Position numbers and translations under genes: made by a program. Under the pieces are notes generated by a model. It worked only from the letters and a program-made list of their open reading frames with translations. It was not told where the DNA came from and did no database searches. This document shows, piece by piece, positions 1-64,000 of a stretch of DNA of 64,000 nt. This DNA is from Mycolicibacterium doricum (GTDB lineage Bacteria; Actinomycetota; Actinomycetes; Mycobacteriales; Mycobacteriaceae), in the NCBI RefSeq assembly GCF_010728155.1, contig NZ_AP022605.1, positions 2,046,001 through 2,110,000 on the forward strand, given 5' to 3'. Each line of letters opens with the position of its first letter. Position 1 is the stretch's first letter.

Positions 1-197
1 CGGCGGCCGTGCTGCAGTTCAACCAGATCCTGGCCGTGGCGGGTTTCCGGTGCAATGTCCAGGAGGCCTTCGGGGTGTCGTGTCTCAGCGAACGCAGCGG
101 GCGGGGCTTCACCTTTTCCGCCGACGGCTACGCACCGCAGTACACCGATGTGCCCGCCGGAGCGCTGGTGCCGCCGCCGACATCCACCACCAGGTAG
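1..197 (+). CDS. C-terminal end of a secreted-type hypothetical protein (partial)
   Basis: The reading frame is open from the window edge to a TAG at 195-197, giving the last 64 or so residues. Two cysteines (in FRCNVQ and GVSCLS) and a stretch ending in GFTFSADGY, followed by a Pro/Thr-rich tail, resemble the C-terminal Cys-containing domain of small exported or lipoprotein-like mycobacterial proteins. The two cysteines would form a disulfide in such a fold. The N-terminus and any signal peptide lie outside the window, so family and localisation are inferred only. No function can be assigned. Confidence 0.55.
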   Translation, partial: AAVLQFNQILAVAGFRCNVQEAFGVSCLSERSGRGFTFSADGYAPQYTDVPAGALVPPPTSTTR

Positions 198-219
198 GAC
201 TGGCCACGACGCCGTACCC

Positions 220-312
220 AACCGAGTCGCCGCCGTGGTCTATTTCGCATCAGGTGGCGCGGCGACGATCACCGGTGCCAACCTTGTCGGCGGCGGCTAC
301 CCGATCAAACAG
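220..312 (+). pseudogene. Relic of a short-chain dehydrogenase C-terminus
   Basis: About 30 codons in one frame read as VAAVVYFASGGAATITGAN followed by LVGGGYPIKQ. This matches the usual SDR ending (hydrophobic helix, FLAS, then ITGA and a GG-containing turn). No start codon or nucleotide-binding region precedes it, because the preceding protein-coding end occupies the upstream DNA. The relic runs into the 3' end of the thiolase gene on the other strand. It is best read as a truncated leftover from a deletion. Confidence 0.4.
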
Positions 313-1783
313 CCAGGCGCGCGGTGCCGTCGGTGTGGACGGTCACCGCGGCGCCGGCGATGTCCTCCACGACGGTCGCCGCGGCGTCCTGCGGGTCGTG
401 GATCACCGCGAGGGTGCGTTCGTCTTCGGAGGTCCGCACGGCGACGAAGGCTTTTTCGGGGACACCGTCACGGGTGAAGGGTGTGGTCCACGACTCGACG
501 GTTCCGACACCCGACCACTCCACGGCGAGCGTCCGGGTCGGCTCGCGGTCCACCTCCGACTGCACGTTCTCCCAACGGAATTCGCCCTGGGGCGGCTCGG
601 TGCCGTACACCCCGAAGCTGTGTTTGGTGAGGTAGCCCCCGTTGGCGGTGATCAGGCCGCGCTGTCCCGGATTGGCGGCCAGCCGTTCGGCCATCGTGGC
701 GATGGAGTGTGAGACGTAGTTGCTCCAGGGGCCGCCGGCGAAGGTCAGTCCTCCTGTCACGGTGAGCGGCCGGGCCGGATCACCGACCGGCAGGCCGAGT
801 TCGGTGGCCGCCACCTGGACCGCAGACGGGAAACACGAGTAGACGTCGATGAGTTCGATGTCCTCGATCGCGGCGCCCGCCAGCTGCAGTGCCCGCTGAC
901 CGGCGATTCGGATCGCCGGCGACCGGTGGAACTCTGCGCGCTCGCCGATGGTGTAGGTGTCATGTGAATCGGTGCCGGCATATGGGTACACCCAGCGGTC
1001 CGACGGGATCCGCAGCTGCCGGGCGTTCTCGACGGAGGTCAGGACGAGCACCGCGCCCTGATCGACCATGTTGTTGGAGTTCATCAGCTTCGGGTAGGGC
1101 CAGCTGATCATCCGGTTCTCTGGGCCCGGCTGCCAGATCGCATCCGCGGCCAGGGCGTCGCGGCGCCAGGCGTGCGGGTTCTCGGCGGCGACCGCGGAGA
1201 ACTGCGCCCACAGTTCACCGATCCGGCGGCGGTGCCCGTCGGGCGTCCCCCCGGCCGCGATGCGAAGGGCCTGTTCGAACATCGGGTAGACGTGGGAGGG
1301 AGCTCGGAGCTGGATGCGGTGCTCGGCGTCCCCGGCCATCGGCACGTCCTCGTCGGCGCCGTCCGCCATCGGCACGGACTCGTCCTGCCGCGTCCAGTTC
1401 GGCTTCTCCCCCGCGGCACGTAGCCGCGTTCGCGTCCGCCAGGTTTCGGCTCCCGCGATCAGCACGACGCCGTGGCGCCCGGACTGGATGTCCAGACATC
1501 CCTGGTTGACCAGGCTTTGCGGGACGTTCCCACCGATCCCGGTGTACCGGGTGGCGGCCTTCTGGGCGCCGATGCGCTGGGCCAGCAGCAGGCCCGGGTC
1601 GCGGTAGCGCCAGGACAGCAAGTTCACCACTCGCACCGCATCGACCGCTTCGAGCACCCGCGCGTCGGCGGCCTCGCGGGCCGCGGCCTCCATCAGGTCG
1701 ACGGGTTCGATGTCGGTTCGGTCCTCGCGCTGGTTCACCTGTCCGTAGCCGACGAGCACGGGAGTGTGGGCGGACGAAGGCAT
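305..1783 (-). CDS. Thiolase-like acetyl-CoA acetyltransferase (Rv1867-type)
   Basis: The 492-residue protein has the thiolase/SCP2-thiolase fold: an N-terminal VLVGYGQVNQ strand, a GNVPQSLVN segment, a GAET turn near residue 125, and a C-terminal OB-like extension (GVGTVESWTTPFTRDG). In true thiolases a nucleophilic Cys lies about 25-28 residues before the GAE turn. Here that place reads GNVPQS and the nearby Cys is out of register, so thiolytic chemistry is doubtful. It may act as a lipid-carrier-like or acyl-CoA-binding enzyme. The start is set at the ATG preceded by GAGGAG. A longer frame back to 1810 would run through a perfect palindrome, which argues against it. It is divergent from the phosphoketolase gene. 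Confidence 0.75.
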   Translation of the reverse strand: MPSSAHTPVLVGYGQVNQREDRTDIEPVDLMEAAAREAADARVLEAVDAVRVVNLLSWRYRDPGLLLAQRIGAQKAATRYTGIGGNVPQSLVNQGCLDIQSGRHGVVLIAGAETWRTRTRLRAAGEKPNWTRQDESVPMADGADEDVPMAGDAEHRIQLRAPSHVYPMFEQALRIAAGGTPDGHRRRIGELWAQFSAVAAENPHAWRRDALAADAIWQPGPENRMISWPYPKLMNSNNMVDQGAVLVLTSVENARQLRIPSDRWVYPYAGTDSHDTYTIGERAEFHRSPAIRIAGQRALQLAGAAIEDIELIDVYSCFPSAVQVAATELGLPVGDPARPLTVTGGLTFAGGPWSNYVSHSIATMAERLAANPGQRGLITANGGYLTKHSFGVYGTEPPQGEFRWENVQSEVDREPTRTLAVEWSGVGTVESWTTPFTRDGVPEKAFVAVRTSEDERTLAVIHDPQDAAATVVEDIAGAAVTVHTDGTARLAV

Positions 1784-1801
1784 CGACGCTCCTCTGCGCT
1801 C

Positions 1802-1819
1802 AGTTGACACGTGTCAACT
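1802..1819. promoter_or_regulatory. 18-bp perfect palindrome, candidate repressor operator
   Basis: AGTTGACACGTGTCAACT is self-complementary over all 18 bases. It lies 19 bp upstream of the thiolase-like start codon, between two divergent genes. Perfect palindromes of this size in mycobacterial acyl-CoA metabolism are typical of TetR-family operators. No regulator gene is adjacent, so the protein that binds is unknown. Confidence 0.5.
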
Positions 1820-1916
1820 CCTAGTGTGGCACGACGGACTGATCCGCCCGGCGTCCGGCCACGCGGCGTGGACGCGGTAACACATAATGCAACCCACAAT
1901 CGGGTACGGGACGGCA

Positions 1917-4337
1917 ATGAGTGAGACCGCGCTCTCCCCGACCCTGTCCCCCGAGCAACTCCTGCTCATCGATGCCTACTGGCGGGCCGCCAACTATCTG
2001 TCCGTAGGGCAGATCTATCTGCTCGACAATCCGCTGCTCCGCGAGGAATTGCGGGCCCAGCACGTCAAACCGCGACTGCTCGGGCACTGGGGCACCACCC
2101 CGGGTCTCAACCTCCTCTACGTGCACCTCAACCGGATCATCCGGGAGCGCGACGCCAACGTGCTCTTCATCACCGGACCGGGGCACGGTGGCCCCGGCCT
2201 GGTCGCCAACGCGTATCTCGAAGGCACGTACAGCGAGGTCTACTCGAACATCGGCGAAGACGTCGACGGACTGCGCAAGTTGTTCCGCCAGTTCTCCTTT
2301 CCCGGCGGCATCCCCAGCCACGTGGCGCCGGAGACGCCAGGCTCCATCCACGAGGGTGGCGAGCTGGGCTACGCGCTGGTGCACGCCTACGGCGCGGCCT
2401 TCGACAACCCCGATCTGGTGGTTGCGTGTGTCGTCGGCGACGGCGAGGCCGAGACCGGACCGCTGGCCGCAAGCTGGCACTCCAACAAGTTCCTCGACCC
2501 GGTGACCGACGGCGCCGTGCTGCCGATCCTGCACCTCAACAGCTACAAGATCGCCAACCCCACGGTGCTCGCGCGCATCCCGCAGGAAGAGCTCGAGTCG
2601 CTCTTCTACGGCTACGGGTACCGGCCGATCACCGTCGCCGGCGACGATCCGGACAACGTCCATCAGCAGCTCGCCGCCGCCCTTGACGAATGCTTCGACC
2701 AGATCGCCGCCATCCAGCGGGCCGCGCGCCTCGACGACGAGCCCGGCCGCCCGCTGTGGCCGATGATCATCCTGCGTACACCCAAAGGATGGACCGGTCC
2801 GCATGAGGTGGACGGCAAGAAGGTGGAGGGCACGTGGCGCTCACACCAGGTACCGCTGTCGGAGACGCACGACAACCCCGAGCACATGGCACAGCTCGAA
2901 CAGTGGCTGCGCAGCTACCGCCCCGATGAGCTTTTCGACGACGACGGAGGGCTGATCCCCGCACTGAGAGCCCTTGCCCCGGAGGGGACGCGCCGGATGA
3001 GCGACAACCCGCACGCCAACGGCGGTCTGCTGCTACGCGACCTCGATCTGCCCGATTTCCGCCACTACGCCGTGCCCGTCGAGCAGCCCGGCGCCGACAA
3101 TGCCGAGGCGACCCGCGTGCTCGGCACGTTCCTGCGCGACGTGATCGTTCGCAACCAGGACCGGTTCCGCATCATGGGGCCCGACGAGACGGCGTCCAAC
3201 CGATTGTCGCCGGTGTTCGAGGCGACGGACAAGGTCTGGATGGCCGAGACCAGCCCCGATGACGAGAAACTAGCACCGGCCGGTCGGGTGATGGAGGTGC
3301 TGTCCGAACACCTGTGCCAGGGATGGCTCGAGGGCTATCTGCTCACCGGCAGACACGGTCTGTTCAACTGCTATGAGGCATTCGTCCACATCGTCGACTC
3401 GATGCTCAACCAGCACGCCAAGTGGCTGTCCAGCAGTGCCCACCTGAGCTGGCGGCGTCCGATCGCCTCGTTGAACTACCTGTTGACCTCCCACGTCTGG
3501 CGTCAGGACCACAATGGCGCCTCGCACCAGGACCCGGGGTTCATCGACCACGTCGCCAACAAGCGGCCCGAGGTGGTGCGGGTCTACCTGCCCCCGGACG
3601 CCAACACGCTGCTGTCGGTTGCCGACCACTGCTTGCGCAGCCGTCAGTACGTCAACGTGATCGCGGCCGGCAAGCAGCCCGCACTGACCTATCTGTCGAT
3701 GGACGAAGCGGTCGCACACTGCGCTCGCGGGCTGGGCATTTGGGAGTGGGCCAGCACAACGACCGGCGAACCCGACGTCGTGCTGGCGTGCGCCGGGGAC
3801 ATTCCCACGCTCGAAACGGTGGCCGCCGCCGACATCCTGCGTCGTCGGCTGCCCGACCTCAAGGTGCGTGTGGTCAACGTCGTGGACATCATGCGGCTGC
3901 AGCCCGACTCCGAACACCCGCACGGGCTGTCGGAGCGGGAGTTCGACTCGATCTTCACCAAGGACAAGCAGGTCATCTTCGCTTATCACGGCTATCCGTG
4001 GCTGATCCACCGATTGGCGTACCGGCACGCCGATCACAACCAGCTGCACGTGCGCGGATTCAAGGAGCGCGGCACCACGACGACACCGTTCGACATGGTG
4101 ATGCTCAACGACCTCGACCGGTTCCATCTGGTCATGGATGTCATCGACCGCGTCGAGAGTCTGGGCACCAGGGCGGCGGGGCTGCGCCAGGAGATGGTCG
4201 ACGCTCGGTTGGCCGCGCGCGCATACACGCGCGAGCACGGCCAGGACGACCCCGCGATCTCGGGCTGGACATGGGACAGCGGCTTCCGGCCCGGCGGAGC
4301 GCAGTCGATGGCGCAGGATACCGGCGACAACGAGTAG
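1917..4337 (+). CDS. xfp: Xylulose-5-phosphate/fructose-6-phosphate phosphoketolase
   Basis: This thiamine-diphosphate enzyme cleaves xylulose 5-phosphate (and often fructose 6-phosphate) with phosphate to acetyl phosphate plus an aldose phosphate, in the cytosol. The 806-residue length is normal for the family. Visible signatures are GHGGPG near residue 90, EGGELGY near 147 and the ThDP-binding GDGEAETG at about 174-181. The C-terminal transketolase-like domain is complete (YHGYPWLIH). I chose the ATG at 1917 because the protein then starts like family members. An in-frame ATG at 1887 would add ten residues, and neither has a strong Shine-Dalgarno. The CPBP protease gene follows after 38 bp. 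Confidence 0.93.
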
Positions 4338-4375
4338 TTCTGGACGCACAGCAAGCGCCGGTACCATCGGTCCGG

Positions 4376-5110
4376 ATGACAGCCGTAACCGTCCAGCCGT
4401 CGACGCTGCCCAGAGTGCGGGTCTATGTCGACATCGCCGTCATCGTGGCGGTCCTCGCCATCACCAATCTCGTCGCACACTTCACCACGCCGTGGGCCAG
4501 CATCGCGACCGTGCCCGCGGCCGCAGTGGGCCTGCTCGTCCTGGTCCGTCGGCGGGGGCTGGGCTGGACCGAGCTCGGACTGGGACGCCAGCACTGGCGG
4601 TCCGGTGCCGGGTACGCGGCGGCCGCGGTGGCCGTGGTGCTCTCGGTGGTCGCGATCGGCGCACTGCTGCCGTGGACCCGGCCGATGTTCATGAACAACA
4701 ACTACGCCACGATCTCGGGGGCGTTGATCGCCTCGTTGGTCGTGATCCCGCTGCAGACTGTGATCCCCGAAGAGCTGGCTTTCCGGGGAGTGCTGCACGG
4801 GGCGCTGAACCGGGCCTGGGGTTTCCGCGGCGTGGCCGCGGCCGGTTCCCTACTGTTCGGGTTGTGGCACATCGCCACGTCACTCGGTCTGACAAGCAGC
4901 AACGTCGGTTTCACCCGGTTGTTCGGCGGCGGCATGTTGGGCACCGTGGCCGGCGTGGTGCTCGCTGTCATCGCGACCGGGATCGCGGGCTTCGTGTTCA
5001 CCTGGCTACGCAAGCGCAGCGGCAGCCTGCTGGCGCCGATCGCGCTGCACTGGTCGCTCAACGGGATCGGCGCGCTGGCGGCCGCACTGGTCTGGCAACT
5101 GTCCGCCTGA
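4376..5110 (+). CDS. CPBP-family intramembrane metalloprotease (Abi/CAAX-type)
   Basis: The 244-residue protein is mostly hydrophobic, with about six to seven membrane segments. The three family motifs are present: EExxxR (EELAFR, 132-137), FxxxH (FGLWH, 161-165) and HxxxN (HWSLN, 225-229). They supply the glutamates and histidines of the glutamic/metal intramembrane protease centre. The open frame extends far upstream through the phosphoketolase gene, but the homologous protein begins at the ATG at 4376. The substrate is unknown, and bacterial members act in processing of membrane proteins or peptide immunity. Confidence 0.88.
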   Translation: MTAVTVQPSTLPRVRVYVDIAVIVAVLAITNLVAHFTTPWASIATVPAAAVGLLVLVRRRGLGWTELGLGRQHWRSGAGYAAAAVAVVLSVVAIGALLPWTRPMFMNNNYATISGALIASLVVIPLQTVIPEELAFRGVLHGALNRAWGFRGVAAAGSLLFGLWHIATSLGLTSSNVGFTRLFGGGMLGTVAGVVLAVIATGIAGFVFTWLRKRSGSLLAPIALHWSLNGIGALAAALVWQLSA

Positions 5111-5640
5111 GCGTCACGGTTTGGCGCGATTGCGCGCAGCCGACCCGTCGATGCTCGGGGCGTCGCCCCCAGAACACCGCATCTTCGCCGACGGCGCCGG
5201 GCCGCTGTACCGGTTCTGGGGCGGCGACCTCAGCTGCCGATTGAGGGCGGCCCTGGCACCATGTGAGCGTGGCGGCACACGCCGCCGATGATCGCTTCCG
5301 GCAAACTTTCGCAGACGCCACTTCGGCGCTAATCTGATGAGGTCGCCGACCTCATGGGACGGCCGTGACGGGAATTCACTGCGCATGCCGGTCGGTCGAC
5401 GAGGGTGACGGTGAATACGGCGCGCACACTGCTGACAGCCACGCACAATGCCGTGTCCGCGATGCGGCACGGCATCGGGGCGGCTTGGGGTTGGCGCGAC
5501 TCAACCAGAGATGGTCAGCGCGGGATCGCAGAGTCCTCACCGGCACTACTGTCACACACCCATTGCAGCAAAGATCATGGCTGCGATGTGATCGGTCCGC
5601 GCCGCCGGCGGTCGGCGGCGCACGGCAGGAAGGGTCCGAG
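5111..5640. other. 530-bp region without a supported gene
   Basis: Several frames are open here, but none has mycobacterial-type composition, a recognisable domain or a convincing ribosome site. The only structured element seen is a 19-bp inverted repeat at 5337-5355. The last 20 bp hold the Shine-Dalgarno AGGAAGG of the following small secreted protein. Confidence 0.5.
5337..5355. promoter_or_regulatory. Inverted repeat ATGAGGTC-GCC-GACCTCAT
   Basis: Two perfect 8-bp arms are separated by three bases inside a non-coding stretch, about 285 bp upstream of the small CDGP protein gene. The size and symmetry resemble an operator for a dimeric helix-turn-helix regulator. No regulator is adjacent and no promoter hexamers are obvious. 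Confidence 0.35.
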
Positions 5641-5898
5641 ATGAAGACGCTCATAGCACTGGCTGTCGGCGCGCTCGCGGCCGCGGGCATCGCGCTGGCC
5701 AGCGCCGCGCCCGCTCAGGCGGGATGTCAGGGCGGCTGGACACCGTGGGGCGGCGGCACGACATGCGACGGGCCGATCGCCGGCGACGGCACGTTCGAGC
5801 GGTGCGTGACGGCCGGTGCCCTGGGGTTCGGCGGCACCAATTGCTACCTGCTCAACGTGAACAACCTCGGAAACCAGCTCCCGTACGTCGGGCCGTAG
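5641..5898 (+). CDS. Small secreted CDGP-domain protein
   Basis: The 85-residue precursor has a clear Sec signal peptide (MKTLIALAVGALAAAG, hydrophobic core, APAQAG cleavage region near residue 28). The mature part is about 57 residues with four cysteines and the motif TTCDGPIAGDGTFERC, typical of the short mycobacterial CDGP proteins of unknown function. The ATG has AGGAAGG about nine bases upstream. The stop codon lies in the loop of a strong hairpin shared with the convergent apa gene. Confidence 0.8.
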   Translation: MKTLIALAVGALAAAGIALASAAPAQAGCQGGWTPWGGGTTCDGPIAGDGTFERCVTAGALGFGGTNCYLLNVNNLGNQLPYVGP

Positions 5899-5914
5899 CG
5901 GCCCGACGTACGGG
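5880..5914. terminator. Bidirectional hairpin terminator between the CDGP gene and apa
   Basis: A perfect 15-bp stem (CCCGTACGTCGGGCC and its complement) closes a five-base loop, GTAGC, which contains the TAG stop of the CDGP gene. No long U-tract follows on either side, as is common in mycobacteria. It sits between convergent genes and so can end both transcripts. Confidence 0.65.
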
Positions 5915-5931
5915 TCGGTTCATCGTCGACG

Positions 5932-6948
5932 TCAAGCCGGGGGCAGCATCCCCTGGGCGTTCTCAGGCGCGACCGGGACGGGGACGCCGACTCGGGGACG
6001 GGCCGGCGGCGCGTTGGGATCCGCAGGCGGAGGGGGCACGTTCGGATCGCCCGGCGCAGGCGGTGGGGGTGGCGGCGGTGGCGGCGGGGGCGCCCACGGC
6101 CGGATCGAGTTGGCGAGCGCGACGGCCGCATCCCTGTCGACCGGGTTGGTGGCCGAACCGAGCCAGACGACGAACCACCGTTCCGGCGAACGCTGGCCGC
6201 GCGGCGTGCCCGGTGCTGTCGGGTTGCCCACCACACCGGCCCAGATCTGACCGTTCGGCTTGTTGGTGTCGGTGAACTTCACCTCGTAGTACGACGCGGC
6301 GCCAGGCATGCCGTCCGCGTTGAGCGGGGTCGTCGACTGGTTGACCCGGGTGCCGGGGAACGGCATGAAGAACTCACCCATGTCCGACGCCAGCCGGTTG
6401 GCCGCCTTGATGTTTTCTGCCTCGGCGCCGGCGAAGAGCTTGAGGTCCAGGCGGCCCAGCAGCACGCTGGTGTCGTTCGGCGGGTCGGTGACGCCCTCCG
6501 GCGGGATTCTCGTCAGCAGTGCCTGGCCGTAGGAGAGATTCGTCGCCTCGGATACCTTCCAGCCGCCGGGCACCACGTAGCTGAAGCCACCCGCCGCGTT
6601 GCCGACACGGCCAGGCTCCGGCGGGGGTGGCGACGGGGCGTTGGGATCCGCCGGAGGGGGCGCTGCGTTGGGATCCCCCGGGGGCGGCGGCGGCGGAGGA
6701 AGCTGACCTGCGGGCGGCGCGGCCGCATTGGGGTCCGCGGGCGGCGGCGGTGCAGGGACCGCACCGGCACCCGGCGGAAGCGCCGGCATCGCCGGTGAGG
6801 GTGGCAGGGGTGGCGGGGGCGGTCCTGGTTGCGCACCGGCCACCGAGGACATCGCCAGGGCCGCTGCGGTGGCGCCGGTCACCGCCGCGATCGCCAGCGT
6901 CTTCGACAGGCCCCTGCGTCGTGTGGAAATCACGTCCGGCTCATCCAT
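5932..6948 (-). CDS. apa: Apa: alanine/proline-rich secreted antigen (fibronectin-attachment protein)
   Basis: The 338-residue precursor has an N-terminal signal peptide ending near AGAQPG. A Pro-rich arm with repeated [12 protein letters not shown] units follows, then a folded domain (about residues 115-285, starting [13 protein letters not shown]) and a second Pro-rich tail. The architecture and the place next to modBC match Rv1860/Apa, a secreted mannosylated glycoprotein of M. tuberculosis that binds fibronectin. Glycosylation here is inferred only. I set the start at ATG 6948, giving a short basic TRRRG region before the signal core. An upstream TTG at 6984 is less likely. It lies downstream of modC on the same strand, after a gap of about 217 bp. 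Confidence 0.88.
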
Positions 6949-7145
6949 GGTGAAAGAAACTACCGTGTTACGGCCGTGACGCAAGTGTGAATTGCTGTGA
7001 AAGTGAGCGAAACACCGATTACTGTACAGGGTTAGCCGCAGATCAGACGGTGTTCCTGCGATTGCTGGGCAGGGTCGTTCGCGGCCGCCACGCCCGGGGC
7101 CGTCGGCAAAAGTTCTGCCTATTGGATCGGGTGTTGGCCGACGGC

Positions 7146-7181
7146 CGTTACGGCCCTGGATACCGTTACGGCCCTGGATAC
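7146..7181. repeat. 18-bp tandem duplication at the 3' end of modC
   Basis: CGTTACGGCCCTGGATAC occurs twice in direct succession without mismatch. The right-hand copy holds the last codons and stop of modC, and the left-hand copy lies just beyond the stop. It looks like a recent slippage duplication that leaves the protein unchanged. Confidence 0.85.
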
Positions 7182-8239
7182 AACGCGACTTCCTGCGCTT
7201 TCACCGCCAGGTGGATGCGGTCCCCCGGCGTCAGCCGCAGCGCTGCGGCCGATTCCGCGGTGATGTCGGCCGTGAGGCCGGGCGCGCCACCCGCTTGCTC
7301 CCCCGCCCGGACCCGTACTGCAGGCCCGCTGCTGTCCACTTCGGCCACCACGACTTCGACCGTGTTGCGTGGGCTGCCCTGCGGACGTTCCCGGTACACC
7401 GCGACCGCCGCCGGCCGGAAGATCGCCACCGCCGGCTCACCGATCACCACGTCGGCCGTCGCGACGCCGTGCCAATCCACCCCGCCCGCGCGGACGACAC
7501 CACCGCGACCGGCCACCCCCGCCACGAGGTTCACCCCGGCGAACTGGGCCCCGAACGGGCTGCGCGGAGCTGTGAGCACCGATGCCGCCGGGCCCGCTTC
7601 GGTGACCCGGCCGCCGTCGATGACGGCGACCCGGTCGGCCAGTGTTGCGACGTCGACGAGGTCGTGGGTGACCAGAACCGCCGAGCGGCCGTCGCGGGTG
7701 AGCACCTGGCGCAGCACCCGCCGCATCGCTCCCGCGACGGTGACGTCCAGGCCGGCAAGTGGTTCGTCGAGCAGGAGTACGTCCGGTTCGGCGGCGAGTG
7801 CGCGCGCCAGCGCGACCCGCTGCGCCTGGCCGCCGGACAGCTGCCGGGGCATCCGCCCGGCCAGGTCCACGGCGCCCACTTCACCGAGCCAACGATTCCC
7901 GCATGCAAGGGCTTGCGCGCGTGATCGGCCGCTGCGGGCACCGAACGCGACGTTGGCCGCCACGCGGAGGTGCGGGAACAGCAACGGGTCCTGTAGGAGC
8001 AGGCCGACCCTCCGCCGGTGCGTCGGCACGTGCACGCCGGCTGCCGTATCCGTGATGACTCGGTCACCGACCCGCACCACGCCGTCGTCGGGCCGAACCA
8101 CTCCGGCGATCACGTGCAGCGCCGTGGTCTTACCGGCGCCGTTGGGTCCGAGCACCGCCAGCACCTCCCCCGCACCGACGGCGAATTCGACGTCGACCTC
8201 CCGGTGCTCGACCCGCGCCCGCACCGCCAACCCCGTCAT
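7166..8239 (-). CDS. modC: Molybdate ABC transporter ATP-binding protein ModC
   Basis: This is the 357-residue ATPase that powers molybdate uptake at the membrane. It has Walker [10 protein letters not shown] (31-39), Q-loop LLQD (about 81-84), signature LSGGQ (134-138), Walker B VLLLDEP (154-160) and H-loop THD (191-193). A C-terminal TOBE/Mop-like domain from about 290 probably senses oxyanion. The start ATG overlaps the modB stop as ATGA, so the two genes are translationally coupled. The open frame continues upstream through modB, but that is a shadow frame. Confidence 0.93.
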
Positions 8240-9045
8240 GTCCAGCCCTGCGCGCGCAGGCGGCGGCTGCCCAGGCCGACGACGACCACCGCCGCGACCG
8301 CGACCAGCAGCACGGACAACGCCACGGCTGCGTCCGGGTCGCTCTCCCGCTGCAAGTAGATCTCGAGGGGAAGGGTGCGCGTGACCCCCTCGCGGGAGCC
8401 GGCGAACGTCAGCGTCGCTCCGAACTCGCCGAGCGCTCTTGCGAAGGCCAACACCGAGCCCGAGACCAATCCCGGTGCGAGCAGCGGCAACGAGACCCGC
8501 CACCAGACGCTCGACGGCCGGGCACCAAGCGTGGCCGCCACCACCTCGTAGTCGGTGCCCGCGGTTCGCGCCGCACCTTCCAGCGCGATGACGAGGAACG
8601 GCAGCGACACGAAGGTCTGCGCCAGCACGACGGCCGCGGTGGTGAAGGCGATCTGGATGCCCGCCGCCTCGAGATATCGGCCGAGCAGTCCCAGGCGGCC
8701 GAAGGCATAAAGCAGCGCGATACCACCCACCACCGGGGGCAGGACCAGCGGCAACAGCAAGACCGGGCGCACCACCAGAACGGCACGCGACGGGCTTCGG
8801 GCCAACACCATCGCCATCGGGACACCGAGCAGCACACAGAGCACCGTGCTCGCGGCCGCCGTCTGCAGGCTGAGCGCCAGCGCCGCCAACGATGATTCGC
8901 TGCTGACCAGTGTGGTGAATCGCGGCCAGTCGACCTTCGCAGCGACCGAGACCAGCGGCAGGGCCACGAACAGCACACCGGCCACTGCCGGCGCATAGAT
9001 CCACCGGGGCAGGGCGGACCCTTCGGTGACGGTCACGCGATGCAC
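8236..9045 (-). CDS. modB: Molybdate ABC transporter permease ModB
   Basis: The 269-residue integral membrane protein has about six membrane segments. The EAA loop ([20 protein letters not shown]) contacts the ATPase. Together with ModC it forms the inner-membrane molybdate channel. In M. tuberculosis the substrate-binding gene modA directly precedes modB. Here only 128 bp separate modB from the divergent SDR gene, so ModA must be encoded elsewhere or be missing. Start ATG at 9045; an in-frame GTG three codons later is possible. Confidence 0.9.
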
Positions 9046-9173
9046 ATTAGGTCACGGGTCGGTGCGGATACCGCATCGTCCGCGCGTCGGATTACCCGAC
9101 ATAGCTACCGTCCAGTAACATCGACGGCGATTGCGGCCCACGCGGACGGCGGTCAAGCCACAACGAGGAGGTC

Positions 9174-9866
9174 ATGGCGATGGAGGTGCTGGTCACCGGC
9201 TGCGATACGGATCTGGGCCGGACGATCGCGGAGAGATTCCGCGACGACGGACACCGGGTGGTGATCGCCGGAGCGCGGCGAGATGACCTCGAGATCACCG
9301 CCAAGGAGCTCGACGTCGACTCCATCGTTTTCGACAACACCGCTCCGGCCAGCGTCGAAGGGGCCCGCACACTGTTCCCGCACCACCTCGACACCCTCGT
9401 GAACGTGCCCGCGCCTCACTTCGCCGCGGAGGATCCGCGCACATTCAGCCTCGCCGATCACGCGCTCGCCTGGCGACGTGCGCTCGACACCACCGTGGTG
9501 TCGGCGGTTCTGACCGTGGAGATCGTCGGTGACCATCTGCGTTCGGGCGGTTCGGTCGTCAACGTCATCCCGGAGCACGTCGTCGTCGCGCAGGCCCGCG
9601 AGGGCAGCATCGACGCGGCGATCAAGGCCGCGTTGTCAGCCTGGACGGCCGGGCAGGCCAGCTACTTCGGTACTCGCGGGATCACCGTCAACGCCATCGC
9701 GACCGGGAAGAGTGCTGAACCGTCCTATGACGGTCTGTCGAGCACGCCCCCTGCGGTGGCCGCCGAGATCGCCCGGCTGGCCCTGTTCCTGTCGACGCCG
9801 GCAGCCCGCCACATCACCGGCCAGACTATGCATGTCAGCCGGGGAACACTGGCGAACTTCGGCTGA
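9174..9866 (+). CDS. Degenerate short-chain dehydrogenase-like protein (Rv1856c-type)
   Basis: The 230-residue protein has the SDR Rossmann layout but with altered signatures. The glycine motif reads TGCDTDLG rather than TGxxxGIG, and where the catalytic YxxxK should be there is DAAIK (about 146-150), so Tyr is replaced by Asp while Lys remains. The C-terminus is normal (ITVNAIATG, then LFLSTPAARHITGQTMHVS). Conservation of the fold without the catalytic Tyr suggests a non-redox or binding role. The start has CGAGGAGG six bases upstream. It is convergent with no gene and lies next to ndh, as in M. tuberculosis. Confidence 0.82.
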   Translation: MAMEVLVTGCDTDLGRTIAERFRDDGHRVVIAGARRDDLEITAKELDVDSIVFDNTAPASVEGARTLFPHHLDTLVNVPAPHFAAEDPRTFSLADHALAWRRALDTTVVSAVLTVEIVGDHLRSGGSVVNVIPEHVVVAQAREGSIDAAIKAALSAWTAGQASYFGTRGITVNAIATGKSAEPSYDGLSSTPPAVAAEIARLALFLSTPAARHITGQTMHVSRGTLANFG

Positions 9867-10038
9867 TCGGCCATGAGCGGGCGGCATCACCGACGTCTCC
9901 GCATTGTCGAACCCTGTGCTGGGTTTCATCCGGCACTTCAAGTGGCATAAGCCACAACCGACCGAGTGCCCAACGCCGGGCACGCCGACTACGGTGGAGG
10001 ACGGGAATGTCCGCATGTCCGCCGGTCGAGGAGCACTG

Positions 10039-11442
10039 ATGAGCCATCCCGGAGCCATTCCAACGGATCGGCACAAAGTCGTCATCATCGGGTCGGGGTT
10101 CGGCGGCCTCAACGCCGCCAAGACCCTCAAGCGCGCCGATGTCGACATCAAGCTGATCGCCCGCACCACCCATCACCTCTTCCAGCCGCTGCTGTACCAG
10201 GTGGCGACAGGCATCCTCTCCGAGGGAGAGATCGCCCCGCCCACCCGCGTCGTGCTGCGCAAGCAGAAGAACGTCCAGGTTCTGCTCGGCGACGTGACGC
10301 ACATCGACATGGAGAACCGGCTCGTGCACTCCGAGCTGCTGGGCCACCACTACGCCACGCCCTACGACAGCCTGGTCATCGCGGCGGGGGCGGGTCAGTC
10401 CTACTTCGGCAACGACCACTTCGCCGAGTGGGCACCCGGTATGAAGTCCATCGACGACGCACTGGAGTTGCGTGGCCGCATCCTGGGGGCATTCGAGCAG
10501 GCGGAGCGTTCCAGCGATCCGAAGCGGCGCGAGAAGCTGCTGACCTTCGTCGTCGTCGGCGCAGGCCCGACCGGTGTAGAGATGGCGGGGCAGATCGCCG
10601 AACTCGCCGACTACACACTCAAGGGCACGTTTCGCCACATCGACCCGACCAGCGCGCGGGTCATCCTGCTCGACGCCGCGCCCGCGGTGCTGCCGCCGAT
10701 GGGCGAGAAGCTCGGGAAGAAGGCGGCCGCCCGGCTGGAGAAGATGGGCGTCGAGATCCAGCTCAACGCGATGGTCACCGACGTGGACCGCAACGGCATC
10801 ACGGTCAAGGACCCCGACGGCAAGCTGCGGCGGATCGAATCGGCGTGCAAGGTGTGGTCGGCCGGTGTGGCGGCGAGTCCGCTTGGACGGGATCTGGCCA
10901 ACCAGTGCGACGTGGAGGTCGACCGGGCCGGCCGCGTCAAGGTGTTGCCCGACCTTTCGATCCCGGGCCACCCCAACGTGTTCGTCGTCGGCGACATGGC
11001 CGCCGTCGAGGGGGTGCCTGGCCAGGCGCAGGGGGCGATCCAGGGCGCCCGTTACGCCGCGAAGCTGATCAAGAACGAGGTCAAGGGCGCCAACCCGGCG
11101 TTCCGCCAGCCGTTCGAGTACTTCGACAAGGGCTCGATGGCGACGGTGTCGCGGTTCTCCGCGGTCGCCAAAGTGGGTCCGCTGGAGTTCGGCGGCTTCA
11201 TCGCCTGGCTGGCGTGGCTGGCGCTGCACCTGGTATACCTGGTGGGCTTTAAGACGAAGATCGTCACACTGATCTCGTGGACGGTGACGTTCCTGTCGAC
11301 CAAGCGTGGGCAGCTCACGATCACCGAACAGCAGGCGTACGCCCGAACGCGCATCGAGGAACTCGAGGAGATCGCTGCCGCGGTCACCGAGACCGAACGG
11401 GAGAGCGAGACCGAACGGGAGAGGGAGCAGGCCGCTAGCTAG
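10039..11442 (+). CDS. ndh: Type II NADH dehydrogenase
   Basis: This single-subunit, non-proton-pumping enzyme passes electrons from NADH to menaquinone at the inner face of the membrane. The 467-residue protein has a FAD Rossmann motif VVIIGSGFGGLNAAK (about 14-28), an NADH-binding motif VVVGAGPTGVEMAG (about 173-186), the FAD-contacting GDMAAVEG, and a C-terminal amphipathic or hydrophobic region for membrane attachment. The ATG at 10039 has GAGGAG six bases upstream. The frame is open further upstream without homology. The extreme C-terminus contains an 18-bp tandem duplication (ETERES repeated). Its 3' end overlaps ureD, on the opposite strand, by eight bases. Confidence 0.93.
   Translation: MSHPGAIPTDRHKVVIIGSGFGGLNAAKTLKRADVDIKLIARTTHHLFQPLLYQVATGILSEGEIAPPTRVVLRKQKNVQVLLGDVTHIDMENRLVHSELLGHHYATPYDSLVIAAGAGQSYFGNDHFAEWAPGMKSIDDALELRGRILGAFEQAERSSDPKRREKLLTFVVVGAGPTGVEMAGQIAELADYTLKGTFRHIDPTSARVILLDAAPAVLPPMGEKLGKKAAARLEKMGVEIQLNAMVTDVDRNGITVKDPDGKLRRIESACKVWSAGVAASPLGRDLANQCDVEVDRAGRVKVLPDLSIPGHPNVFVVGDMAAVEGVPGQAQGAIQGARYAAKLIKNEVKGANPAFRQPFEYFDKGSMATVSRFSAVAKVGPLEFGGFIAWLAWLALHLVYLVGFKTKIVTLISWTVTFLSTKRGQLTITEQQAYARTRIEELEEIAAAVTETERESETEREREQAAS
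11389..11424. repeat. In-frame 18-bp tandem duplication in the ndh 3' end
   Basis: GAGACCGAACGGGAGAGC is followed at once by the same 18 bases with one change in the last position. It duplicates six charged residues (ETERES/ETERER) in the disordered tail of Ndh, so copy number could vary without harm to the frame. Confidence 0.8.
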
Positions 11443-12067
11443 TCAGCCGCTCGCCCTGCCAGGTCGACAGGCATCCGCCCGCCGCCAGCGGGAGCACCGT
11501 GCCGTCCGATTCGAACGACACTTCCGGGTAACGCAGTTCGCTCACGCAAGCCAGTGGACGGCCGAGCGCGTCGTCGGTGACCGATCCGGTGCCGAGCTCG
11601 ACGCGGTGGCGCAGCAGCGGTGCACCGTCTATGTCGGCGTGCAGGGCGCCTGACCAAAACCCCTCGTGCTCGCCGGATCTGCCGATCTGCACCCGTTCCC
11701 GCACGCGGATGCTGCCCGCGCCGGTGAGCCGTATTCGCGTCGCGGTGAGGTGACGGGAGGCGCCGGCGACGACGGTCGGTTGCGGGTCGATGTCGAGTTC
11801 CCCTGCCGATTCGACGTTCCAACACGCCCACGACTCCGGCGTCACGGCGCTGGGCAGCGTCACGGTCGCCGCCGCGCTGCGGACCGCCAACCGGGCACCC
11901 GGTTCGACCACGACGCGCACGCTGAGGACATCGCCTCCCAGCGGGGTGGCCGCGGCCGAAACCAGGTGCACCGTGTCGGCGCCGGTGCGGCGCACGGCGA
12001 TTGCACCGGTGTGCTCGATTCGGGGACCGCGTCCGGCACACGCGACGATGACGACGTCGGAGCGCAC
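11435..12067 (-). CDS. ureD: Urease accessory protein UreD (UreH)
   Basis: The 210-residue accessory protein binds the urease apoprotein first and recruits UreF and UreG for nickel insertion. Family features are the LGGDVLSVRVVVEPGA segment and the later RERVQIGRSGE. The GTG start shares one base with the ureG stop (TAGTG), so it is the last gene of the ureABCFGD operon and is translationally coupled. It is somewhat short for the family, as are other mycobacterial UreD proteins. Confidence 0.85.
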   Translation of the reverse strand: MRSDVVIVACAGRGPRIEHTGAIAVRRTGADTVHLVSAAATPLGGDVLSVRVVVEPGARLAVRSAAATVTLPSAVTPESWACWNVESAGELDIDPQPTVVAGASRHLTATRIRLTGAGSIRVRERVQIGRSGEHEGFWSGALHADIDGAPLLRHRVELGTGSVTDDALGRPLACVSELRYPEVSFESDGTVLPLAAGGCLSTWQGERLTS

Positions 12068-12771
12068 TAACCCTGCACCGGCACCCGCAGTTGCTCGCGC
12101 ACCCACCCCAGCACCGGCCCGGCCGTCGGATCGGCGGTCAGCGAGGTCAGCACGAAGGGACGATCGCCGCGCACGGCGGTCGAATCGCGCCGCATCACCT
12201 CCAGATCGGCGCCGACCATGGGCGCGAGGTCGGTCTTGTTGATCACCAGCAGGTCCGAGAACGTTACGCCGGGACCACCTTTGCGGGGCACCTTGTCGCC
12301 GCCGGCCACGTCGATCACGAAGATCTGTACGTCGATGAGCCCGGAGGAGAAGGTCGCGGTGAGGTTGTCGCCGCCGGATTCGACGAGGATCAGGTCGAGA
12401 TGCTGCCCTGGGCCGGAATGCGCCGCGATGAGGTCGTCGATGGCGTCCAGATTCGCGGTGATGTCGTCACGGATGGCGGTGTGCGGGCAGCCACCGGTCT
12501 GCACGGCGGCGATCCGGTCATCGGGCAACACCGCGTGGCGGCGCAGGAAGTCGGCGTCCTCGGTGGTGTAGATGTCGTTGGTCAGCACCGCCAGTGACAG
12601 TTCGTCGCGCAGTTGCCGGCACAGCGCGGCCACCAGCGCCGTCTTACCCGAGCCGACGGGCCCGCCGACGCCGATGCGCAGGGGATCCCCCGGCGTCCGC
12701 ACCCGTCTGGGTCGGGCAGCGTGGTGGTGCGGTCGGCCAGTGGAATCAGCGGAGAGGAAATGCGGGGGCAT
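12067..12771 (-). CDS. ureG: Urease accessory GTPase UreG
   Basis: The 234-residue SIMIBI-class GTPase delivers nickel to the urease active site. The P-loop is [10 protein letters not shown] (about 36-45). The nickel-binding CPH motif lies in [12 protein letters not shown], and the NKTD guanine-specificity motif follows. The N-terminal extension has several histidines (PHHHAARP), often used for metal storage. It lies 24 bp after ureF and overlaps ureD by one base. Confidence 0.93.
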
Positions 12772-12795
12772 GGTGGGTCCTTGTCGGTGGTGCGT

Positions 12796-13431
12796 TCAGG
12801 AGGCGAACAGGGGGCGCTCGCGGTAGCTGTGCCGCTGAGCCAGCACGTCGAGCAGCGGGTCGGACAGGTCGGCGGGCTCTTCGGCGGCGGCGGCCGCGAC
12901 GTCGTCGCACAGCGGGCCCAGTGCGAAGGTCAGCGCGGCGACGTCACCGGGGTCCAGCGCGAGCAACCGCTGCCCGGCGGTGGCCGACCCCGTCATCGTG
13001 GTGTAGACGACCCAGAGTGCCGTCTGCCCCGGCGTGAGCCCCGCCGCAGCACCGACCGCACCCGATGCGACGGCCAGATGTGGCATCCGGCCGAGGGTGG
13101 TCCAGTCGTGGTCCGGCCACACGCGTCGGGCGAGCCGGGCCAGACCCCTGCCCTGCGCGCGGGAGGCCGCGCGCGCGGCCGGCGCCGGTGTGCGCGCATC
13201 GGTTTCGCGGTCGGCCACCGCCACCGTCAGGCTGCCGGCGTGCACAGCGGCAGCGAGCGACGCAGCGACCAACCCCTGGGTGCGCACCCGTCGGACCAGA
13301 TACGCATGTAAGGTCTCCAGATCGGTGACGAACCCGCTGGTGACGGCCTCTTCGACACCTCCGGAGTGGACGTGGCCGCCGGTGGGAAGGCGGGAGTCCG
13401 CGAGGGCCAGCAAGGTCGTCAACTCCGTCAT
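12796..13431 (-). CDS. ureF: Urease accessory protein UreF
   Basis: The 211-residue all-helical protein acts with UreD as the scaffold and GTPase-modulating partner of UreG. The N-terminus LLALADSRLPTGGHVHSGG is the classic UreF start, and the C-terminus (LAQRHSYRERPLF) is also typical. The ATG overlaps the ureC stop (TGATG on the coding strand), which fixes the start. The frame stays open upstream only because it runs into ureC. Confidence 0.92.
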   Translation of the reverse strand: MTELTTLLALADSRLPTGGHVHSGGVEEAVTSGFVTDLETLHAYLVRRVRTQGLVAASLAAAVHAGSLTVAVADRETDARTPAPAARAASRAQGRGLARLARRVWPDHDWTTLGRMPHLAVASGAVGAAAGLTPGQTALWVVYTTMTGSATAGQRLLALDPGDVAALTFALGPLCDDVAAAAAEEPADLSDPLLDVLAQRHSYRERPLFAS

Positions 13432-15152
13432 CAGAAGAGAAAATAACGTTGCGCCATCGGCAGTTCGGCGGCCGGCTGCTCCTGCCACACGTCACCGTCG
13501 ATGCGCACGGTGAAGGTGTCCGGATCGACCTCGATGCGGGGCAGCGCGTCGTTGAGTGGCATCTGAGCTTTCCCGACTTGCCGGCACTCCTTGACGGCGA
13601 CGAGCTTTCGTCGGACGTCGAGGCGGTCGGCGAGGCCGTCCTCGACTGCCTGTGGCGAGACGAAATGCACGGACGTCGCCGCGGCGGCGGCATGCGACGC
13701 ACCGAACATCGGGCGCGGCAGCACCGGCTGCGGTGTCGGGATCGACGCGTTGGCATCACCCATGGCGGCCCAGGCGATCATGCCGCCCTTGATGACGGCG
13801 TGCGGGCGGACGCCGAAGAAGGCCGGCTCCCACAGCACGAGGTCGGCGAGCTTGCCCACCTCGACTGAGCCGATCTCGCCGTCGAGGCCGTGCGCGACGG
13901 CCGGGCAGATCGTGTACTTGGCGACGTAGCGGCGGGCGCGCAGGTTGTCGGCACGTCCATCGCCCTCGAGTGTCCCGCGGCGGCGCTTCATGACGTGGGC
14001 GGTCTGCCAGGTGCGCAGCACAACCTCGCCGATCCGGCCCATCGCCTGGGCGTCGCTGCCGATCATCGAGATCGCCCCGATGTCATGCAGCAGGTCCTCG
14101 GCGGCGATGGTCGACGGCCGGATGCGACTCTCGGCGAACGCGAGATCCTCGGGGACGCTGGGGTTGAGATGATGGCACACCATCAGCATGTCGAGGTGTT
14201 CGTCGAGGGTGTTGACGGTGTGCGGTCGGGTGGGGTTGGTGGAGCTGGGCAGCACGTTGGGATGGGAGGCGACGGTGATGATGTCGGGTGCGTGGCCGCC
14301 GCCGGCGCCTTCGGTGTGGTAGGCGTGGATCGACCGGCCCTTGATGGCCGCCAGGGTGTCCTCGACGAAGGCCATCTCGTTGAGCGTGTCGGTGTGGATG
14401 TTGACCTGCACGCCCGCCGCGTCGGCGACGGTGAGACACGCGTCGATCGCCGCGGGTGTGGTGCCCCAATCCTCGTGCAGCTTGAACCCAGCTGCGCCAC
14501 CGCGCAATTGTTCCCACAAAGCACCGGGGCTGACGGTGTTCCCCTTGCCGAGAAGCGCGACGTTGAGCGGCCAGGTGTCCAGCGCCTCGAGCATGCGGGC
14601 CAGGTGCCAGGACCCCGGTGTCACGGTGGTCGCCTTGCTGCCCTCCGCCGGCCCGGTGCCGCCGGCGACGATCGTCGTGATGCCGCCACCGACGGCTTCC
14701 TCCATGATCTGCGGGCAGATCAGGTGGACGTGGCAGTCGATGGCGCCCGCCGTGAGAATGCGCCCGTTGCCTGCGACGACCTCGGTCGAGGGTCCGACGA
14801 CCAGATCGGGATGGACGCCGTCCATGATGTCGGGGTTGCCGGCCTTGCCGATCGCGACGATGCGCCCGTCGCGGATGCCTATGTCGGCCTTGATGATCCC
14901 CCAGTGGTCGAGCACGACGGCGCCGGTGATGACGGTGTCGGGGGCGCCGTCGGCACGGGTGGCCCGCGACTGTCCCATCGACTCGCGCAGCACCTTGCCG
15001 CCACCGAACACGGCCTCGTCGCCGGCGAGCCCGGGACCGCCGCTGCGGTCTTCGGTGATCTCGATGACCAGGTCGGTGTCGGCCAACCGGATGCGGTCGC
15101 CGGTCGTGGGCCCGTACAGCGCTGTGTAGCGGTCGCGTGACAGGCTGCTCAT
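13431..15152 (-). CDS. ureC: Urease alpha subunit UreC
   Basis: The 573-residue catalytic subunit hydrolyses urea to ammonia and carbamate at a di-nickel centre. Visible ligands are the HxH pair H141/H143 (DCHVHL), the lysine to be carbamylated (K224 in GFKLHEDWG), the nearby HEDWG histidine, the [12 protein letters not shown] segment and the flap motif MVCHHL with its active-site Cys and His. All are intact, so the enzyme should be active. The ATG overlaps the ureB stop as ATGA. Confidence 0.97.
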
Positions 15153-15478
15153 GACGTCGTGTCCAACCGCCCGGGCGGGTTCAGTGACAGGCCATACACT
15201 TCGCGGCTTCCGCGCAGCGGTACGAGTCGGACACGCTGGGCCACACCGGGTTCGAATCGCACCGCGGTGCCCGCCGGCACGTCGAGGCGGTGACCGTGCG
15301 CGATCGTCCTGTCGAAGTCGAGGGCGGCATTGGCCTGTGGCAGGTGGACGTGGCTACCGACCTGCACCGGTCGGTCACCGGTGTTGACGATTTCCGTTTC
15401 CACGCGCTTGGCACCGGCATTGATCTCGATGTCTCCGTCGCCGAAGAAGATCTCCCCGGGCACCATGGCGGAGCTCAC
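15149..15478 (-). CDS. ureB: Urease beta subunit UreB
   Basis: The 109-residue structural subunit starts with the family signature [18 protein letters not shown] and contains [11 protein letters not shown]. It packs with UreA and UreC in the trimer. The GTG start overlaps the ureA stop (GTGA). An internal ATG at 15466 matching the shorter family start is also possible. It overlaps ureC by four bases. Confidence 0.93.
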
Positions 15479-15777
15479 GGGATCGGATGGTGGACGGTGA
15501 CGAGTTTCGTCCCGTCCGGGAACGTAGCTTCCACCTGGACGTCGTGCAGCATTTCGGGCACTCCCTCCATCACGTCGTCGCGGCTGAGCACATCACGCCC
15601 GCTGACCATCAGCTCCGCCACGGTGCGGCCGTCGCGAGCTCCTTCGAGCAAGTGGTCGGTGATGACGGCGACGGCTTCGGGATGGTTGAGGCGCAGTCCA
15701 CGGGTACGTCTGCGCCGCGCGAGCTCGGCGGCGTAGGAAATCAGCAGGCGGTCCTGCTCATGCGGGGTCAGACGCAT
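15475..15777 (-). CDS. ureA: Urease gamma subunit UreA
   Basis: The 100-residue subunit begins [20 protein letters not shown] and ends [18 protein letters not shown], both diagnostic for UreA. Actinobacteria keep UreA and UreB as separate proteins, as here. It is the first urease gene; the thioesterase gene ends 56 bp upstream and may share its transcript. Confidence 0.94.
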
Positions 15778-15833
15778 AGTGGGCGATCCTGCCATGGCGC
15801 GGCGCGTGCGGCAGCGCTCAGCGCGTGGCAACG

Positions 15834-16238
15834 TTAGGCGTCGGCGATGTTCTGCAACCGCACTTGACCGCGCGCGACCATCTTGTCGTTCTCGTCGGTG
15901 ATGGTGACCAGCCACAGCTGTTGACGACGACCGCGGTGGATCGGGGTGGATACCGCGGTGACGGTGCCCGACGAGATGGCGCGCAGGAAGTCGGTGTTGT
16001 TGTTGACCCCGACGACCGTGCCGCCGCCGCTCGCCGTCAGCCAGGCGTGGCCGGAGACGCTCGCGAGGCTCTCGACGATTGCGCAGTAGACGCCACCGTG
16101 CACGATGCCCCACGGCTGCAACAGTTTGTCGTGGATCGTCAGCTGCGCCCGGCTGCCGTCGGGGGTGATGTCGAGATAGGTGAGTCCAAGTTCTGAGTCG
16201 TAGCCCTCGCCGAGGCTGTCGGGTACCTGAGTCGTCAC
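15834..16238 (-). CDS. Hotdog-fold thioesterase (PaaI/YdiI-like, Rv1847-type)
   Basis: The 134-residue protein has the hotdog thioesterase core. [17 protein letters not shown] carries the HGG motif, and [16 protein letters not shown] is the usual later strand with the conserved N-x-D-F-L pattern. It should hydrolyse an acyl-CoA or aroyl-CoA thioester, with the substrate unknown. The GTG at 16238 gives a normal length; no ATG is near. It lies directly before ureA, and after the small RNA locus at 16291-16387. Confidence 0.85.
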
Positions 16239-16290
16239 AGCAGATGTGTCTACACCGCGGGGCGTTGTGGATCTGACAGGGGTTGGACGA

Positions 16291-16387
16291 AAAGCGGGCG
16301 GGCCCCGCACGTGATGTGCGGGGCCCGCCCCTGGAGTGGACCGGGGGTCTCTGCAGCCCTCAGGACGCCGGCACGGTCCGGTGGAAC
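16291..16387 (-). ncRNA. mrsI: Candidate MrsI small RNA (iron-sparing sRNA)
   Basis: On the minus strand an IdeR-like box (16397-16415) and a TATTGT -10-like element (about 16394-16399) are followed by about 100 non-coding bases. These end in a perfect 15-bp hairpin and a short TTTT run. In M. tuberculosis the IdeR-controlled sRNA MrsI (ncRv11846) lies in the same place, between the blaI gene Rv1846c and the thioesterase gene Rv1847, and in the same direction as Rv1847. Position, strand, IdeR control and size all fit. The 5' end is estimated from the -10 element. Confidence 0.68.
16296..16330 (-). terminator. Intrinsic terminator of the small RNA locus
   Basis: A perfect 15-bp GC-rich stem (GGGCGGGCCCCGCAC and its complement) has a five-base loop. 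On the minus strand it is followed by GCTTTTCG. It closes the small RNA and would also stop read-through from the upstream iron gene before the thioesterase-urease operon. Confidence 0.8.
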
Positions 16388-16396
16388 GTGACCACA

Positions 16397-16415
16397 ATAG
16401 GCAAGGCTGGCCTAA
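16397..16415 (-). promoter_or_regulatory. IdeR-like iron box at the small RNA promoter
   Basis: ATAGGCAAGGCTGGCCTAA matches the mycobacterial IdeR consensus TTAGGTTAGGCTAACCTAA at 14 of 19 positions, with both half-site cores (TAGG, CCTAA) kept. It overlaps the stop codon of the upstream gene and covers the -10 region of the small RNA, so iron-loaded IdeR would block its transcription. Confidence 0.65.
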
Positions 16416-17185
16416 TTGTGCAAGCCCACCCCTCCGGCGCCTCTGACGGCGCCGCGCACCGGCAGGCCGAAACGGACGAGCGCGTCGAGCACGGCCTGTC
16501 CTCGGCGCATGCTGGTCCACTCGCTGGAACCGGCCAGCAGCGGCACCTGGGTGGCCGCACCGACGACAGCCCCGCCGACGAGGTGCCACATCGACGGGAG
16601 GGACATCGCGCCGTCACCGATGGCGGCCAACTCGGCGAACAGAGGTGCGAGCGCGCGATGGCTGCGGTGGGCGACCCATGTGGTCAGCGCGGCCTCGCTG
16701 GGCAGCCCGACGATGCCCTGAGGCGCACCGAGGCGCATCCGGGGCCGGTCGTCGAAATGGGGATCGTCGGCAAGCGCGCGCAGGGTGGGGTCGACGACGC
16801 CGACCCAGTCGATGGCGCCCTCAGAGTCGACGTGGACCCACAGGTTTTCCAGCCCGGTATCCCACGCCCGGCCCTCGAGGACCAGCAGCGGGACGACGCG
16901 ACCGAGGACGACATGGGCAAGGGTGGCGGCCAACTGCTGGGCAACGGCGGCGCGGTTGTCGGTCTCGGCGGAGGCGCGGTCGAACATCGCCTGCAGACGA
17001 CCCCCGGTGAGCGCGTCTGTCAGTGGCCACCACCGGCGCCGGGACACGTCGCCCATGACGGCGACGCCGTATACCCGCGGGCATTCGGGGTAGAGCTCAC
17101 GCAGTCGGCGGCTCGACTCGTGCAGCGGCAGTGTTCGCTTGATGGCCATGCCCGCGATCAGCGGGTCCTCGATCAGTACGGTCAC
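16412..17185 (-). CDS. Putative siderophore-iron reductase (FhuF/IucA-like), iron-regulated
   Basis: The 257-residue protein has segments such as AATLAHVVLGRVVPLLVLEG followed by RAWDTGLENLWVHVD, which recall the FhuF/IucA-IucC helper fold used to bind siderophores and reduce their iron. It lacks the C-terminal cysteine cluster that holds the 2Fe-2S centre in classical FhuF, so reductase activity is uncertain. The GTG start has GGGAGGTG just upstream. An IdeR-like box at 17206-17224 precedes it, which supports a role in iron supply. I recognise the family only tentatively. Confidence 0.55.
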   Translation of the reverse strand: MTVLIEDPLIAGMAIKRTLPLHESSRRLRELYPECPRVYGVAVMGDVSRRRWWPLTDALTGGRLQAMFDRASAETDNRAAVAQQLAATLAHVVLGRVVPLLVLEGRAWDTGLENLWVHVDSEGAIDWVGVVDPTLRALADDPHFDDRPRMRLGAPQGIVGLPSEAALTTWVAHRSHRALAPLFAELAAIGDGAMSLPSMWHLVGGAVVGAATQVPLLAGSSEWTSMRRGQAVLDALVRFGLPVRGAVRGAGGVGLHN

Positions 17186-17205
17186 TGCACCTCCCGGCGT
17201 GGTAG

Positions 17206-17224
17206 TAAGGATAGGCTCACTATA
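17206..17224 (-). promoter_or_regulatory. IdeR-like iron box upstream of the putative iron reductase
   Basis: TAAGGATAGGCTCACTATA matches the IdeR consensus at 13 of 19 positions, including the central TAGGCT. It lies 20 bp before the GTG start on the minus strand, a repressor position. With the box at 16397-16415 it brackets this gene. Confidence 0.55.
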
Positions 17225-17341
17225 TCGGGGCGCACTTTCCGGGCCGGCGCTAGTGATCGGTTTCACAAGGAGGCGGGGCGAATGCGGGATGCCGAGGATG
17301 AAGAGACTTGTTGCTGCTCTGCGCCGGATACGACACGCGGT

Positions 17342-17358
17342 AGTACCCTGGTTGTACT
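17342..17358. promoter_or_regulatory. Inverted repeat AGTAC-N7-GTACT, candidate BlaI operator
   Basis: AGTAC and GTACT arms seven bases apart lie 21 bp before the blaI start codon. BlaI-family repressors bind dyads of this general spacing and repress their own operons, so autoregulation is likely. The match to a defined consensus was not tested. Confidence 0.45.
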
Positions 17359-17379
17359 GTCGGAGAGAGTGACGGAAAG

Positions 17380-17796
17380 ATGGCCAAGTTGACGCGTCTT
17401 GGTGAGCTCGAGCGTGAGGTGATGGACCACCTGTGGTCGGCCCACGAGCCGCAGACTGTGCGCCAGGTGCACGAGGCGCTCGCCGCTCGACGCGATCTGG
17501 CCTACACCACGATCATGACGGTGCTGCAGCGACTGGCGAAGAAGAGTCTCGTGGTGCAGCACCGCGACGACCGTGCCCACCGCTACGCGCCCACGCATGG
17601 TCGCGATGAACTGGTGGCCGGGCTGATGGTGGACGCCCTCGATCAGGCTGCCGACTCCGGCAGCCGGGAGGCCGCTCTGGTGCACTTCGTCGAGCGGGTC
17701 GGCGCCGATGAGGCCGCCGCGCTGCGCCGCGCGTTGGCCGAACTAGAGGGCAAGCAAGGTCTCACCAAGCCCGCTGGCGGTACGGGCACTTCCTGA
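17380..17796 (+). CDS. blaI: BlaI-family transcriptional repressor
   Basis: The 138-residue winged-helix protein has the BlaI/MecI pattern: LGELEREVMDHLWSAHEP, then the recognition helix in DLAYTTIMTVLQRLAKKSL and a C-terminal dimerisation helix rich in Ala and Glu. It should repress genes linked to beta-lactam or cell-wall stress and be inactivated by its membrane metalloprotease partner, which follows after 14 bp. The Rv1846c-Rv1845c pair of M. tuberculosis has the same arrangement. The ATG has GACGGAAAG upstream. Confidence 0.92.
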   Translation: MAKLTRLGELEREVMDHLWSAHEPQTVRQVHEALAARRDLAYTTIMTVLQRLAKKSLVVQHRDDRAHRYAPTHGRDELVAGLMVDALDQAADSGSREAALVHFVERVGADEAAALRRALAELEGKQGLTKPAGGTGTS

Positions 17797-17810
17797 GCGA
17801 CAATCTAGAG

Positions 17811-18761
17811 GTGTCCGCGCTGGCCTTCACCCTTGTCGCGCTGCTCCTCGTGGGGCCGGTGCCGGCCTTGTTGGCTCGCGCGAGCTGGCCGATGCGCGCT
17901 CCGCGCGCCGCCGTGGTGCTGTGGCAGTCCGTCGCACTGGCCGGCGTCCTCTCGGCGTTCTCCGCCGGGATCGCGATCGCCAGCCGGCTGTTCGTTCCCG
18001 GCGCCGACGGCAAACCGACCGCCACCGCCACCAGTGAGATCCAGGCGCTGGGCTGGCCGTTGTGGCTGCTTCACGTGGTGGCTTTGGCCCTCACCCTGGT
18101 CATCGGAGCCCGCCTGATCGTCTCGGTGCTGCAGGTCGCCGTCGCCACCCGGCGCCGGCGTGCCCACCACCGAACGATGGTTGACCTACTCGGGATCTCC
18201 CGCGATGCGTTGCCCACCGAGGTGCGCAGACAGGCAACCGGCTTGCGTGTGCTCGAGGTGAAGCAACCGCTGGCCTACTGCCTGCCGGGGGTGCGCAGTC
18301 GCGTGGTGCTCAGCGACGGGGCGCTCAAGACGATGCACCGCGACGAGCTAGCCGCGATACTGACCCACGAACGCGCGCACCTGCGGGCCCGGCACGACCT
18401 TGTGTTGGAGATGTTCACCGCGGTGCACGCCGCCTTCCCACGATTCGTCCGCAGCGCCAGCGCCCTGGACGCGGTACGCCTGCTGGTCGAGCTGCTCGCC
18501 GACGACGCGGCCGCGCGCACCGCCGGGCCGACCCCGCTCGCGCGTGCCCTCGTCGCCTGCGCTGCGGGCCGCGCCCCGTCCGGTGCGCTCGCCGCGGGCG
18601 GTCCGACCACCGTAATCCGGGTACGTCGTCTCGGGGGCCGACCGAACAGCCCCGTCCTGGCCGCCTCCGCGTACCTGGCTGCCGCGCTGGTGCTGGTCGT
18701 TCCCACGGTGGCTGTCGCCGTGCCCTGGCTGACCGAGCTGCACCGCCTCTTTATCCGCTGA
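17811..18761 (+). CDS. M56-family membrane metalloprotease (BlaR-like sensor)
   Basis: The 316-residue membrane protein has N-terminal membrane segments, then a cytoplasmic M56 protease domain with the zinc motif HERAH (186-190) inside AAILTHERAH, and a last hydrophobic segment near the C-terminus. Unlike staphylococcal BlaR1 it has no extracellular penicillin-binding domain, so what it senses is unknown. It probably cleaves or otherwise inactivates BlaI, with which it forms an operon. GTG start. Confidence 0.88.
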   Translation: MSALAFTLVALLLVGPVPALLARASWPMRAPRAAVVLWQSVALAGVLSAFSAGIAIASRLFVPGADGKPTATATSEIQALGWPLWLLHVVALALTLVIGARLIVSVLQVAVATRRRRAHHRTMVDLLGISRDALPTEVRRQATGLRVLEVKQPLAYCLPGVRSRVVLSDGALKTMHRDELAAILTHERAHLRARHDLVLEMFTAVHAAFPRFVRSASALDAVRLLVELLADDAAARTAGPTPLARALVACAAGRAPSGALAAGGPTTVIRVRRLGGRPNSPVLAASAYLAAALVLVVPTVAVAVPWLTELHRLFIR

Positions 18762-18808
18762 ACCCACCGGCTCCACCGCGCGACAACAGAAAACGAAAGG
18801 CTGTGCCT

Positions 18809-20269
18809 ATGAGCTCGTCCGAGAAGTCCGCCGCCGGCACCGCGCAAATCGGAGTCACCGGCCTGGCCGTGATGGGCTCGAACATCGCGCGCAACTTCGC
18901 CAGGCACGGCTACACCGTCGCCCTGCACAACCGCTCTGTGGCCAAGACCGACGCACTGCTGGCCGAACACGGTTCGGAGGGGTCGTTCGTACGCACCGAG
19001 ACCATCCCCGAGTTCCTCGCCGCGCTGGAGAAACCGCGCCGGGTGCTGATCATGGTCAAGGCCGGGGACGCCACCGACGCCGTGATCGAGCAGCTCGCCG
19101 ACGCGATGGAACCCGGCGATATCATCATCGACGGCGGCAACGCCCTCTACACCGACACGATCCGGCGCGAGAAGGCGATCCGCGAACGAGGTCTGCATTT
19201 CGTCGGCGCCGGCATCTCCGGTGGTGAAGAGGGTGCGCTGAACGGGCCGTCGATCATGCCCGGCGGACCGGAAGAGTCCTACGCGAGCCTCGGCCCGCTG
19301 CTGGAGGAGATCTCCGCGCACGTCGACGGCGTCGCCTGCTGCACACACGTCGGCCCCGACGGCGCCGGGCACTTCGTGAAGATGGTGCACAACGGCATCG
19401 AGTACTCCGACATGCAGCTCATCGGCGAGGCGTACCAGCTGCTGCGCGACGGGCTGGCCAAGTCCGCACCCGAGATCGCCGACGTCTTCGACGAGTGGAA
19501 CCGGGGCGACCTCGACAGCTTCCTGGTGGAGATCACCGCGCAGGTGCTGCGCCAGACCGACGCGAAGACCGGCAAACCGCTCGTCGACCTCATCCTCGAC
19601 GAGGCCGAGCAGAAGGGCACCGGCCGGTGGACGGTGAAGTCCGCACTCGACCTTGGTGTGCCCGTCACCGGTATCGCCGAGGCGGTGTTCGCCCGCGCGC
19701 TGTCCGGATCGGTCACCCAACGCCAGGCCACCACCGGGTTGGCCACCGGCGACCTGGGCGAAGCACCGAGTGACGCAGCACAATTCACCGAGGACGTCCG
19801 GCAGGCCCTCTACGCGTCGAAAATCATCGCCTACGCGCAGGGCTTCAACCAGATCCAGGCCGGCAGTGCCGAGTACGACTGGGACATCACCCCCGGCGAC
19901 ATGGCCACCATCTGGCGCGGCGGCTGCATCATCAGAGCGAAGTTCCTCAACCGGATCAAGGACGCGTTCGACAACGATCCCGATCTGCCCACGCTGATCG
20001 TCGATCCCTACTTCCGCGATGCGATCGAGAGCGCCATCGACGGCTGGCGTCGCGTGGCGGTCAAGGCCACCGAACTGGGCATCCCAATCCCGGGCTTCTC
20101 GTCGGCGCTGTCCTACTACGACGGGTTGCGCACCGAACGCCTGCCCGCCGCGTTGACGCAGGGATTGCGCGACTTCTTCGGCGCCCACACCTACGGCCGC
20201 ATCGACAGCGATCGGGATAAGCGCTTTCACACGCTGTGGAGCGGTGACCGCAGCGAGGTCGAGGCTTGA
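18809..20269 (+). CDS. gnd: 6-phosphogluconate dehydrogenase, decarboxylating
   Basis: This enzyme of the oxidative pentose-phosphate pathway converts 6-phosphogluconate plus NADP to ribulose 5-phosphate, CO2 and NADPH. The 486-residue protein has the dinucleotide fold GVTGLAVMGSNIARN, the substrate-binding GISGGEEGA, and the catalytic-lysine segment HFVKMVHNGIEY. The length fits the long bacterial/eukaryotic type. The ATG at 18809 has GAAAGG nine bases upstream; a GTG two codons earlier is a weaker option. guaB1 follows after 32 bp. Confidence 0.96.
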   Translation: MSSSEKSAAGTAQIGVTGLAVMGSNIARNFARHGYTVALHNRSVAKTDALLAEHGSEGSFVRTETIPEFLAALEKPRRVLIMVKAGDATDAVIEQLADAMEPGDIIIDGGNALYTDTIRREKAIRERGLHFVGAGISGGEEGALNGPSIMPGGPEESYASLGPLLEEISAHVDGVACCTHVGPDGAGHFVKMVHNGIEYSDMQLIGEAYQLLRDGLAKSAPEIADVFDEWNRGDLDSFLVEITAQVLRQTDAKTGKPLVDLILDEAEQKGTGRWTVKSALDLGVPVTGIAEAVFARALSGSVTQRQATTGLATGDLGEAPSDAAQFTEDVRQALYASKIIAYAQGFNQIQAGSAEYDWDITPGDMATIWRGGCIIRAKFLNRIKDAFDNDPDLPTLIVDPYFRDAIESAIDGWRRVAVKATELGIPIPGFSSALSYYDGLRTERLPAALTQGLRDFFGAHTYGRIDSDRDKRFHTLWSGDRSEVEA

Positions 20270-20289
20270 CCGTTCGCCGGCGACCCTAG

Positions 20290-21738
<1,449 letters not shown>

Positions 21739-21809
21739 GGGTCCAGTTACGATTGGGCATTCGCGCCGTCATTCGTTGACCTCCGATGTCCGACCGAGGA
21801 AGGGATCAC

Positions 21810-21935
21810 GTGCCGCAGGCACCCGCCGAGGCCCGGCGTGCACCGGAGGCCTGCCGGGCCGAGCACCCGTCCACCGAGCCACCCGACGCCGAGCCGTCTT
21901 CTCGTCGGCCGGGGCACGGCGGGGCGCGCCGGTGA
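21810..21935 (+). CDS. Possible 41-codon leader ORF before the CNNM operon
   Basis: A GTG preceded by GAGGAAGGG opens 41 codons, rich in Pro, Ala, Glu and Arg. It ends with TGA seven bases before the ATG of the first CNNM gene. The CNNM gene itself has only a weak ribosome site, so translation of this leader could hand ribosomes on to it. No homology is recognised, and the ORF could also be chance in GC-rich DNA. Confidence 0.3.
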
Positions 21936-21942
21936 TGCTGCG

Positions 21943-23327
<1,385 letters not shown>

Positions 23328-23328
<1 letters not shown>

Positions 23329-24380
23329 TGGGTGGCGATCTGTTCGGCGTCCTGCTGACCGTGCTGCTGCTGGCGGCGAATGCGTTCTTCGTGTCCTCCG
23401 AGTTCGCGCTCATCTCGGCGCGCCGCGACCGGCTCGAGGCCCTGGCCGAACAGGGAAAGAACAGCGCGGTGACGGTCATCCGGGCCGGTGAGAACCTTTC
23501 GTTGATGCTGGCCGGTTCGCAGCTGGGCATCACGATCTGCTCGATCCTGCTGGGCCGCGTCGGCGAACCCGCTGTGGCGCATCTGCTGGAGCAACCGTTC
23601 GGGCTGCTGGGCATTCCGGACGCGGTGCTGCACAGCGTCTCGTTCGTGGTGGCGTTGAGCGTGGTGGTCACGTTGCACGTGCTGCTCGGCGAGATGGTCC
23701 CGAAGAACATCGCGATCGCCGGACCGGAGTCGGCGGCGATGCTGCTGGTCCCCGTCTACCTCGTCTACATCCGGGCAGCGAGACCACTCATCGCGTTTTA
23801 CAACTGGTGCGCCAACGCCACCCTGCGCGCCGTCGGGGTGGAGCCCAAGGACGAACTCGACGTCAACGTGTCGACGGTCGAACTGTCGGAGATGATCGCC
23901 GAGTCGGTGTCCGAGGGTCTGCTCGACCCGGAGGAACACACCCGGCTGACCCGCGCCCTGCAGATCCGCAACCGCGCCGTAAGGGACGTGGCGATGCCGC
24001 TGGACACGATCCACGCCATACCGGCGTCGGACCCCAGTCAAGGCCCGACTGTCGCTGCGGTCGAGCGGGCGCTGGCCGAGACGGGTTACTCCCGCTTCCC
24101 GGTGACCGCACCGTCCGGGCAATACCTTGGCTACCTGCACATCAAGGATGTGCTCCCGCTGGTGCACGACCCAGACGCGGTGCTGGACCGGTCGATGGTG
24201 CGCCCGCTGCCCCAGCTTCCCGAGTCACTGCCGCTGCCCGACGCGCTGTCGCGGCTGCGCCGCTCTAACAGCCACCTCGCGCTGGTCACTTCCGACGGGA
24301 CGATCACGGCAATGGTGGCGTTGGAGGACCTCGTCGAGGATCTCGTCGGCACTGTGCGCGACGGAACGCACCGGCGGTGA
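23328..24380 (+). CDS. CNNM/HlyC-CorC-type transporter protein 2 (Rv1841c-type)
   Basis: The 350-residue partner has the same DUF21 membrane domain (LGEMVPKNIA near 125) and CBS pair (GYSRFPV, LEDLVEDLVG) but lacks the C-terminal CorC domain of its neighbour. The pair could form a heteromeric ion transporter. Its ATG shares one base with the stop of the first gene, and its stop shares one base with the ATG of the pseudogene that follows. Confidence 0.9.
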
Positions 24381-25172
24381 TGGCCGACGCCGTCGAGGAG
24401 TCGGTCTGGGGGCAGCGGGTACGCATCCACGGTGATCGGCTGGACGCGTTCTGCGCGCCCGTCGCAGAGCGGCGCCGTACCGGCCGGAGGCACCCGGTGT
24501 GGGACTTCCCCTTCACTTACTACAGGCTGTTCTCTTACTACAGGCTGTTCACTTACTACAGGCAGTTCACTTACTACAGCCTGTTCACTTACTACAGCCT
24601 TCGGCCGAGCCAGCTGCGGTGCTGGCACCCCCGGCTTCGGGGTGGCGCTGTGCGGGCCACCGCCGCCCGACCGGCTCCGCTGAACTGCTTCGGATTACAC
24701 GAGTGGGCCATGGGTGTACCGCCCCCCGAGACCCGCCACGACGCCGTGTCGTTACGCCTCGGGCGGGGCTGGAACAGACGCGGTGGTGGTGTCGGTGTCG
24801 TTGCCTTGCAGCCATTTCGACGCCTATCGGTTCTTCACCCTGGAGGCGGCCGGTCGCAATCTCGAACCGTTGGGCCGTGAGCGTCAGGTCGACACCGGAC
24901 AGCCGGGCTGTCTGCATGCCGCGATGGACCTCTACAAGTGGGCGCACAAGCGCGCACCGCTGGTGGCATCGGATCTGGTCATGGACTGTCTGGAGTTGGC
25001 GGTCGACGCCCGGTGCTCGACATGCGCGCGAGCCCATATGACCTACGCGGCTACCGGTTCGACGCCATTGCGATCGAAACCCCGGCCGGCCGCGCGGAAT
25101 ACGTCCGGGCGCAACAGGACATCGCCGAGCGGGCAGCGCCGCTACACGCCCCACACTCACGGCGCGGTGTGA
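24380..25172 (+). pseudogene. Decayed 3-methyladenine DNA glycosylase-like gene
   Basis: Pieces of one protein appear in alternating frames: RRHPVWDFPFTYY, then GLHEWAM, then GTDAVV, CSHFDAYRFF and GCLHAAMDLYKWAHKRAPLV, then DMRASPYDLRGY and TPAGRAEYVRAQQDIAERAA. They follow the order of an actinobacterial family often annotated as 3-methyladenine DNA glycosylase. At least three frameshifts and an internal loss (after WHP, before the GLHEW segment) break it. The conserved FTYYSL segment is expanded to five tandem 18-bp copies at 24512-24601. It starts in TGATG overlap with the CNNM gene, so it was once the third gene of that operon. Confidence 0.75.
24512..24601. repeat. 18-bp tandem repeat, five copies (FTYYRL-coding)
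   Basis: The unit TTCACTTACTACAGGCTG runs five times head to tail with one to three changes per copy. Each copy encodes the hexapeptide FTYYRL/S. The family normally has a single F-TYYSL here. The unit is multiple-of-three, so this expansion alone would not shift the frame; other lesions do. Confidence 0.92.
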
Positions 25173-25319
25173 CGAGCTGCGCACCGCACTGGCTGAGGAC
25201 GGCAGCTGAGGACGGTGCGGCGTCGGTGCGGGCTGGATTCGCCGGCGTTAGCCATGGGTAAGCTGGATCGACGGCGGCGTGCCGGGTGGCGCGCGTCAGT
25301 ACGGCCGAGGAGGAAGACG

Positions 25320-27560
25320 ATGACAGATCGCGTGACGGTGGGAAACCTGCGCGTGGCCCGCACGCTGTACGACTTCATCACCGATGAGGCGCTGGCCGGT
25401 ACCAACCTCGACCCGGACAGTTTCTGGTCGGGCGTCGACAAGGTCGTCGCCGACCTGACCCCGCGCAACCAGGAACTGCTCGCGCGCCGCGACGAACTGC
25501 AAGCCCAGATCGACAAGTGGCACCGCCAGCGGGCCATCGGTCCACACGATGCCGACGAGTACAAGCAGTTCCTCATCGAGATCGGCTACCTGGAACCCGA
25601 TCCGGGCGACTTCACGATCACGACGGCCGACGTCGACGACGAGATCACCAAGACCGCCGGCCCCCAACTGGTGGTGCCGGTGCTCAATGCCCGCTTCGCG
25701 CTCAACGCCGCGAACGCGCGGTGGGGTTCGCTCTACGACGCGCTCTACGGTACCGACGTCATCAGCGAGGCCGACGGTGCGGAGAAGGGCACCCGCTACA
25801 ACCGCGTCCGTGGCGACAAGGTGATCGCCTATGCTCGTGAATTTCTCGACGGCGCAGCACCGCTGGCGTCGGGTGGGTGGAGCGACGCGGTCGAGTTCAA
25901 GATCGAGGCCGGGCAGGTGCTCGTCGAGCTCGCTGGCGGGTTGTCGGATGACGACCACTCCCCGGGCGAGCGCTCGTGGGTCGGCCTGGCCGACCCGGAA
26001 CAGTTCGTGGGATACACCGGCGAACTCGGTTCGCCGCAGTGGTCGATCCTGCTGCGCAACAACGGGCTGCACATCGAGATCCTCATCGATCCCGAGTCGC
26101 CGGTGGGCTCGACCGACAAGGCCGGCGTCAAAGACGTCGTGCTGGAATCCGCCGTCACCACGATCATGGACTTCGAGGATTCTGTGGCCGCCGTCGACGC
26201 CGAGGACAAGGTGTTGGGCTACCGCAACTGGTTGGGACTCAACCGCGGGGACCTGAGCGAAGAGGTCGCCAAGGGCGGCAAGACCTTCACCCGCGTGCTC
26301 AACCCGGACCGCGCGTACACCACCCCGGACGGTTCCGGTGAGCTCACCCTGCCCGGGCGCAGCCTGCTGTTCGTGCGCAACGTCGGTCACCTCATGACGA
26401 ACGACGCGATCGTGGACGCGGAGGGCAACGAGGTGTTCGAGGGCATCCAGGATGCCCTGTTCACCGGCCTGATCGCGATGCACGGATTGCAGGACGGAAC
26501 GCAGAACGACGGAGCCAACGGCCCGCTGCGCAACAGCCGCACCGGTTCGGTCTACATCGTCAAACCGAAGATGCACGGTCCCGCCGAGGTGGCCTACACG
26601 GTCGACCTGTTCAGCCGCGTCGAGGACGTGCTGGGGTTGCCGCAGAAGACCCTCAAGGTCGGCATCATGGACGAGGAGCGGCGCACCACCGTCAACCTGA
26701 AGGCGTGCATCAAGGCCGCCGCCGACCGCGTCGTGTTCATCAACACCGGGTTTCTCGACCGCACTGGCGACGAGATCCACACGTCGATGGAGGCGGGTCC
26801 GATGGTCCGCAAGGGCGCGATGAAGAGCCAACCGTGGATCAAGGCCTACGAGGACCAGAACGTCGACGTGGGCCTGGCCACGGGCTTCTCGGGCCGCGCC
26901 CAGATCGGCAAGGGTATGTGGGCGATGACGGACCTGATGGCCGACATGGTCGAGCAGAAGATCGAACAGCCCAAGGCCGGTGCCACCACCGCGTGGGTGC
27001 CCTCCCCGACAGCCGCCACACTGCATGCCATGCACTACCACCAGGTCGACGTGTACGCGGTTCACCAGGAACTGGAGGGCAGGCACCGCGCGACGATCGA
27101 CGACCTGCTCACCATCCCGCTGGCCAAGGAACTCGCCTGGGCGCCGGGGGAGGTCCGCGAGGAGGTCGACAACAATTGCCAGTCGATCCTGGGCTACGTG
27201 GTGCGCTGGATCGACGCCGGCGTCGGCTGCTCCAAGGTTCCCGACATCCACGACACCGCGCTGATGGAGGACCGCGCCACCCTGCGGATCTCCAGCCAGC
27301 TGCTGGCCAATTGGCTGCGCCACGGCGTGATCACCGAAGACGACGTCAAGACCAGCCTGCGCCGGATGGCGGCCGTGGTCGACGAACAAAACGCCAAGGA
27401 TCCCGATTTCAAGCCGATGGCCACGGATCCGGATTCGAGCATCGCCTTCCAGGCCGCGCAGGAGCTGATCCTCGCGGGCGGGTCACAGCCGAACGGTTAC
27501 ACCGAGCCGATCCTGCACCGGCGCCGACGCGAGTACAAAGCCAGCGTTGCCGACGCCTGA
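25320..27560 (+). CDS. glcB: Malate synthase G
   Basis: This glyoxylate-shunt enzyme condenses acetyl-CoA with glyoxylate to malate, needed for growth on fatty acids. The 746-residue length and the segments [27 protein letters not shown] and [13 protein letters not shown] identify the G isoform. The ATG at 25320 has GAGGAGGAA five to six bases upstream. The open frame back to 25215 has no homology. The 150 bp before it show no gene. Confidence 0.97.
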
Positions 27561-27645
27561 GACGGCTGGGGCAGGCTGACTAGACTGCCCGAAGCGCTGA
27601 CGGAAGCCGCGATGATCAAGCGACGAGGCAAATACGGGGACCGGA

Positions 27646-27665
27646 ATGGGTAGGCATGGGTAGGC
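27646..27665. repeat. 10-bp duplication of a start-codon region
   Basis: ATGGGTAGGC is present twice in succession, so two ATGs lie ten bases apart in different frames. The first has the GGGGA ribosome site at proper spacing but reads only five codons before TAG; the second opens the real gene. Confidence 0.85.
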
Positions 27666-29740
27666 ACAGCATTCCCGATCCCGAGGACTCCGACGACGAA
27701 GCCGGTGTCCCCGACGACGGGATCGACGACGGGGGAAACGGCCCCGATCCCGGACCGTCGGGCCGGCACAGTGGTGAGTTCCCGGCACAGCCCTGGGCTG
27801 CGGGCGAGCCCCACGAGGGCACCCACGGCACTGCCGACGGGGACTACGACGGGGGTCACTACGACGGGGACTACGGCGACGGGGACTACGACGACGGGGA
27901 CTACGACGCCGACGCGTACGGTGGCGACCGTCCGGTGGCCGCCGATCCCCCGCCCTCCACAGGTCCGACCGGGGCCGCGCACAGCGGCGACTGGGACGGC
28001 GGCGAGTGGACCGGCAGTCACCGCGCGGTGACGCCGGGCCGGCGTGGCATCAGTCTCGGGGTCATCGCCGCGCTCGTCACGGTGGTCGTCGTGGTCGGCG
28101 CGGTGATCGTGTGGCGTTTCTTCGGCGACGCCCTCTCCGAGCGCAGCGATGCCGCGTCGGCCCGGTGTGTCGACGGCAACCTCGACGTCGCCGTGCTGGC
28201 CGACCCGTCGATCGCCGACACCATCCGCGGACTGGCCGACCAGTACAACGAAAACGCCGCGCCGGTCGGCGACCGCTGCGTGGAGGTCGGCGTCAGACCG
28301 GCAGGTTCGGAGCAGGTGATCGCGGGCTTCGGCGATACCTGGCCCGCCGACCTCGGGGAGCGTCCGGCGCTGTGGATCCCGGCGAGCGGCGTCTCGGCGG
28401 CCCGGCTCGAAGCGGCGACCGGTCAGAAGACCGTCAGCGATTCCCGCACACTCGTCAGCACACCGGTCGTCCTCGCGGTACGGCCCGAACTCGAGGCGGC
28501 ACTGGGGCAACAGAACTGGGGCACCTTGCCTGCTCTGCAGACCAACCCGACAGCGCTCGACGGGCTCGGTCTGCCCGGGTGGGGTTCACTGAAGCTCGCA
28601 CTGCCGCGCAGCGGGAACGCCGATGCATCGTATCTGGCGGCCGAGGCCGTCGCCGCGGCCGCGACTCCCGACGGCGCACCCGTGACCGAGGGGATCAGCG
28701 CGGTCACTACGCTGGCCGCCGCAGCGCCGGAACTTCCCGACGACACCGCGGACACCGCCATGGCGGCGCTGCTGGGCTCCGATGACCCGGCGGAGGCGCC
28801 GGTGCACGCCGTGGCGATGACCGAACAGCAAGTGGTGGCGCGTGCGGCGTCGGTCCCCGACGCGAAGTCCACCCTCGCCTCGTGGCTACCGCCGGGTCCG
28901 GTGGCGACCGCCGACTACCCGACGGTGCTGCTGGCCGGTGACTGGCTGGAACGTGAACAGGTCAGCGCCGCCAGCCAGTTCGCCCGGTTCATGCGAGAGC
29001 CCGATCAGATGAGCCAGCTCACCAAGGCCGGCTTCCGCACCCAGGGCGGCACCCCGCCACCCAGCGAGGTCACCGATTTCCCGAACCTGGCCGCCCCGTT
29101 GTCCGTCGGTGACGGTGCGGCCCGGGCGAAGCTGGCCGAGGCCCTGCCCTCACCGGCGCAGGCCGCGACCACCACGATCATGCTCGACCTGTCCATGCCG
29201 GCCCAGGAGGGCGGTAACACGAGGCTGGGCAACGTCGTCAACGCGCTGATCCCGCGGGTGGAGGCGCTGCCGCCGACCACCGCGCTGGGCCTGTGGACGT
29301 TCGATGCCACCGCCGGCAACTCGCAGGTCAACACCGGACCGTTGTCCGAACCGGTCGGTGGTCAGCCGCGGTCGGCTGCCTTGACCGCGACGCTCGACAC
29401 GCTGTCGTCCACCTCCGGTGGCGCGGTCTCGTTCACCACGCTGCGGCTTGTCTACAACGACGCACTGGCCAACTTCCGCACCGGCCAACCCAATTCGGTG
29501 CTGGTAATCACTCAGGGACCGCACACCGACCAGACCCTCGGCAGTGCGGGGCTCGAGGCGTTCATCCGGGGCGCGTTCGATCCCGCCCGGCCGGTGGCGG
29601 TCAACGTCATCGACTTCGGCGACGACTCCGACCGGGCGACCTGGGAGAACGTCGCGCGGACCACCGGGGGTCAGTACCAGAACCTCGCGACGTCCGACAC
29701 ACCCGAGTTGGCTGCGGCGATCACGACTTTGCTCAGATGA
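27656..29740 (+). CDS. Membrane-anchored solute-binding/vWA-like protein (Rv1836c-type)
   Basis: The 694-residue protein begins MGRHS. It has an acidic, Tyr/Asp/Gly-rich cytoplasmic region with DYDDGDYD-type repeats (about 62-90), then one membrane helix (about 132-153) and a large extracytoplasmic part. That part looks like a bacterial extracellular solute-binding fold (about 165-450) followed by a von Willebrand factor A-like domain (from TTIMLDLSMPAQE, about residue 503). The vWA MIDAS is imperfect. A structural or adhesive envelope role is likely; the ligand is unknown. The start lies in a 10-bp duplication (27646-27665). Confidence 0.8.
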   Translation: MGRHSIPDPEDSDDEAGVPDDGIDDGGNGPDPGPSGRHSGEFPAQPWAAGEPHEGTHGTADGDYDGGHYDGDYGDGDYDDGDYDADAYGGDRPVAADPPPSTGPTGAAHSGDWDGGEWTGSHRAVTPGRRGISLGVIAALVTVVVVVGAVIVWRFFGDALSERSDAASARCVDGNLDVAVLADPSIADTIRGLADQYNENAAPVGDRCVEVGVRPAGSEQVIAGFGDTWPADLGERPALWIPASGVSAARLEAATGQKTVSDSRTLVSTPVVLAVRPELEAALGQQNWGTLPALQTNPTALDGLGLPGWGSLKLALPRSGNADASYLAAEAVAAAATPDGAPVTEGISAVTTLAAAAPELPDDTADTAMAALLGSDDPAEAPVHAVAMTEQQVVARAASVPDAKSTLASWLPPGPVATADYPTVLLAGDWLEREQVSAASQFARFMREPDQMSQLTKAGFRTQGGTPPPSEVTDFPNLAAPLSVGDGAARAKLAEALPSPAQAATTTIMLDLSMPAQEGGNTRLGNVVNALIPRVEALPPTTALGLWTFDATAGNSQVNTGPLSEPVGGQPRSAALTATLDTLSSTSGGAVSFTTLRLVYNDALANFRTGQPNSVLVITQGPHTDQTLGSAGLEAFIRGAFDPARPVAVNVIDFGDDSDRATWENVARTTGGQYQNLATSDTPELAAAITTLLR

Positions 29741-29865
29741 TCAGCCGCGCCATCCGGGGCGCTTGACGTCGTTCCCGGTCGAGGTCGAGGTCAAGGTCGA
29801 CGAGGCCCTCGCCGCGGTCGGCATGTCCCTGACACCGTGCTCCGACGCGCCTGCGCGGTGACGGC

Positions 29866-32721
29866 TTAGGTGAACGCCTCGACCGGCGGGCACGAGCACA
29901 TCAGGTTCCGATCGCCGTAGGCCCCGTCGATCCGTCGCACCGGCGGCCACACCTTGGGCCGGAAGCCCTTACCCAGCGGGTAAGCCGCCTGCTCGCGCGT
30001 GTACGGGTGATTCCACTCCGCCACCAGCAGCGACTCGGCGGTGTGCGGAGCCGCGTGCAAGGGGTTGTCATCACGGGACCAGAGTCCGGCCCCCACATTG
30101 TCGATCTCGGCGCGGATCGCGATCATCGCCTCGCAGAACGCATCGACCTCGGTGAGCGATTCACTTTCGGTCGGCTCGACCATCAACGTGCCTGCCACCG
30201 GGAAGCTCATCGTCGGCGCATGAAAACCGAAGTCGGCCAACCGTTTCGCCACGTCTTCCACGGTGACACCGGTCTGCTTGGTGACGGGCCGCAGATCCAG
30301 GATGCACTCGTGGGCCACCATGCCGTTCTCCCCCGCGTACAGCACCGGATAGTACTCGTCGAGACGGCGGGCGACGTAGTTGGCCGACGCGATCGCGGTG
30401 AGCGACGCCGCGCGTAGACCGGGTGCCCCCATCATGCGGATGTACATCCAGGTGATCGGCAGGATCGACGCCGAGCCGTACGGAGCGGCCGACACGGTGT
30501 AGTCGTCACCGAGTTCGTCGGCGAGCGGATGGCCCGGCAGATACGGCGCCAGGTGGGCGCGCACCGCGACCGGCCCGACACCGGGACCGCCTCCGCCGTG
30601 CGGGATGCAGAACGTCTTGTGCAGGTTGAGATGACTGACATCACCGCCGAACCTCCCCGGCCTGGCCAGGCCGACCAGCGCGTTGAGGTTCGCGCCGTCG
30701 ACGTAGACCTGACCGCCGGCATCGTGCACGGCCGCACAGATCTCGGCGACGTCGTGTTCGTACACACCGTGGGTGGACGGATAGGTGATCATCAGCGCCG
30801 CCAGGCGCTCCGCGTTCTCGGTCACCTTGGCGCGCAGGTCATCGAGGTCGACGTCGCCGTTGGGCCGGCAGCCCACCACGACCACCCGCATCCCGGCCAG
30901 CGCCGCTGACGCCGCGTTGGTGCCATGGGCGCTCGACGGGATCAGGCACACATCGCGTTGGGGTGCGCCGTTGGCGTCGTGGTAGGCCTTGATCGCCAGC
31001 AGGCCGGCGTACTCGCCCTGGGATCCGGCGTTGGGCTGCAACGAGATCTCGTCGTAGCCGGTGATGCCGGTCAGCCAGGTCTGTAGGTCGGCGATCAGCT
31101 TGCGCAGGCCCGGGGTGTCGCCCTCCGGGGCGAACGGATGCTGCCTGGCGAACTCCGGCCAGGTGATCGGCTCCATCTCGGCGGCGGCGTTGAGTTTCAT
31201 GGTGCAGGAACCGAGCGGGATCATGCTGCGGTCCAGCGCGATGTCCTTGTCGGCCAACGACCGCAGGTAGCGCATCATCTCGGTTTCGGTGCGATACCGG
31301 GTGAACGCCGGATGGGTCAGGAATACCGATGTGCGGGTGGCGATCTCAGGACCGCTGAAGGGCTGCCGGCCACGGGTGGCGCCGAACGCCGCGAGCACCG
31401 CGGCGACGTGGTCGGCGGTGGTCGCCTCGTCACAGGCCACCGAGACGTGATCGGCGTCGACGAGCCAGATGTTGATCCCGTGGGATTTCGCGGCGTCGCG
31501 GATCTCGGCCGCCCGGCCCGACACGTGAACCAGCACGGTGTCGAAGAATGCGCCGTGCACCACGTCGGCCCCGGCCTCCGCGAGACCGGTCGCGATCGCG
31601 CGGGCGTGCCCGTGGACGCGTCGGGCGATCGAGGTCAGACCCTCGGCGCCGTGATAGCTCGCGTACATCGCGGCGATGACCGCCAGCAGCACCTGGGCGG
31701 TGCAGATGTTGCTGGTCGCCTTGTCGCGCCGAATGTGTTGTTCCCGGGTTTGCAGCGCCAGCCGGTAGGCCGGCGACCCGTCCGCATCCACGGACACCCC
31801 GACGAGGCGACCGGGCAGCTGCCTGGCGTGCTTGGTGTGGACCGCCAGGTAGCCGGCGTGCGGGCCGCCGAACCCCATCGGCACACCGAAGCGCTGCGTG
31901 CTGCCGAAGGACACGTCGGCGCCGAAGTCGCCGGGCGGGGTGACCAGTGTCAGGGCCAGCAGATCGGCGCCGACCGCGACCAGTGCGCCGCGGTGGTGGG
32001 CGTCCGCCACCAACGGCGCCCAGTCGACGAGCGCACCGCTGGCGCCCGGCAGTTGGACGATCACACCGAAGAAGTCGCCCTCGGGCAGCCCGTCACGCAG
32101 GTCGGCGGTGACGATCTCGATTCCCAGCGGTCGCGCCCGCGTCGCGAGCACCGCGGCGGTCTGGCGGTACACGTCGGCATCCACGACAAGGCGGGCCGTC
32201 GCGCCCTTAGTGGTGCGGCCCGCCCGCTGCATCAACGTCATGGCTTCGGCCGCCGCGGTCGCCTCGTCGAGCATCGACGCGTTGGCCACTTCCAGACCGG
32301 TCAGATCCGACACCATGGTCTGGAAGTTGAGCAGTGCCTCGAGTCGGCCCTGGCTGATCTCGGGCTGGTACGGCGTGTACGCGGTGTACCAGGCGGGATT
32401 CTCCAGGATGTTGCGGCGCAGTACCGGGGGGGTCAGGGTGTCGAAGTAGCCCTGCCCGATCATCGACACCGCGACGGTGTTCGACTCGGCGAGCGAACGT
32501 AGTTCGGCGAGCGCCTCGCTCTCGGACGCGGGGGCGGGCAGCACGTCGAGACCGGGTGCGTCCCCGTCGACCGACCGGGCGTCGAGGATGTTCGCTGGCA
32601 GCGCCTTGGCGGCGAGGTCGTCGAGGTTCGCCACGCCGATGGTGTCGAGCATGACCGTGACGGCATCGGAATCGGGACCGATGTGCCGGTCGGCAAAACC
32701 GGGCTGGTGGGCATCGAGCAC
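29866..32721 (-). CDS. gcvB: Glycine dehydrogenase (decarboxylating), P protein
   Basis: The PLP-dependent P protein of the glycine cleavage system decarboxylates glycine and loads the aminomethyl group on GcvH lipoate. The 951-residue single-chain form is complete. The PLP lysine lies in [16 protein letters not shown], near residue 700, and the glycine-rich [10 protein letters not shown] precedes it. The GTG at 32721 has GGTAGGAGA upstream. The 5' leader is a tandem glycine riboswitch, so expression rises with glycine. gcvH lies about 3.2 kb upstream of the gcvB start, on the same strand. Confidence 0.96.
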
Positions 32722-32756
32722 GAGGTGAGATCTCCTACCGGGGGCAGAACCGCTGG

Positions 32757-32985
32757 ACGATCCCTCTCCCTCTGTCGTCGACCCGGGCGGGCGCCTGAGA
32801 GATTCGGCCGCGGCTCGAGCTGTTCGAGCACCGCGCCTTTCCCCATGGGCGGGCGGACCGCTGGTGTCCACCGCTTTCCAGAGGCATCGAGGCCGTGCGC
32901 GGTCCGGGGTGCCTGAGAGGTTGACGGAGAGGTGTTGCTCCTTCGGCGCCCGTGACTGGCGATCACGGAGCTCTCCCGCACACGG
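32757..32985 (-). promoter_or_regulatory. Tandem glycine riboswitch upstream of gcvB
   Basis: Reading the minus strand, aptamer 1 starts GGGAGAGCTCC and has GCCGAAGGAGCAA, then CTCTCCG and CTCTCAGGCACC. Aptamer 2 has ATGGGGAAAGGCGC, CGAATCTCTCAGGCGCC and the closing GACAGAGGGAGAGG. The repeated CTCTCAGGC and GAAGGAGCAA blocks are the hallmark of the two-aptamer gcvT element. It ends about 35 bases before the GTG, so control of translation start or early termination is possible. Confidence 0.9.
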
Positions 32986-33012
32986 GCGATGCGTGTCCAG
33001 TTTAGCGGGCGA

Positions 33013-33636
33013 TCAGCCGATCTTGCGGTCGCCGCGGTGCTTGCGCCGCGAGGCCAGCTCGTCCTCGGGGGCCGCGATCGATTCGCCACCGTCGGCCCGC
33101 TCACCCGGAAAGTCGGCGATGGCACCGGTCAGCTCGCGCATCGCACCCGAGACCGCGATGCCGAAGACACCCTGCCCGCCCTGGAGGAGGTCGACGACCT
33201 CCTCGGCGGAAGTGCATTCGTACACCGTGGTGCCGTCGGAGAACAGCGTGATGTTCGCCAGGTCGCCGACGCCGCGCTGACGCAGATGGTCGACGGCGAC
33301 GCGGATGTTGTGCAGAGAGATCCCGGTGTCGAGCAGCCGCTTGACGATCTTGAGAACCAGAATGTCCTTGAACGAGTAGAGCCGCTGGCTGCCCGAACCG
33401 GCCGCACCACGGATCGAGGGCACCACCAGTGAGGTGCGAGCCCAGTAGTCCAGCTGGCGGTAGGTGATGCCGGCGATCTGGCAGGCGCTCGGCCCACGGT
33501 AGCCGACGAGTTCGTCGGGGACGGAGTCGTCGGGGAACAGCCCGGCCTGCACCGGTTCGTTCGTCACCCGGGTCGCCGACTCAGGGGTGCTCTCGGTCGA
33601 CAGATCCAGCTCTCCCTGACGTGGCGTGTCGCCCAC
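33013..33636 (-). CDS. resR: MerR-family regulator ResR/McdR (Rv1830-type)
   Basis: The 207-residue protein has a MerR-like winged helix (about 48-120, ACQIAGITYRQLDYWAR and GSGSQRLYSFKDILVLK) and a helical C-terminus with no metal-binding cysteines. M. tuberculosis Rv1830 (ResR/McdR) influences cell growth and division and is under selection in drug-tolerant clinical strains. I chose the GTG at 33636, with AGAGG upstream, over an ATG 13 codons earlier. An 18-bp duplication lies in its upstream region. Confidence 0.85.
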   Translation of the reverse strand: MGDTPRQGELDLSTESTPESATRVTNEPVQAGLFPDDSVPDELVGYRGPSACQIAGITYRQLDYWARTSLVVPSIRGAAGSGSQRLYSFKDILVLKIVKRLLDTGISLHNIRVAVDHLRQRGVGDLANITLFSDGTTVYECTSAEEVVDLLQGGQGVFGIAVSGAMRELTGAIADFPGERADGGESIAAPEDELASRRKHRGDRKIG

Positions 33637-33686
33637 TATCGAATCCTCTCGCCGATCGAACTCGCCCGCTGGCACCCTGCAGCGAC

Positions 33687-33722
33687 GTGCAGTTCAGTGT
33701 CGTCGTGCAGTTCAGTGTCGTC
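33687..33722. repeat. 18-bp tandem duplication upstream of resR
   Basis: GTGCAGTTCAGTGTCGTC occurs twice without mismatch, 51-86 bases upstream of the resR start, followed by a partial third GTCGT. It is in the place expected for the promoter or an operator of resR and may change the spacing of its elements. Confidence 0.85.
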
Positions 33723-33882
33723 GTACACCAGCTCGATTGTGGTCGAGCATACGCGTTCACTCGAGCCCTGACTGCTCGTCGCCCCCCAAAGTATGGCCTC
33801 TGACGAGGCGTTGTCGGCCACTGGCACCGCGTGTCGGCACTCAAGCGCCGAGTTGAGACGCATCCGTGACAATGCCCCGGTT

Positions 33883-34377
33883 TCAGGTCGCTTTGAAGTC
33901 GTCAGGAGACACGCTGTCGAGGAATTCCTTGAACTTCTCCACCTCGTCCTCACGGACCGTGCCGGCGGCCTCTTCGTCGTTCTCGTCGGGGATCAACAGC
34001 CCGGCCTCGGCCAGCACTGCCTCCTCGACGTAGATGGGCACTCCGACGCGCAGTGCGATGGCCACCGAATCCGACGGCCGGGCCGACACCTTGATGTCCC
34101 GGTCGAAGATCAGGTCGGCGTAGAAGGTGCCCTCCTGCAGGTCGACGATCCGCACCTCCTTGAGCGAATGCCCGAGCGCGGCGATGACGTCGCGGATCAG
34201 ATCGTGGGTCAGCGGTCTGGCCGGCTCGACACCCTGCTGTTCCAAGGCGATCGCGGCGGCCTCCGACTGGCCGATCCAGATCGGCAGATAACGGTCGCCG
34301 TTGGACTCGCGCAGCAGCAGCACCGGCTGGTTCTGGGGCTGCTCCACGCGAATGCCGACCACACGAACCTCAGCCAT
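33883..34377 (-). CDS. Bifunctional nuclease family protein (DUF151, Rv1829-type)
   Basis: The 164-residue protein has the DUF151 core: PVLLLRESNGDRYLPIWIG, then EAAAIALEQQGVEPARPLTHDL and FYADLIF. Plant and Thermotoga relatives are described as DNase/RNase, but the role in mycobacteria is not established. It lies between two MerR genes on the same strand, an order conserved in mycobacteria. Confidence 0.88.
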   Translation of the reverse strand: MAEVRVVGIRVEQPQNQPVLLLRESNGDRYLPIWIGQSEAAAIALEQQGVEPARPLTHDLIRDVIAALGHSLKEVRIVDLQEGTFYADLIFDRDIKVSARPSDSVAIALRVGVPIYVEEAVLAEAGLLIPDENDEEAAGTVREDEVEKFKEFLDSVSPDDFKAT

Positions 34378-34481
34378 CTGTGTCTGCCCTTTCGCACCAG
34401 TGTGCTTGTCGTTCTTCGGTGCTGCGTGTCAGATGCGGTGACCTGACGTGACGGACGAATCCGTCGTTGCGAGTCTAATCC

Positions 34482-35231
34482 TCAGCGATCCAGTACGTCG
34501 CGTACCGCTGATTTGATCAACGAGGTGTGCAGGGTGATGGCCAGTGCCGCGACTTCCCGGGCGAGGTCGTCGGCCCGGTCACGGGCGCCGGTGGTGCCGG
34601 CCTTACCCACCGGACCGGCGATCTGGGCGATGAGGTCGGACTGCCGGTCGGCGGCCGAGCGGAACGCGCGCAGGTGCCGTGGTTCCACGCCGTAGTCGGC
34701 CAGCGCGCGGGCACACTGGGCGATCACGACGGAGTGCTCGTCGAAGAAGATCCCGCCGCCTGCCTTCGAAGACGGGGTGATCACCCCGGCCTTGATCAGC
34801 GCGGCCAGCAGGTCGTCGTCGATTCCGGACCGCTCGAGCAGGTCCTCGCGGCTGAGCCGCGCCTGGGTTGGGGCCACGCTCGCCACTGCAGCCGCGTCGT
34901 CGCTGCCGGCACCCACCGGCACCAACCGCGGCGCCAGGTAGGGCGCCGAATGGGGCGGCAGCGCACCATCGGGCTGTGCGTCGAGCTGTGCCTTGATGAC
35001 CTTGAGCGGCAAGTACTGATCGCGTTGAGCGGTGAGGATGAACCGGAGCCGCGCACAGTCGTAGGCGGTGAACCGCCGGTAGCCCGAGGCGGTGCGCTCC
35101 GGTGCGACGAGACCTTCTGCCTCCAGGAACCGGATCTTGGAGATCGTCACGTCCGGGAAGTCCGGTCGCAGCAGGTCCAGGACCGCCCCGATGGACATCC
35201 CGGCGAGTGCGGCGCTGTCGGGCTGGCTCAT
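34482..35231 (-). CDS. MerR-family transcriptional regulator (Rv1828-type)
   Basis: The 249-residue protein has an N-terminal MerR helix-turn-helix ([20 protein letters not shown], then [15 protein letters not shown]) and a longer C-terminal helical domain without cysteines. In M. tuberculosis the orthologue binds DNA as a dimer; its effector is unknown. It precedes the nuclease and resR on the same strand and follows garA after 30 bp, so garA-Rv1828 may be one transcript. Confidence 0.88.
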
Positions 35232-35261
35232 TTACTCGTCGCGCGAGCGCTCATCGGCCAC

Positions 35262-35741
35262 CTAGCTGCTCGGGCCGTTCTCGTCGGTGCTGGGACCCGT
35301 GAGGAACACCAGGCGGAACTTGCCGATCTGCACTTCGTCACCGTTGGAGAGAACGGCGGAGTCCACCGGCTCGCGGTTGACGTAGGTGCCGTTGAGGCTG
35401 CCGACGTCGACCACCTGGAACTCACCGCTCTCGAGCCGGAACTCGGCATGCCGTCGGCTGACGGTGACGTCGTCGAGGAAGATGTCGCTGTCGGGATGGC
35501 GACCGGCGGAGGTGGTCGGCTGGTCGAGCAGGAACCGCGAACCCGCGTTCGGACCCCGCTTGACGACCAGAAGCGCCGAGCCCACCGGCAGACCCTCGAC
35601 ACCGGAGACCGCACTGTCGGACCCTGCCGCAGGCGGTGCGTCCAGCTCGTTGAGGAAGTCGGCCCGGAATACCGAGGTGGTCTCGACGGTGACTTCTTCA
35701 GACGTCTGGTCGCCCCCAGAGTTGATGTCCTTGTCCGTCAC
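35262..35741 (-). CDS. garA: GarA, FHA-domain regulator of 2-oxoglutarate metabolism
   Basis: The 159-residue protein has an N-terminal phosphorylation motif with Thr21 and Thr22 (ETTSVF). A C-terminal FHA domain follows (about 60-145) with the phosphothreonine-binding GRHPDSD, S95 and H98 region (VSRRH) and SLNGTYVN. In mycobacteria unphosphorylated GarA inhibits 2-oxoglutarate dehydrogenase and glutamate dehydrogenase and activates glutamate synthase. PknG/PknB phosphorylation makes the FHA domain bind its own tail and release them. GTG start with GAGGAGC upstream. Confidence 0.95.
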   Translation of the reverse strand: MTDKDINSGGDQTSEEVTVETTSVFRADFLNELDAPPAAGSDSAVSGVEGLPVGSALLVVKRGPNAGSRFLLDQPTTSAGRHPDSDIFLDDVTVSRRHAEFRLESGEFQVVDVGSLNGTYVNREPVDSAVLSNGDEVQIGKFRLVFLTGPSTDENGPSS

Positions 35742-35912
35742 CCGCTGCTCCTCACTGGCTGCTGTGGCGATATCCGGCCGGTTACAGCCGTCATGTCACG
35801 TCGACCGTACCGCGCAGTGGACGTCACTGTGTCCACCACCGCCGGATCCGCCCCTCGTCGATTTCACTCGGTCGAAGATGGTCGAACCGTCGCCCAGCAC
35901 CCTAACAACAAC

Positions 35913-36308
35913 TCACTCGGTCACCACGCCACGGTAGCCGTCAGCGTCGAGCAGGCCGTCCAGCGCTGCTTCCATCTCGTCGGCGTCGAGCTGGAGGTCG
36001 ACCAGCCAGCCCTCGCCGTACGGGTCGGAGTTCACCAGATCGGGGCTGCTCTCCAGATTCTCGTTGACGGCAAGCACTTTGGCAGTGACAGGCGCGTACA
36101 GATCGGATACCGACTTGGTCGATTCCACCTCACCGAACGACTCGCCCGAGGTGAGATCCGCACCGACGTCGGGCAGTTGCACGAACACGACGTCACCGAG
36201 CGCCGCCTGCGCATAGTCGGTGATGCCGACGCGCAGAGTGTCGTCACCCGTACGGAGCACCCACTCGTGTTCCTCGGTGTAGTACAGCTCGGCTGGGATG
36301 TCGGTCAC
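35913..36308 (-). CDS. gcvH: Glycine cleavage system H protein
   Basis: The 131-residue lipoyl carrier shuttles the methylamine group from the P protein. The lipoylated Lys65 lies in GEVESTKSVSDLYAP, and the C-terminal DPYGEGWLVDLQ is typical. The GTG at 36308 has GAGGAGA upstream, which supports this start over the ATG at 36353. It follows the DUF881 gene by about 46 bp. The T and L proteins are not in the window. Confidence 0.95.
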   Translation of the reverse strand: MTDIPAELYYTEEHEWVLRTGDDTLRVGITDYAQAALGDVVFVQLPDVGADLTSGESFGEVESTKSVSDLYAPVTAKVLAVNENLESSPDLVNSDPYGEGWLVDLQLDADEMEAALDGLLDADGYRGVVTE

Positions 36309-36354
36309 AGGTCTCCTCGGCGTACGAGCGTGGGTAGGCCGGGCGGCCGGCACG

Positions 36355-37167
36355 CTATTTCACTGGCTGAGCGTATTGGCGGTCTTTCGGTTGCCGCAAG
36401 GCGGTCACCTCCACCCGGTCGGCCTGCTCGATCGCCATGGTCCCGCCCACGCGTTCGATGCTGTCCATCGCACCGCCGGGGATGTTCATCGCCGCCGCCA
36501 GGGTCGGCGGGTCGCCGATGGCGGCAATGGTGTACGGCGGGCTCAGCGATGCCCCGTCGACGTTGAGCGCGCCAGGCCTGCCGACGATCCAGGTGTCGAC
36601 GCCGACCCGCACCATCACCGGTTGCCGGCCAGCGGTGCCCTGAATCTGGATCGCCTCGGCACCGGCGGCGCGCAGTTCGTTCACCACGTCGAGGATCGTC
36701 TCGGGCGGGACACCCGGGGTGGCGTCGGTGACGGTGAGGATCACGCCTGGACCCGTCGCGCCGACCGCTCCGATGAGGATGGACAGCGCCGCGAGGCGGG
36801 CCTGCGCGCTTTCGATGGCCGCCTGGTCGTTGCTTCCGGAAGCCGCCAACTGCTCGAGCGTCCGGCGCAGATCAGCGACTTCGGTGTTGAGTGCGGCCTC
36901 GCGCTGCTGAAGTGAGTCGAGGAGCACCAGGAGGTCGGCCGGCCGGGCGGTCTCGAGGGAGTCACCCGATTCGTTCTCGCGGACCTGGGTGACGATCGCG
37001 ACGCCCAGCACGATGCACAGCAGGACTGCGAGCGCGCCGAACAGCAACTGTGAGCCACCTGGGCGCAGCAGGCCGCCGATCGGTCGACGCGGGGTCGGCG
37101 ACGGCAGTTCGTGGCGGCCATGGTGATCGGCAGGGTGTTCGGGTCCCTTGCCCGATGACTCGGTCAT
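36355..37167 (-). CDS. DUF881 membrane-anchored protein (Rv1825-type)
   Basis: The 270-residue protein has a short cytoplasmic N-terminus, one membrane helix (about 42-62, LLFGALAVLLCIVLGVAIV), a coiled-coil stretch (about 75-125) and a C-terminal DUF881 domain with GVILTVTDATPG and a Gly/Pro-rich end. The order DUF881, small DUF1290 protein, DUF881, CDP-alcohol phosphotransferase is conserved in Actinobacteria and suggests an envelope or division role. Function is not established. Confidence 0.85.
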   Translation of the reverse strand: MTESSGKGPEHPADHHGRHELPSPTPRRPIGGLLRPGGSQLLFGALAVLLCIVLGVAIVTQVRENESGDSLETARPADLLVLLDSLQQREAALNTEVADLRRTLEQLAASGSNDQAAIESAQARLAALSILIGAVGATGPGVILTVTDATPGVPPETILDVVNELRAAGAEAIQIQGTAGRQPVMVRVGVDTWIVGRPGALNVDGASLSPPYTIAAIGDPPTLAAAMNIPGGAMDSIERVGGTMAIEQADRVEVTALRQPKDRQYAQPVK

Positions 37168-37169
37168 GG

Positions 37170-37502
37170 TCAGGCGCCGAAGAGTCTGCGCCGCAGGGCG
37201 GCAGCGTTGCCGAAGATACGGATCCCGAGCACGACGATGATCGCGGTGGACAACTGGGTGCCCACGCCCAGCTGGTCACCGACGTAGACGATCAGCGCGG
37301 CGACGAGCACGTTGAATACGAACGACACCACGAATACCTTGGAGTCGAAGATCCGTTCGAGATAGGCGCGCAGGCCACCGAACACGGCGTCGAGCGCCGC
37401 GACGACCGCGATGGGCAGATAGGGCTCGACGAAATCCGGCACGCTCGGGCGGAAGACCAGCCCGAGCACGATGCCTACGAGCAGCGCGGCGATTCCGATC
37501 AT
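37170..37502 (-). CDS. Small basic DUF1290 membrane protein (Rv1824-type)
   Basis: The 110-residue protein has three membrane segments ([34 protein letters not shown] and [16 protein letters not shown]) and ends with basic residues. This matches the small basic protein family (DUF1290) seen next to DUF881 genes. Its ATG overlaps the stop of the upstream DUF881 gene by four bases, so it is coupled to it. Confidence 0.85.
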
Positions 37503-38443
37503 CTGGTTCCGATCTGCTTGGCGAAGTTGACGTCCCGCACCGAACCGGCAGGGAGGGTGAGCGCATCTGCGGTGCTGACCGAAACCCCGACGCCGTAGGA
37601 CATTTCGAGGAGCCGCAGCCGCTGCAACCCGGCGCTGCGGTTAAAGGTGTCGGCCATCGACTTGGGCGGGCCGACCGCCTGCAGGAGGTACGGGCTGCTG
37701 ATGGGTTGGTTGTCGACGAGGATGCCGCCGCCGGCCTGCCGGATCGTGACGTTGGGCCCGATGCGCACACCGCCGACAGCCACCGCTTCCCCGCCGCTGA
37801 CCCACAGCGAGTTGACCACCAACTGCAGATCGCGGTCGAGGATGACCTGTCGGCTGCCGGCGACCCGTTGCTTCGAGACGTCGGACAGGTCGTTCGACAG
37901 ACCGGGTTCGGTGACGGTGACACTCAGCCCCGGACCGATCACCGGGGTCGCTGCGGCGGAGACTTCGGCGACGTCGAGCTCGGCCAGCAGCCGTCGGCCG
38001 CGTTCGTCGCCCTCGAGTCGGCTCCGGCGTTCGATCGTGACCTGGGCGGCCAGCGTGTTGCGCTGCGCGGTGAGCTGGTCGTCGGTCGCCTCGGCCGCCC
38101 GCACGCTCCCGGCGAGGACATGCTGCGCCTCGCGCGTGGCGGGGGCGGCGGTCTGCGCCTGCGCGGCGGCGAGACCGAACACCGCCGCGACGGCCAGCGC
38201 CGCGGCCAGCTGCCAACCCCACTCGACGGCGCGGGACCGCCTGGCACCGTCGCGCCGCGCGGCTGCCGCAGCCGCATACCCTGGGTCGAGATGTTCGGAC
38301 AGTAGCGATCGCAGCAGCGACGGCACCGGGATCTTCTGGGGCGCTGCGCCGTCATGGTGGCTGAGACCCGCCTCGGGGTCGAATCCGCCCAGTGCCCGCC
38401 GCTCGTCGGGCGTCGGCGGTCGCGCGTCCTTCCCGTCAGCCAC
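37499..38443 (-). CDS. DUF881 membrane-anchored protein (Rv1823-type)
   Basis: The 314-residue protein has an N-terminal charged region, one membrane helix (about 75-95, [19 protein letters not shown]), a coiled coil and a DUF881 domain ([14 protein letters not shown]). It is a paralogue of the DUF881 gene two places downstream, with the small DUF1290 protein between them. It overlaps pgsA2 by eight bases. Confidence 0.85.
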
Positions 38444-39038
38444 CGGCCCGGACCTTCGGCAATCGCTGGACGACCATCACCACCTGCACCAGGTACAGCA
38501 CCCCGGACCAGAGGTACAGCGCCATCCCCCAGATCAGGAACCCCCAGGCGCACGCCAGCACCACCCGGCTCCACAGGGCGTCAAACTGGCCCAGGAGCAC
38601 CAACGGGAAACCGGACATCAACGCGAACGTCGCGGCTTTACCGAGGTAGGTGACCGGTAAGGCGGTCAGTCCCCGGCCGCGCAGCAGCGGCAGCGTCGCT
38701 GCGAGCAGCACGTCGCGGGATAGCAGCGTGATCACGAACCACCACGGGACGCTGCCGTCGACCGCGAGCGCCAGCGGCACGGTCACCATGTACACCCGGT
38801 CGACGAACGGGTCGAGCAGCTCCCCCAGCCGTGACGACTGATTGTCGACCAGCCGCGCGATCTTGCCGTCGGCCCAATCTGAGAACCCGCTGAACATCAA
38901 CACGCCGACCGCCCAGGCGGTGGCGTGCGCACCGAACAGCAGCCAGAGGAACACCGGGACCAGCACCAGGCGCAGCGCCGACAATGCGTTGGGCACCGTC
39001 AGTATGCGGTCGCGCTCCCCCGACGCAGAGGCGTCCAT
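38436..39038 (-). CDS. pgsA2: CDP-alcohol phosphatidyltransferase (PgsA2-type)
   Basis: The 200-residue membrane enzyme transfers a phosphatidyl group from CDP-diacylglycerol to an alcohol. The family signature runs from D54 to D80, as DWADGKIAR followed by GELLDPFVD. The acceptor is not defined by sequence; the name follows the M. tuberculosis orthologue Rv1822, whose product is not well established. About five membrane segments are visible. Confidence 0.85.
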
Positions 39039-39048
39039 GCGGGTAAAC

Positions 39049-41385
39049 CTAGCGGAACACCCCAGGCAGGCTCAGCGCTGCCATCGTGTCGTCGGCCAAC
39101 GGGTTGTCGTGGACCATGTATGTCCACGTGGAGGTGGGCCGCGCGAGTTTGGACAGGTCGACGCCGCGTTCGTCGTCGAAGGACGGTGCCGTCTCGAACG
39201 TCTGCTGGGCCGCCTCGATCGCGTCGGCGGCCAGCGAGGCGAACGCGTCGACGGCCATCCGGTGGAATTCGTCGAGCGGGTTCTGCCGTCCGAGTCCCCG
39301 CAAGTGGATGCTCTCCCGGATGTCGGCGAGGTATGCGAGGTGCTCACACCAGCCGCGGTCGAGGTGGTACAGCATGATCAGCCGGCAGATCCGTTCCAGC
39401 CGTTCCTCCGAGAGCGCCTCGGCCAGTTCGGCGTACCGCTTCGGCGACAGCTGGGCGAGCTCGTCGCGGGCAGCCGGCGTGCGCAGCAAGGTGTCTCGAC
39501 GTTCGACGATGATCGCGCGCTGCTGGGCGGTGAGCTCGTTGTACCGCCAGGTGTTGGCGTGCACGTCGAGCAGCCGACCCTCGGCCACCCGCTGGGCGTG
39601 GTCGAGCAGCGCGGCCGCCTTGTCGGCGAGTACCCGACCGTTCTCGTCGGCCTGCATGGGACGCTTGTTCGGTTCGAGGTGGGCCAGCACCAGTTGGTCC
39701 TCCCAGCTGGAGAAGAACACCGAGGAACCGGGGTCACCCTGGCGGCCGGCGCGGCCGCGCAGCTGGTTGTCGAGCCGCTGGGTGTTGTGGCGGCCGGTGC
39801 CGACGACGTGCAGACCGCCGAGTTCGGCGACGCGCTGCTGTTCGGCGGCGTGGTCTTCTGCATCGGATCCGCCGAGCCGGATGTCGGTGCCCCGTCCGGC
39901 CATCTGGGTGCTGACAGTGACGGCACCGAGCTTGCCGGCCTCGGCGATGACGCGGGCCTCCTCGGCGTCGTTCTTGGCGTTGAGCACCACGGCAGGCACC
40001 CCGCGCTTGACCAGCTTCTCGTGCAGCTCTTCGGATTCCGCGACGTCGTGGGTGCCGACGAGCACCGGTTGGCCGGTCTTGTGAACCTCCTGGATGTGCT
40101 CGATGATCGCGTCGATCTTGGCTGCCGCGGTGACGTACACCCGGTCGGATTCGTCTTCGCGGACGTTGGGCATGTTCGGCTCGATCGGCGACACGCCCAG
40201 TTTGTAGAACTGCCGGAGCTGTTCACCGGCGGCCAACGCGGTGCCGGTCATACCGCACACGGTCGGGTACTTGTTGATCAACGCCTGCACGGTGATGGTG
40301 TCGAGCACCTCGCCGGTCTCGGTGGTCGCGATCCCCTCCTTGGCCTCTACGGCCGCCTGCAGACCGTCGGGCCAGCGCTGCAGCTGGGCGATCCGACCGC
40401 GGGAGGAGTTGATCAGATGCACGGCGTCGTCCCGCACGATGTAGTGCACGTCGCGCTGGAGTAGGACGTGCGCGTGCAGGGCGACGTTCACCTCCGTCAG
40501 CGTCGTGCCGACATGCTCTTCGGAGTAGAGATCGATGCCGCCGAGTTTCGCCTCGAGTTTTCGGGCACCCTGGTCGGTGAGGTGCACGTTGCGGCTGTCG
40601 GCGTCGGTGTCGTAGTCACGACCCGGGGTCAGCTCGCCGACCATGCGGATCAGCTCGACGCGCGGGGTCTCGCGGTGGCTCGTGCCCGCCAGCACCAGCG
40701 GTACGAGCGCCTCGTCCACGAGGACGGAGTCGGCTTCGTCGATGAGCGCGACATCGGGGTTCGGCGACACCAGGTCGGCGACGTCGGTGACGAGCTGGTC
40801 GCGCAGGACGTCGAAACCTATCTCGTTGACCGAGGCGTAGGTGACGTCGCAGGTGTAGGCGTCGCGACGCTCCTCGGCCGTCGACTCGGCGGTGATCCAT
40901 CCGACAGTCAGGCCCATGGCCTCGATGAGGGGGCCCATCCATTCGGCGTCGCGGCGGGCTAGGTAGTCGTTGATCGTGATGACGTGCACGCTGCGGCCGC
41001 CGAGGGCGTAACCGGCCGCCGCGATCGCCCCGGACAGCGTCTTGCCCTCGCCGGTGGCCATCTCGACGACGTCGCCGGCCAGCATGCGCAGCGCACCGAG
41101 CAGCTGGACGTCGAACGGACGCAGTGAGGTGGAGCGCTCGGCGGCTTCGCGCGCGATGGCAAGGAACTGCGGGATGTCGGCCGACTCGGAGAGAGCCTCG
41201 AGTCGCAGCAGTTCGGCGGCTTTGCGCAACTGTTCGTCGTCGAGGTCGGCGGCTTTGGTCGCGTAGTCGGCCGACGCCTTCACCTGTGCCAGCGACCGGC
41301 TCTGGTTCTTCTCGGTGGCGGCGCCGAGCAGCTTCCAGAACTTGCCGCTCAGGCGGCCGGGGGTGCGTGTCGTCGTCTTGGGCAC
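39049..41385 (-). CDS. secA2: Accessory preprotein translocase ATPase SecA2
   Basis: The 778-residue ATPase drives export of a subset of proteins in mycobacteria, working with the main Sec machinery. It has Walker [14 protein letters not shown] (about 108-120), Walker [12 protein letters not shown] (about 205), the C-terminal [14 protein letters not shown] and the second ATPase segment [13 protein letters not shown]. It is shorter than SecA1 and lacks its zinc-binding C-terminal tail, as expected. The GTG at 41385 matches the family start VPKTT; longer frames run into the GNAT gene. Confidence 0.94.
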
Positions 41386-41389
41386 ACGT

Positions 41390-42235
41390 TTACGGTACGC
41401 GGAACTCGACGACGACCGAATCACCCACCGGCATGAAACCCAGCCGCCGATAGACGCGGTTACTCGTCGCGTTGTCGACGTCGGCGAACAGCACCACCTG
41501 CTCGGCGCCCGCACCGAGCGCCCACCGGCAGGCCTCGGCGGTCACCGCTGCGCCGAACCCGCGACCGCGCACCTCCGGCGCGGTGTACACCGGTCCGATC
41601 CGGGACACGCCGGCCGCCGGCGGGCGCACCGCGGCCATACTCACCGGCGCGCCGTCCGCGGTCCACAACAGGTAGACGTTGCCGACCTCGCGTGCGGTCT
41701 CGAGCGTCGCCTGCGCCCGGGAAGGATCTGGGGTGTGCCCGAACGCCTCGGCGGCGAACTCGCATTGGTACTTGACGAGGAGCCGGTCGTCGGCTTTGCG
41801 CGTGATGCGGTGCACTCCCGGAACGCCGGAAGGGGCCGTCAGTGTCCCCAGCCGGTACAGCCGCTCGGTGGTGAAGGCGCTCTGTTCAGCGCCGGTGACC
41901 GCGCACCACTGGTGGGCGAACGGTTCGGCGACCTCGCATGGACCGCGCACACCGGGCAGAGTCATCCCGGCAGCCACCATGTCGGCGACCACCTCCGCGG
42001 GCGGCGCCGCGAATAGTCCACCGCACAGCAGCGGCAGCGGCGGCGTGCGGATCGCGGCCCCGAGCAGTTCGGCGCCGTCGCCGTCCCAGACGGTCAGCAA
42101 CACCGGCGTGTGGTCGGCCGGCACCCGTTCGCGCAGCAGCGCCAGCTCAATGGTGTGCACCATCGGCCGGCGCGCATACCAGGCCGCCGCGACCGATGCG
42201 AAGTCGTCGACGTCCGAATGGAGGCGCAGGGGCAT
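41390..42235 (-). CDS. GNAT-family N-acetyltransferase
   Basis: The 281-residue protein has a C-terminal GNAT domain with motif [21 protein letters not shown] (acetyl-CoA pyrophosphate loop R-G-R-G-F-G), and motif [15 protein letters not shown]. The N-terminal half may be a second, degenerate GNAT fold. The substrate is unknown. It ends five bases before secA2 and is probably cotranscribed with it. In M. tuberculosis ilvG lies near this place, so this is a local difference. Confidence 0.85.
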
Positions 42236-42390
42236 ACGCCCAGCATGGCGGCGAGCGGAAGATCATGAAACCTGTCGACCCTGGCGGCTATTCCACGGCA
42301 GGGACGTCGGTCGTTGTCGTCCGCCGACTCGCCCACACAGGTCGAACCTCTGGAACAGCTCCGGGCGGTGTATAGCGGTACCTTGCCCGA

Positions 42391-44310
42391 ATGGAAATGT
42401 TCAGCCCGTCGCTCGATTGGGGCAGTGAGCTGTGGACTTCGCTGTTGTGGGTGGCCCGGTGGTGGGTCTATTCGGCGGTGGCCACACTGTCGGCGCTGGC
42501 AGCGATCGTCCGGTTGACCACCTGGGGCCGGCAGTTCTGGCGCGTGACCCGCGGCTACTTCACGGGTCCGGAAAGCGTGGTTGTGTGGGCATGGCTGGCA
42601 GGCATCCTGCTGATGGTCGTGGCTGGCGTGCGGCTGTCGGTGCTGTTCAGCTTCCAGGGCAACGACATGATGACCAGCTTCCAGGTCATCGCCGCCGGGC
42701 TGGGCTCCGACAACCCGGCCGTGCGGGAATCGGGCGCAGACGGCTTCTGGCTGTCGATGGGCGTCTTCACGGTGCTGGCCGTCCTCAACATCTCGCTGAT
42801 CATGCTCGACATCCTGGTCACGCAACGGTTCATGCTGCGGTGGCGCACGTGGCTGACCGACCAACTCACCGGCGACTGGCTCGACGGTAAGGCGTACTAC
42901 CGCGCTCGATTCATCGACGACACGATCGACAACCCGGATCAGCGCATCCAGACCGACATTGACATCTTCACCGCCGGTGTGGGTTCGTTGCCGAACACTC
43001 CCTCCAACAGCTCGGGCAACACCTTGCTGTTCGGCGCGATCGCGTCGATCCTGTCGATGATCTCGTTCACCGCGATCTTGTGGGAGCTGTCGGGCTCTCT
43101 CACGCTTCCGCTGATCGGGGTGGAGCTGCCGCGAGCGATCTTCTGGATCGGCATCGTCTGGGTCCTATTCGCCACCGTCGTCGCGTTCTGGATCGGCCGG
43201 CCGATCATCGGATTGGCGTTCAACAACGAGAAGTTCAACGCCGTGTTCCGCTACGCGCTGGTCCGCCTGCGGGATGCAGCGGAGGCGGTGGCGTTCTACC
43301 GCGGTGAGCTCGCCGAGCGCACTGGGTTGCGGCGCCGATTCGCGCCGATCGTCGAGAACTACAAACGCTATGTCAACCGGATGGCGAAGTTCGTCGGCTG
43401 GAACCTCTCGATCACCCAGGCCCAGGAGCTCATTCCCTACCTCGTGCAGTTCCCCCGGTTCTACAGCGGTGAGATTACGCTGGGGCAGCTCACCCAGACC
43501 GCGGACGCGTTCCGCCAGATCACCACCGGCCTGTCGTTCTTCCGAAATGCCTACGACCAGTTCGCCGGCTACCGGGCGGCGATCATCCGTCTGCACGGCC
43601 TGGTGATCGCCAACGAGGAGGGTCGCGCGTTGCCTACCCTGGACGTGGCCGCATCGACCGGCGGGGTGGTCCGCCTCGACGACGTCGAGATTCGGACCCC
43701 GGATGGCAAGCAGCTCATCGAGCCGCTTGACCTGACCCTGGAGCCCGGCGAGGCCTTGGTCGTCACCGGACGGTCCGGGACCGGTAAGACGACGCTGCTG
43801 CGCAGCCTCGGACAGTTGTGGCCGTACGCGTCGGGTTCGCTCGCTCGGCCGGAGGGCCAGAACGCGACGATGTTCCTGTCCCAACTGCCCTATGTCCCGC
43901 TCGGTGACCTGCGCGGCGTGGTGAGCTATCCGTCGGGGGCCGGCTCGATCGACGACACGAGGTTGCGGGAGGCACTGAACAAGGTCGCGCTGCCGCATCT
44001 GGCCGACCGGCTCGACGAGGTTCAGGACTGGGCAAAGGTGCTGTCTCCGGGTGAGCAGCAGCGCGTGGCGTTCGCCCGCATCCTGTTGACCAAACCGAAG
44101 GCGGTGTTTCTCGACGAGTCCACTTCCGCGCTCGACGAAGGCCTGGAGTTGATGCTCTACCAGCTGGTCCGTAGCGAGTTGCCCGACACGATTCTGGTCA
44201 GTGTCAGCCACCGAAGCACCGTCGAACAGCACCACAGCCGAGTACTGCACTTGCTCGGAGACGGTCAGTGGCAAGTGGGCGAGGTCGGCGAGGTCGGCGC
44301 ACGCTCGTAG
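42391..44310 (+). CDS. bacA: BacA/SbmA-like ABC transporter (Rv1819c-type)
   Basis: The 639-residue protein fuses an SbmA/BacA membrane domain (about 20-400) to an ATPase domain. That domain has Walker [10 protein letters not shown] (about 460), the modified signature LSPGEQQR (about 551) and Walker [12 protein letters not shown]. The M. tuberculosis orthologue imports vitamin B12, bleomycin and other hydrophilic solutes into the cell despite its exporter-like fold. The length equals the orthologue. The C-terminus carries a 9-bp in-frame repeat (VGEVGEVG). Confidence 0.92.
44278..44295. repeat. 9-bp tandem duplication at the bacA 3' end
   Basis: GGCGAGGTC is repeated twice and continues as GGCG, giving the C-terminal VGEVGEVG. 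It is in frame and lies a few codons before the stop. Confidence 0.75.
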
Positions 44311-44326
44311 TCGGGTTGCCCCCAGT

Positions 44327-44345
44327 GCCTGTTTGATCCACAGGC
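44327..44345 (+). terminator. Possible terminator after bacA
   Basis: GCCTGT and ACAGGC arms flank a seven-base loop 17 bases after the stop. The stem is only six base pairs and no U-tract follows, so it is a weak call. The rest of 44346-44567 shows no supported gene. Confidence 0.35.
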
Positions 44346-44567
44346 TGGCGTGGGTGGAGGTCTGGGTGGGTGGTTGGTGTCGGGGGCGGATTACCCGGCG
44401 CTGGTGTCGGCGGCCGAAGGATGGACGCGGGTGGAAACCGCGGCGGCGCGTAAGCAGGCCACCATGGCCTGTTGGGTGCTTGTCCTGGGCGGCAGGGTGA
44501 TCCGGCTGCGACACTGCGGAAACCGACGTGCGCCGTCGATCCCGATGTCGAACTCCTCGGCTGACCG

Positions 44568-45242
44568 TCAGGCAGCGCCGGCGGTGATCACGACGCCCTG
44601 TCCGGCCTGCTGGGTGGCCGCCTGCCAGGACACCGCCGCCGGGAATTGACCCCAGGTGCTGTTGAACATCCCGATGATCACCGCGCGAGCGTCCGGGGTG
44701 TTGGTGTAAACCGGGCCACCCGAGTCGCCCTTCTTGCTCACCACTCCGTTGGCCATGGTGAACCATCCGTTGTTGACCGCCTCGACGACACCGCAGCTCT
44801 CCCCGGTCATAACTCCGAAGTGACACACCGGCATCCCCCTGGTGGGCACCACCGAGGCGTCCGCCACCAGTGCCCGACCACTCGGGAGGAGGTTGTTCGC
44901 CTGCACCTCGGGCGCCAGCGCGATGGTCTGCCAGTCAGAGATCTGGTGGTTGACGTCGATGGTCGTGCCGTCGGGCGTGTTGTCCTGGAAACCCGTCTGG
45001 ACCCCGATGACATTGCCGCCGGAATCGCTGACCGCTCCGCTTCCGCGACAGTGACCAGCGGTGTAGGCCACCCGCTGCTGCGGATCGACGAATCCCAACG
45101 TGCACACGTTGGTGTCCTGACGGACCTCCATACCGGGAAAGACGACTGCGCCCGGGTCGGCGTCGACCGGGGCCAGCGGCGCCAACAAGGCAGCAAACGG
45201 TGCCGCGACCGCGGCCAGCACACTCAGCAGGTGTCGGCGCAC
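44568..45242 (-). CDS. Secreted trypsin-like serine protease (Rv1815-type)
   Basis: The 224-residue precursor has a signal peptide (about 1-28, AAVAAPFAALLAPLAPVDAD) and a chymotrypsin-fold domain with the triad His64 (AYTAGHC), probably Asp103, and Ser174 (KKGDSGGPVY). Four cysteines (47, 65, 140, 150) fit two disulfides. It resembles Rv1815, a secreted conserved protein of unknown substrate. The GTG at 45242 has AAGGGAGC upstream. It is convergent with bacA. Confidence 0.85.
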   Translation of the reverse strand: MRRHLLSVLAAVAAPFAALLAPLAPVDADPGAVVFPGMEVRQDTNVCTLGFVDPQQRVAYTAGHCRGSGAVSDSGGNVIGVQTGFQDNTPDGTTIDVNHQISDWQTIALAPEVQANNLLPSGRALVADASVVPTRGMPVCHFGVMTGESCGVVEAVNNGWFTMANGVVSKKGDSGGPVYTNTPDARAVIIGMFNSTWGQFPAAVSWQAATQQAGQGVVITAGAA

Positions 45243-45538
45243 ATCTGCTCCCTTCCGACGGTTACAGCGAGTGCGACCTCGATTGAGCGGCCGCTTGTGT
45301 GCTCTATCGGAGGCTCGTGCGTTCACGTTACGGAAGCATCACGGTCACCGCAGGGCAGGTCACGAATCGAACCCGAGGCCGAGCGCATCGAGGGTCCGCA
45401 GGAACACGTCGCGCCGACCGGCCGAAGTGGGCCGGCCGGTCGAGCGTCGGCACCACGCGCCGTTCGAGGCAGACGTCGGCATCCTGTCGAGATTCTTCAT
45501 GCCGAGGCGCTCGAGGACCTCGAGCTGCCCGGCGAATA

Positions 45539-46690
45539 TCAGGGCCGCTGCCGCGCGGGCGCCCGCCCACCGGCGAATCGGGCCAGTACGGGCCCGACCA
45601 TGGCGAGGATGAACACGTACGGTGTGGCGACCGCCTCGAGTCCCTCCACGCTTGCGCCGACGAGCCCGATTATCACCAGCGAGAACTCCCCGCGCGCAAT
45701 CAATGCCGTCCCCGCACGTAGCTGACCGGGCCGCGCAACCCCGTCGCGGCGGGCGGCGAACTGCCCGGTGATCACCTTCGTGACCGCAGTGACCGCCGCC
45801 AGCGCGAACGCAACGGGCAGCATGGGCAGCAGTGCGGCGGGATCCACCGACACCCCGATGGCGAGAAAGAAGATGGCCGCGAACAGGTCACGCAGCGGGG
45901 TGAGGACGGTGCGGGCGCGCTCGGCCGCCTCGCCGGTAAGGGTCAGCCCGACGAGAAACGCCCCGACCGCGGCCGAGGCGTGGATGAACTCGGCAAGCGC
46001 TGCAACGATGAGCGTGAGACCCAGGACGCGCAACAGCAGTTGCTCGTTGTCCGGGTGGGCGACCAGTCGCCCGACGTGGTGGCCCCAGCGGTAGGACACC
46101 ACGAACGCCATCGCCAACGCGCCGATAGCGATCGCCATCCCGAACACCGCCTGCAGGAACGTGCCGCCGGCGGCGAGCACGGCCAGCAGCGGCAGATACG
46201 CCGCCATCGCGAAATCCTCGAGCACCAGGATCGACAAAACCGAGGGCGTCTCGCGGTTACCGAGCCGGCGCAGGTCGGACAGCAGCCGGGCGATGACGCC
46301 CGACGACGAAATCCACGTCACACCCGCGAGCGCGAGGATGCCGACACCGTCCAGGCCGATCAACCAGCCGGCGACGGCACCGGGGGCCGCGTTCAGCACG
46401 AGGTCCAGCCACGCCGAGGGCAGGTGCCTGCGCAGGCTGCTGGCAAACTCCCCTATCGAGAACTCCAGCCCGAGGGTCAGCAGTAACAGGACGACGCCGA
46501 TAGACGCACTGGTCTCGACGAACCCGCCTGCGGCCGGCAGCGGCACCAGCCCGCCCTCCCCCAGTGCCAGCCCCGCGGCCAGGTAAAGCGGAATCGGGGA
46601 AAGGGCGAAACGGCGGGCGATGGTGCCGAGTACCGTCAGCGCAGCCAGGATGGCGCCGAGCTCCAGCAACAGCGTCGCGGAGACCTCCAC
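45539..46690 (-). CDS. K+/H+ antiporter membrane subunit (CPA2, KhtU-like)
   Basis: The 383-residue protein has about 12 membrane helices of the CPA2 family (LGLEFSIGEF, then GAFLVGLTLTG and FFLAIGVSVDP). It lacks the C-terminal RCK domain found in KefB/C; the regulatory TrkA-C protein is a separate gene three bases upstream. This split is typical of KhtTU-type exchangers, which extrude K+ when the cell is loaded. The ion specificity is inferred. Confidence 0.85.
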   Translation of the reverse strand: MEVSATLLLELGAILAALTVLGTIARRFALSPIPLYLAAGLALGEGGLVPLPAAGGFVETSASIGVVLLLLTLGLEFSIGEFASSLRRHLPSAWLDLVLNAAPGAVAGWLIGLDGVGILALAGVTWISSSGVIARLLSDLRRLGNRETPSVLSILVLEDFAMAAYLPLLAVLAAGGTFLQAVFGMAIAIGALAMAFVVSYRWGHHVGRLVAHPDNEQLLLRVLGLTLIVAALAEFIHASAAVGAFLVGLTLTGEAAERARTVLTPLRDLFAAIFFLAIGVSVDPAALLPMLPVAFALAAVTAVTKVITGQFAARRDGVARPGQLRAGTALIARGEFSLVIIGLVGASVEGLEAVATPYVFILAMVGPVLARFAGGRAPARQRP

Positions 46691-46693
46691 CGA

Positions 46694-47227
46694 TCAGCCT
46701 TGTCCGGGTGGACCGGGCTGGTGTGTTTCGCCTCCGTGCCCCTGGCTAACGATGAGTTCCACACCGGCAAGGCCCTCGTCGGTACCGATCACCACCAGCA
46801 CGTCACCGGCGCGCAGGACGGTGGCGGGACCCGGTGACGCCAGGACCTCCTCGTCGCGGACGATCGCGACGATGGACGCGCCGGTGCGGGTGCGGGCCCG
46901 GGTGTCTCCGAGGGGCCGGTCGACGAAGGGGCTACTCGCCCGCACCGAGACCTGGCCGGCGTTGAGTCCGGGGACTTCGCGCGTGAGGTCGGCGAACCGC
47001 TCTGCGATCCGCGGTGCACCGAGGATCTGCGCCAACGCCTCGGCTTCCTCACCGGTCAGCCGGAACACCTGCTGTGCCTGGTCGGGGTCCTCCTTCGGGT
47101 AGACCACCACCTCGAAATCCCCTGTGCGTCGGGCCACGACGCCGATGCGGTCTCCGTCGCGGTTGTCGAACTCGAACCGCAGCCCGACACCGGGCAGCAG
47201 AACCTCTTTGACGTCCATGGGGTCCAT
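46694..47227 (-). CDS. TrkA-C (RCK_C) regulatory subunit of the antiporter (KhtT-like)
   Basis: The 177-residue protein has an N-terminal domain of about 80 residues and a C-terminal RCK_C domain (DRPLGDTRARTRTGASIVAIV, about 103-123, then GDVLVVIGTDEG). KhtT proteins bind a nucleotide and gate the CPA2 antiporter. The gene is three bases upstream of the antiporter gene, so the two form one operon. An ATG three codons into the frame may be the true start. Confidence 0.82.
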   Translation of the reverse strand: MDPMDVKEVLLPGVGLRFEFDNRDGDRIGVVARRTGDFEVVVYPKEDPDQAQQVFRLTGEEAEALAQILGAPRIAERFADLTREVPGLNAGQVSVRASSPFVDRPLGDTRARTRTGASIVAIVRDEEVLASPGPATVLRAGDVLVVIGTDEGLAGVELIVSQGHGGETHQPGPPGQG

Positions 47228-47318
47228 CTTGCTGCGCCGGCGCCGAAATCAGGCGCTAACCCGCGGCCGTGTCCTCGACACGTCGATCCCCGACCGGTTT
47301 CCGCCCGGCGGGCCGGTT

Positions 47319-48884
47319 CTATCGGAAACTGAGGATCTCGTCACCCCACGCTCTACGCAGTTCGCCGTCGAGGTCGTCGACCACCGTGTCCTCGCCGTCG
47401 ATCACCAGCGTGGCTCGATCGTCCGCCCGGTAGGGATGCCACGGGGGCGCCCCGCCCGGTTCGCCGGACGCGGCGAACCGCGTCCACCGGCCACGCATCC
47501 GCTGGGAGACGGCGGTACCCGCCTTCAGCCCACCGAGCTTGAATGTCGGATCTTTGGAACCGGCCACCAGATTGCCCCAGACGTAAGGCAACTCGGTCGC
47601 ATGTGCGGCGCCGAGGCGAAGCAGCCGAAGCATCGGGGTGGCGAAGTCGAAACGGTACAGGTAGACCGGCGCGACGGCACTGTGCCCCTCGGCGAACCAC
47701 ACCGACGGCATCCGGAAGCCGATGTCGCGGGCCACGCCCATCCCCCTCGCCTTCCCGCGCAGTCCCGAGTAGGCGTCGACCAGGTCGGCCTCCGAGGGGA
47801 TCTGCAGCCCCGGTTGCTCGGCGGCGATCTCGGCGAACATCGAGCTGATGGCCTGCGGTGTGATCGGCATCAGCGGCGACTTCATCCACCGGAACAGCGC
47901 GGCCTCGTGCTTATTCGTGCCGATGATCAGCGGCACCGGCAGAGAACCACCCGCTCGTGCCACCTTGATCGGCAAGTCGGGGACCAGGTCACCGTCGACA
48001 ATCGGCGCGAAGGCCAGCGTGCCCGGCGTGCGCACCGGAACCTCGTCGAAGAGGCGTTTGGAGGCGGCGATCACCGCGGGCAGCGGCGCCGCGACGAGAC
48101 GGTGGGCGTCGGCGGGCGATACGCCCACCCTGTCGAGGAACTGTTCGGCGGTGCGTCTCCCACGCTCAGCGCTGTACACCGACGTCGCCGGCGAACTCTG
48201 CGCGATGGCCGCGGAGAACAACCCCTGTGCAAGAGGACTCGTCATCAGCGTGGTGACGATGCCGCCACCCGCGGATTCCCCGAACAGCGTCACCCGCGCC
48301 GGGTCACCGCCGAACGCCGCGATGTTGTTGTGCACCCACTGCAGTGCGGCCAGCACGTCACGCAGGCCCGGGTTGGTGTCGAACCTGATGCGTGGCGTGG
48401 TGAACGCCGAGAGGTCGAGAAAACCGAACGCGCCGAGGCGGTAGTTGACCGTCACGACGACGACATCGCCACCGGAGGCCAGCGCCTTGCCATGGTACAG
48501 CGGCTGATTCGCCGAGCCGATGACATAGGCGCCCCCGTGCACCCACACCATCACCGGCTTCCGGTCGCCGGCGCCCGACGGGGTCCATACGTTGAGGCGC
48601 AGACTGTCCTCGCCCTGCACCCCACCGAGATCGAGGGGGATCCGCGGGTCGGTCGGCTGGGGACAGACCGGACCGACACGGCGCGCGTCGGCGACGTCGC
48701 GCCAGGGTTGCGGCGGTTCGGGGGCGCGCCAGCGGAGTTCGCCGACCGGGGCCGCGGCGTAGGGAATCCCCTTCCAGACCTTCACCACTCCGTCGTCGGT
48801 GCCGCGGAACGGCCCGTCCTCGGTATCGACCACGGGCTCGGCGATCGCGGTCCGGCCCGATGCCCCGGTTGATTCGGTCGTCAC
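47319..48884 (-). CDS. Type B carboxylesterase/para-nitrobenzyl esterase-like protein
   Basis: The 521-residue alpha/beta hydrolase has the oxyanion HGG (116-118, VWVHGGAY), the nucleophile Ser204 in GESAGGG and the early KGIPYAAAP segment of the family. A catalytic Glu (near 325) and His (near 430, AAHATELPYVWG) follow. It should hydrolyse short- to medium-chain esters in the cytosol; no signal peptide is present. It is oriented away from the SMR pair. Confidence 0.9.
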   Translation of the reverse strand: MTTESTGASGRTAIAEPVVDTEDGPFRGTDDGVVKVWKGIPYAAAPVGELRWRAPEPPQPWRDVADARRVGPVCPQPTDPRIPLDLGGVQGEDSLRLNVWTPSGAGDRKPVMVWVHGGAYVIGSANQPLYHGKALASGGDVVVVTVNYRLGAFGFLDLSAFTTPRIRFDTNPGLRDVLAALQWVHNNIAAFGGDPARVTLFGESAGGGIVTTLMTSPLAQGLFSAAIAQSSPATSVYSAERGRRTAEQFLDRVGVSPADAHRLVAAPLPAVIAASKRLFDEVPVRTPGTLAFAPIVDGDLVPDLPIKVARAGGSLPVPLIIGTNKHEAALFRWMKSPLMPITPQAISSMFAEIAAEQPGLQIPSEADLVDAYSGLRGKARGMGVARDIGFRMPSVWFAEGHSAVAPVYLYRFDFATPMLRLLRLGAAHATELPYVWGNLVAGSKDPTFKLGGLKAGTAVSQRMRGRWTRFAASGEPGGAPPWHPYRADDRATLVIDGEDTVVDDLDGELRRAWGDEILSFR

Positions 48885-48952
48885 GCAGCAGCACCCCCTG
48901 CGGTAAGCGTCGACCAGACCAGGCTACGCATCGAATCGGATAGGTTCGTGCA

Positions 48953-49297
48953 GTGCGAAAGCCAGTGCTGTTGACAGCAGCCATCGCCACCGAGGTCACC
49001 GCCACCCTCGCGCTGCGGGCATCCCAGGACCACTCGTGGTGGCTGGTCGTCGTGGTTGCCGGTTATCTGAGCGCATTCGCGCTCCTCGCCGCCGTCCTGC
49101 GGGCCGGGATGGCCGTCGGTGTGGCATACGGCATCTGGGGTGCCTCAGGCACCGCGGCGACCGCGGTGCTGGCCGCCGGCATCTTCGGCGATCCGTTCAC
49201 CTGGCCCATAGCCGTCGGCATCGCGCTGATCATCGGCGGGGTCCTGCTGGTGGAATTGGGCTCGCTGCAGAGGCCCGAAACGGTTGGCGGCCTGTGA
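48953..49297 (+). CDS. Small multidrug resistance (SMR) transporter subunit A
   Basis: The 114-residue protein has four membrane helices and the essential Glu at position 14 (IATEVTATLALRAS). The loop YGIWGASGTAATAVL and the last helix ALIIGGVLLVELG are SMR hallmarks. It starts with GTG and its TGA overlaps the ATG of a second SMR gene, so it is one half of a likely heterodimeric exporter of cationic drugs. Confidence 0.9.
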   Translation: MRKPVLLTAAIATEVTATLALRASQDHSWWLVVVVAGYLSAFALLAAVLRAGMAVGVAYGIWGASGTAATAVLAAGIFGDPFTWPIAVGIALIIGGVLLVELGSLQRPETVGGL

Positions 49298-49620
49298 TGT
49301 ATCTCGCACTCACCACCGCCATCGCGCTCGAGGTGCTCGCGACGCTGTGTCTGCGAGCCTCGGAGGGCTTCCGCAAGAAGGCGTGGATGGTGCCGGTGGT
49401 GATCGGCTACCTGGCGTCGTTCTACCTGCTGTGGCTGACCTTGTCGCTCGGCTTGCCCGTCGGTATCGCCTACGGCGTGTGGACAGCCTGCGGTGTCGCG
49501 ATCGTCGCCGTGCTCGCCCGCTTCCTGTTCGGCGAACGTCTCACCCCCACGATGGGGGCGGGTATCGCGCTCATCGTGGCGGGCGTGCTCACGATCGAGC
49601 TGGCCGGCCTCTCACATTGA
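49297..49620 (+). CDS. Small multidrug resistance (SMR) transporter subunit B
   Basis: The 107-residue protein has four membrane helices, Glu12 (AIALEVLATLCLR, the equivalent of Glu14) and the motif VGIAYGVWTACGV. Paired SMR genes (as in EbrAB or YkkCD) work as antiparallel heterodimers with opposite positive-charge bias in the loops. Its 3' end overlaps the MFS gene on the other strand by 32 bases. Confidence 0.9.
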   Translation: MYLALTTAIALEVLATLCLRASEGFRKKAWMVPVVIGYLASFYLLWLTLSLGLPVGIAYGVWTACGVAIVAVLARFLFGERLTPTMGAGIALIVAGVLTIELAGLSH

Positions 49621-50788
49621 GCGCACCCGCCAGCGCCAGGATCACCAGCCCGGCGAGCGGGACCGTCAGCATTCCGACCCGCAAGCTGGTGGAGTCGGCG
49701 ATCAGCCCGACGAGAGGCGGTGAGACCAAGAAGCCGATCCTCAGCAGCCATGTGAGAATGGTCAGCCCGGTACCCGGTCGAAGTCCGGGGAGCTGATCGG
49801 CACCGTGCATGGCCGCCGGGATCGCGGTGGCCACGCCGAGTCCCGCGGCGGCGAATCCGGCGATCGTCGTGGGAACGCTCGGGAAAGCCAGCGCCGCGCC
49901 CATACCTGCCGCCGCCAACGCTCCGCCGGCGCGGGCCACCGCGCTCTCGCCGAACCGGTCCACCAGCCGGTCGCCGACGAGCCGGCCGACGAACATGAAG
50001 GCGGCCAGGGCGATGTACCCGAACGCCGCGATCGCACCCGGTGCGCCGACGCTGTCGCGCAGATACAAGGCTGCCCATGAGCTTCCGGCGTCCTCGACCA
50101 TCGCCCCGGCGATGGCGATGACGGCCAGAGCGGCCAGCACGAGATACACCGTGCTTCCCGCGCGCACGCCCTCGGCCCGTAGCGATGCCGGATGGTCGTC
50201 TTCATCGGAACCCCGAAGCATGAAACGGTAGGCGACCAGCACCACGGCGCTGAAGACCACGCCGGCGACCCCGAGGTGCACCGCACGTGGGATGTCCAGG
50301 GCGATTGCCCCCGCGCCCATGAGACCGCCGACGACCGCGCCGGCGGCCCACACGGCGTGCACGGAGTTGATGATGGACCGGCCGTAGCTGCGCTGGACCC
50401 GAAGGGCATGGGCGTTCTGCGCCACGTCGGTGACCGCGTCGGATGCGCCCGCGAAGACCAGCGCACAGCCGACGAGGACGGCCGACGGCGCCAGCCCGGC
50501 GACGAACACGAACACCGCGATGGCGACGGTGCCGGCGACCGCGACTCGAGCCGAGGTGAACCGGCGGATGAGTGTGGCCGCGGTGAGACCGGCGACGAAC
50601 GCGCCCGCGGAGAAAGCGGCGATCGTGATGCCGTACACGGTGTTGGACAGCGCCAGGTCGACTTTGATCTCCGGATAGCGCAGCAGCAGATTCGCGAACA
50701 ACGCTCCGTTGGTGAGGAACTGCGCGGCCGCCGCGACCCTGGCGCGACGGACATGCACCGCCGGTTCGCCGAGCACTCCGGAGGCCAT
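49589..50788 (-). CDS. Major facilitator superfamily transporter
   Basis: The protein of about 399 residues has 12 hydrophobic segments of the MFS fold, with a loop 2-3 motif (GLTAATLIRRFTSARVAVAG) and an A-type helix GRLVGDRLVDRFGE. It resembles the mycobacterial BL-type and YbjJ-like MFS proteins; the substrate is unknown. I set the start at ATG 50788 (MASGVLGE) rather than 50809, with no strong ribosome site at either. Confidence 0.85.
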   Translation of the reverse strand: MASGVLGEPAVHVRRARVAAAAQFLTNGALFANLLLRYPEIKVDLALSNTVYGITIAAFSAGAFVAGLTAATLIRRFTSARVAVAGTVAIAVFVFVAGLAPSAVLVGCALVFAGASDAVTDVAQNAHALRVQRSYGRSIINSVHAVWAAGAVVGGLMGAGAIALDIPRAVHLGVAGVVFSAVVLVAYRFMLRGSDEDDHPASLRAEGVRAGSTVYLVLAALAVIAIAGAMVEDAGSSWAALYLRDSVGAPGAIAAFGYIALAAFMFVGRLVGDRLVDRFGESAVARAGGALAAAGMGAALAFPSVPTTIAGFAAAGLGVATAIPAAMHGADQLPGLRPGTGLTILTWLLRIGFLVSPPLVGLIADSTSLRVGMLTVPLAGLVILALAGALNVRGRPARS

Positions 50789-50915
50789 GGGCAGCGACGA
50801 TACCCACACCGGTTACTTTCACACCGAACGGGAATGCTGCGCGCGTGCCAGGTGTGACGCTTCCGTCCTTCTCCCGTCCCGCGCATGCGCGCCGCTACCG
50901 CCAGGATGCTGAGGT

Positions 50916-53066
50916 ATGACCGAACTGCGCCCGTCACTGGTCGAACTCGCCGCCCGCTACGGCGTCGCCACCCACTACGAGGACTGGGCCGGCACTCAGG
51001 TCGCAGCGCCCGAGTCGACGCTGATCGCGGTGCTCGCCGCGTTGGGCGTCGCCGCGGCCGACGACGAGCAACGCGCTGGCGCGCTGGCAGAACACGACCG
51101 CAGGTATTGGCAGCGGTCCCTGCCGCCCACGATCCTGGCGCGCACTGGAAGCACGTCGTCGTTCTGGGTGCACGTCACGCATGGGGACCCCGTCGAAGTC
51201 TGGATCGCGCTCGAGGACGGGTCGACCCGCACGGGGCTGCACCAGTTACCCAATGACACAACGCCGTTCGACCTTGACGGCCGGCTGGTCGGGGAGGCCA
51301 GCTTCGAGCTGCCCGCCGATCTGCCGCTGGGTTACCACCGGGCGCACATGCGCAGTGGTTCGTCCGAGGCCCACGCGCCGCTGATCGTCTCCCCTGCCAC
51401 CCTCCCGGTGCCGCCGCGGCTCGGGGCCCGGCGCAGCTGGGGCCTGGCGACCCAGCTCTACAGCGTCCGCTCCCACAACTCGTGGGGAGTCGGCGACCTG
51501 ACCGATCTCACCGACCTCGCGGTGTGGTCGGTGACGTGTCACAGCGCCGGGTTCATCCTGGTCAACCCGCTGCATGCGGCCGCGCCGGTCGCGCCGATGG
51601 AACCGTCGCCGTACCTGCCGACCTCGCGCCGCTTCGTCAACCCGCTGTACCTGCGGCCGGAGGCGGTCCCGGAATACGCCGAACTGCGCCACCGCGGTCG
51701 GTTGCGGCGCTCGCGGACCGAAGTCCAGGCCCGTGCTCGACGCAAGGAACTCGTCGATCGCGATTCGGCCTGGCGGGCCAAACGGGCGGCGCTCGCGACC
51801 ATCTACCGCGTCGAGCGGTCGGCCGGGCGGGAACTCGCGTACGCGGGGTTCCGGGCACGTCAAGGCGGCGCCCTCGACGACTTCGCCGCCTGGTGCGCAC
51901 TGGCCGAGAAGTACGGCAACGACTGGCATGCCTGGCCGGCCGAGCTGCAGCATCCGCGTAACCAGGCGGTGGCCTCGTTCGCCGCCGAGAACGCCGACGA
52001 GGTTGACTTCCACCGCTGGCTGCAGTGGCAACTCGACGAGCAATTGACCAAGGCACACGCCACCGCGATCGCCGCCGGCATGGACGTCGGCGTCATGCAC
52101 GACCTCGCCGTCGGCGTCGATCCCAACGGCGCCGACGCGTGGGCCCTGCAGGAAGTGCTGGCGCTCGGTGTGACGGCGGGCGCTCCACCCGACGAGTTCA
52201 ACCAGCTCGGCCAGGACTGGTCGCAACCGCCGTGGCGTCCCGACCAGCTCGTCGAACACGCCTACGAACCGTTCCGTGCGTTGGTCAGCGGGGTGCTGCG
52301 GCACGCAGGCGGCGTCCGGATCGACCACATCATCGGGTTGTTCCGGCTGTGGTGGATTCCCCGCGGCGCCGCGCCGACCGAGGGCACCTACGTCCGCTAC
52401 GACCACGAGGCGATGATCGGCATCGTGGCACTCGAGGCGCACCGGGCGGGGGCGGTGGTGGTCGGTGAAGACCTCGGCACCGTCGAACCCTGGGTGCGCG
52501 ACTATCTGCACGACCGCGGTCTGTTCGGCACCTCGATCCTGTGGTTCGAACAGGACCGCGACGGGGACGGCGGGCCGTTGCCTGCGGAGCGGTGGCGGGA
52601 GTACTGCCTCTCGGCGGTGACGACGCACGATCTGCCGCCCACCGCGGGTTACCTCGCCGGTGAACACGTCCGCTTGCGGGATGAACTCGGGCTGCTCACC
52701 CGCCCCGCGGCCGAAGAGCTCGCCGACGACCGGGCGGCGCAGAACGCGTGGCTAGCCGAGTTGCGCCGGGTCGACCTGTTACCGGCCCAGGACACCGGCG
52801 ACGAACCGGATGCCGACGCCGTGATCCTCGCCCTGCACCGGTATCTGGGCCGCACGCCGTCGCGGCTGCTCTCGCTGTCCCTCGCCGATGCCGTCGGTGA
52901 TCTGAAGACCCAGAACCAGCCCGGAACCAGCGACGAGTACCCCAACTGGCGGGTGCCGCTGCGTGGTGCGGACGGGCGGCAACGCCTGGTCGAGGACGTG
53001 TTCACCGACCCGCGCGCGGCGGCGCTCGGCGCCGTGATGAGGTCGTTGGTGCACCCGCCGAAGTAA
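50916..53066 (+). CDS. malQ: 4-alpha-glucanotransferase (GH77)
   Basis: The 716-residue amylomaltase disproportionates maltodextrins in glycogen and maltose metabolism. The GH77 catalytic residues are in place: Asp in GVRIDHIIGLFRLWW, Glu in VVVGEDLGTV and Asp in VTTHDLPPTAG. An actinobacterial N-terminal beta-sandwich region of about 150 residues precedes the barrel. The ATG has a weak site; the family start MTELRPSLVELAARYGV supports it. A hairpin follows the stop. Confidence 0.92.
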   Translation: MTELRPSLVELAARYGVATHYEDWAGTQVAAPESTLIAVLAALGVAAADDEQRAGALAEHDRRYWQRSLPPTILARTGSTSSFWVHVTHGDPVEVWIALEDGSTRTGLHQLPNDTTPFDLDGRLVGEASFELPADLPLGYHRAHMRSGSSEAHAPLIVSPATLPVPPRLGARRSWGLATQLYSVRSHNSWGVGDLTDLTDLAVWSVTCHSAGFILVNPLHAAAPVAPMEPSPYLPTSRRFVNPLYLRPEAVPEYAELRHRGRLRRSRTEVQARARRKELVDRDSAWRAKRAALATIYRVERSAGRELAYAGFRARQGGALDDFAAWCALAEKYGNDWHAWPAELQHPRNQAVASFAAENADEVDFHRWLQWQLDEQLTKAHATAIAAGMDVGVMHDLAVGVDPNGADAWALQEVLALGVTAGAPPDEFNQLGQDWSQPPWRPDQLVEHAYEPFRALVSGVLRHAGGVRIDHIIGLFRLWWIPRGAAPTEGTYVRYDHEAMIGIVALEAHRAGAVVVGEDLGTVEPWVRDYLHDRGLFGTSILWFEQDRDGDGGPLPAERWREYCLSAVTTHDLPPTAGYLAGEHVRLRDELGLLTRPAAEELADDRAAQNAWLAELRRVDLLPAQDTGDEPDADAVILALHRYLGRTPSRLLSLSLADAVGDLKTQNQPGTSDEYPNWRVPLRGADGRQRLVEDVFTDPRAAALGAVMRSLVHPPK

Positions 53067-53068
53067 CG

Positions 53069-53087
53069 CCGGAGCCGTTTTCTCCGG
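53069..53087 (+). terminator. Terminator after malQ
   Basis: CCGGAG and CTCCGG arms flank a seven-base loop (CCGTTTT) directly after the stop and are followed by TTTC. The stem is short but lies in the right place with a U-rich end. Confidence 0.5.
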
Positions 53088-53143
53088 TTTCACATTCGTC
53101 ACTGCTGCGATATGTTCGCACCGCACCACAACCGACGGAGGCC

Positions 53144-53557
53144 ATGTTGAAGAAGCTCGTGACGATCGGCGCCGGAATGCTGGCTGCCGGAGCCGCGGCC
53201 GTGATCGGCACGGGTGTCGCCGCATCGCAGCCGGGCGCCAGCTACAACGTCGTCGGAGAGCCCTACAACAAGGCGCTGCAGATCCTGCGCGCCCAGGGCG
53301 TTAAAGCAACGTTCGGCGGCTCGTTCGGCAGCGTGCTGCCGCAGGCGAGTTGCCTGGTCGACACCCAGAAGGTCACGTCCGCCGGCAAGATGCTGCTGAT
53401 GCTCGACTGCAGCCAAGCCGCCGCCGACCGCCTCAAGGCGTCGCAGCCCGCAGGTGGGCCCCGGGTCGGGGCCAACGGCATCACGACCGTGACGCCCACC
53501 CCGATAGTGCCGATCCAGGGCGCGCCGGGCGCAGGCACTCCGCCGCCGCTCGGCTGA
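53144..53557 (+). CDS. Small exported protein of unknown function
   Basis: The 137-residue precursor has a signal peptide (MLKKLVTIGAGMLAAGAA, cleavage near GVAASQPG) and a mature domain with YNVVGEPYNKALQILRAQG, two cysteines (SCLVD and LDCSQ) and a Pro/Thr-rich C-terminal tail. The fold recalls a PASTA-like small domain, which is only a suggestion. GGAGG lies two bases before the ATG, which is close; a TTG one codon later would have better spacing. Confidence 0.7.
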   Translation: MLKKLVTIGAGMLAAGAAAVIGTGVAASQPGASYNVVGEPYNKALQILRAQGVKATFGGSFGSVLPQASCLVDTQKVTSAGKMLLMLDCSQAAADRLKASQPAGGPRVGANGITTVTPTPIVPIQGAPGAGTPPPLG

Positions 53558-53560
53558 GGC

Positions 53561-54352
53561 TCAGCGACCCATCGGCTTGGCGATCAGCCGGTTCATCCGG
53601 GCCTTGACGCCGTCGGGCAGCACCATGTTGGCCGCGCCAAGCGCCTTCGACATCAGCGATGCCGCGACCACCTTGCGGTCGCCGCGCATCATCGCGTCGT
53701 AGCCCTGTTTGGCCACGTCGGAAGGATCGTCCTTGGGCAGCGGTCCGCCAACCGGGGTGTTGCGCATCTTGGCGCGGGTGAAGAACCCGGTGTCGACCGG
53801 CCCGGGCATCAGCGCGGTGACCGTCACCCCACTGTCGCGCAGTTCGTCGTGCAGCGCCTCGGCGAAGTTCTGCACGAACGACTTCGACGCGTTGTAGACG
53901 CTCTGGTAGGACCCGGGCATCGCGGCGACCGTCGACGAGGTGAAGAGCACCCGGCCACTGCCGCGCTCGACCATATCGCCCAACACGAGCCTCGCCAGGT
54001 GCACCGTGGAGCGCACGTTGAGGTCGACGATCGCGAGGTCTTCGTCGAGGTTGCCGTCGACGAACCGGCCGGCCCGGCCGATACCGGCGTTGATCGCCGC
54101 CGCGTCCAGTCGCCGTCCGTTCGCCGTGGCCTTCTCGTACAGCGAGGCGACGCCCTCCTCGCTGCGCAGGTCCACTTCAACCGGAGTCACCTGCCCACCG
54201 ATGCTGGAAAGTTCCTGCCCTGCAACGTGGATCTGAGCTTCGTCGGCCGCGACCACTACCTCGTACCCGTCCTGGGCGAACAGTTTGGCCAGCTCCAACC
54301 CGATACCCGTGGACGCGCCGGTAACCAACGCCAGCTTTGTTGCTTCAGCCAT
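53561..54352 (-). CDS. Short-chain dehydrogenase
   Basis: The 263-residue SDR has a complete nucleotide motif TGASTGIG (11-18), NAGIG, the catalytic Ser (FTSS) and YNASK, and ends with a C-terminal region that may bind a lipid-like substrate. It is a cytosolic NAD(P)-dependent oxidoreductase of unknown substrate. The start codon has no Shine-Dalgarno, but a SigF-like promoter ends nine bases before it, so the mRNA is probably leaderless. Confidence 0.88.
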   Translation of the reverse strand: MAEATKLALVTGASTGIGLELAKLFAQDGYEVVVAADEAQIHVAGQELSSIGGQVTPVEVDLRSEEGVASLYEKATANGRRLDAAAINAGIGRAGRFVDGNLDEDLAIVDLNVRSTVHLARLVLGDMVERGSGRVLFTSSTVAAMPGSYQSVYNASKSFVQNFAEALHDELRDSGVTVTALMPGPVDTGFFTRAKMRNTPVGGPLPKDDPSDVAKQGYDAMMRGDRKVVAASLMSKALGAANMVLPDGVKARMNRLIAKPMGR

Positions 54353-54361
54353 GGGGCGGGG

Positions 54362-54387
54362 CTACCCGCCGCGGACGGCGCGAAACG
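54362..54387 (-). promoter_or_regulatory. SigF-like promoter of the SDR gene
   Basis: On the minus strand CGTTT is followed after 15 bases by GGGTAG, close to the mycobacterial SigF consensus (GGTTT, 15-17 bases, GGGTAT). GGGTAG lies exactly nine bases before the ATG at 54352, so the start of transcription would be at or within a few bases of the start codon. Confidence 0.42.
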
Positions 54388-54389
54388 GG

Positions 54390-54578
54390 TCAGCCCTCCA
54401 CCATGGTCTTGAGTCATGGTCTTGAGTCATGGTCTTGAGTCATGGTCTTGAGTCATGGTCTTGAGTCGTTGAGGGTCTCCGACATGGCCACCTGAGGGGC
54501 GCGGCCCGGTCGGCGATCAGGCCGAGCACCCCGCCGGGCGCCTCGTAGGACAGCCGGAACGGCACCTTGGGCGACCTC
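54390..54578 (-). pseudogene. Remnant of a SRPBCC (polyketide cyclase-like) gene
   Basis: On the minus strand SPKVPFRLSYEAPGGVLG and LIADRAA, then VAMSETLND and LKTMVEG followed by TGA, give the last 60 or so residues of a typical SRPBCC protein, which usually ends TL-NLK. The parts are in different frames: a one-base loss lies near 54500, and a 13-bp repeat of five copies (54402-54466) splits the last motif. The N-terminal two thirds are missing; the NUDIX gene occupies that place. Confidence 0.6.
54402..54466. repeat. 13-bp tandem repeat, five copies
   Basis: CATGGTCTTGAGT is repeated five times without mismatch over 65 bases. On the minus strand one unit supplies the codons for L-K-T-M at the end of the decayed SRPBCC gene. 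Thirteen is not a multiple of three, so each gain or loss of a unit shifts the frame. Confidence 0.95.
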
Positions 54579-54582
54579 GCCG

Positions 54583-55056
54583 CTACCCGTGTTCTGCGCC
54601 GAGAGCAGCTGTCAACTGATCGAGCACCGGACGCTGACCCGCGATCAGCTTCTTCCGGGCGTCCTGCACCGGAAACCATGCGACCCGGTCGATTTCGGGA
54701 AACTCCCGGAGCCTTCCGGAGTTCTTCGGCCACTCGAGGGTGAAGGTGTTGCTCACCGCCGTCTCCGGGTCCAGGTCGCCACGGACGGCGAACACCGTGA
54801 CGACTTTTCCCCCGGCCTGCTTCACCGGCCCCAGCCGCAGCAGGTCGCCCGGCGGGACCGGTGACCCGAGTTCCTGGGTGAACTCCCGTCGCGCGGCCGC
54901 CCACGGATCTTCCTCATGGCTGTACTCGCCCTTGGGAATCGACCACGCCCCGTCGTCGCGGCGTGCCCAGAACGGCCCACCCGGATGGCCGAGCAGGACC
55001 TCCAGCACGCCGTCGACAACCCGGTACAGCAGCAGACCGGCGCTGAGTTTCGGCAC
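54583..55056 (-). CDS. NUDIX hydrolase
   Basis: The 157-residue protein has the NUDIX box at about 43-65, starting GEYSHEEDPWAAARREF and ending TQELG. It fits the mutT-like pattern and lies in a NUDIX fold of normal size (SAGLLLYRVVDGVLEVLLGHPGG at the N-terminus). It should hydrolyse a nucleoside diphosphate linked to another group; the substrate is unknown. GTG start. It sits downstream of a small conserved gene on the same strand. Confidence 0.88.
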   Translation of the reverse strand: MPKLSAGLLLYRVVDGVLEVLLGHPGGPFWARRDDGAWSIPKGEYSHEEDPWAAARREFTQELGSPVPPGDLLRLGPVKQAGGKVVTVFAVRGDLDPETAVSNTFTLEWPKNSGRLREFPEIDRVAWFPVQDARKKLIAGQRPVLDQLTAALGAEHG

Positions 55057-55076
55057 CGCGCTACGCCAGGGGTCGA

Positions 55077-55268
55077 TCAGTAGGAGCGGTCACCTTCGCT
55101 GTCGTCGACGAAGTCCCAGCGGTCCTCCTCGACCTTGACTTCCATCCGATAGCCAAGTTCATTGCCGGGAACCTGCTCGACGAACCAGGCGTGCGCCTCG
55201 TCCGCGCTCTCGGTGTCCGTGGTGGAGACGACCTCACCCTTCGGGTCCAACACACGATAGGTAGCCAT
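55077..55268 (-). CDS. Small acidic conserved protein
   Basis: The 63-residue protein is acidic and compact (MATYRVLDPKGEVVSTTD, then DEAHAWFVEQVPGNELGYRM). The sequence pattern of a beta-hairpin followed by a helix suggests a real folded protein. I do not recognise a family. It lies between the NDH-like and NUDIX genes on the same strand and may be in their operon. Confidence 0.65.
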   Translation of the reverse strand: MATYRVLDPKGEVVSTTDTESADEAHAWFVEQVPGNELGYRMEVKVEEDRWDFVDDSEGDRSY

Positions 55269-55300
55269 GGCCCTACTGTGCCCGCTCCGAGAAGTTTGAA

Positions 55301-56623
55301 TCAGTCGCCTTTCGGCACGGGTATGCCCTCGCTGGCAGAGAAGCGGGCGTCCTCGGCGGACGAGAGCCCGATCGACACCACCGACCGGGCGAAAAACACA
55401 TCGGTCAGGTAGGCCAGCGACACTGCCCAGCGGTTGACGAAACGCGGGATGGCGTACAGGTGGTAGGCCCGCGTGACGGCTTTCGCCGGGAACCCGGACA
55501 GCTGCACACCGAGCGGATTCGCGACCGCGTACCGCGGTCCCAGATCGACCACGAGTCCCATGTTGCGATGCTTGTACAGTTTCTTCCTACCGTGGCCCAG
55601 ACTCGCGGCAACATTGCGCGCCAACACCTTTCCCTGGCGCGTGGCGTGCTGCGCCGTGGGCGGTGTGATCGCGCCCGACTGGGTGAGGTCGGGTACGGCG
55701 GCGGCGTCCCCGGCCGCGAACACATCGGGGTGGCCGGGAACCTGCAGATCCGCGTCGACCTTCAACCGTCCCTTCTCGGTCGGCAGTCCCAGCTTCTCGA
55801 TCAGGGGTGCGCCGGTGACGCCGGTGACCCATGCGACGGTGCGGGTGTCGATCCGGGTGTCGTCGGTGAGCAGGACGTGGTCGTCGTGCACCTCTTTGAG
55901 CGTCACCCCCAGCCGCACGTCGATGCCCCGCCCGCGCAGCACCCGCTGGGCCGCGGCGCCGAGCTTCTCTCCGACCTCGGGCATCACCTGCTCGGCGAGG
56001 TCCAGCAGCACGAACCGCACACTGTCGGCGTCGAAGCCCGTCTGCTGGGCCGCCGCGTCGGCCAGTGCCCGCAGTTGCACGGCCAGTTCGGTCCCGGAGT
56101 ACGACGCCCCCACCACGACGATCGTGCGTCGCGCTGCGGCCACTTCAGGGTCGTCGTCGATGTTCGCCAGCTCCAGCTGTTCGAGGACGTGGTCACGCAG
56201 ATACAACGCCTCCGCGGTCGATTTGAGCCCGCGGGCGTGTTCGGCCAAGCCCGGCACGTCGAACAGCCGCGTCACCGACCCCGGTGTCAGGACCAGGCGG
56301 TCCCACGGCATGCTGCGGACCCGCTCCTCGGGGTCGGTGAACGTGAGGGTGTGCTCGTCGAAGTCCACTCCGTCCACTCGCCCGCGCACGATGCGTACGC
56401 CGCGCAGGCTGTTCGCGAGCGGGATCGTGACGAACCGGGCATCCACCAGACCGCCGGCGACATCGGGCAGTAGCGGCGTGTAGAGCATGTAGTCGACGGG
56501 CGAGATGATCGTGATCTCGACCGGCTCCGAGCCGGGTGCTTCGCTCGTGCCCAGCTTGCAGGCCAGGTGCCGGGCACACTCGAAACCGGTGAACCCGCTG
56601 CCGACGATGACGACGGAGGTCAT
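55301..56623 (-). CDS. NDH-2-like FAD/NAD(P)-dependent oxidoreductase (Rv1812c-type)
   Basis: The 440-residue flavoprotein has a FAD motif VVIVGSGFTGFECARHL (4-20), a second Rossmann motif VVVGASYSGTELAVQL (about 169-184) and FAAGDAAAVP. Its C-terminal region is that of a membrane-bound type II NADH dehydrogenase. It is distinct from Ndh at 10039 and may be a quinone reductase used under stress. It lies three bases after the DJ-1/PfpI gene, so both form an operon. Confidence 0.86.
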   Translation of the reverse strand: MTSVVIVGSGFTGFECARHLACKLGTSEAPGSEPVEITIISPVDYMLYTPLLPDVAGGLVDARFVTIPLANSLRGVRIVRGRVDGVDFDEHTLTFTDPEERVRSMPWDRLVLTPGSVTRLFDVPGLAEHARGLKSTAEALYLRDHVLEQLELANIDDDPEVAAARRTIVVVGASYSGTELAVQLRALADAAAQQTGFDADSVRFVLLDLAEQVMPEVGEKLGAAAQRVLRGRGIDVRLGVTLKEVHDDHVLLTDDTRIDTRTVAWVTGVTGAPLIEKLGLPTEKGRLKVDADLQVPGHPDVFAAGDAAAVPDLTQSGAITPPTAQHATRQGKVLARNVAASLGHGRKKLYKHRNMGLVVDLGPRYAVANPLGVQLSGFPAKAVTRAYHLYAIPRFVNRWAVSLAYLTDVFFARSVVSIGLSSAEDARFSASEGIPVPKGD

Positions 56624-56626
56624 CGA

Positions 56627-57184
56627 TCAGGTGTGCGCGGGAGTGTTGGAGAACTGATCGGTGATCGCCTGACAGAAGGCGGGCAGGTCTTTCGGTGACC
56701 GGCTGGTGATCAGGTTCCCGTCGATGCAGACCTCCTGATCGACCACGGTGGCGCCGGCGTTGCGCAGATCGGTGCGGATACTCGGATACGACGTGAGCGT
56801 GCGGTCGCGCACGACGTCGGCCTCCACGAGGGTCCACGGGCCGTGACAAATCGCCGCGACCGGTTTGCCCGACCGCACGAAGTCCCGCACAAACGCCACG
56901 GCCGACTCGTCGAGGCGCAACTTGTCGGGGTTGACCGTGCCACCGGGCAGGACGAGCGCGTCGAACTCGTCGACCGTCGCCTCGCCGACCGGGCGGTCGA
57001 CGGCGAACGACCCGGCGGGTTCCAGATCGTGGTTACGTGCCTCGATCTCTCCGGGGTTGACCGAGAGCAGTTCGACCTGTCCACCGGCGGTCTCCACGGC
57101 GGCGCGTGGCTGTTCGAGTTCGACCTTCTCCACGCCGTCCGCGGCGAGGATGGCGATCTTGCGGCCCTGTAGTTCGTTCGACAT
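56627..57184 (-). CDS. DJ-1/PfpI-family protein
   Basis: The 185-residue protein has the nucleophile elbow AICHGPW (Cys113-His114) and the Glu of the family near 18, as in PfpI/YhbO stress proteins that protect against glycation or act as glyoxalase. A preceding SigF-like promoter (57215-57240) and GAAAGGA ribosome site fit stress induction. It is the first gene of the operon with the NDH-2-like gene. Confidence 0.9.
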   Translation of the reverse strand: MSNELQGRKIAILAADGVEKVELEQPRAAVETAGGQVELLSVNPGEIEARNHDLEPAGSFAVDRPVGEATVDEFDALVLPGGTVNPDKLRLDESAVAFVRDFVRSGKPVAAICHGPWTLVEADVVRDRTLTSYPSIRTDLRNAGATVVDQEVCIDGNLITSRSPKDLPAFCQAITDQFSNTPAHT

Positions 57185-57214
57185 GTGCGGTCCTTTCTCC
57201 GAGGCACTCCCGGC

Positions 57215-57240
57215 GTACCCGCGTAACCGGGATCGAACAC
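57215..57240 (-). promoter_or_regulatory. SigF-like promoter of the DJ-1/PfpI operon
   Basis: On the minus strand GTGTT is followed after 15 bases by GGGTAC. The -10 fits the SigF pattern well; the -35 is one base off. It would give a leader of about 20-25 bases with the ribosome site GAAAGGA. Confidence 0.38.
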
Positions 57241-57275
57241 CTCCGTAGCGATCCCGGTGATCCGCGCCGCACTGC

Positions 57276-57326
57276 GCAGTGTGCCCGCCGGTGCAGTGTG
57301 CCCGCCGGTGCAGTGTGCCCGCCGGT
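57276..57326. repeat. 17-bp tandem repeat, three copies
   Basis: GCAGTGTGCCCGCCGGT occurs three times in succession without mismatch, 35 bases upstream of the SigF-like -35 element. Copy number could alter local promoter architecture. Confidence 0.9.
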
Positions 57327-57512
57327 GAGGTCGACGCCGTCCGCTCACCCGCCGCAGTGAGTCCACCCGGCGATCGGCTGGTTATCCCGCTTCAGGAATC
57401 CACTCACGCTAGGAGATCGAGTGGTGCGCGGCCGGCTGCACTCGTTTTGAACGTCGTGCTGCGTGCAACACTAGGACCGTCATCCAACAGGCGAGAGTAA
57501 GGAATGCGGTCG

Positions 57513-57935
57513 ATGACAAACCCGACGACAAACCCGACGACAGAGCGCCGTCCCAGCCAGCTGGCTGCAGCCGGCGGGACCGTCGCCGCGGGCGCCTTGC
57601 TGCTGACAACGGCACTGCTGACGCTCTTCCAAGGCATCTCGGCGGTCGCCAACGACGATTTGCTGCTCGTCATCGGACCCAGCTACGTCTACGAGTTCAC
57701 CACTTCGACATGGGGATGGATCCACATCGTCATCGCGGCCCTGATGGGGCTCGTCGCGGTCGGGCTGTTCCTCGGCGCGATGTGGGCCAGGATCGCCGCC
57801 ATCGTGATGGCGTCCATATCGATCATCGCGATGTTCCTGTGGTTGCCCTACTACCCGGTGTGGTCGATCGTGGTGATTGCCGTCGACATCGTAGTGATTT
57901 GGGCGGTGGCGACCTGGGACAGGGAGCGCATCTGA
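57513..57935 (+). CDS. DUF7144-type four-helix membrane protein
   Basis: The 140-residue protein has four membrane helices (AAGALLLTTALLTLFQGISA, then WIHIVIAALMGLVAVGLFL, IAAIVMASISIIAMFLWL and WSIVVIAVDIVVIWAVA) and ends in charged residues. This matches the actinobacterial DUF7144 family, of unknown function. I chose ATG 57513 over 57504 because AAGGA directly abuts the earlier ATG. A 12-bp duplication in its N-terminus gives TNPTTNPTT. Confidence 0.82.
   Translation: MTNPTTNPTTERRPSQLAAAGGTVAAGALLLTTALLTLFQGISAVANDDLLLVIGPSYVYEFTTSTWGWIHIVIAALMGLVAVGLFLGAMWARIAAIVMASISIIAMFLWLPYYPVWSIVVIAVDIVVIWAVATWDRERI
57515..57538. repeat. 12-bp tandem duplication in the DUF7144 N-terminus
   Basis: GACAAACCCGAC is present twice in succession and encodes TNPT twice. 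It is in frame. Confidence 0.8.
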
Positions 57936-58121
57936 GCCGAAGTTGAGCGCGTGCCGAGCCGTGGCCAGCGCGAAGGCTGCTCTGACGGTCTCGGCACGCA
58001 CGCCGCTTGTTGCCCACGCCGCTCGGCATACGCCCACGGGTGCCGCCAGATGACGCAGAGAGCTGGACTGTTCGGCGGCGACACCCGTCTGGACCAGTTC
58101 GCGCTCCAGAAGTACGACGGG

Positions 58122-58694
58122 TCAGATACCGGCCCAGGATTCCTCGATCATCTCGGCGACGTTGATCACCTGAGCCTGTTTGCTCTCCGGGCTGTCGATC
58201 TCGCCCGCGACGTGGGCGGCGATGAAGCGTTTGATCTCACCGTCGATGCCGCCGATGATGCGGACCACCTCGGCGCGCAACGATTTCGCCGTCACGTGGA
58301 TCGAGATATCGGACGGCCGTGGCTTCTTGACGTCGAGGATGAGCAGCAGAGGATGTGCCGCCAGGGCCGACGCCCGTAGCGAGATCTCCCCGTAGACGCG
58401 GAATTTCGGCTTGTCGATGCGCAGATCGACGACCATGTCGATCTCGAGCGGGATCCGGATCGCGAACGTGATCATCTCGCCGACATGGCGCGTCACCCGC
58501 GGCTGCTGGATCTTGACCCGGGCGCTGACCCTGGCGATACCGCCAGGCCCCTGACCCATCGGACCCATCTCGAACGCGTCACCGGCGATCTCGCCGATCG
58601 CCGCGCCGACCCGCTGCTCGGTGACAGCGACTTCGAAGAATTTGCGCCCGAAGTCCTCGTAGGTCATGTGGTGGCGGTCAGACATGGTCGTCAT
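58122..58694 (-). CDS. Conserved hypothetical protein
   Basis: The 190-residue protein starts MTTMSDRHHMTYEDFGRKFF and contains beta-strand-rich segments such as ITFAIRIPLEIDMVVDLRI and VYGEISLRASALAAHPLLLI, then HVTAKSLRAEVVR. It has no signal peptide or membrane helix. The pattern could be a lipid-binding or ligand-binding fold, but I do not recognise the family. The ATG at 58685 is an alternative start. Confidence 0.7.
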   Translation of the reverse strand: MTTMSDRHHMTYEDFGRKFFEVAVTEQRVGAAIGEIAGDAFEMGPMGQGPGGIARVSARVKIQQPRVTRHVGEMITFAIRIPLEIDMVVDLRIDKPKFRVYGEISLRASALAAHPLLLILDVKKPRPSDISIHVTAKSLRAEVVRIIGGIDGEIKRFIAAHVAGEIDSPESKQAQVINVAEMIEESWAGI

Positions 58695-58746
58695 ACCGTC
58701 TCACGTCCGGGTGCTGCGGAGTGCTAACCGGGCCGTCCGGCCGTGT

Positions 58747-58938
58747 TCAGTTCCCTCGCTGTTGCGCTCTGGCCTCCGCGCCGGACTGCTCATCGTCGAT
58801 GGCATCGTCGCTGCCGGTGCGGCCGACGTAGGTGCCGTCCTCGTCGTCGCCTGCCTTCCCCGCACGGGAGGAGGCGACCTTCGGGTCGTCGCCGACGTCG
58901 GACTCACTCTTGTCGGCCTCGTCGCTGGGTCTGCTCAC
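58747..58938 (-). CDS. Small acidic hypothetical protein
   Basis: The 63-residue protein is rich in Asp, Glu, Ser and Gly (MSRPSDEADKSESDVGDD) and is probably disordered. The GTG start has no Shine-Dalgarno; a SigF-like promoter ends nine bases before it. Its function is unknown, and it fits the class of small mycobacterial stress-induced proteins. Confidence 0.6.
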   Translation of the reverse strand: MSRPSDEADKSESDVGDDPKVASSRAGKAGDDEDGTYVGRTGSDDAIDDEQSGAEARAQQRGN

Positions 58939-58947
58939 GGGGGAGGT

Positions 58948-58973
58948 CTACCCGCGCCCCAGCCCGATTAACC
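58948..58973 (-). promoter_or_regulatory. SigF-like promoter of the small acidic gene
   Basis: On the minus strand GGTTA is followed after 15 bases by GGGTAG, which ends nine bases before the GTG at 58938. The geometry is the same as at 54362-54387. It supports a leaderless transcript. Confidence 0.45.
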
Positions 58974-59319
58974 CCGGTCCCTCGAGGACGCGCAGGCGTT
59001 ATCTTCGAGGTCACCGCCCACCGCCGCCAGGTGCACCGGAGGACGCGGGACATGCACCGTGACGGCCGCCGCCATCCGCGCCGTGAGATCGGCGTCGGAC
59101 GACGGTGTGGTCCACCACCACGTCGGTGCGGACGTGGAACGTTGCGGACGTGGAAGGTTGCGGACGTGGAAGGTTGCGGACGTGGAAGGTGATGTCGCGC
59201 GGTGAGCGTTCGACCGCGGACAGCACGTCGGCCTGGGTGAGAGGTCACCCGGTCACCTATTTCGCGCACCTGGAAACCAACTGTTGAGTACCGTGAGTGT
59301 TGCGGTGAGGAGGACGGCA
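58974..59319. other. Intergenic region with a repeat and an unrecognised minus-strand reading frame
   Basis: A minus-strand frame from about 59247 reads ADVLSAVERSPRDITFHVR, runs through a 16-bp repeat and then VRTDVVVDHTVV, with natural-looking residue use in another frame further on (AAVTVHVPRPPVHLAAV). It may be a decayed gene, but no family is recognised. The repeat (59128-59191) has four copies. The last bases hold the ribosome site GAGGAGG of the next gene. Confidence 0.4.
59128..59191. repeat. 16-bp tandem repeat, about four copies
   Basis: GCGGACGTGGAAGGTT is repeated; copy 1 has one change and copy 4 ends one base differently. Three extra copies add 48 bases, so an old frame would not be shifted but would gain 16 codons. 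Confidence 0.88.
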
Positions 59320-59697
59320 ATGACCAACAACCGACCATTCGGCTTCGATCCCGACGACTTCGACCGGGTCGCCCGCGAGGCACTGGAAGGTGTCGGCCGG
59401 TTTTTCACCACCTCGGGTGAGCGCGCCGGATGGAGCGCGCTGCTCGACGAGTTGGTACGGGTCAGCCGACCCAGGACCGAACCGGAGACCACCGGTGACA
59501 CCGGCGACGGCGTGTGGGCCGTCTACACCGTCGACGCCAACGGCGGCGCCCACATCGAGCAGGTGTTCCCCACCGAACTCGACGCGCTGCGGGCCAACAA
59601 GAACAACACCGACCCGACCCGCAAGGTGCGGTTCTTGCCGTACGGCATCGCGGTCAGCGTGCTGGACGCGAACACCCCCGGCGACGCCGCGGAGTAG
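59320..59697 (+). CDS. Conserved hypothetical protein
   Basis: The 125-residue protein starts MTNNRPFGFDPDDFDRVARE and has a C-terminal domain with GVWAVYTVDANGGAHIEQVF and TRKVRFLPYGIAVSV. GAGGAGG lies ten bases before the ATG. It may be cytosolic and regulatory; the family is not recognised with certainty. Confidence 0.7.
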   Translation: MTNNRPFGFDPDDFDRVAREALEGVGRFFTTSGERAGWSALLDELVRVSRPRTEPETTGDTGDGVWAVYTVDANGGAHIEQVFPTELDALRANKNNTDPTRKVRFLPYGIAVSVLDANTPGDAAE

Positions 59698-59775
59698 GGC
59701 AGAAAGCGGTCGCGCCCGTCGGCGAGCGGTTACGCTTTGCCGCGAGGCCATCGAGTCAGCCGTGAAGGGTGGGAC

Positions 59776-60198
59776 ATGTTTCGTGAACTCTTCGTCGCCG
59801 CGACCATCGCGGGAGCCGCTGTCGGGCTCGCGCCGGGGGCCGTCGCGGACCCGTCCAACGACTACCACGACGACCCCGGCCGGTACCCCACCGACGTGCC
59901 GGGGATGAGTTACGAGGCCAAGCTCGCCGCGCCCTGCTACAGCTGGGAACGCAACGTGTTCGGCCGCGGCCCCGGCGGCGAACCGCTGCAGTGCAAGTGG
60001 ATCCCCAATCAGTGGCCACCGGTGTACACCGGCTTCTGGACCTCCACCTATGCGCTGCACGGCGTCCAGGACATCGGCGCGCCATGCCCCGGTCCGCAGT
60101 CGACTGCGCAGGCCCCCGACGGGCGTCCGCTGCTGTGCGTCGGCGCGCGGGGGTGGCAGCCGACCGTGCTGACCGGCAGCGGTCTGCACCCCGCCTGA
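59776..60198 (+). CDS. Small exported mycobacterial protein
   Basis: The 140-residue precursor has a signal peptide (MFRELFVAATIAGAAVGLAP, cleavage near GAVADPSN) and a mature part with DYHDDPGRYPTDVPGMSYEA, LAAPCYSWERNVFGRG and three or four cysteines (PCYSW, LQCKW, APCPG, LLCVG). It belongs to a family of exported mycobacterial proteins of unknown function. The ATG has AAGGGTGGG upstream. Confidence 0.78.
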   Translation: MFRELFVAATIAGAAVGLAPGAVADPSNDYHDDPGRYPTDVPGMSYEAKLAAPCYSWERNVFGRGPGGEPLQCKWIPNQWPPVYTGFWTSTYALHGVQDIGAPCPGPQSTAQAPDGRPLLCVGARGWQPTVLTGSGLHPA

Positions 60199-60318
60199 CG
60201 GTCCGACCACATAAATCCTCGTTTGTCGTTATGGTCAACCTCATGACCGACGTCGGTGCGGGCTTCAGCATTTTCACCGTGTTCGCGACGGTGGCGGAGG
60301 CCGTTCGGAGACAACATT

Positions 60319-60360
60319 GTCCTGGTCCGGCGGGGTCCTGGTCCGGCGGGGTCCTGGTCC
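60319..60360. repeat. 16-bp tandem repeat upstream of rsbQ
   Basis: GTCCTGGTCCGGCGGG is present twice and a third copy is partial (10 of 16 bases). It lies 89-130 bases before the RsbQ-like start, in a non-coding region with no other clear feature. Confidence 0.85.
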
Positions 60361-60448
60361 ATCTGCGCCGAGGCCGACGCCGGGGTGCGCGGGCGGTCGC
60401 CGCTCCTCCGGCGGAATACGACGCCTGGGGGATGAAAGGATCGTCTCG

Positions 60449-61249
60449 ATGGATGTGCGCTCGCGGAACAACCTCCGGATTGTCGGGGCCGAGCACGGGC
60501 CCACGATCTTGCTCGCGCACGGGTTCGGCTGCGACCAGAACCTGTGGCGGTCGGTGACCGCCCGGTTGACCCCCGAATTCCAGGTTGTCCTGTTCGACCA
60601 CGTGGGGTCCGGAGCGTCGGACCCCGCCGCATGGGACGCCGACCGCTACTCCTCACTGCACGGCTACACCGAGGACATCCTCGAACTCGTCCACGAACTC
60701 GACCTACGCGATGTGGTCTTCGTCGGGCATTCCGTCGCCGCGATGATGGGAGTTCTCGCCGTCAGCGCCGACCCGGCGCGCTTCGCGAAACTCGTGCTTC
60801 TCACACCGTCACCGCGCTACGTCGACGACGGCGACTACCGGGGTGGGTTTTCACGGGCCGACATCGACGAACTACTCGAATCCATGGAGAGCAACTACCT
60901 GGGTTGGTCGCGTGCGATGGCCCCGACGATGATCGGCGCACCGGGGCAGCCGGAACTATCAGAAGAGCTGGCCGAGAGTTTCTGCCGTACCGATCCGGCG
61001 CGGGCGCGGGTTTTCGCGCGCGCGACGTTCCTGTCCGACAATCGTGCCGATCTCGACGGAGTATGTGTCCCCACCTTGGTCATCGAGTGCGCATACGACG
61101 CGATCGCCCCTCGTGGCGTGGGCGCGTTCGTCCACGGGCGTATCCGGGGCAGCACGCTGGTCACCCTCGACACCACCGGTCACTGCCCCCATCTGAGCGC
61201 GCCGGAGGAGACTGCCGAGGCCATCGCGGCGTTCGCCCGGTCGACATGA
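60449..61249 (+). CDS. rsbQ: RsbQ-like alpha/beta hydrolase
   Basis: The 266-residue protein has the triad Ser95 (GHSVA), Asp217 (YDAIAP) and His245 (TGHCPHLSAPEE), nearly the positions of B. subtilis RsbQ (96, 219, 247). The size is the same. RsbQ is needed to activate the PAS-PP2C phosphatase RsbP in energy stress, probably by supplying a small PAS ligand. The ATG has AAAGGATCG upstream. Its stop overlaps the next gene as ATGA, so the two are coupled. Confidence 0.85.
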   Translation: MDVRSRNNLRIVGAEHGPTILLAHGFGCDQNLWRSVTARLTPEFQVVLFDHVGSGASDPAAWDADRYSSLHGYTEDILELVHELDLRDVVFVGHSVAAMMGVLAVSADPARFAKLVLLTPSPRYVDDGDYRGGFSRADIDELLESMESNYLGWSRAMAPTMIGAPGQPELSEELAESFCRTDPARARVFARATFLSDNRADLDGVCVPTLVIECAYDAIAPRGVGAFVHGRIRGSTLVTLDTTGHCPHLSAPEETAEAIAAFARST

Positions 61250-62427
61250 CCACGCGCGAAGGCGCGGCACACCAACCGGAGCACTCCGTCGAGGACCTGT
61301 ACGAGCAGGCACCATGCGGTCAGCTCGCGACGGGGCCCGACCGGCGCATCCTGTCGGTGAACCAGACGTTGCTCCGCTGGCTCGGCCGATCCCGTGGCGA
61401 GTTGGTCGGCACACCGTTCACCGAACTCCTCACCGTCGGCAGCCGGATTCACTTCGAGACCCACTTCGCTCCCCTCTTGCACCTGACAGGTGAATTGCAG
61501 GGTGTAGCGGTCGATCTCATCGCCGCCGGAGAAACCCGGCTGCCCGCCCTGGTCGCCGCCAACATCAAACCCGACGCGGCGGGGAAGCCGGCGACGATCC
61601 GATTCGTGCTACAGGACGCCAGCGACCGGCGGGCCTATGAGCGCGAACTCCTGGCCGAACGGCGGCGCGCCGAACAGGAACGGGCCAGGGCGACCGCGCT
61701 CGCTCGCACGCTGAAGCGATCGCTGCTTCCGCCCGCCCTCTCCGCACCACCGGGTCTGGAAGCCTGCGCCCACCTGCACGCGGCATCGCATGACGAGGTC
61801 GGCGGCGACTTTTACGACTTGTTCGCGCTGGCCCATGGCCGGTCGGCGTTCTTCCTCGGCGATGTCTGCGGAAAGGGCGTCACCGCGGCGACCGTCGCGT
61901 CGCTGACCCGTTACACGCTTCGGGCGGCCGCGGTGTTCGACGACGATCCGGTGGCGGTGCTGCATAACCTCGACACCGTGCTGCTCCACGAGTTCGGCGC
62001 GGACCGATCGCATTTCTGCACCGTGATCTTCGGGGTGCTCGTCCACCGCGACGGCGGGTTCGACGTGCACCTGGCCAGCGGTGGCCACCCACCGGCGCTG
62101 CTGTTGCGCGCCGATGGCAACGTGCAGAAAATCAACACCGAGGGCGGTCAGGCCGTCGGTATTTTCACGAACGCCAGATTCGCCTCGGCTCGCCTGCACC
62201 TAGGCGCCGGCGACACCTTGGTGATGTACACCGACGGGGTCACCGAGGCTCGGGTCGGCAGCGGCACAGAACGATTCGACGACCACGACGCGCTGATGGA
62301 GCTGGCCCACGCCCACTCGCCCACCACCGCGACCGGCATCGTCGAGACACTGCGGAACCTGCTGACCGACCTCGGCGCCGGTGTCGAAGACGATGCGGCG
62401 GTGCTTGCACTGGGAGTGCCGCGGTAG
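61246..62427 (+). CDS. rsbP: RsbP-like PAS-PP2C (SpoIIE) phosphatase
   Basis: The 393-residue protein has an N-terminal PAS domain (about 15-125, VNQTLLRWLGRSRGELVG), a coiled-coil linker (about 130-160) and a PP2C/SpoIIE phosphatase domain (about 175-390). The metal-binding Asp residues lie in GGDFYD, GDVCGKG, YTDGVTEA and EDDAAVLAL, all intact. RsbP dephosphorylates an anti-anti-sigma factor, which releases a SigB/SigF-type sigma factor. No such RsbV/RsbW gene is adjacent. It is coupled to rsbQ by a four-base overlap. Confidence 0.88.
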   Translation: MTTREGAAHQPEHSVEDLYEQAPCGQLATGPDRRILSVNQTLLRWLGRSRGELVGTPFTELLTVGSRIHFETHFAPLLHLTGELQGVAVDLIAAGETRLPALVAANIKPDAAGKPATIRFVLQDASDRRAYERELLAERRRAEQERARATALARTLKRSLLPPALSAPPGLEACAHLHAASHDEVGGDFYDLFALAHGRSAFFLGDVCGKGVTAATVASLTRYTLRAAAVFDDDPVAVLHNLDTVLLHEFGADRSHFCTVIFGVLVHRDGGFDVHLASGGHPPALLLRADGNVQKINTEGGQAVGIFTNARFASARLHLGAGDTLVMYTDGVTEARVGSGTERFDDHDALMELAHAHSPTTATGIVETLRNLLTDLGAGVEDDAAVLALGVPR

Positions 62428-62429
62428 TC

Positions 62430-62528
62430 ATGCTGCTGCAGGCACCGGACGACCGGATCGACGTCGACGGCAGGCTGTATGTGGCGGCCGAACACCCAGA
62501 TGTGGACGGGCACCACACCCTGAGGTGA
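62430..62528 (+). CDS. Possible 32-residue ORF after rsbP
   Basis: ATG CTG CTG opens 32 codons that read MLLQAPDDRIDVDGRLYVAA and then a His/Asp-rich end. It starts three bases after the rsbP stop without a Shine-Dalgarno, so coupling is possible. No homology is seen. Confidence 0.25.
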   Translation: MLLQAPDDRIDVDGRLYVAAEHPDVDGHHTLR

Positions 62529-62542
62529 TCAGCGACGCGGAG

Positions 62543-62571
62543 CGGCCCGCACCTTGAGCAGATGCGGGCCG
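62543..62571. terminator. Hairpin between rsbP and csbD
   Basis: CGGCCCGCA and TGCGGGCCG (nine base pairs) flank an 11-base loop between the convergent genes. No U-tract is seen. It may end both transcripts. Confidence 0.5.
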
Positions 62572-62587
62572 TCCGTTCGCCGATATG

Positions 62588-62842
62588 TCAGTTACCGGTT
62601 TGTTCTGACTTCTGCCGCTCTTCGGCGACCTTGGCCGAACCGCGTGCGGCCTCGGCTTCAGCTTCCTTCTTCGCGGCATCGCGCTGGGCGTCGGCCTTGT
62701 CCTGCTGCGCCTGACCCTCGCGGTAAAGATCGTCGCGGCCGAGCACCGCGCCGGTGACCTCCTTGGCCTTGCCCTTCACCCCTTCGACCGCGCCCTTGAT
62801 CGCTTCTTCCGGTCCGCTGTTGCCGCTGTTGTCGTCGGCCAT
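62588..62842 (-). CDS. csbD: CsbD-family stress protein
   Basis: The 84-residue hydrophilic protein has the CsbD pattern EEAIKGAVEGVKGKAKEVTG near the N-terminus and GRDDLYREGQAQQDKADAQR, then Ala/Glu/Lys repeats predicted to be helical or disordered. Members are general stress proteins under SigB-type control. A SigF-like promoter lies 54-80 bases upstream. It is convergent with rsbP. Confidence 0.88.
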   Translation of the reverse strand: MADDNSGNSGPEEAIKGAVEGVKGKAKEVTGAVLGRDDLYREGQAQQDKADAQRDAAKKEAEAEAARGSAKVAEERQKSEQTGN

Positions 62843-62895
62843 ATCGGATGGTCCCTCCTGCTCACCGCCCCATCTCGGAGCGTCCGGGACCTCTG

Positions 62896-62922
62896 TTCCC
62901 AGAAGTGATCATGTCCCAAACC
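62896..62922 (-). promoter_or_regulatory. SigF-like promoter of csbD
   Basis: On the minus strand GGTTT is followed after 17 bases by GGGAA. The -35 is a full match to the SigF consensus and the -10 differs by one base (GGGTA expected). A leader of about 45 bases with GGAGGGACC before the ATG results. Confidence 0.5.
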
Positions 62923-63068
62923 TGACCCGGTCCCGTCAGTGGGTCGCATTCCTTACGCACGTGGAATCCGGCACGGCACCCAGAATCCTGCGCACGGCAG
63001 CGCGGGTTGTCGGCGCCGGTGTACGACAGCGATCACCGTACGGCAGCGCTCCGAAGGCTGACCGGTCG

Positions 63069-63878
63069 TCAGCTCATCGCGTCCCGCAACTGCTCGAGAG
63101 TCTTCGCCAGGATCCGAGAAACCTGCATCTGGGATACGCCGATGCGCTCGGCGATCTGCGTCTGTGTCATCGAGGCGAAGAACCTCAGGGTGATCACGGT
63201 GCGCTCGCGTTCGCTCAGGGCCGCCAGCAGCGGGCGTAGTGATTCGCGGTCGGTGATGTGTTCCATATCGGTGTCCACCTCGCCAAGGGTGTCGGCGAGC
63301 GAACGTGTGGCGTCGTCAGCCGACGAAATCGGGCTATCGATCGAGCGCAGGCTGTAAGCATCGCCGGCAACCAGGCACTCAACCACCTCTTGCCGGGCGG
63401 CCCCGAGCTCGGCGGCCAGATCGGTGGCACTGGGCGCGCGGCCGAGTGACTGCGTCAACCGCGGGGTCGCCCTGGTGATCTGAACGTGCAGATCCTTGAG
63501 CCTGCGCGGCACATGCATAGCCCAACCGTTGTCGCGGAAGTGACGCCGGATCTCACCGAGCATCGTCGGTACCGCGAACGACAGGAAGTTGGCGCCGTTC
63601 TCCGGGTCGAAGCGGTTAACCGCGTGCATCAGGCCTACACGGGCGATCTGTACGAGGTCGTCAAGGTTCTCGCCCTTGCGGTGGTAGCGGTATGCGATGT
63701 GGTCGGCCAGCGGGAGGCATCGCGTCACGATGCGTTCGCGCTGCCGGTCGTGCTCGGCGGTGCCGGCTGTCAACGCCGCAAGCAGCCGAAACATGTCAGG
63801 CACGTCTGCGTAGTCGTCCTGCGTACGGGTGGACGACCTGCGGGCCGTCATCTGTGGTGTGTCGTCAATGATCGTCAT
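63069..63878 (-). CDS. SigF-family (SigB/F/G-type) RNA polymerase sigma factor
   Basis: The 269-residue sigma factor has region 2 (RCLPLADHIAYRYHRKGENL, then DDLVQIARVGLMHAVNRFDP), region 3 (FRDNGWAMHVPRRLKDLH) and region 4 (ERERTVITLRFFASMTQTQI, then AERIGVSQMQVSRILAKTL). It is close to mycobacterial SigF but differs in the N-terminus and loops, so it is likely a paralogue. No anti-sigma gene is found within 120 bp upstream or between it and csbD. GGAAGGACC lies before the ATG. Confidence 0.9.
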   Translation of the reverse strand: MTIIDDTPQMTARRSSTRTQDDYADVPDMFRLLAALTAGTAEHDRQRERIVTRCLPLADHIAYRYHRKGENLDDLVQIARVGLMHAVNRFDPENGANFLSFAVPTMLGEIRRHFRDNGWAMHVPRRLKDLHVQITRATPRLTQSLGRAPSATDLAAELGAARQEVVECLVAGDAYSLRSIDSPISSADDATRSLADTLGEVDTDMEHITDRESLRPLLAALSERERTVITLRFFASMTQTQIAERIGVSQMQVSRILAKTLEQLRDAMS

Positions 63879-64000
63879 CGCGGGTCCTTCCGGACTCGGT
63901 GCGGACGCGAAGACAACGCCGGTTTTTGGACGTATGCCCTGCTTGTCCGGGACGCGGTGCTGCCGTCACAAGCGTGCGGGAACACCCGGCGGTATATATC

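Follow-up and report, generated by a model that had tools for sequence, protein, structure and literature searches.

Between the blaI gene and an Rv1847-type thioesterase gene of Mycolicibacterium doricum, about a hundred non-coding bases are framed by a promoter-like and a terminator-like element on the minus strand. Do they constitute a small RNA (sRNA) gene, and is this RNA MrsI? The gene was considered within a window of 64,000 nucleotides, the whole stretch of DNA analysed, and was then compared across the genus and beyond. MrsI (ncRv11846) of M. tuberculosis and M. smegmatis reportedly goes back to Gerrick et al. in 2018.

Promoter, fold and terminator of the putative RNA

On the minus strand of the window, an IdeR-like box within a promoter, about 99 non-coding bases and an intrinsic terminator follow one another (Table 1). 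The sequence-only reading of this stretch had already singled out the 14/19 box, the -10-like TATTGT and the perfect 15-bp terminator with its TTTT, and all three are borne out here: the box outscores every other IdeR match in the window, TATTGT is preceded by TTGCAC, and every pair of the terminator stem covaries. The 18-nt spacer between TTGCAC and TATTGT contains most of the IdeR box; a simple promoter scan of the window did not report this promoter. The overlap of the promoter with the end of the upstream gene was also read correctly, as the stop codon of the FhuF-like gene lies inside it.

Table 1. Features on and around the putative sRNA gene (window coordinates)
Feature	Positions	Strand	Basis
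sRNA (putative MrsI orthologue), ~99 nt	16291..16389	-	R1 covariance match of 105 bits and fold z; ends inferred
Hairpin 1	16338..16379	-	covariation and own fold
7-nt apical loop AGGGCUG, presumed seed	16354..16360	-	invariant among 32 sequences; complement 5' of bfrA in many relatives
Intrinsic terminator, perfect 15-bp stem 16330-16296, then GCTTTT	16290..16330	-	15/15 pairs covary
IdeR-like box within promoter	16397..16415	-	14/19, top match in 64 kb
-35-like TTGCAC	16418..16423	-	direct reading; TTGC or TTGACA there in most relatives shown
-10-like TATTGT	16394..16399	-	direct reading
FhuF-like gene, 257 aa, GTG start inferred	16412..17185	-	orthologues, Pfam, predicted structure
Second IdeR-like box, 5' of FhuF-like gene	17206..17224	-	13/19, second best in 64 kb
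Rv1847-type hotdog thioesterase	15834..16238	-	PDB 3s4k (Rv1847) E 7.2e-51; Pfam 4HBT
BlaI-type repressor gene	17380..17796	+	Pfam Penicillinase_R E 1.4e-29

Scored against the IdeR consensus, the box agrees at 14 of 19 positions in one reading and 13 in the other, and it is the sole match of at least 14 in the window. Ten Markov copies of the window yielded a single match of at least 14 in total and 0-2 matches of at least 13 per copy; because chance alone provides the latter, the box by itself is not decisive, and its weight comes from its conservation among loci. A match of at least 13/19 is present in 58 of 59 named Mycobacterium loci (the 59th scored 0, its upstream sequence being missing for scanning) versus 1 of 530 random stretches, and, within the 102 nt upstream of the RNA, in all 32 scored loci from other genera versus 5 of 289 random stretches.

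The 99-nt RNA folds into two hairpins with a z-score of -4.0, equalled by none of 200 shuffles. A DNA search with 15834-16450 found matches in 49 of 61 genomes, many spanning the thioesterase gene only; the RNA core was present in 26 of the 30 returned loci, which were aligned, folded and built into the covariance model R1. This model matches the window RNA with 105 bits (G000:2062282-2062388), and no Rfam family matches the 16291-16415 stretch at the gathering score. In alignment A4, 15 loci from other genera join 17 rows taken from the 26 of A1, and alignment A5 was made without L114, L026 and L278 and with L019 trimmed. Across 32 aligned sequences the loop AGGGCUG shows zero variation, 95.8% of the stem cells are paired and 23 of 29 pairs show two-sided changes. 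None of 500 shuffles equalled the stems, a test that is inflated because the sequences are related; the slid-alignment control, which retains this relatedness, gave 39-49% paired. In the helix closing the loop, the middle pair changes from U-A to C-G in genus g23 and to A-U in L011 and L030.

Other features were recorded in the window. An Rfam match to the 5' ureB sRNA at 14699-14990 (+), opposite the urease alpha gene, scored 40.8 against a cut-off of 40 and probably reflects conserved coding sequence. A Glycine riboswitch lies at 32890-32988 (-) with 56.8 bits (Rfam), and the longest perfect inverted repeat that the scan turned up in the window (5880-5914; 16 bp, 3-nt loop) has no T run.

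Distribution of the RNA and its neighbours

The sequence-only reading had named comparison with other mycobacterial intergenic regions and a covariance model among the ways to check the assignment to MrsI. This comparison favours it: the stems covary, and R1 has a match in 340 of the 396 Mycobacterium genomes, including 322 of the 361 good ones. Twenty of the RNA-negative genomes were listed outright, and the other 36 are the remainder of the 396. Second R1 matches in G000, G006, G063, G125 and G260 were rejected as paralogues, being the opposite strand of the same palindromic place; G259 has two extra, weaker matches elsewhere, one of them at a contig end. Among 80 named loci obtained through the Rv1847 chain, 61 carry the RNA, and the 19 that do not include all 11 titled Mycolicibacter. 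Seven RNA-less loci have a CTGAG.GTCTGCTG-like stretch at the expected place, and a loop-like CTGAG.GTCTGCTGCGACCCC lies between blaI and the thioesterase gene at L029:1318, L149:2901, L160:2885 and L171:2895; such loop-like stretches are perhaps relics of a decayed MrsI.

The RNA is not confined to Mycobacterium. An order-wide R1 search (298 genomes) placed all strong matches outside the genus in the same GTDB family, and the family-wide search matched 305 of 401 genomes in 23 of 31 genera, with Mycobacterium contributing 47 by our own count of the listing. Strong matches occur in about 20 other genera; g78 and g86 have weak ones only (E 1e-4 to 7e-4), and no R1 match was found in four g27 genomes of 2.3-2.9 Mb. 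In all 33 loci inspected from other genera, 32 by script and L339 by eye, AGGGCUG sits in its hairpin. Outside the family, R1 matched ten genomes with E-values of 6e-5 to 9e-4, and the two inspected (L284, L285), which show a stem resembling a terminator and lack the loop, were discarded. Full-text searches of an open subset of the literature brought up no report of MrsI outside Mycobacterium, and the founding 2018 study may mention part of this distribution. The accessible part of a Rhodococcus paper describes F6 and a riboswitch, not MrsI.

Neighbouring genes were counted only in loci fetched with the RNA model, 56 from Mycobacterium and 32 from other genera; in L001-L030 and L094-L173, which were fetched through the thioesterase, its adjacency is partly by construction. 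An Rv1847-type thioesterase gene comes next downstream in all 88. In the 56 Mycobacterium loci, among which fast growers are over-represented because the matches were high-scoring, the thioesterase gene always follows in the same direction and blaI always lies upstream in the opposite direction, so that the proposed placement in the same interval and direction as M. tuberculosis MrsI is upheld; a FhuF-like gene is found upstream in 47 and UreA downstream in 49. The corresponding numbers in the 32 other loci are 32 for the thioesterase, 15 for blaI, 20 for the FhuF-like gene (one of them 2.2 kb off) and 8 for UreA. Thus the position beside urease, also pointed out from the sequence, recurs in most of these Mycobacterium loci, but in only a quarter of those from other genera. 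A control-genome search found urease in none of its mycobacteria, and the window's genome carries one more urease gamma gene, a more distant one, at G000:C1:1799130-1799426 (107 versus 158 bits).

Of 61 loci from named species, most of them slow growers, only 5 have the FhuF-like gene upstream; in such species the RNA therefore adjoins blaI, as reported for M. tuberculosis. Pfam FhuF is reached by 6 of 23 orthologues of the FhuF-like protein (best E 6.5e-5) and not by the window copy. Its predicted structure (pLDDT 84) is similar to those of the siderophore synthetases IucC and AlcC, with a likeness to E. coli FhuF that is weaker in E-value (FhuF TM 0.51-0.54); the best E-value among the structure matches is 5.3e-3, with none below 0.001. 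Its last codons and stop at 16412-16423 double as the -35 element and IdeR box. Among fast growers, the C-terminal tail repeatedly ends in LLN or HN; the promoter therefore seems to dictate where the protein ends.

On the other side, a TGTAGACA-like element at 16247-16255 (-), just 5' of the thioesterase start, recurs in 27 of 30 loci as a loose pattern and looks like the promoter of a leaderless thioesterase mRNA. On the thioesterase, the MenI and EntH models score below their cut-offs; siderophore proofreading in the manner of EntH would be in keeping with an iron locus.

Likeness to MrsI and the bfrA site

According to the accessible portions of the published descriptions, MrsI is an RNA of about 100 nt encoded on the plus strand between blaI and Rv1847, with an IdeR site and a terminator, and it has a 7-nt apical loop and represses bfrA through the pairing of a short seed (PMC8628891, PMC11188477, PMC7029489). 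In H37Rv it is placed at 2096766-2096867 (PMC8628891). Compared with these review descriptions, the present locus agrees in interval, direction, length, IdeR box, terminator and 7-nt loop, and the identity put forward by the sequence-only reading holds to that extent. It differs from the MrsI locus in the FhuF-like gene intervening between blaI and the RNA. The loop-complementary site 5' of bfrA, the published MrsI target, is present in many relatives, the bfrA of the window species being without it. The 6C/B11 RNA of actinobacteria, as far as a review covers it, is another small structured mycobacterial RNA; its conserved loops are C-rich, as opposed to AGGGCUG here.

Nine of 17 RNA-positive genomes have CAGCCC, the complement of the loop, 24-29 nt 5' of the bfrA start, and none of nine RNA-negative genomes has it there. 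In several of the positives it extends to CAGCCCTCA, which allows 9 bp with UGAGGGCUG. An additional CAGCCC at -55 to -58 is present in five RNA-positive genomes and one RNA-negative genome. Across the 396 Mycobacterium genomes, the bfrA-site pattern matched in 138, and the reversed pattern, by our own count, in 11. Eleven of the 138 were excluded by eye as non-bfrA, lacking a ribosome-binding site with ATGCAAGG. After this exclusion, the site is found in 125 of 340 RNA-positive versus 2 of 56 RNA-negative genomes (135 versus 3 with the excluded rows retained), with a Fisher p of 4e-8 that overstates independence because the RNA-negatives are largely related or incomplete genomes. The two exceptions are G186, 93% complete, in which no R1 match appeared even with laxer filters, and G367, with a weak R1 match of 31 bits at a locus without GGGCTGC. 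The exact pattern is missing in 215 of the 340 RNA-positive genomes.

Among genomes of other genera that possess a true bfr, five of six from g28 have CAGCCC at -24 to -27, five of six from g29 at -47/-48 and both from g83 at about -50; none of four from g25, three from g94 and one from g88 has it 5' of the gene. Shuffles scoring as well as the loop-bfrA duplex numbered 0 of 200 for G010, 7 for G012 and 166 for G617, which has the hexamer only. The likely ancestral target of MrsI is bfrA. In the window species, no CAGCCC site was found at bfrA (G000:2030743-2031210, about 31 kb off), and its pairing with the loop was no better than that of shuffles (110 of 200 as good). A scan of this genome for loop-complementary sites gave 38 matches versus 18 with the reversed pattern; six of the 38 were translated, with no evident iron gene among them.

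Proposed function, other explanations and significance

The locus combines promoter and terminator elements, a covarying fold, orthology by position, a conserved loop and, in many relatives, a complement of that loop at bfrA. That it is an sRNA gene is near certain, and the sRNA is very likely the orthologue of MrsI. We hold with high confidence that the minus strand of 16291-16415 is the mrsI gene of Mycolicibacterium doricum and that it would work as follows, the steps of transcription, iron control, pairing and its effect being modelled on the published MrsI work. Iron-loaded IdeR would occupy the promoter box and block the sRNA promoter. Under iron scarcity IdeR would no longer block it, and a stable transcript of about 100 nt, ended by its own terminator, would be produced. 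The hairpin 1 loop AGGGCUG would then pair with CAGCCC[U] close to the ribosome-binding site on mRNAs that encode dispensable iron proteins and lower their expression. RyhB of enterobacteria and IsrR of staphylococci are likewise iron-sparing sRNAs, whose repressor family is Fur, unlike IdeR; a repressor-controlled RNA silencing iron-protein mRNAs would be a likeness in working, not a membership.

The constant presence of a thioesterase gene downstream, in the same direction in 56/56 Mycobacterium and 32/32 other-genus loci, would also suit a leader or attenuator of the thioesterase or urease genes, with read-through from the IdeR box when the terminator is bypassed. We find this improbable, as a base-pairing sRNA requires just such a hairpin with a fixed loop and a strong terminator after it, the TGTAGACA-like element suggests that the thioesterase gene has its own promoter, and in L007, L010 and L011 that gene is separated from the RNA by a further reading frame that looks rhodanese-like on inspection and seems to run in the opposite direction. 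Still harder to credit is a mere terminator of the FhuF-like gene beside a chance box, with no separate RNA: the promoter does overlap the end of that gene, and chance IdeR matches of at least 13 do occur in windows of this size, but hairpin 1 covaries, and RNA, box and terminator persist where the FhuF-like gene is missing or elsewhere (9/56 Mycobacterium and 12/32 other-genus loci).

An IdeR-controlled sRNA at the same place may instead act on mRNAs other than those of MrsI, at least in the window species, where the bfrA site is missing and the six translated matches of the genome scan include no clear iron gene. We consider this possible and yet doubtful, since neither the loop nor its flanks have changed, and the choice of targets should therefore be similar to that of MrsI.

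To conclude, we favour MrsI as the reading of this gene, and think it rather probable that MrsI is an ancient, family-wide iron-sparing RNA under IdeR/DtxR control, present in about 20 genera in addition to Mycobacterium and with a fixed place 5' of the Rv1847-type thioesterase gene, its AGGGCUG loop being frozen and bfrA its ancestral target. It would have been lost in the Mycolicibacter lineage along with the bfrA site, and its targets rewired in lineages like that of the window. Few mycobacterial sRNAs have a known regulon, and MrsI is among them; R1 with its invariant loop supplies a seed for target searches. The RNA in other genera opens the circuit to tests in harmless hosts. RNA-positive and RNA-negative genomes form a natural experiment on keeping or losing an iron-sparing circuit together with its bfrA site, and the genome of the window, in which the loop is intact and the bfrA site is gone, is a candidate case of rewiring.
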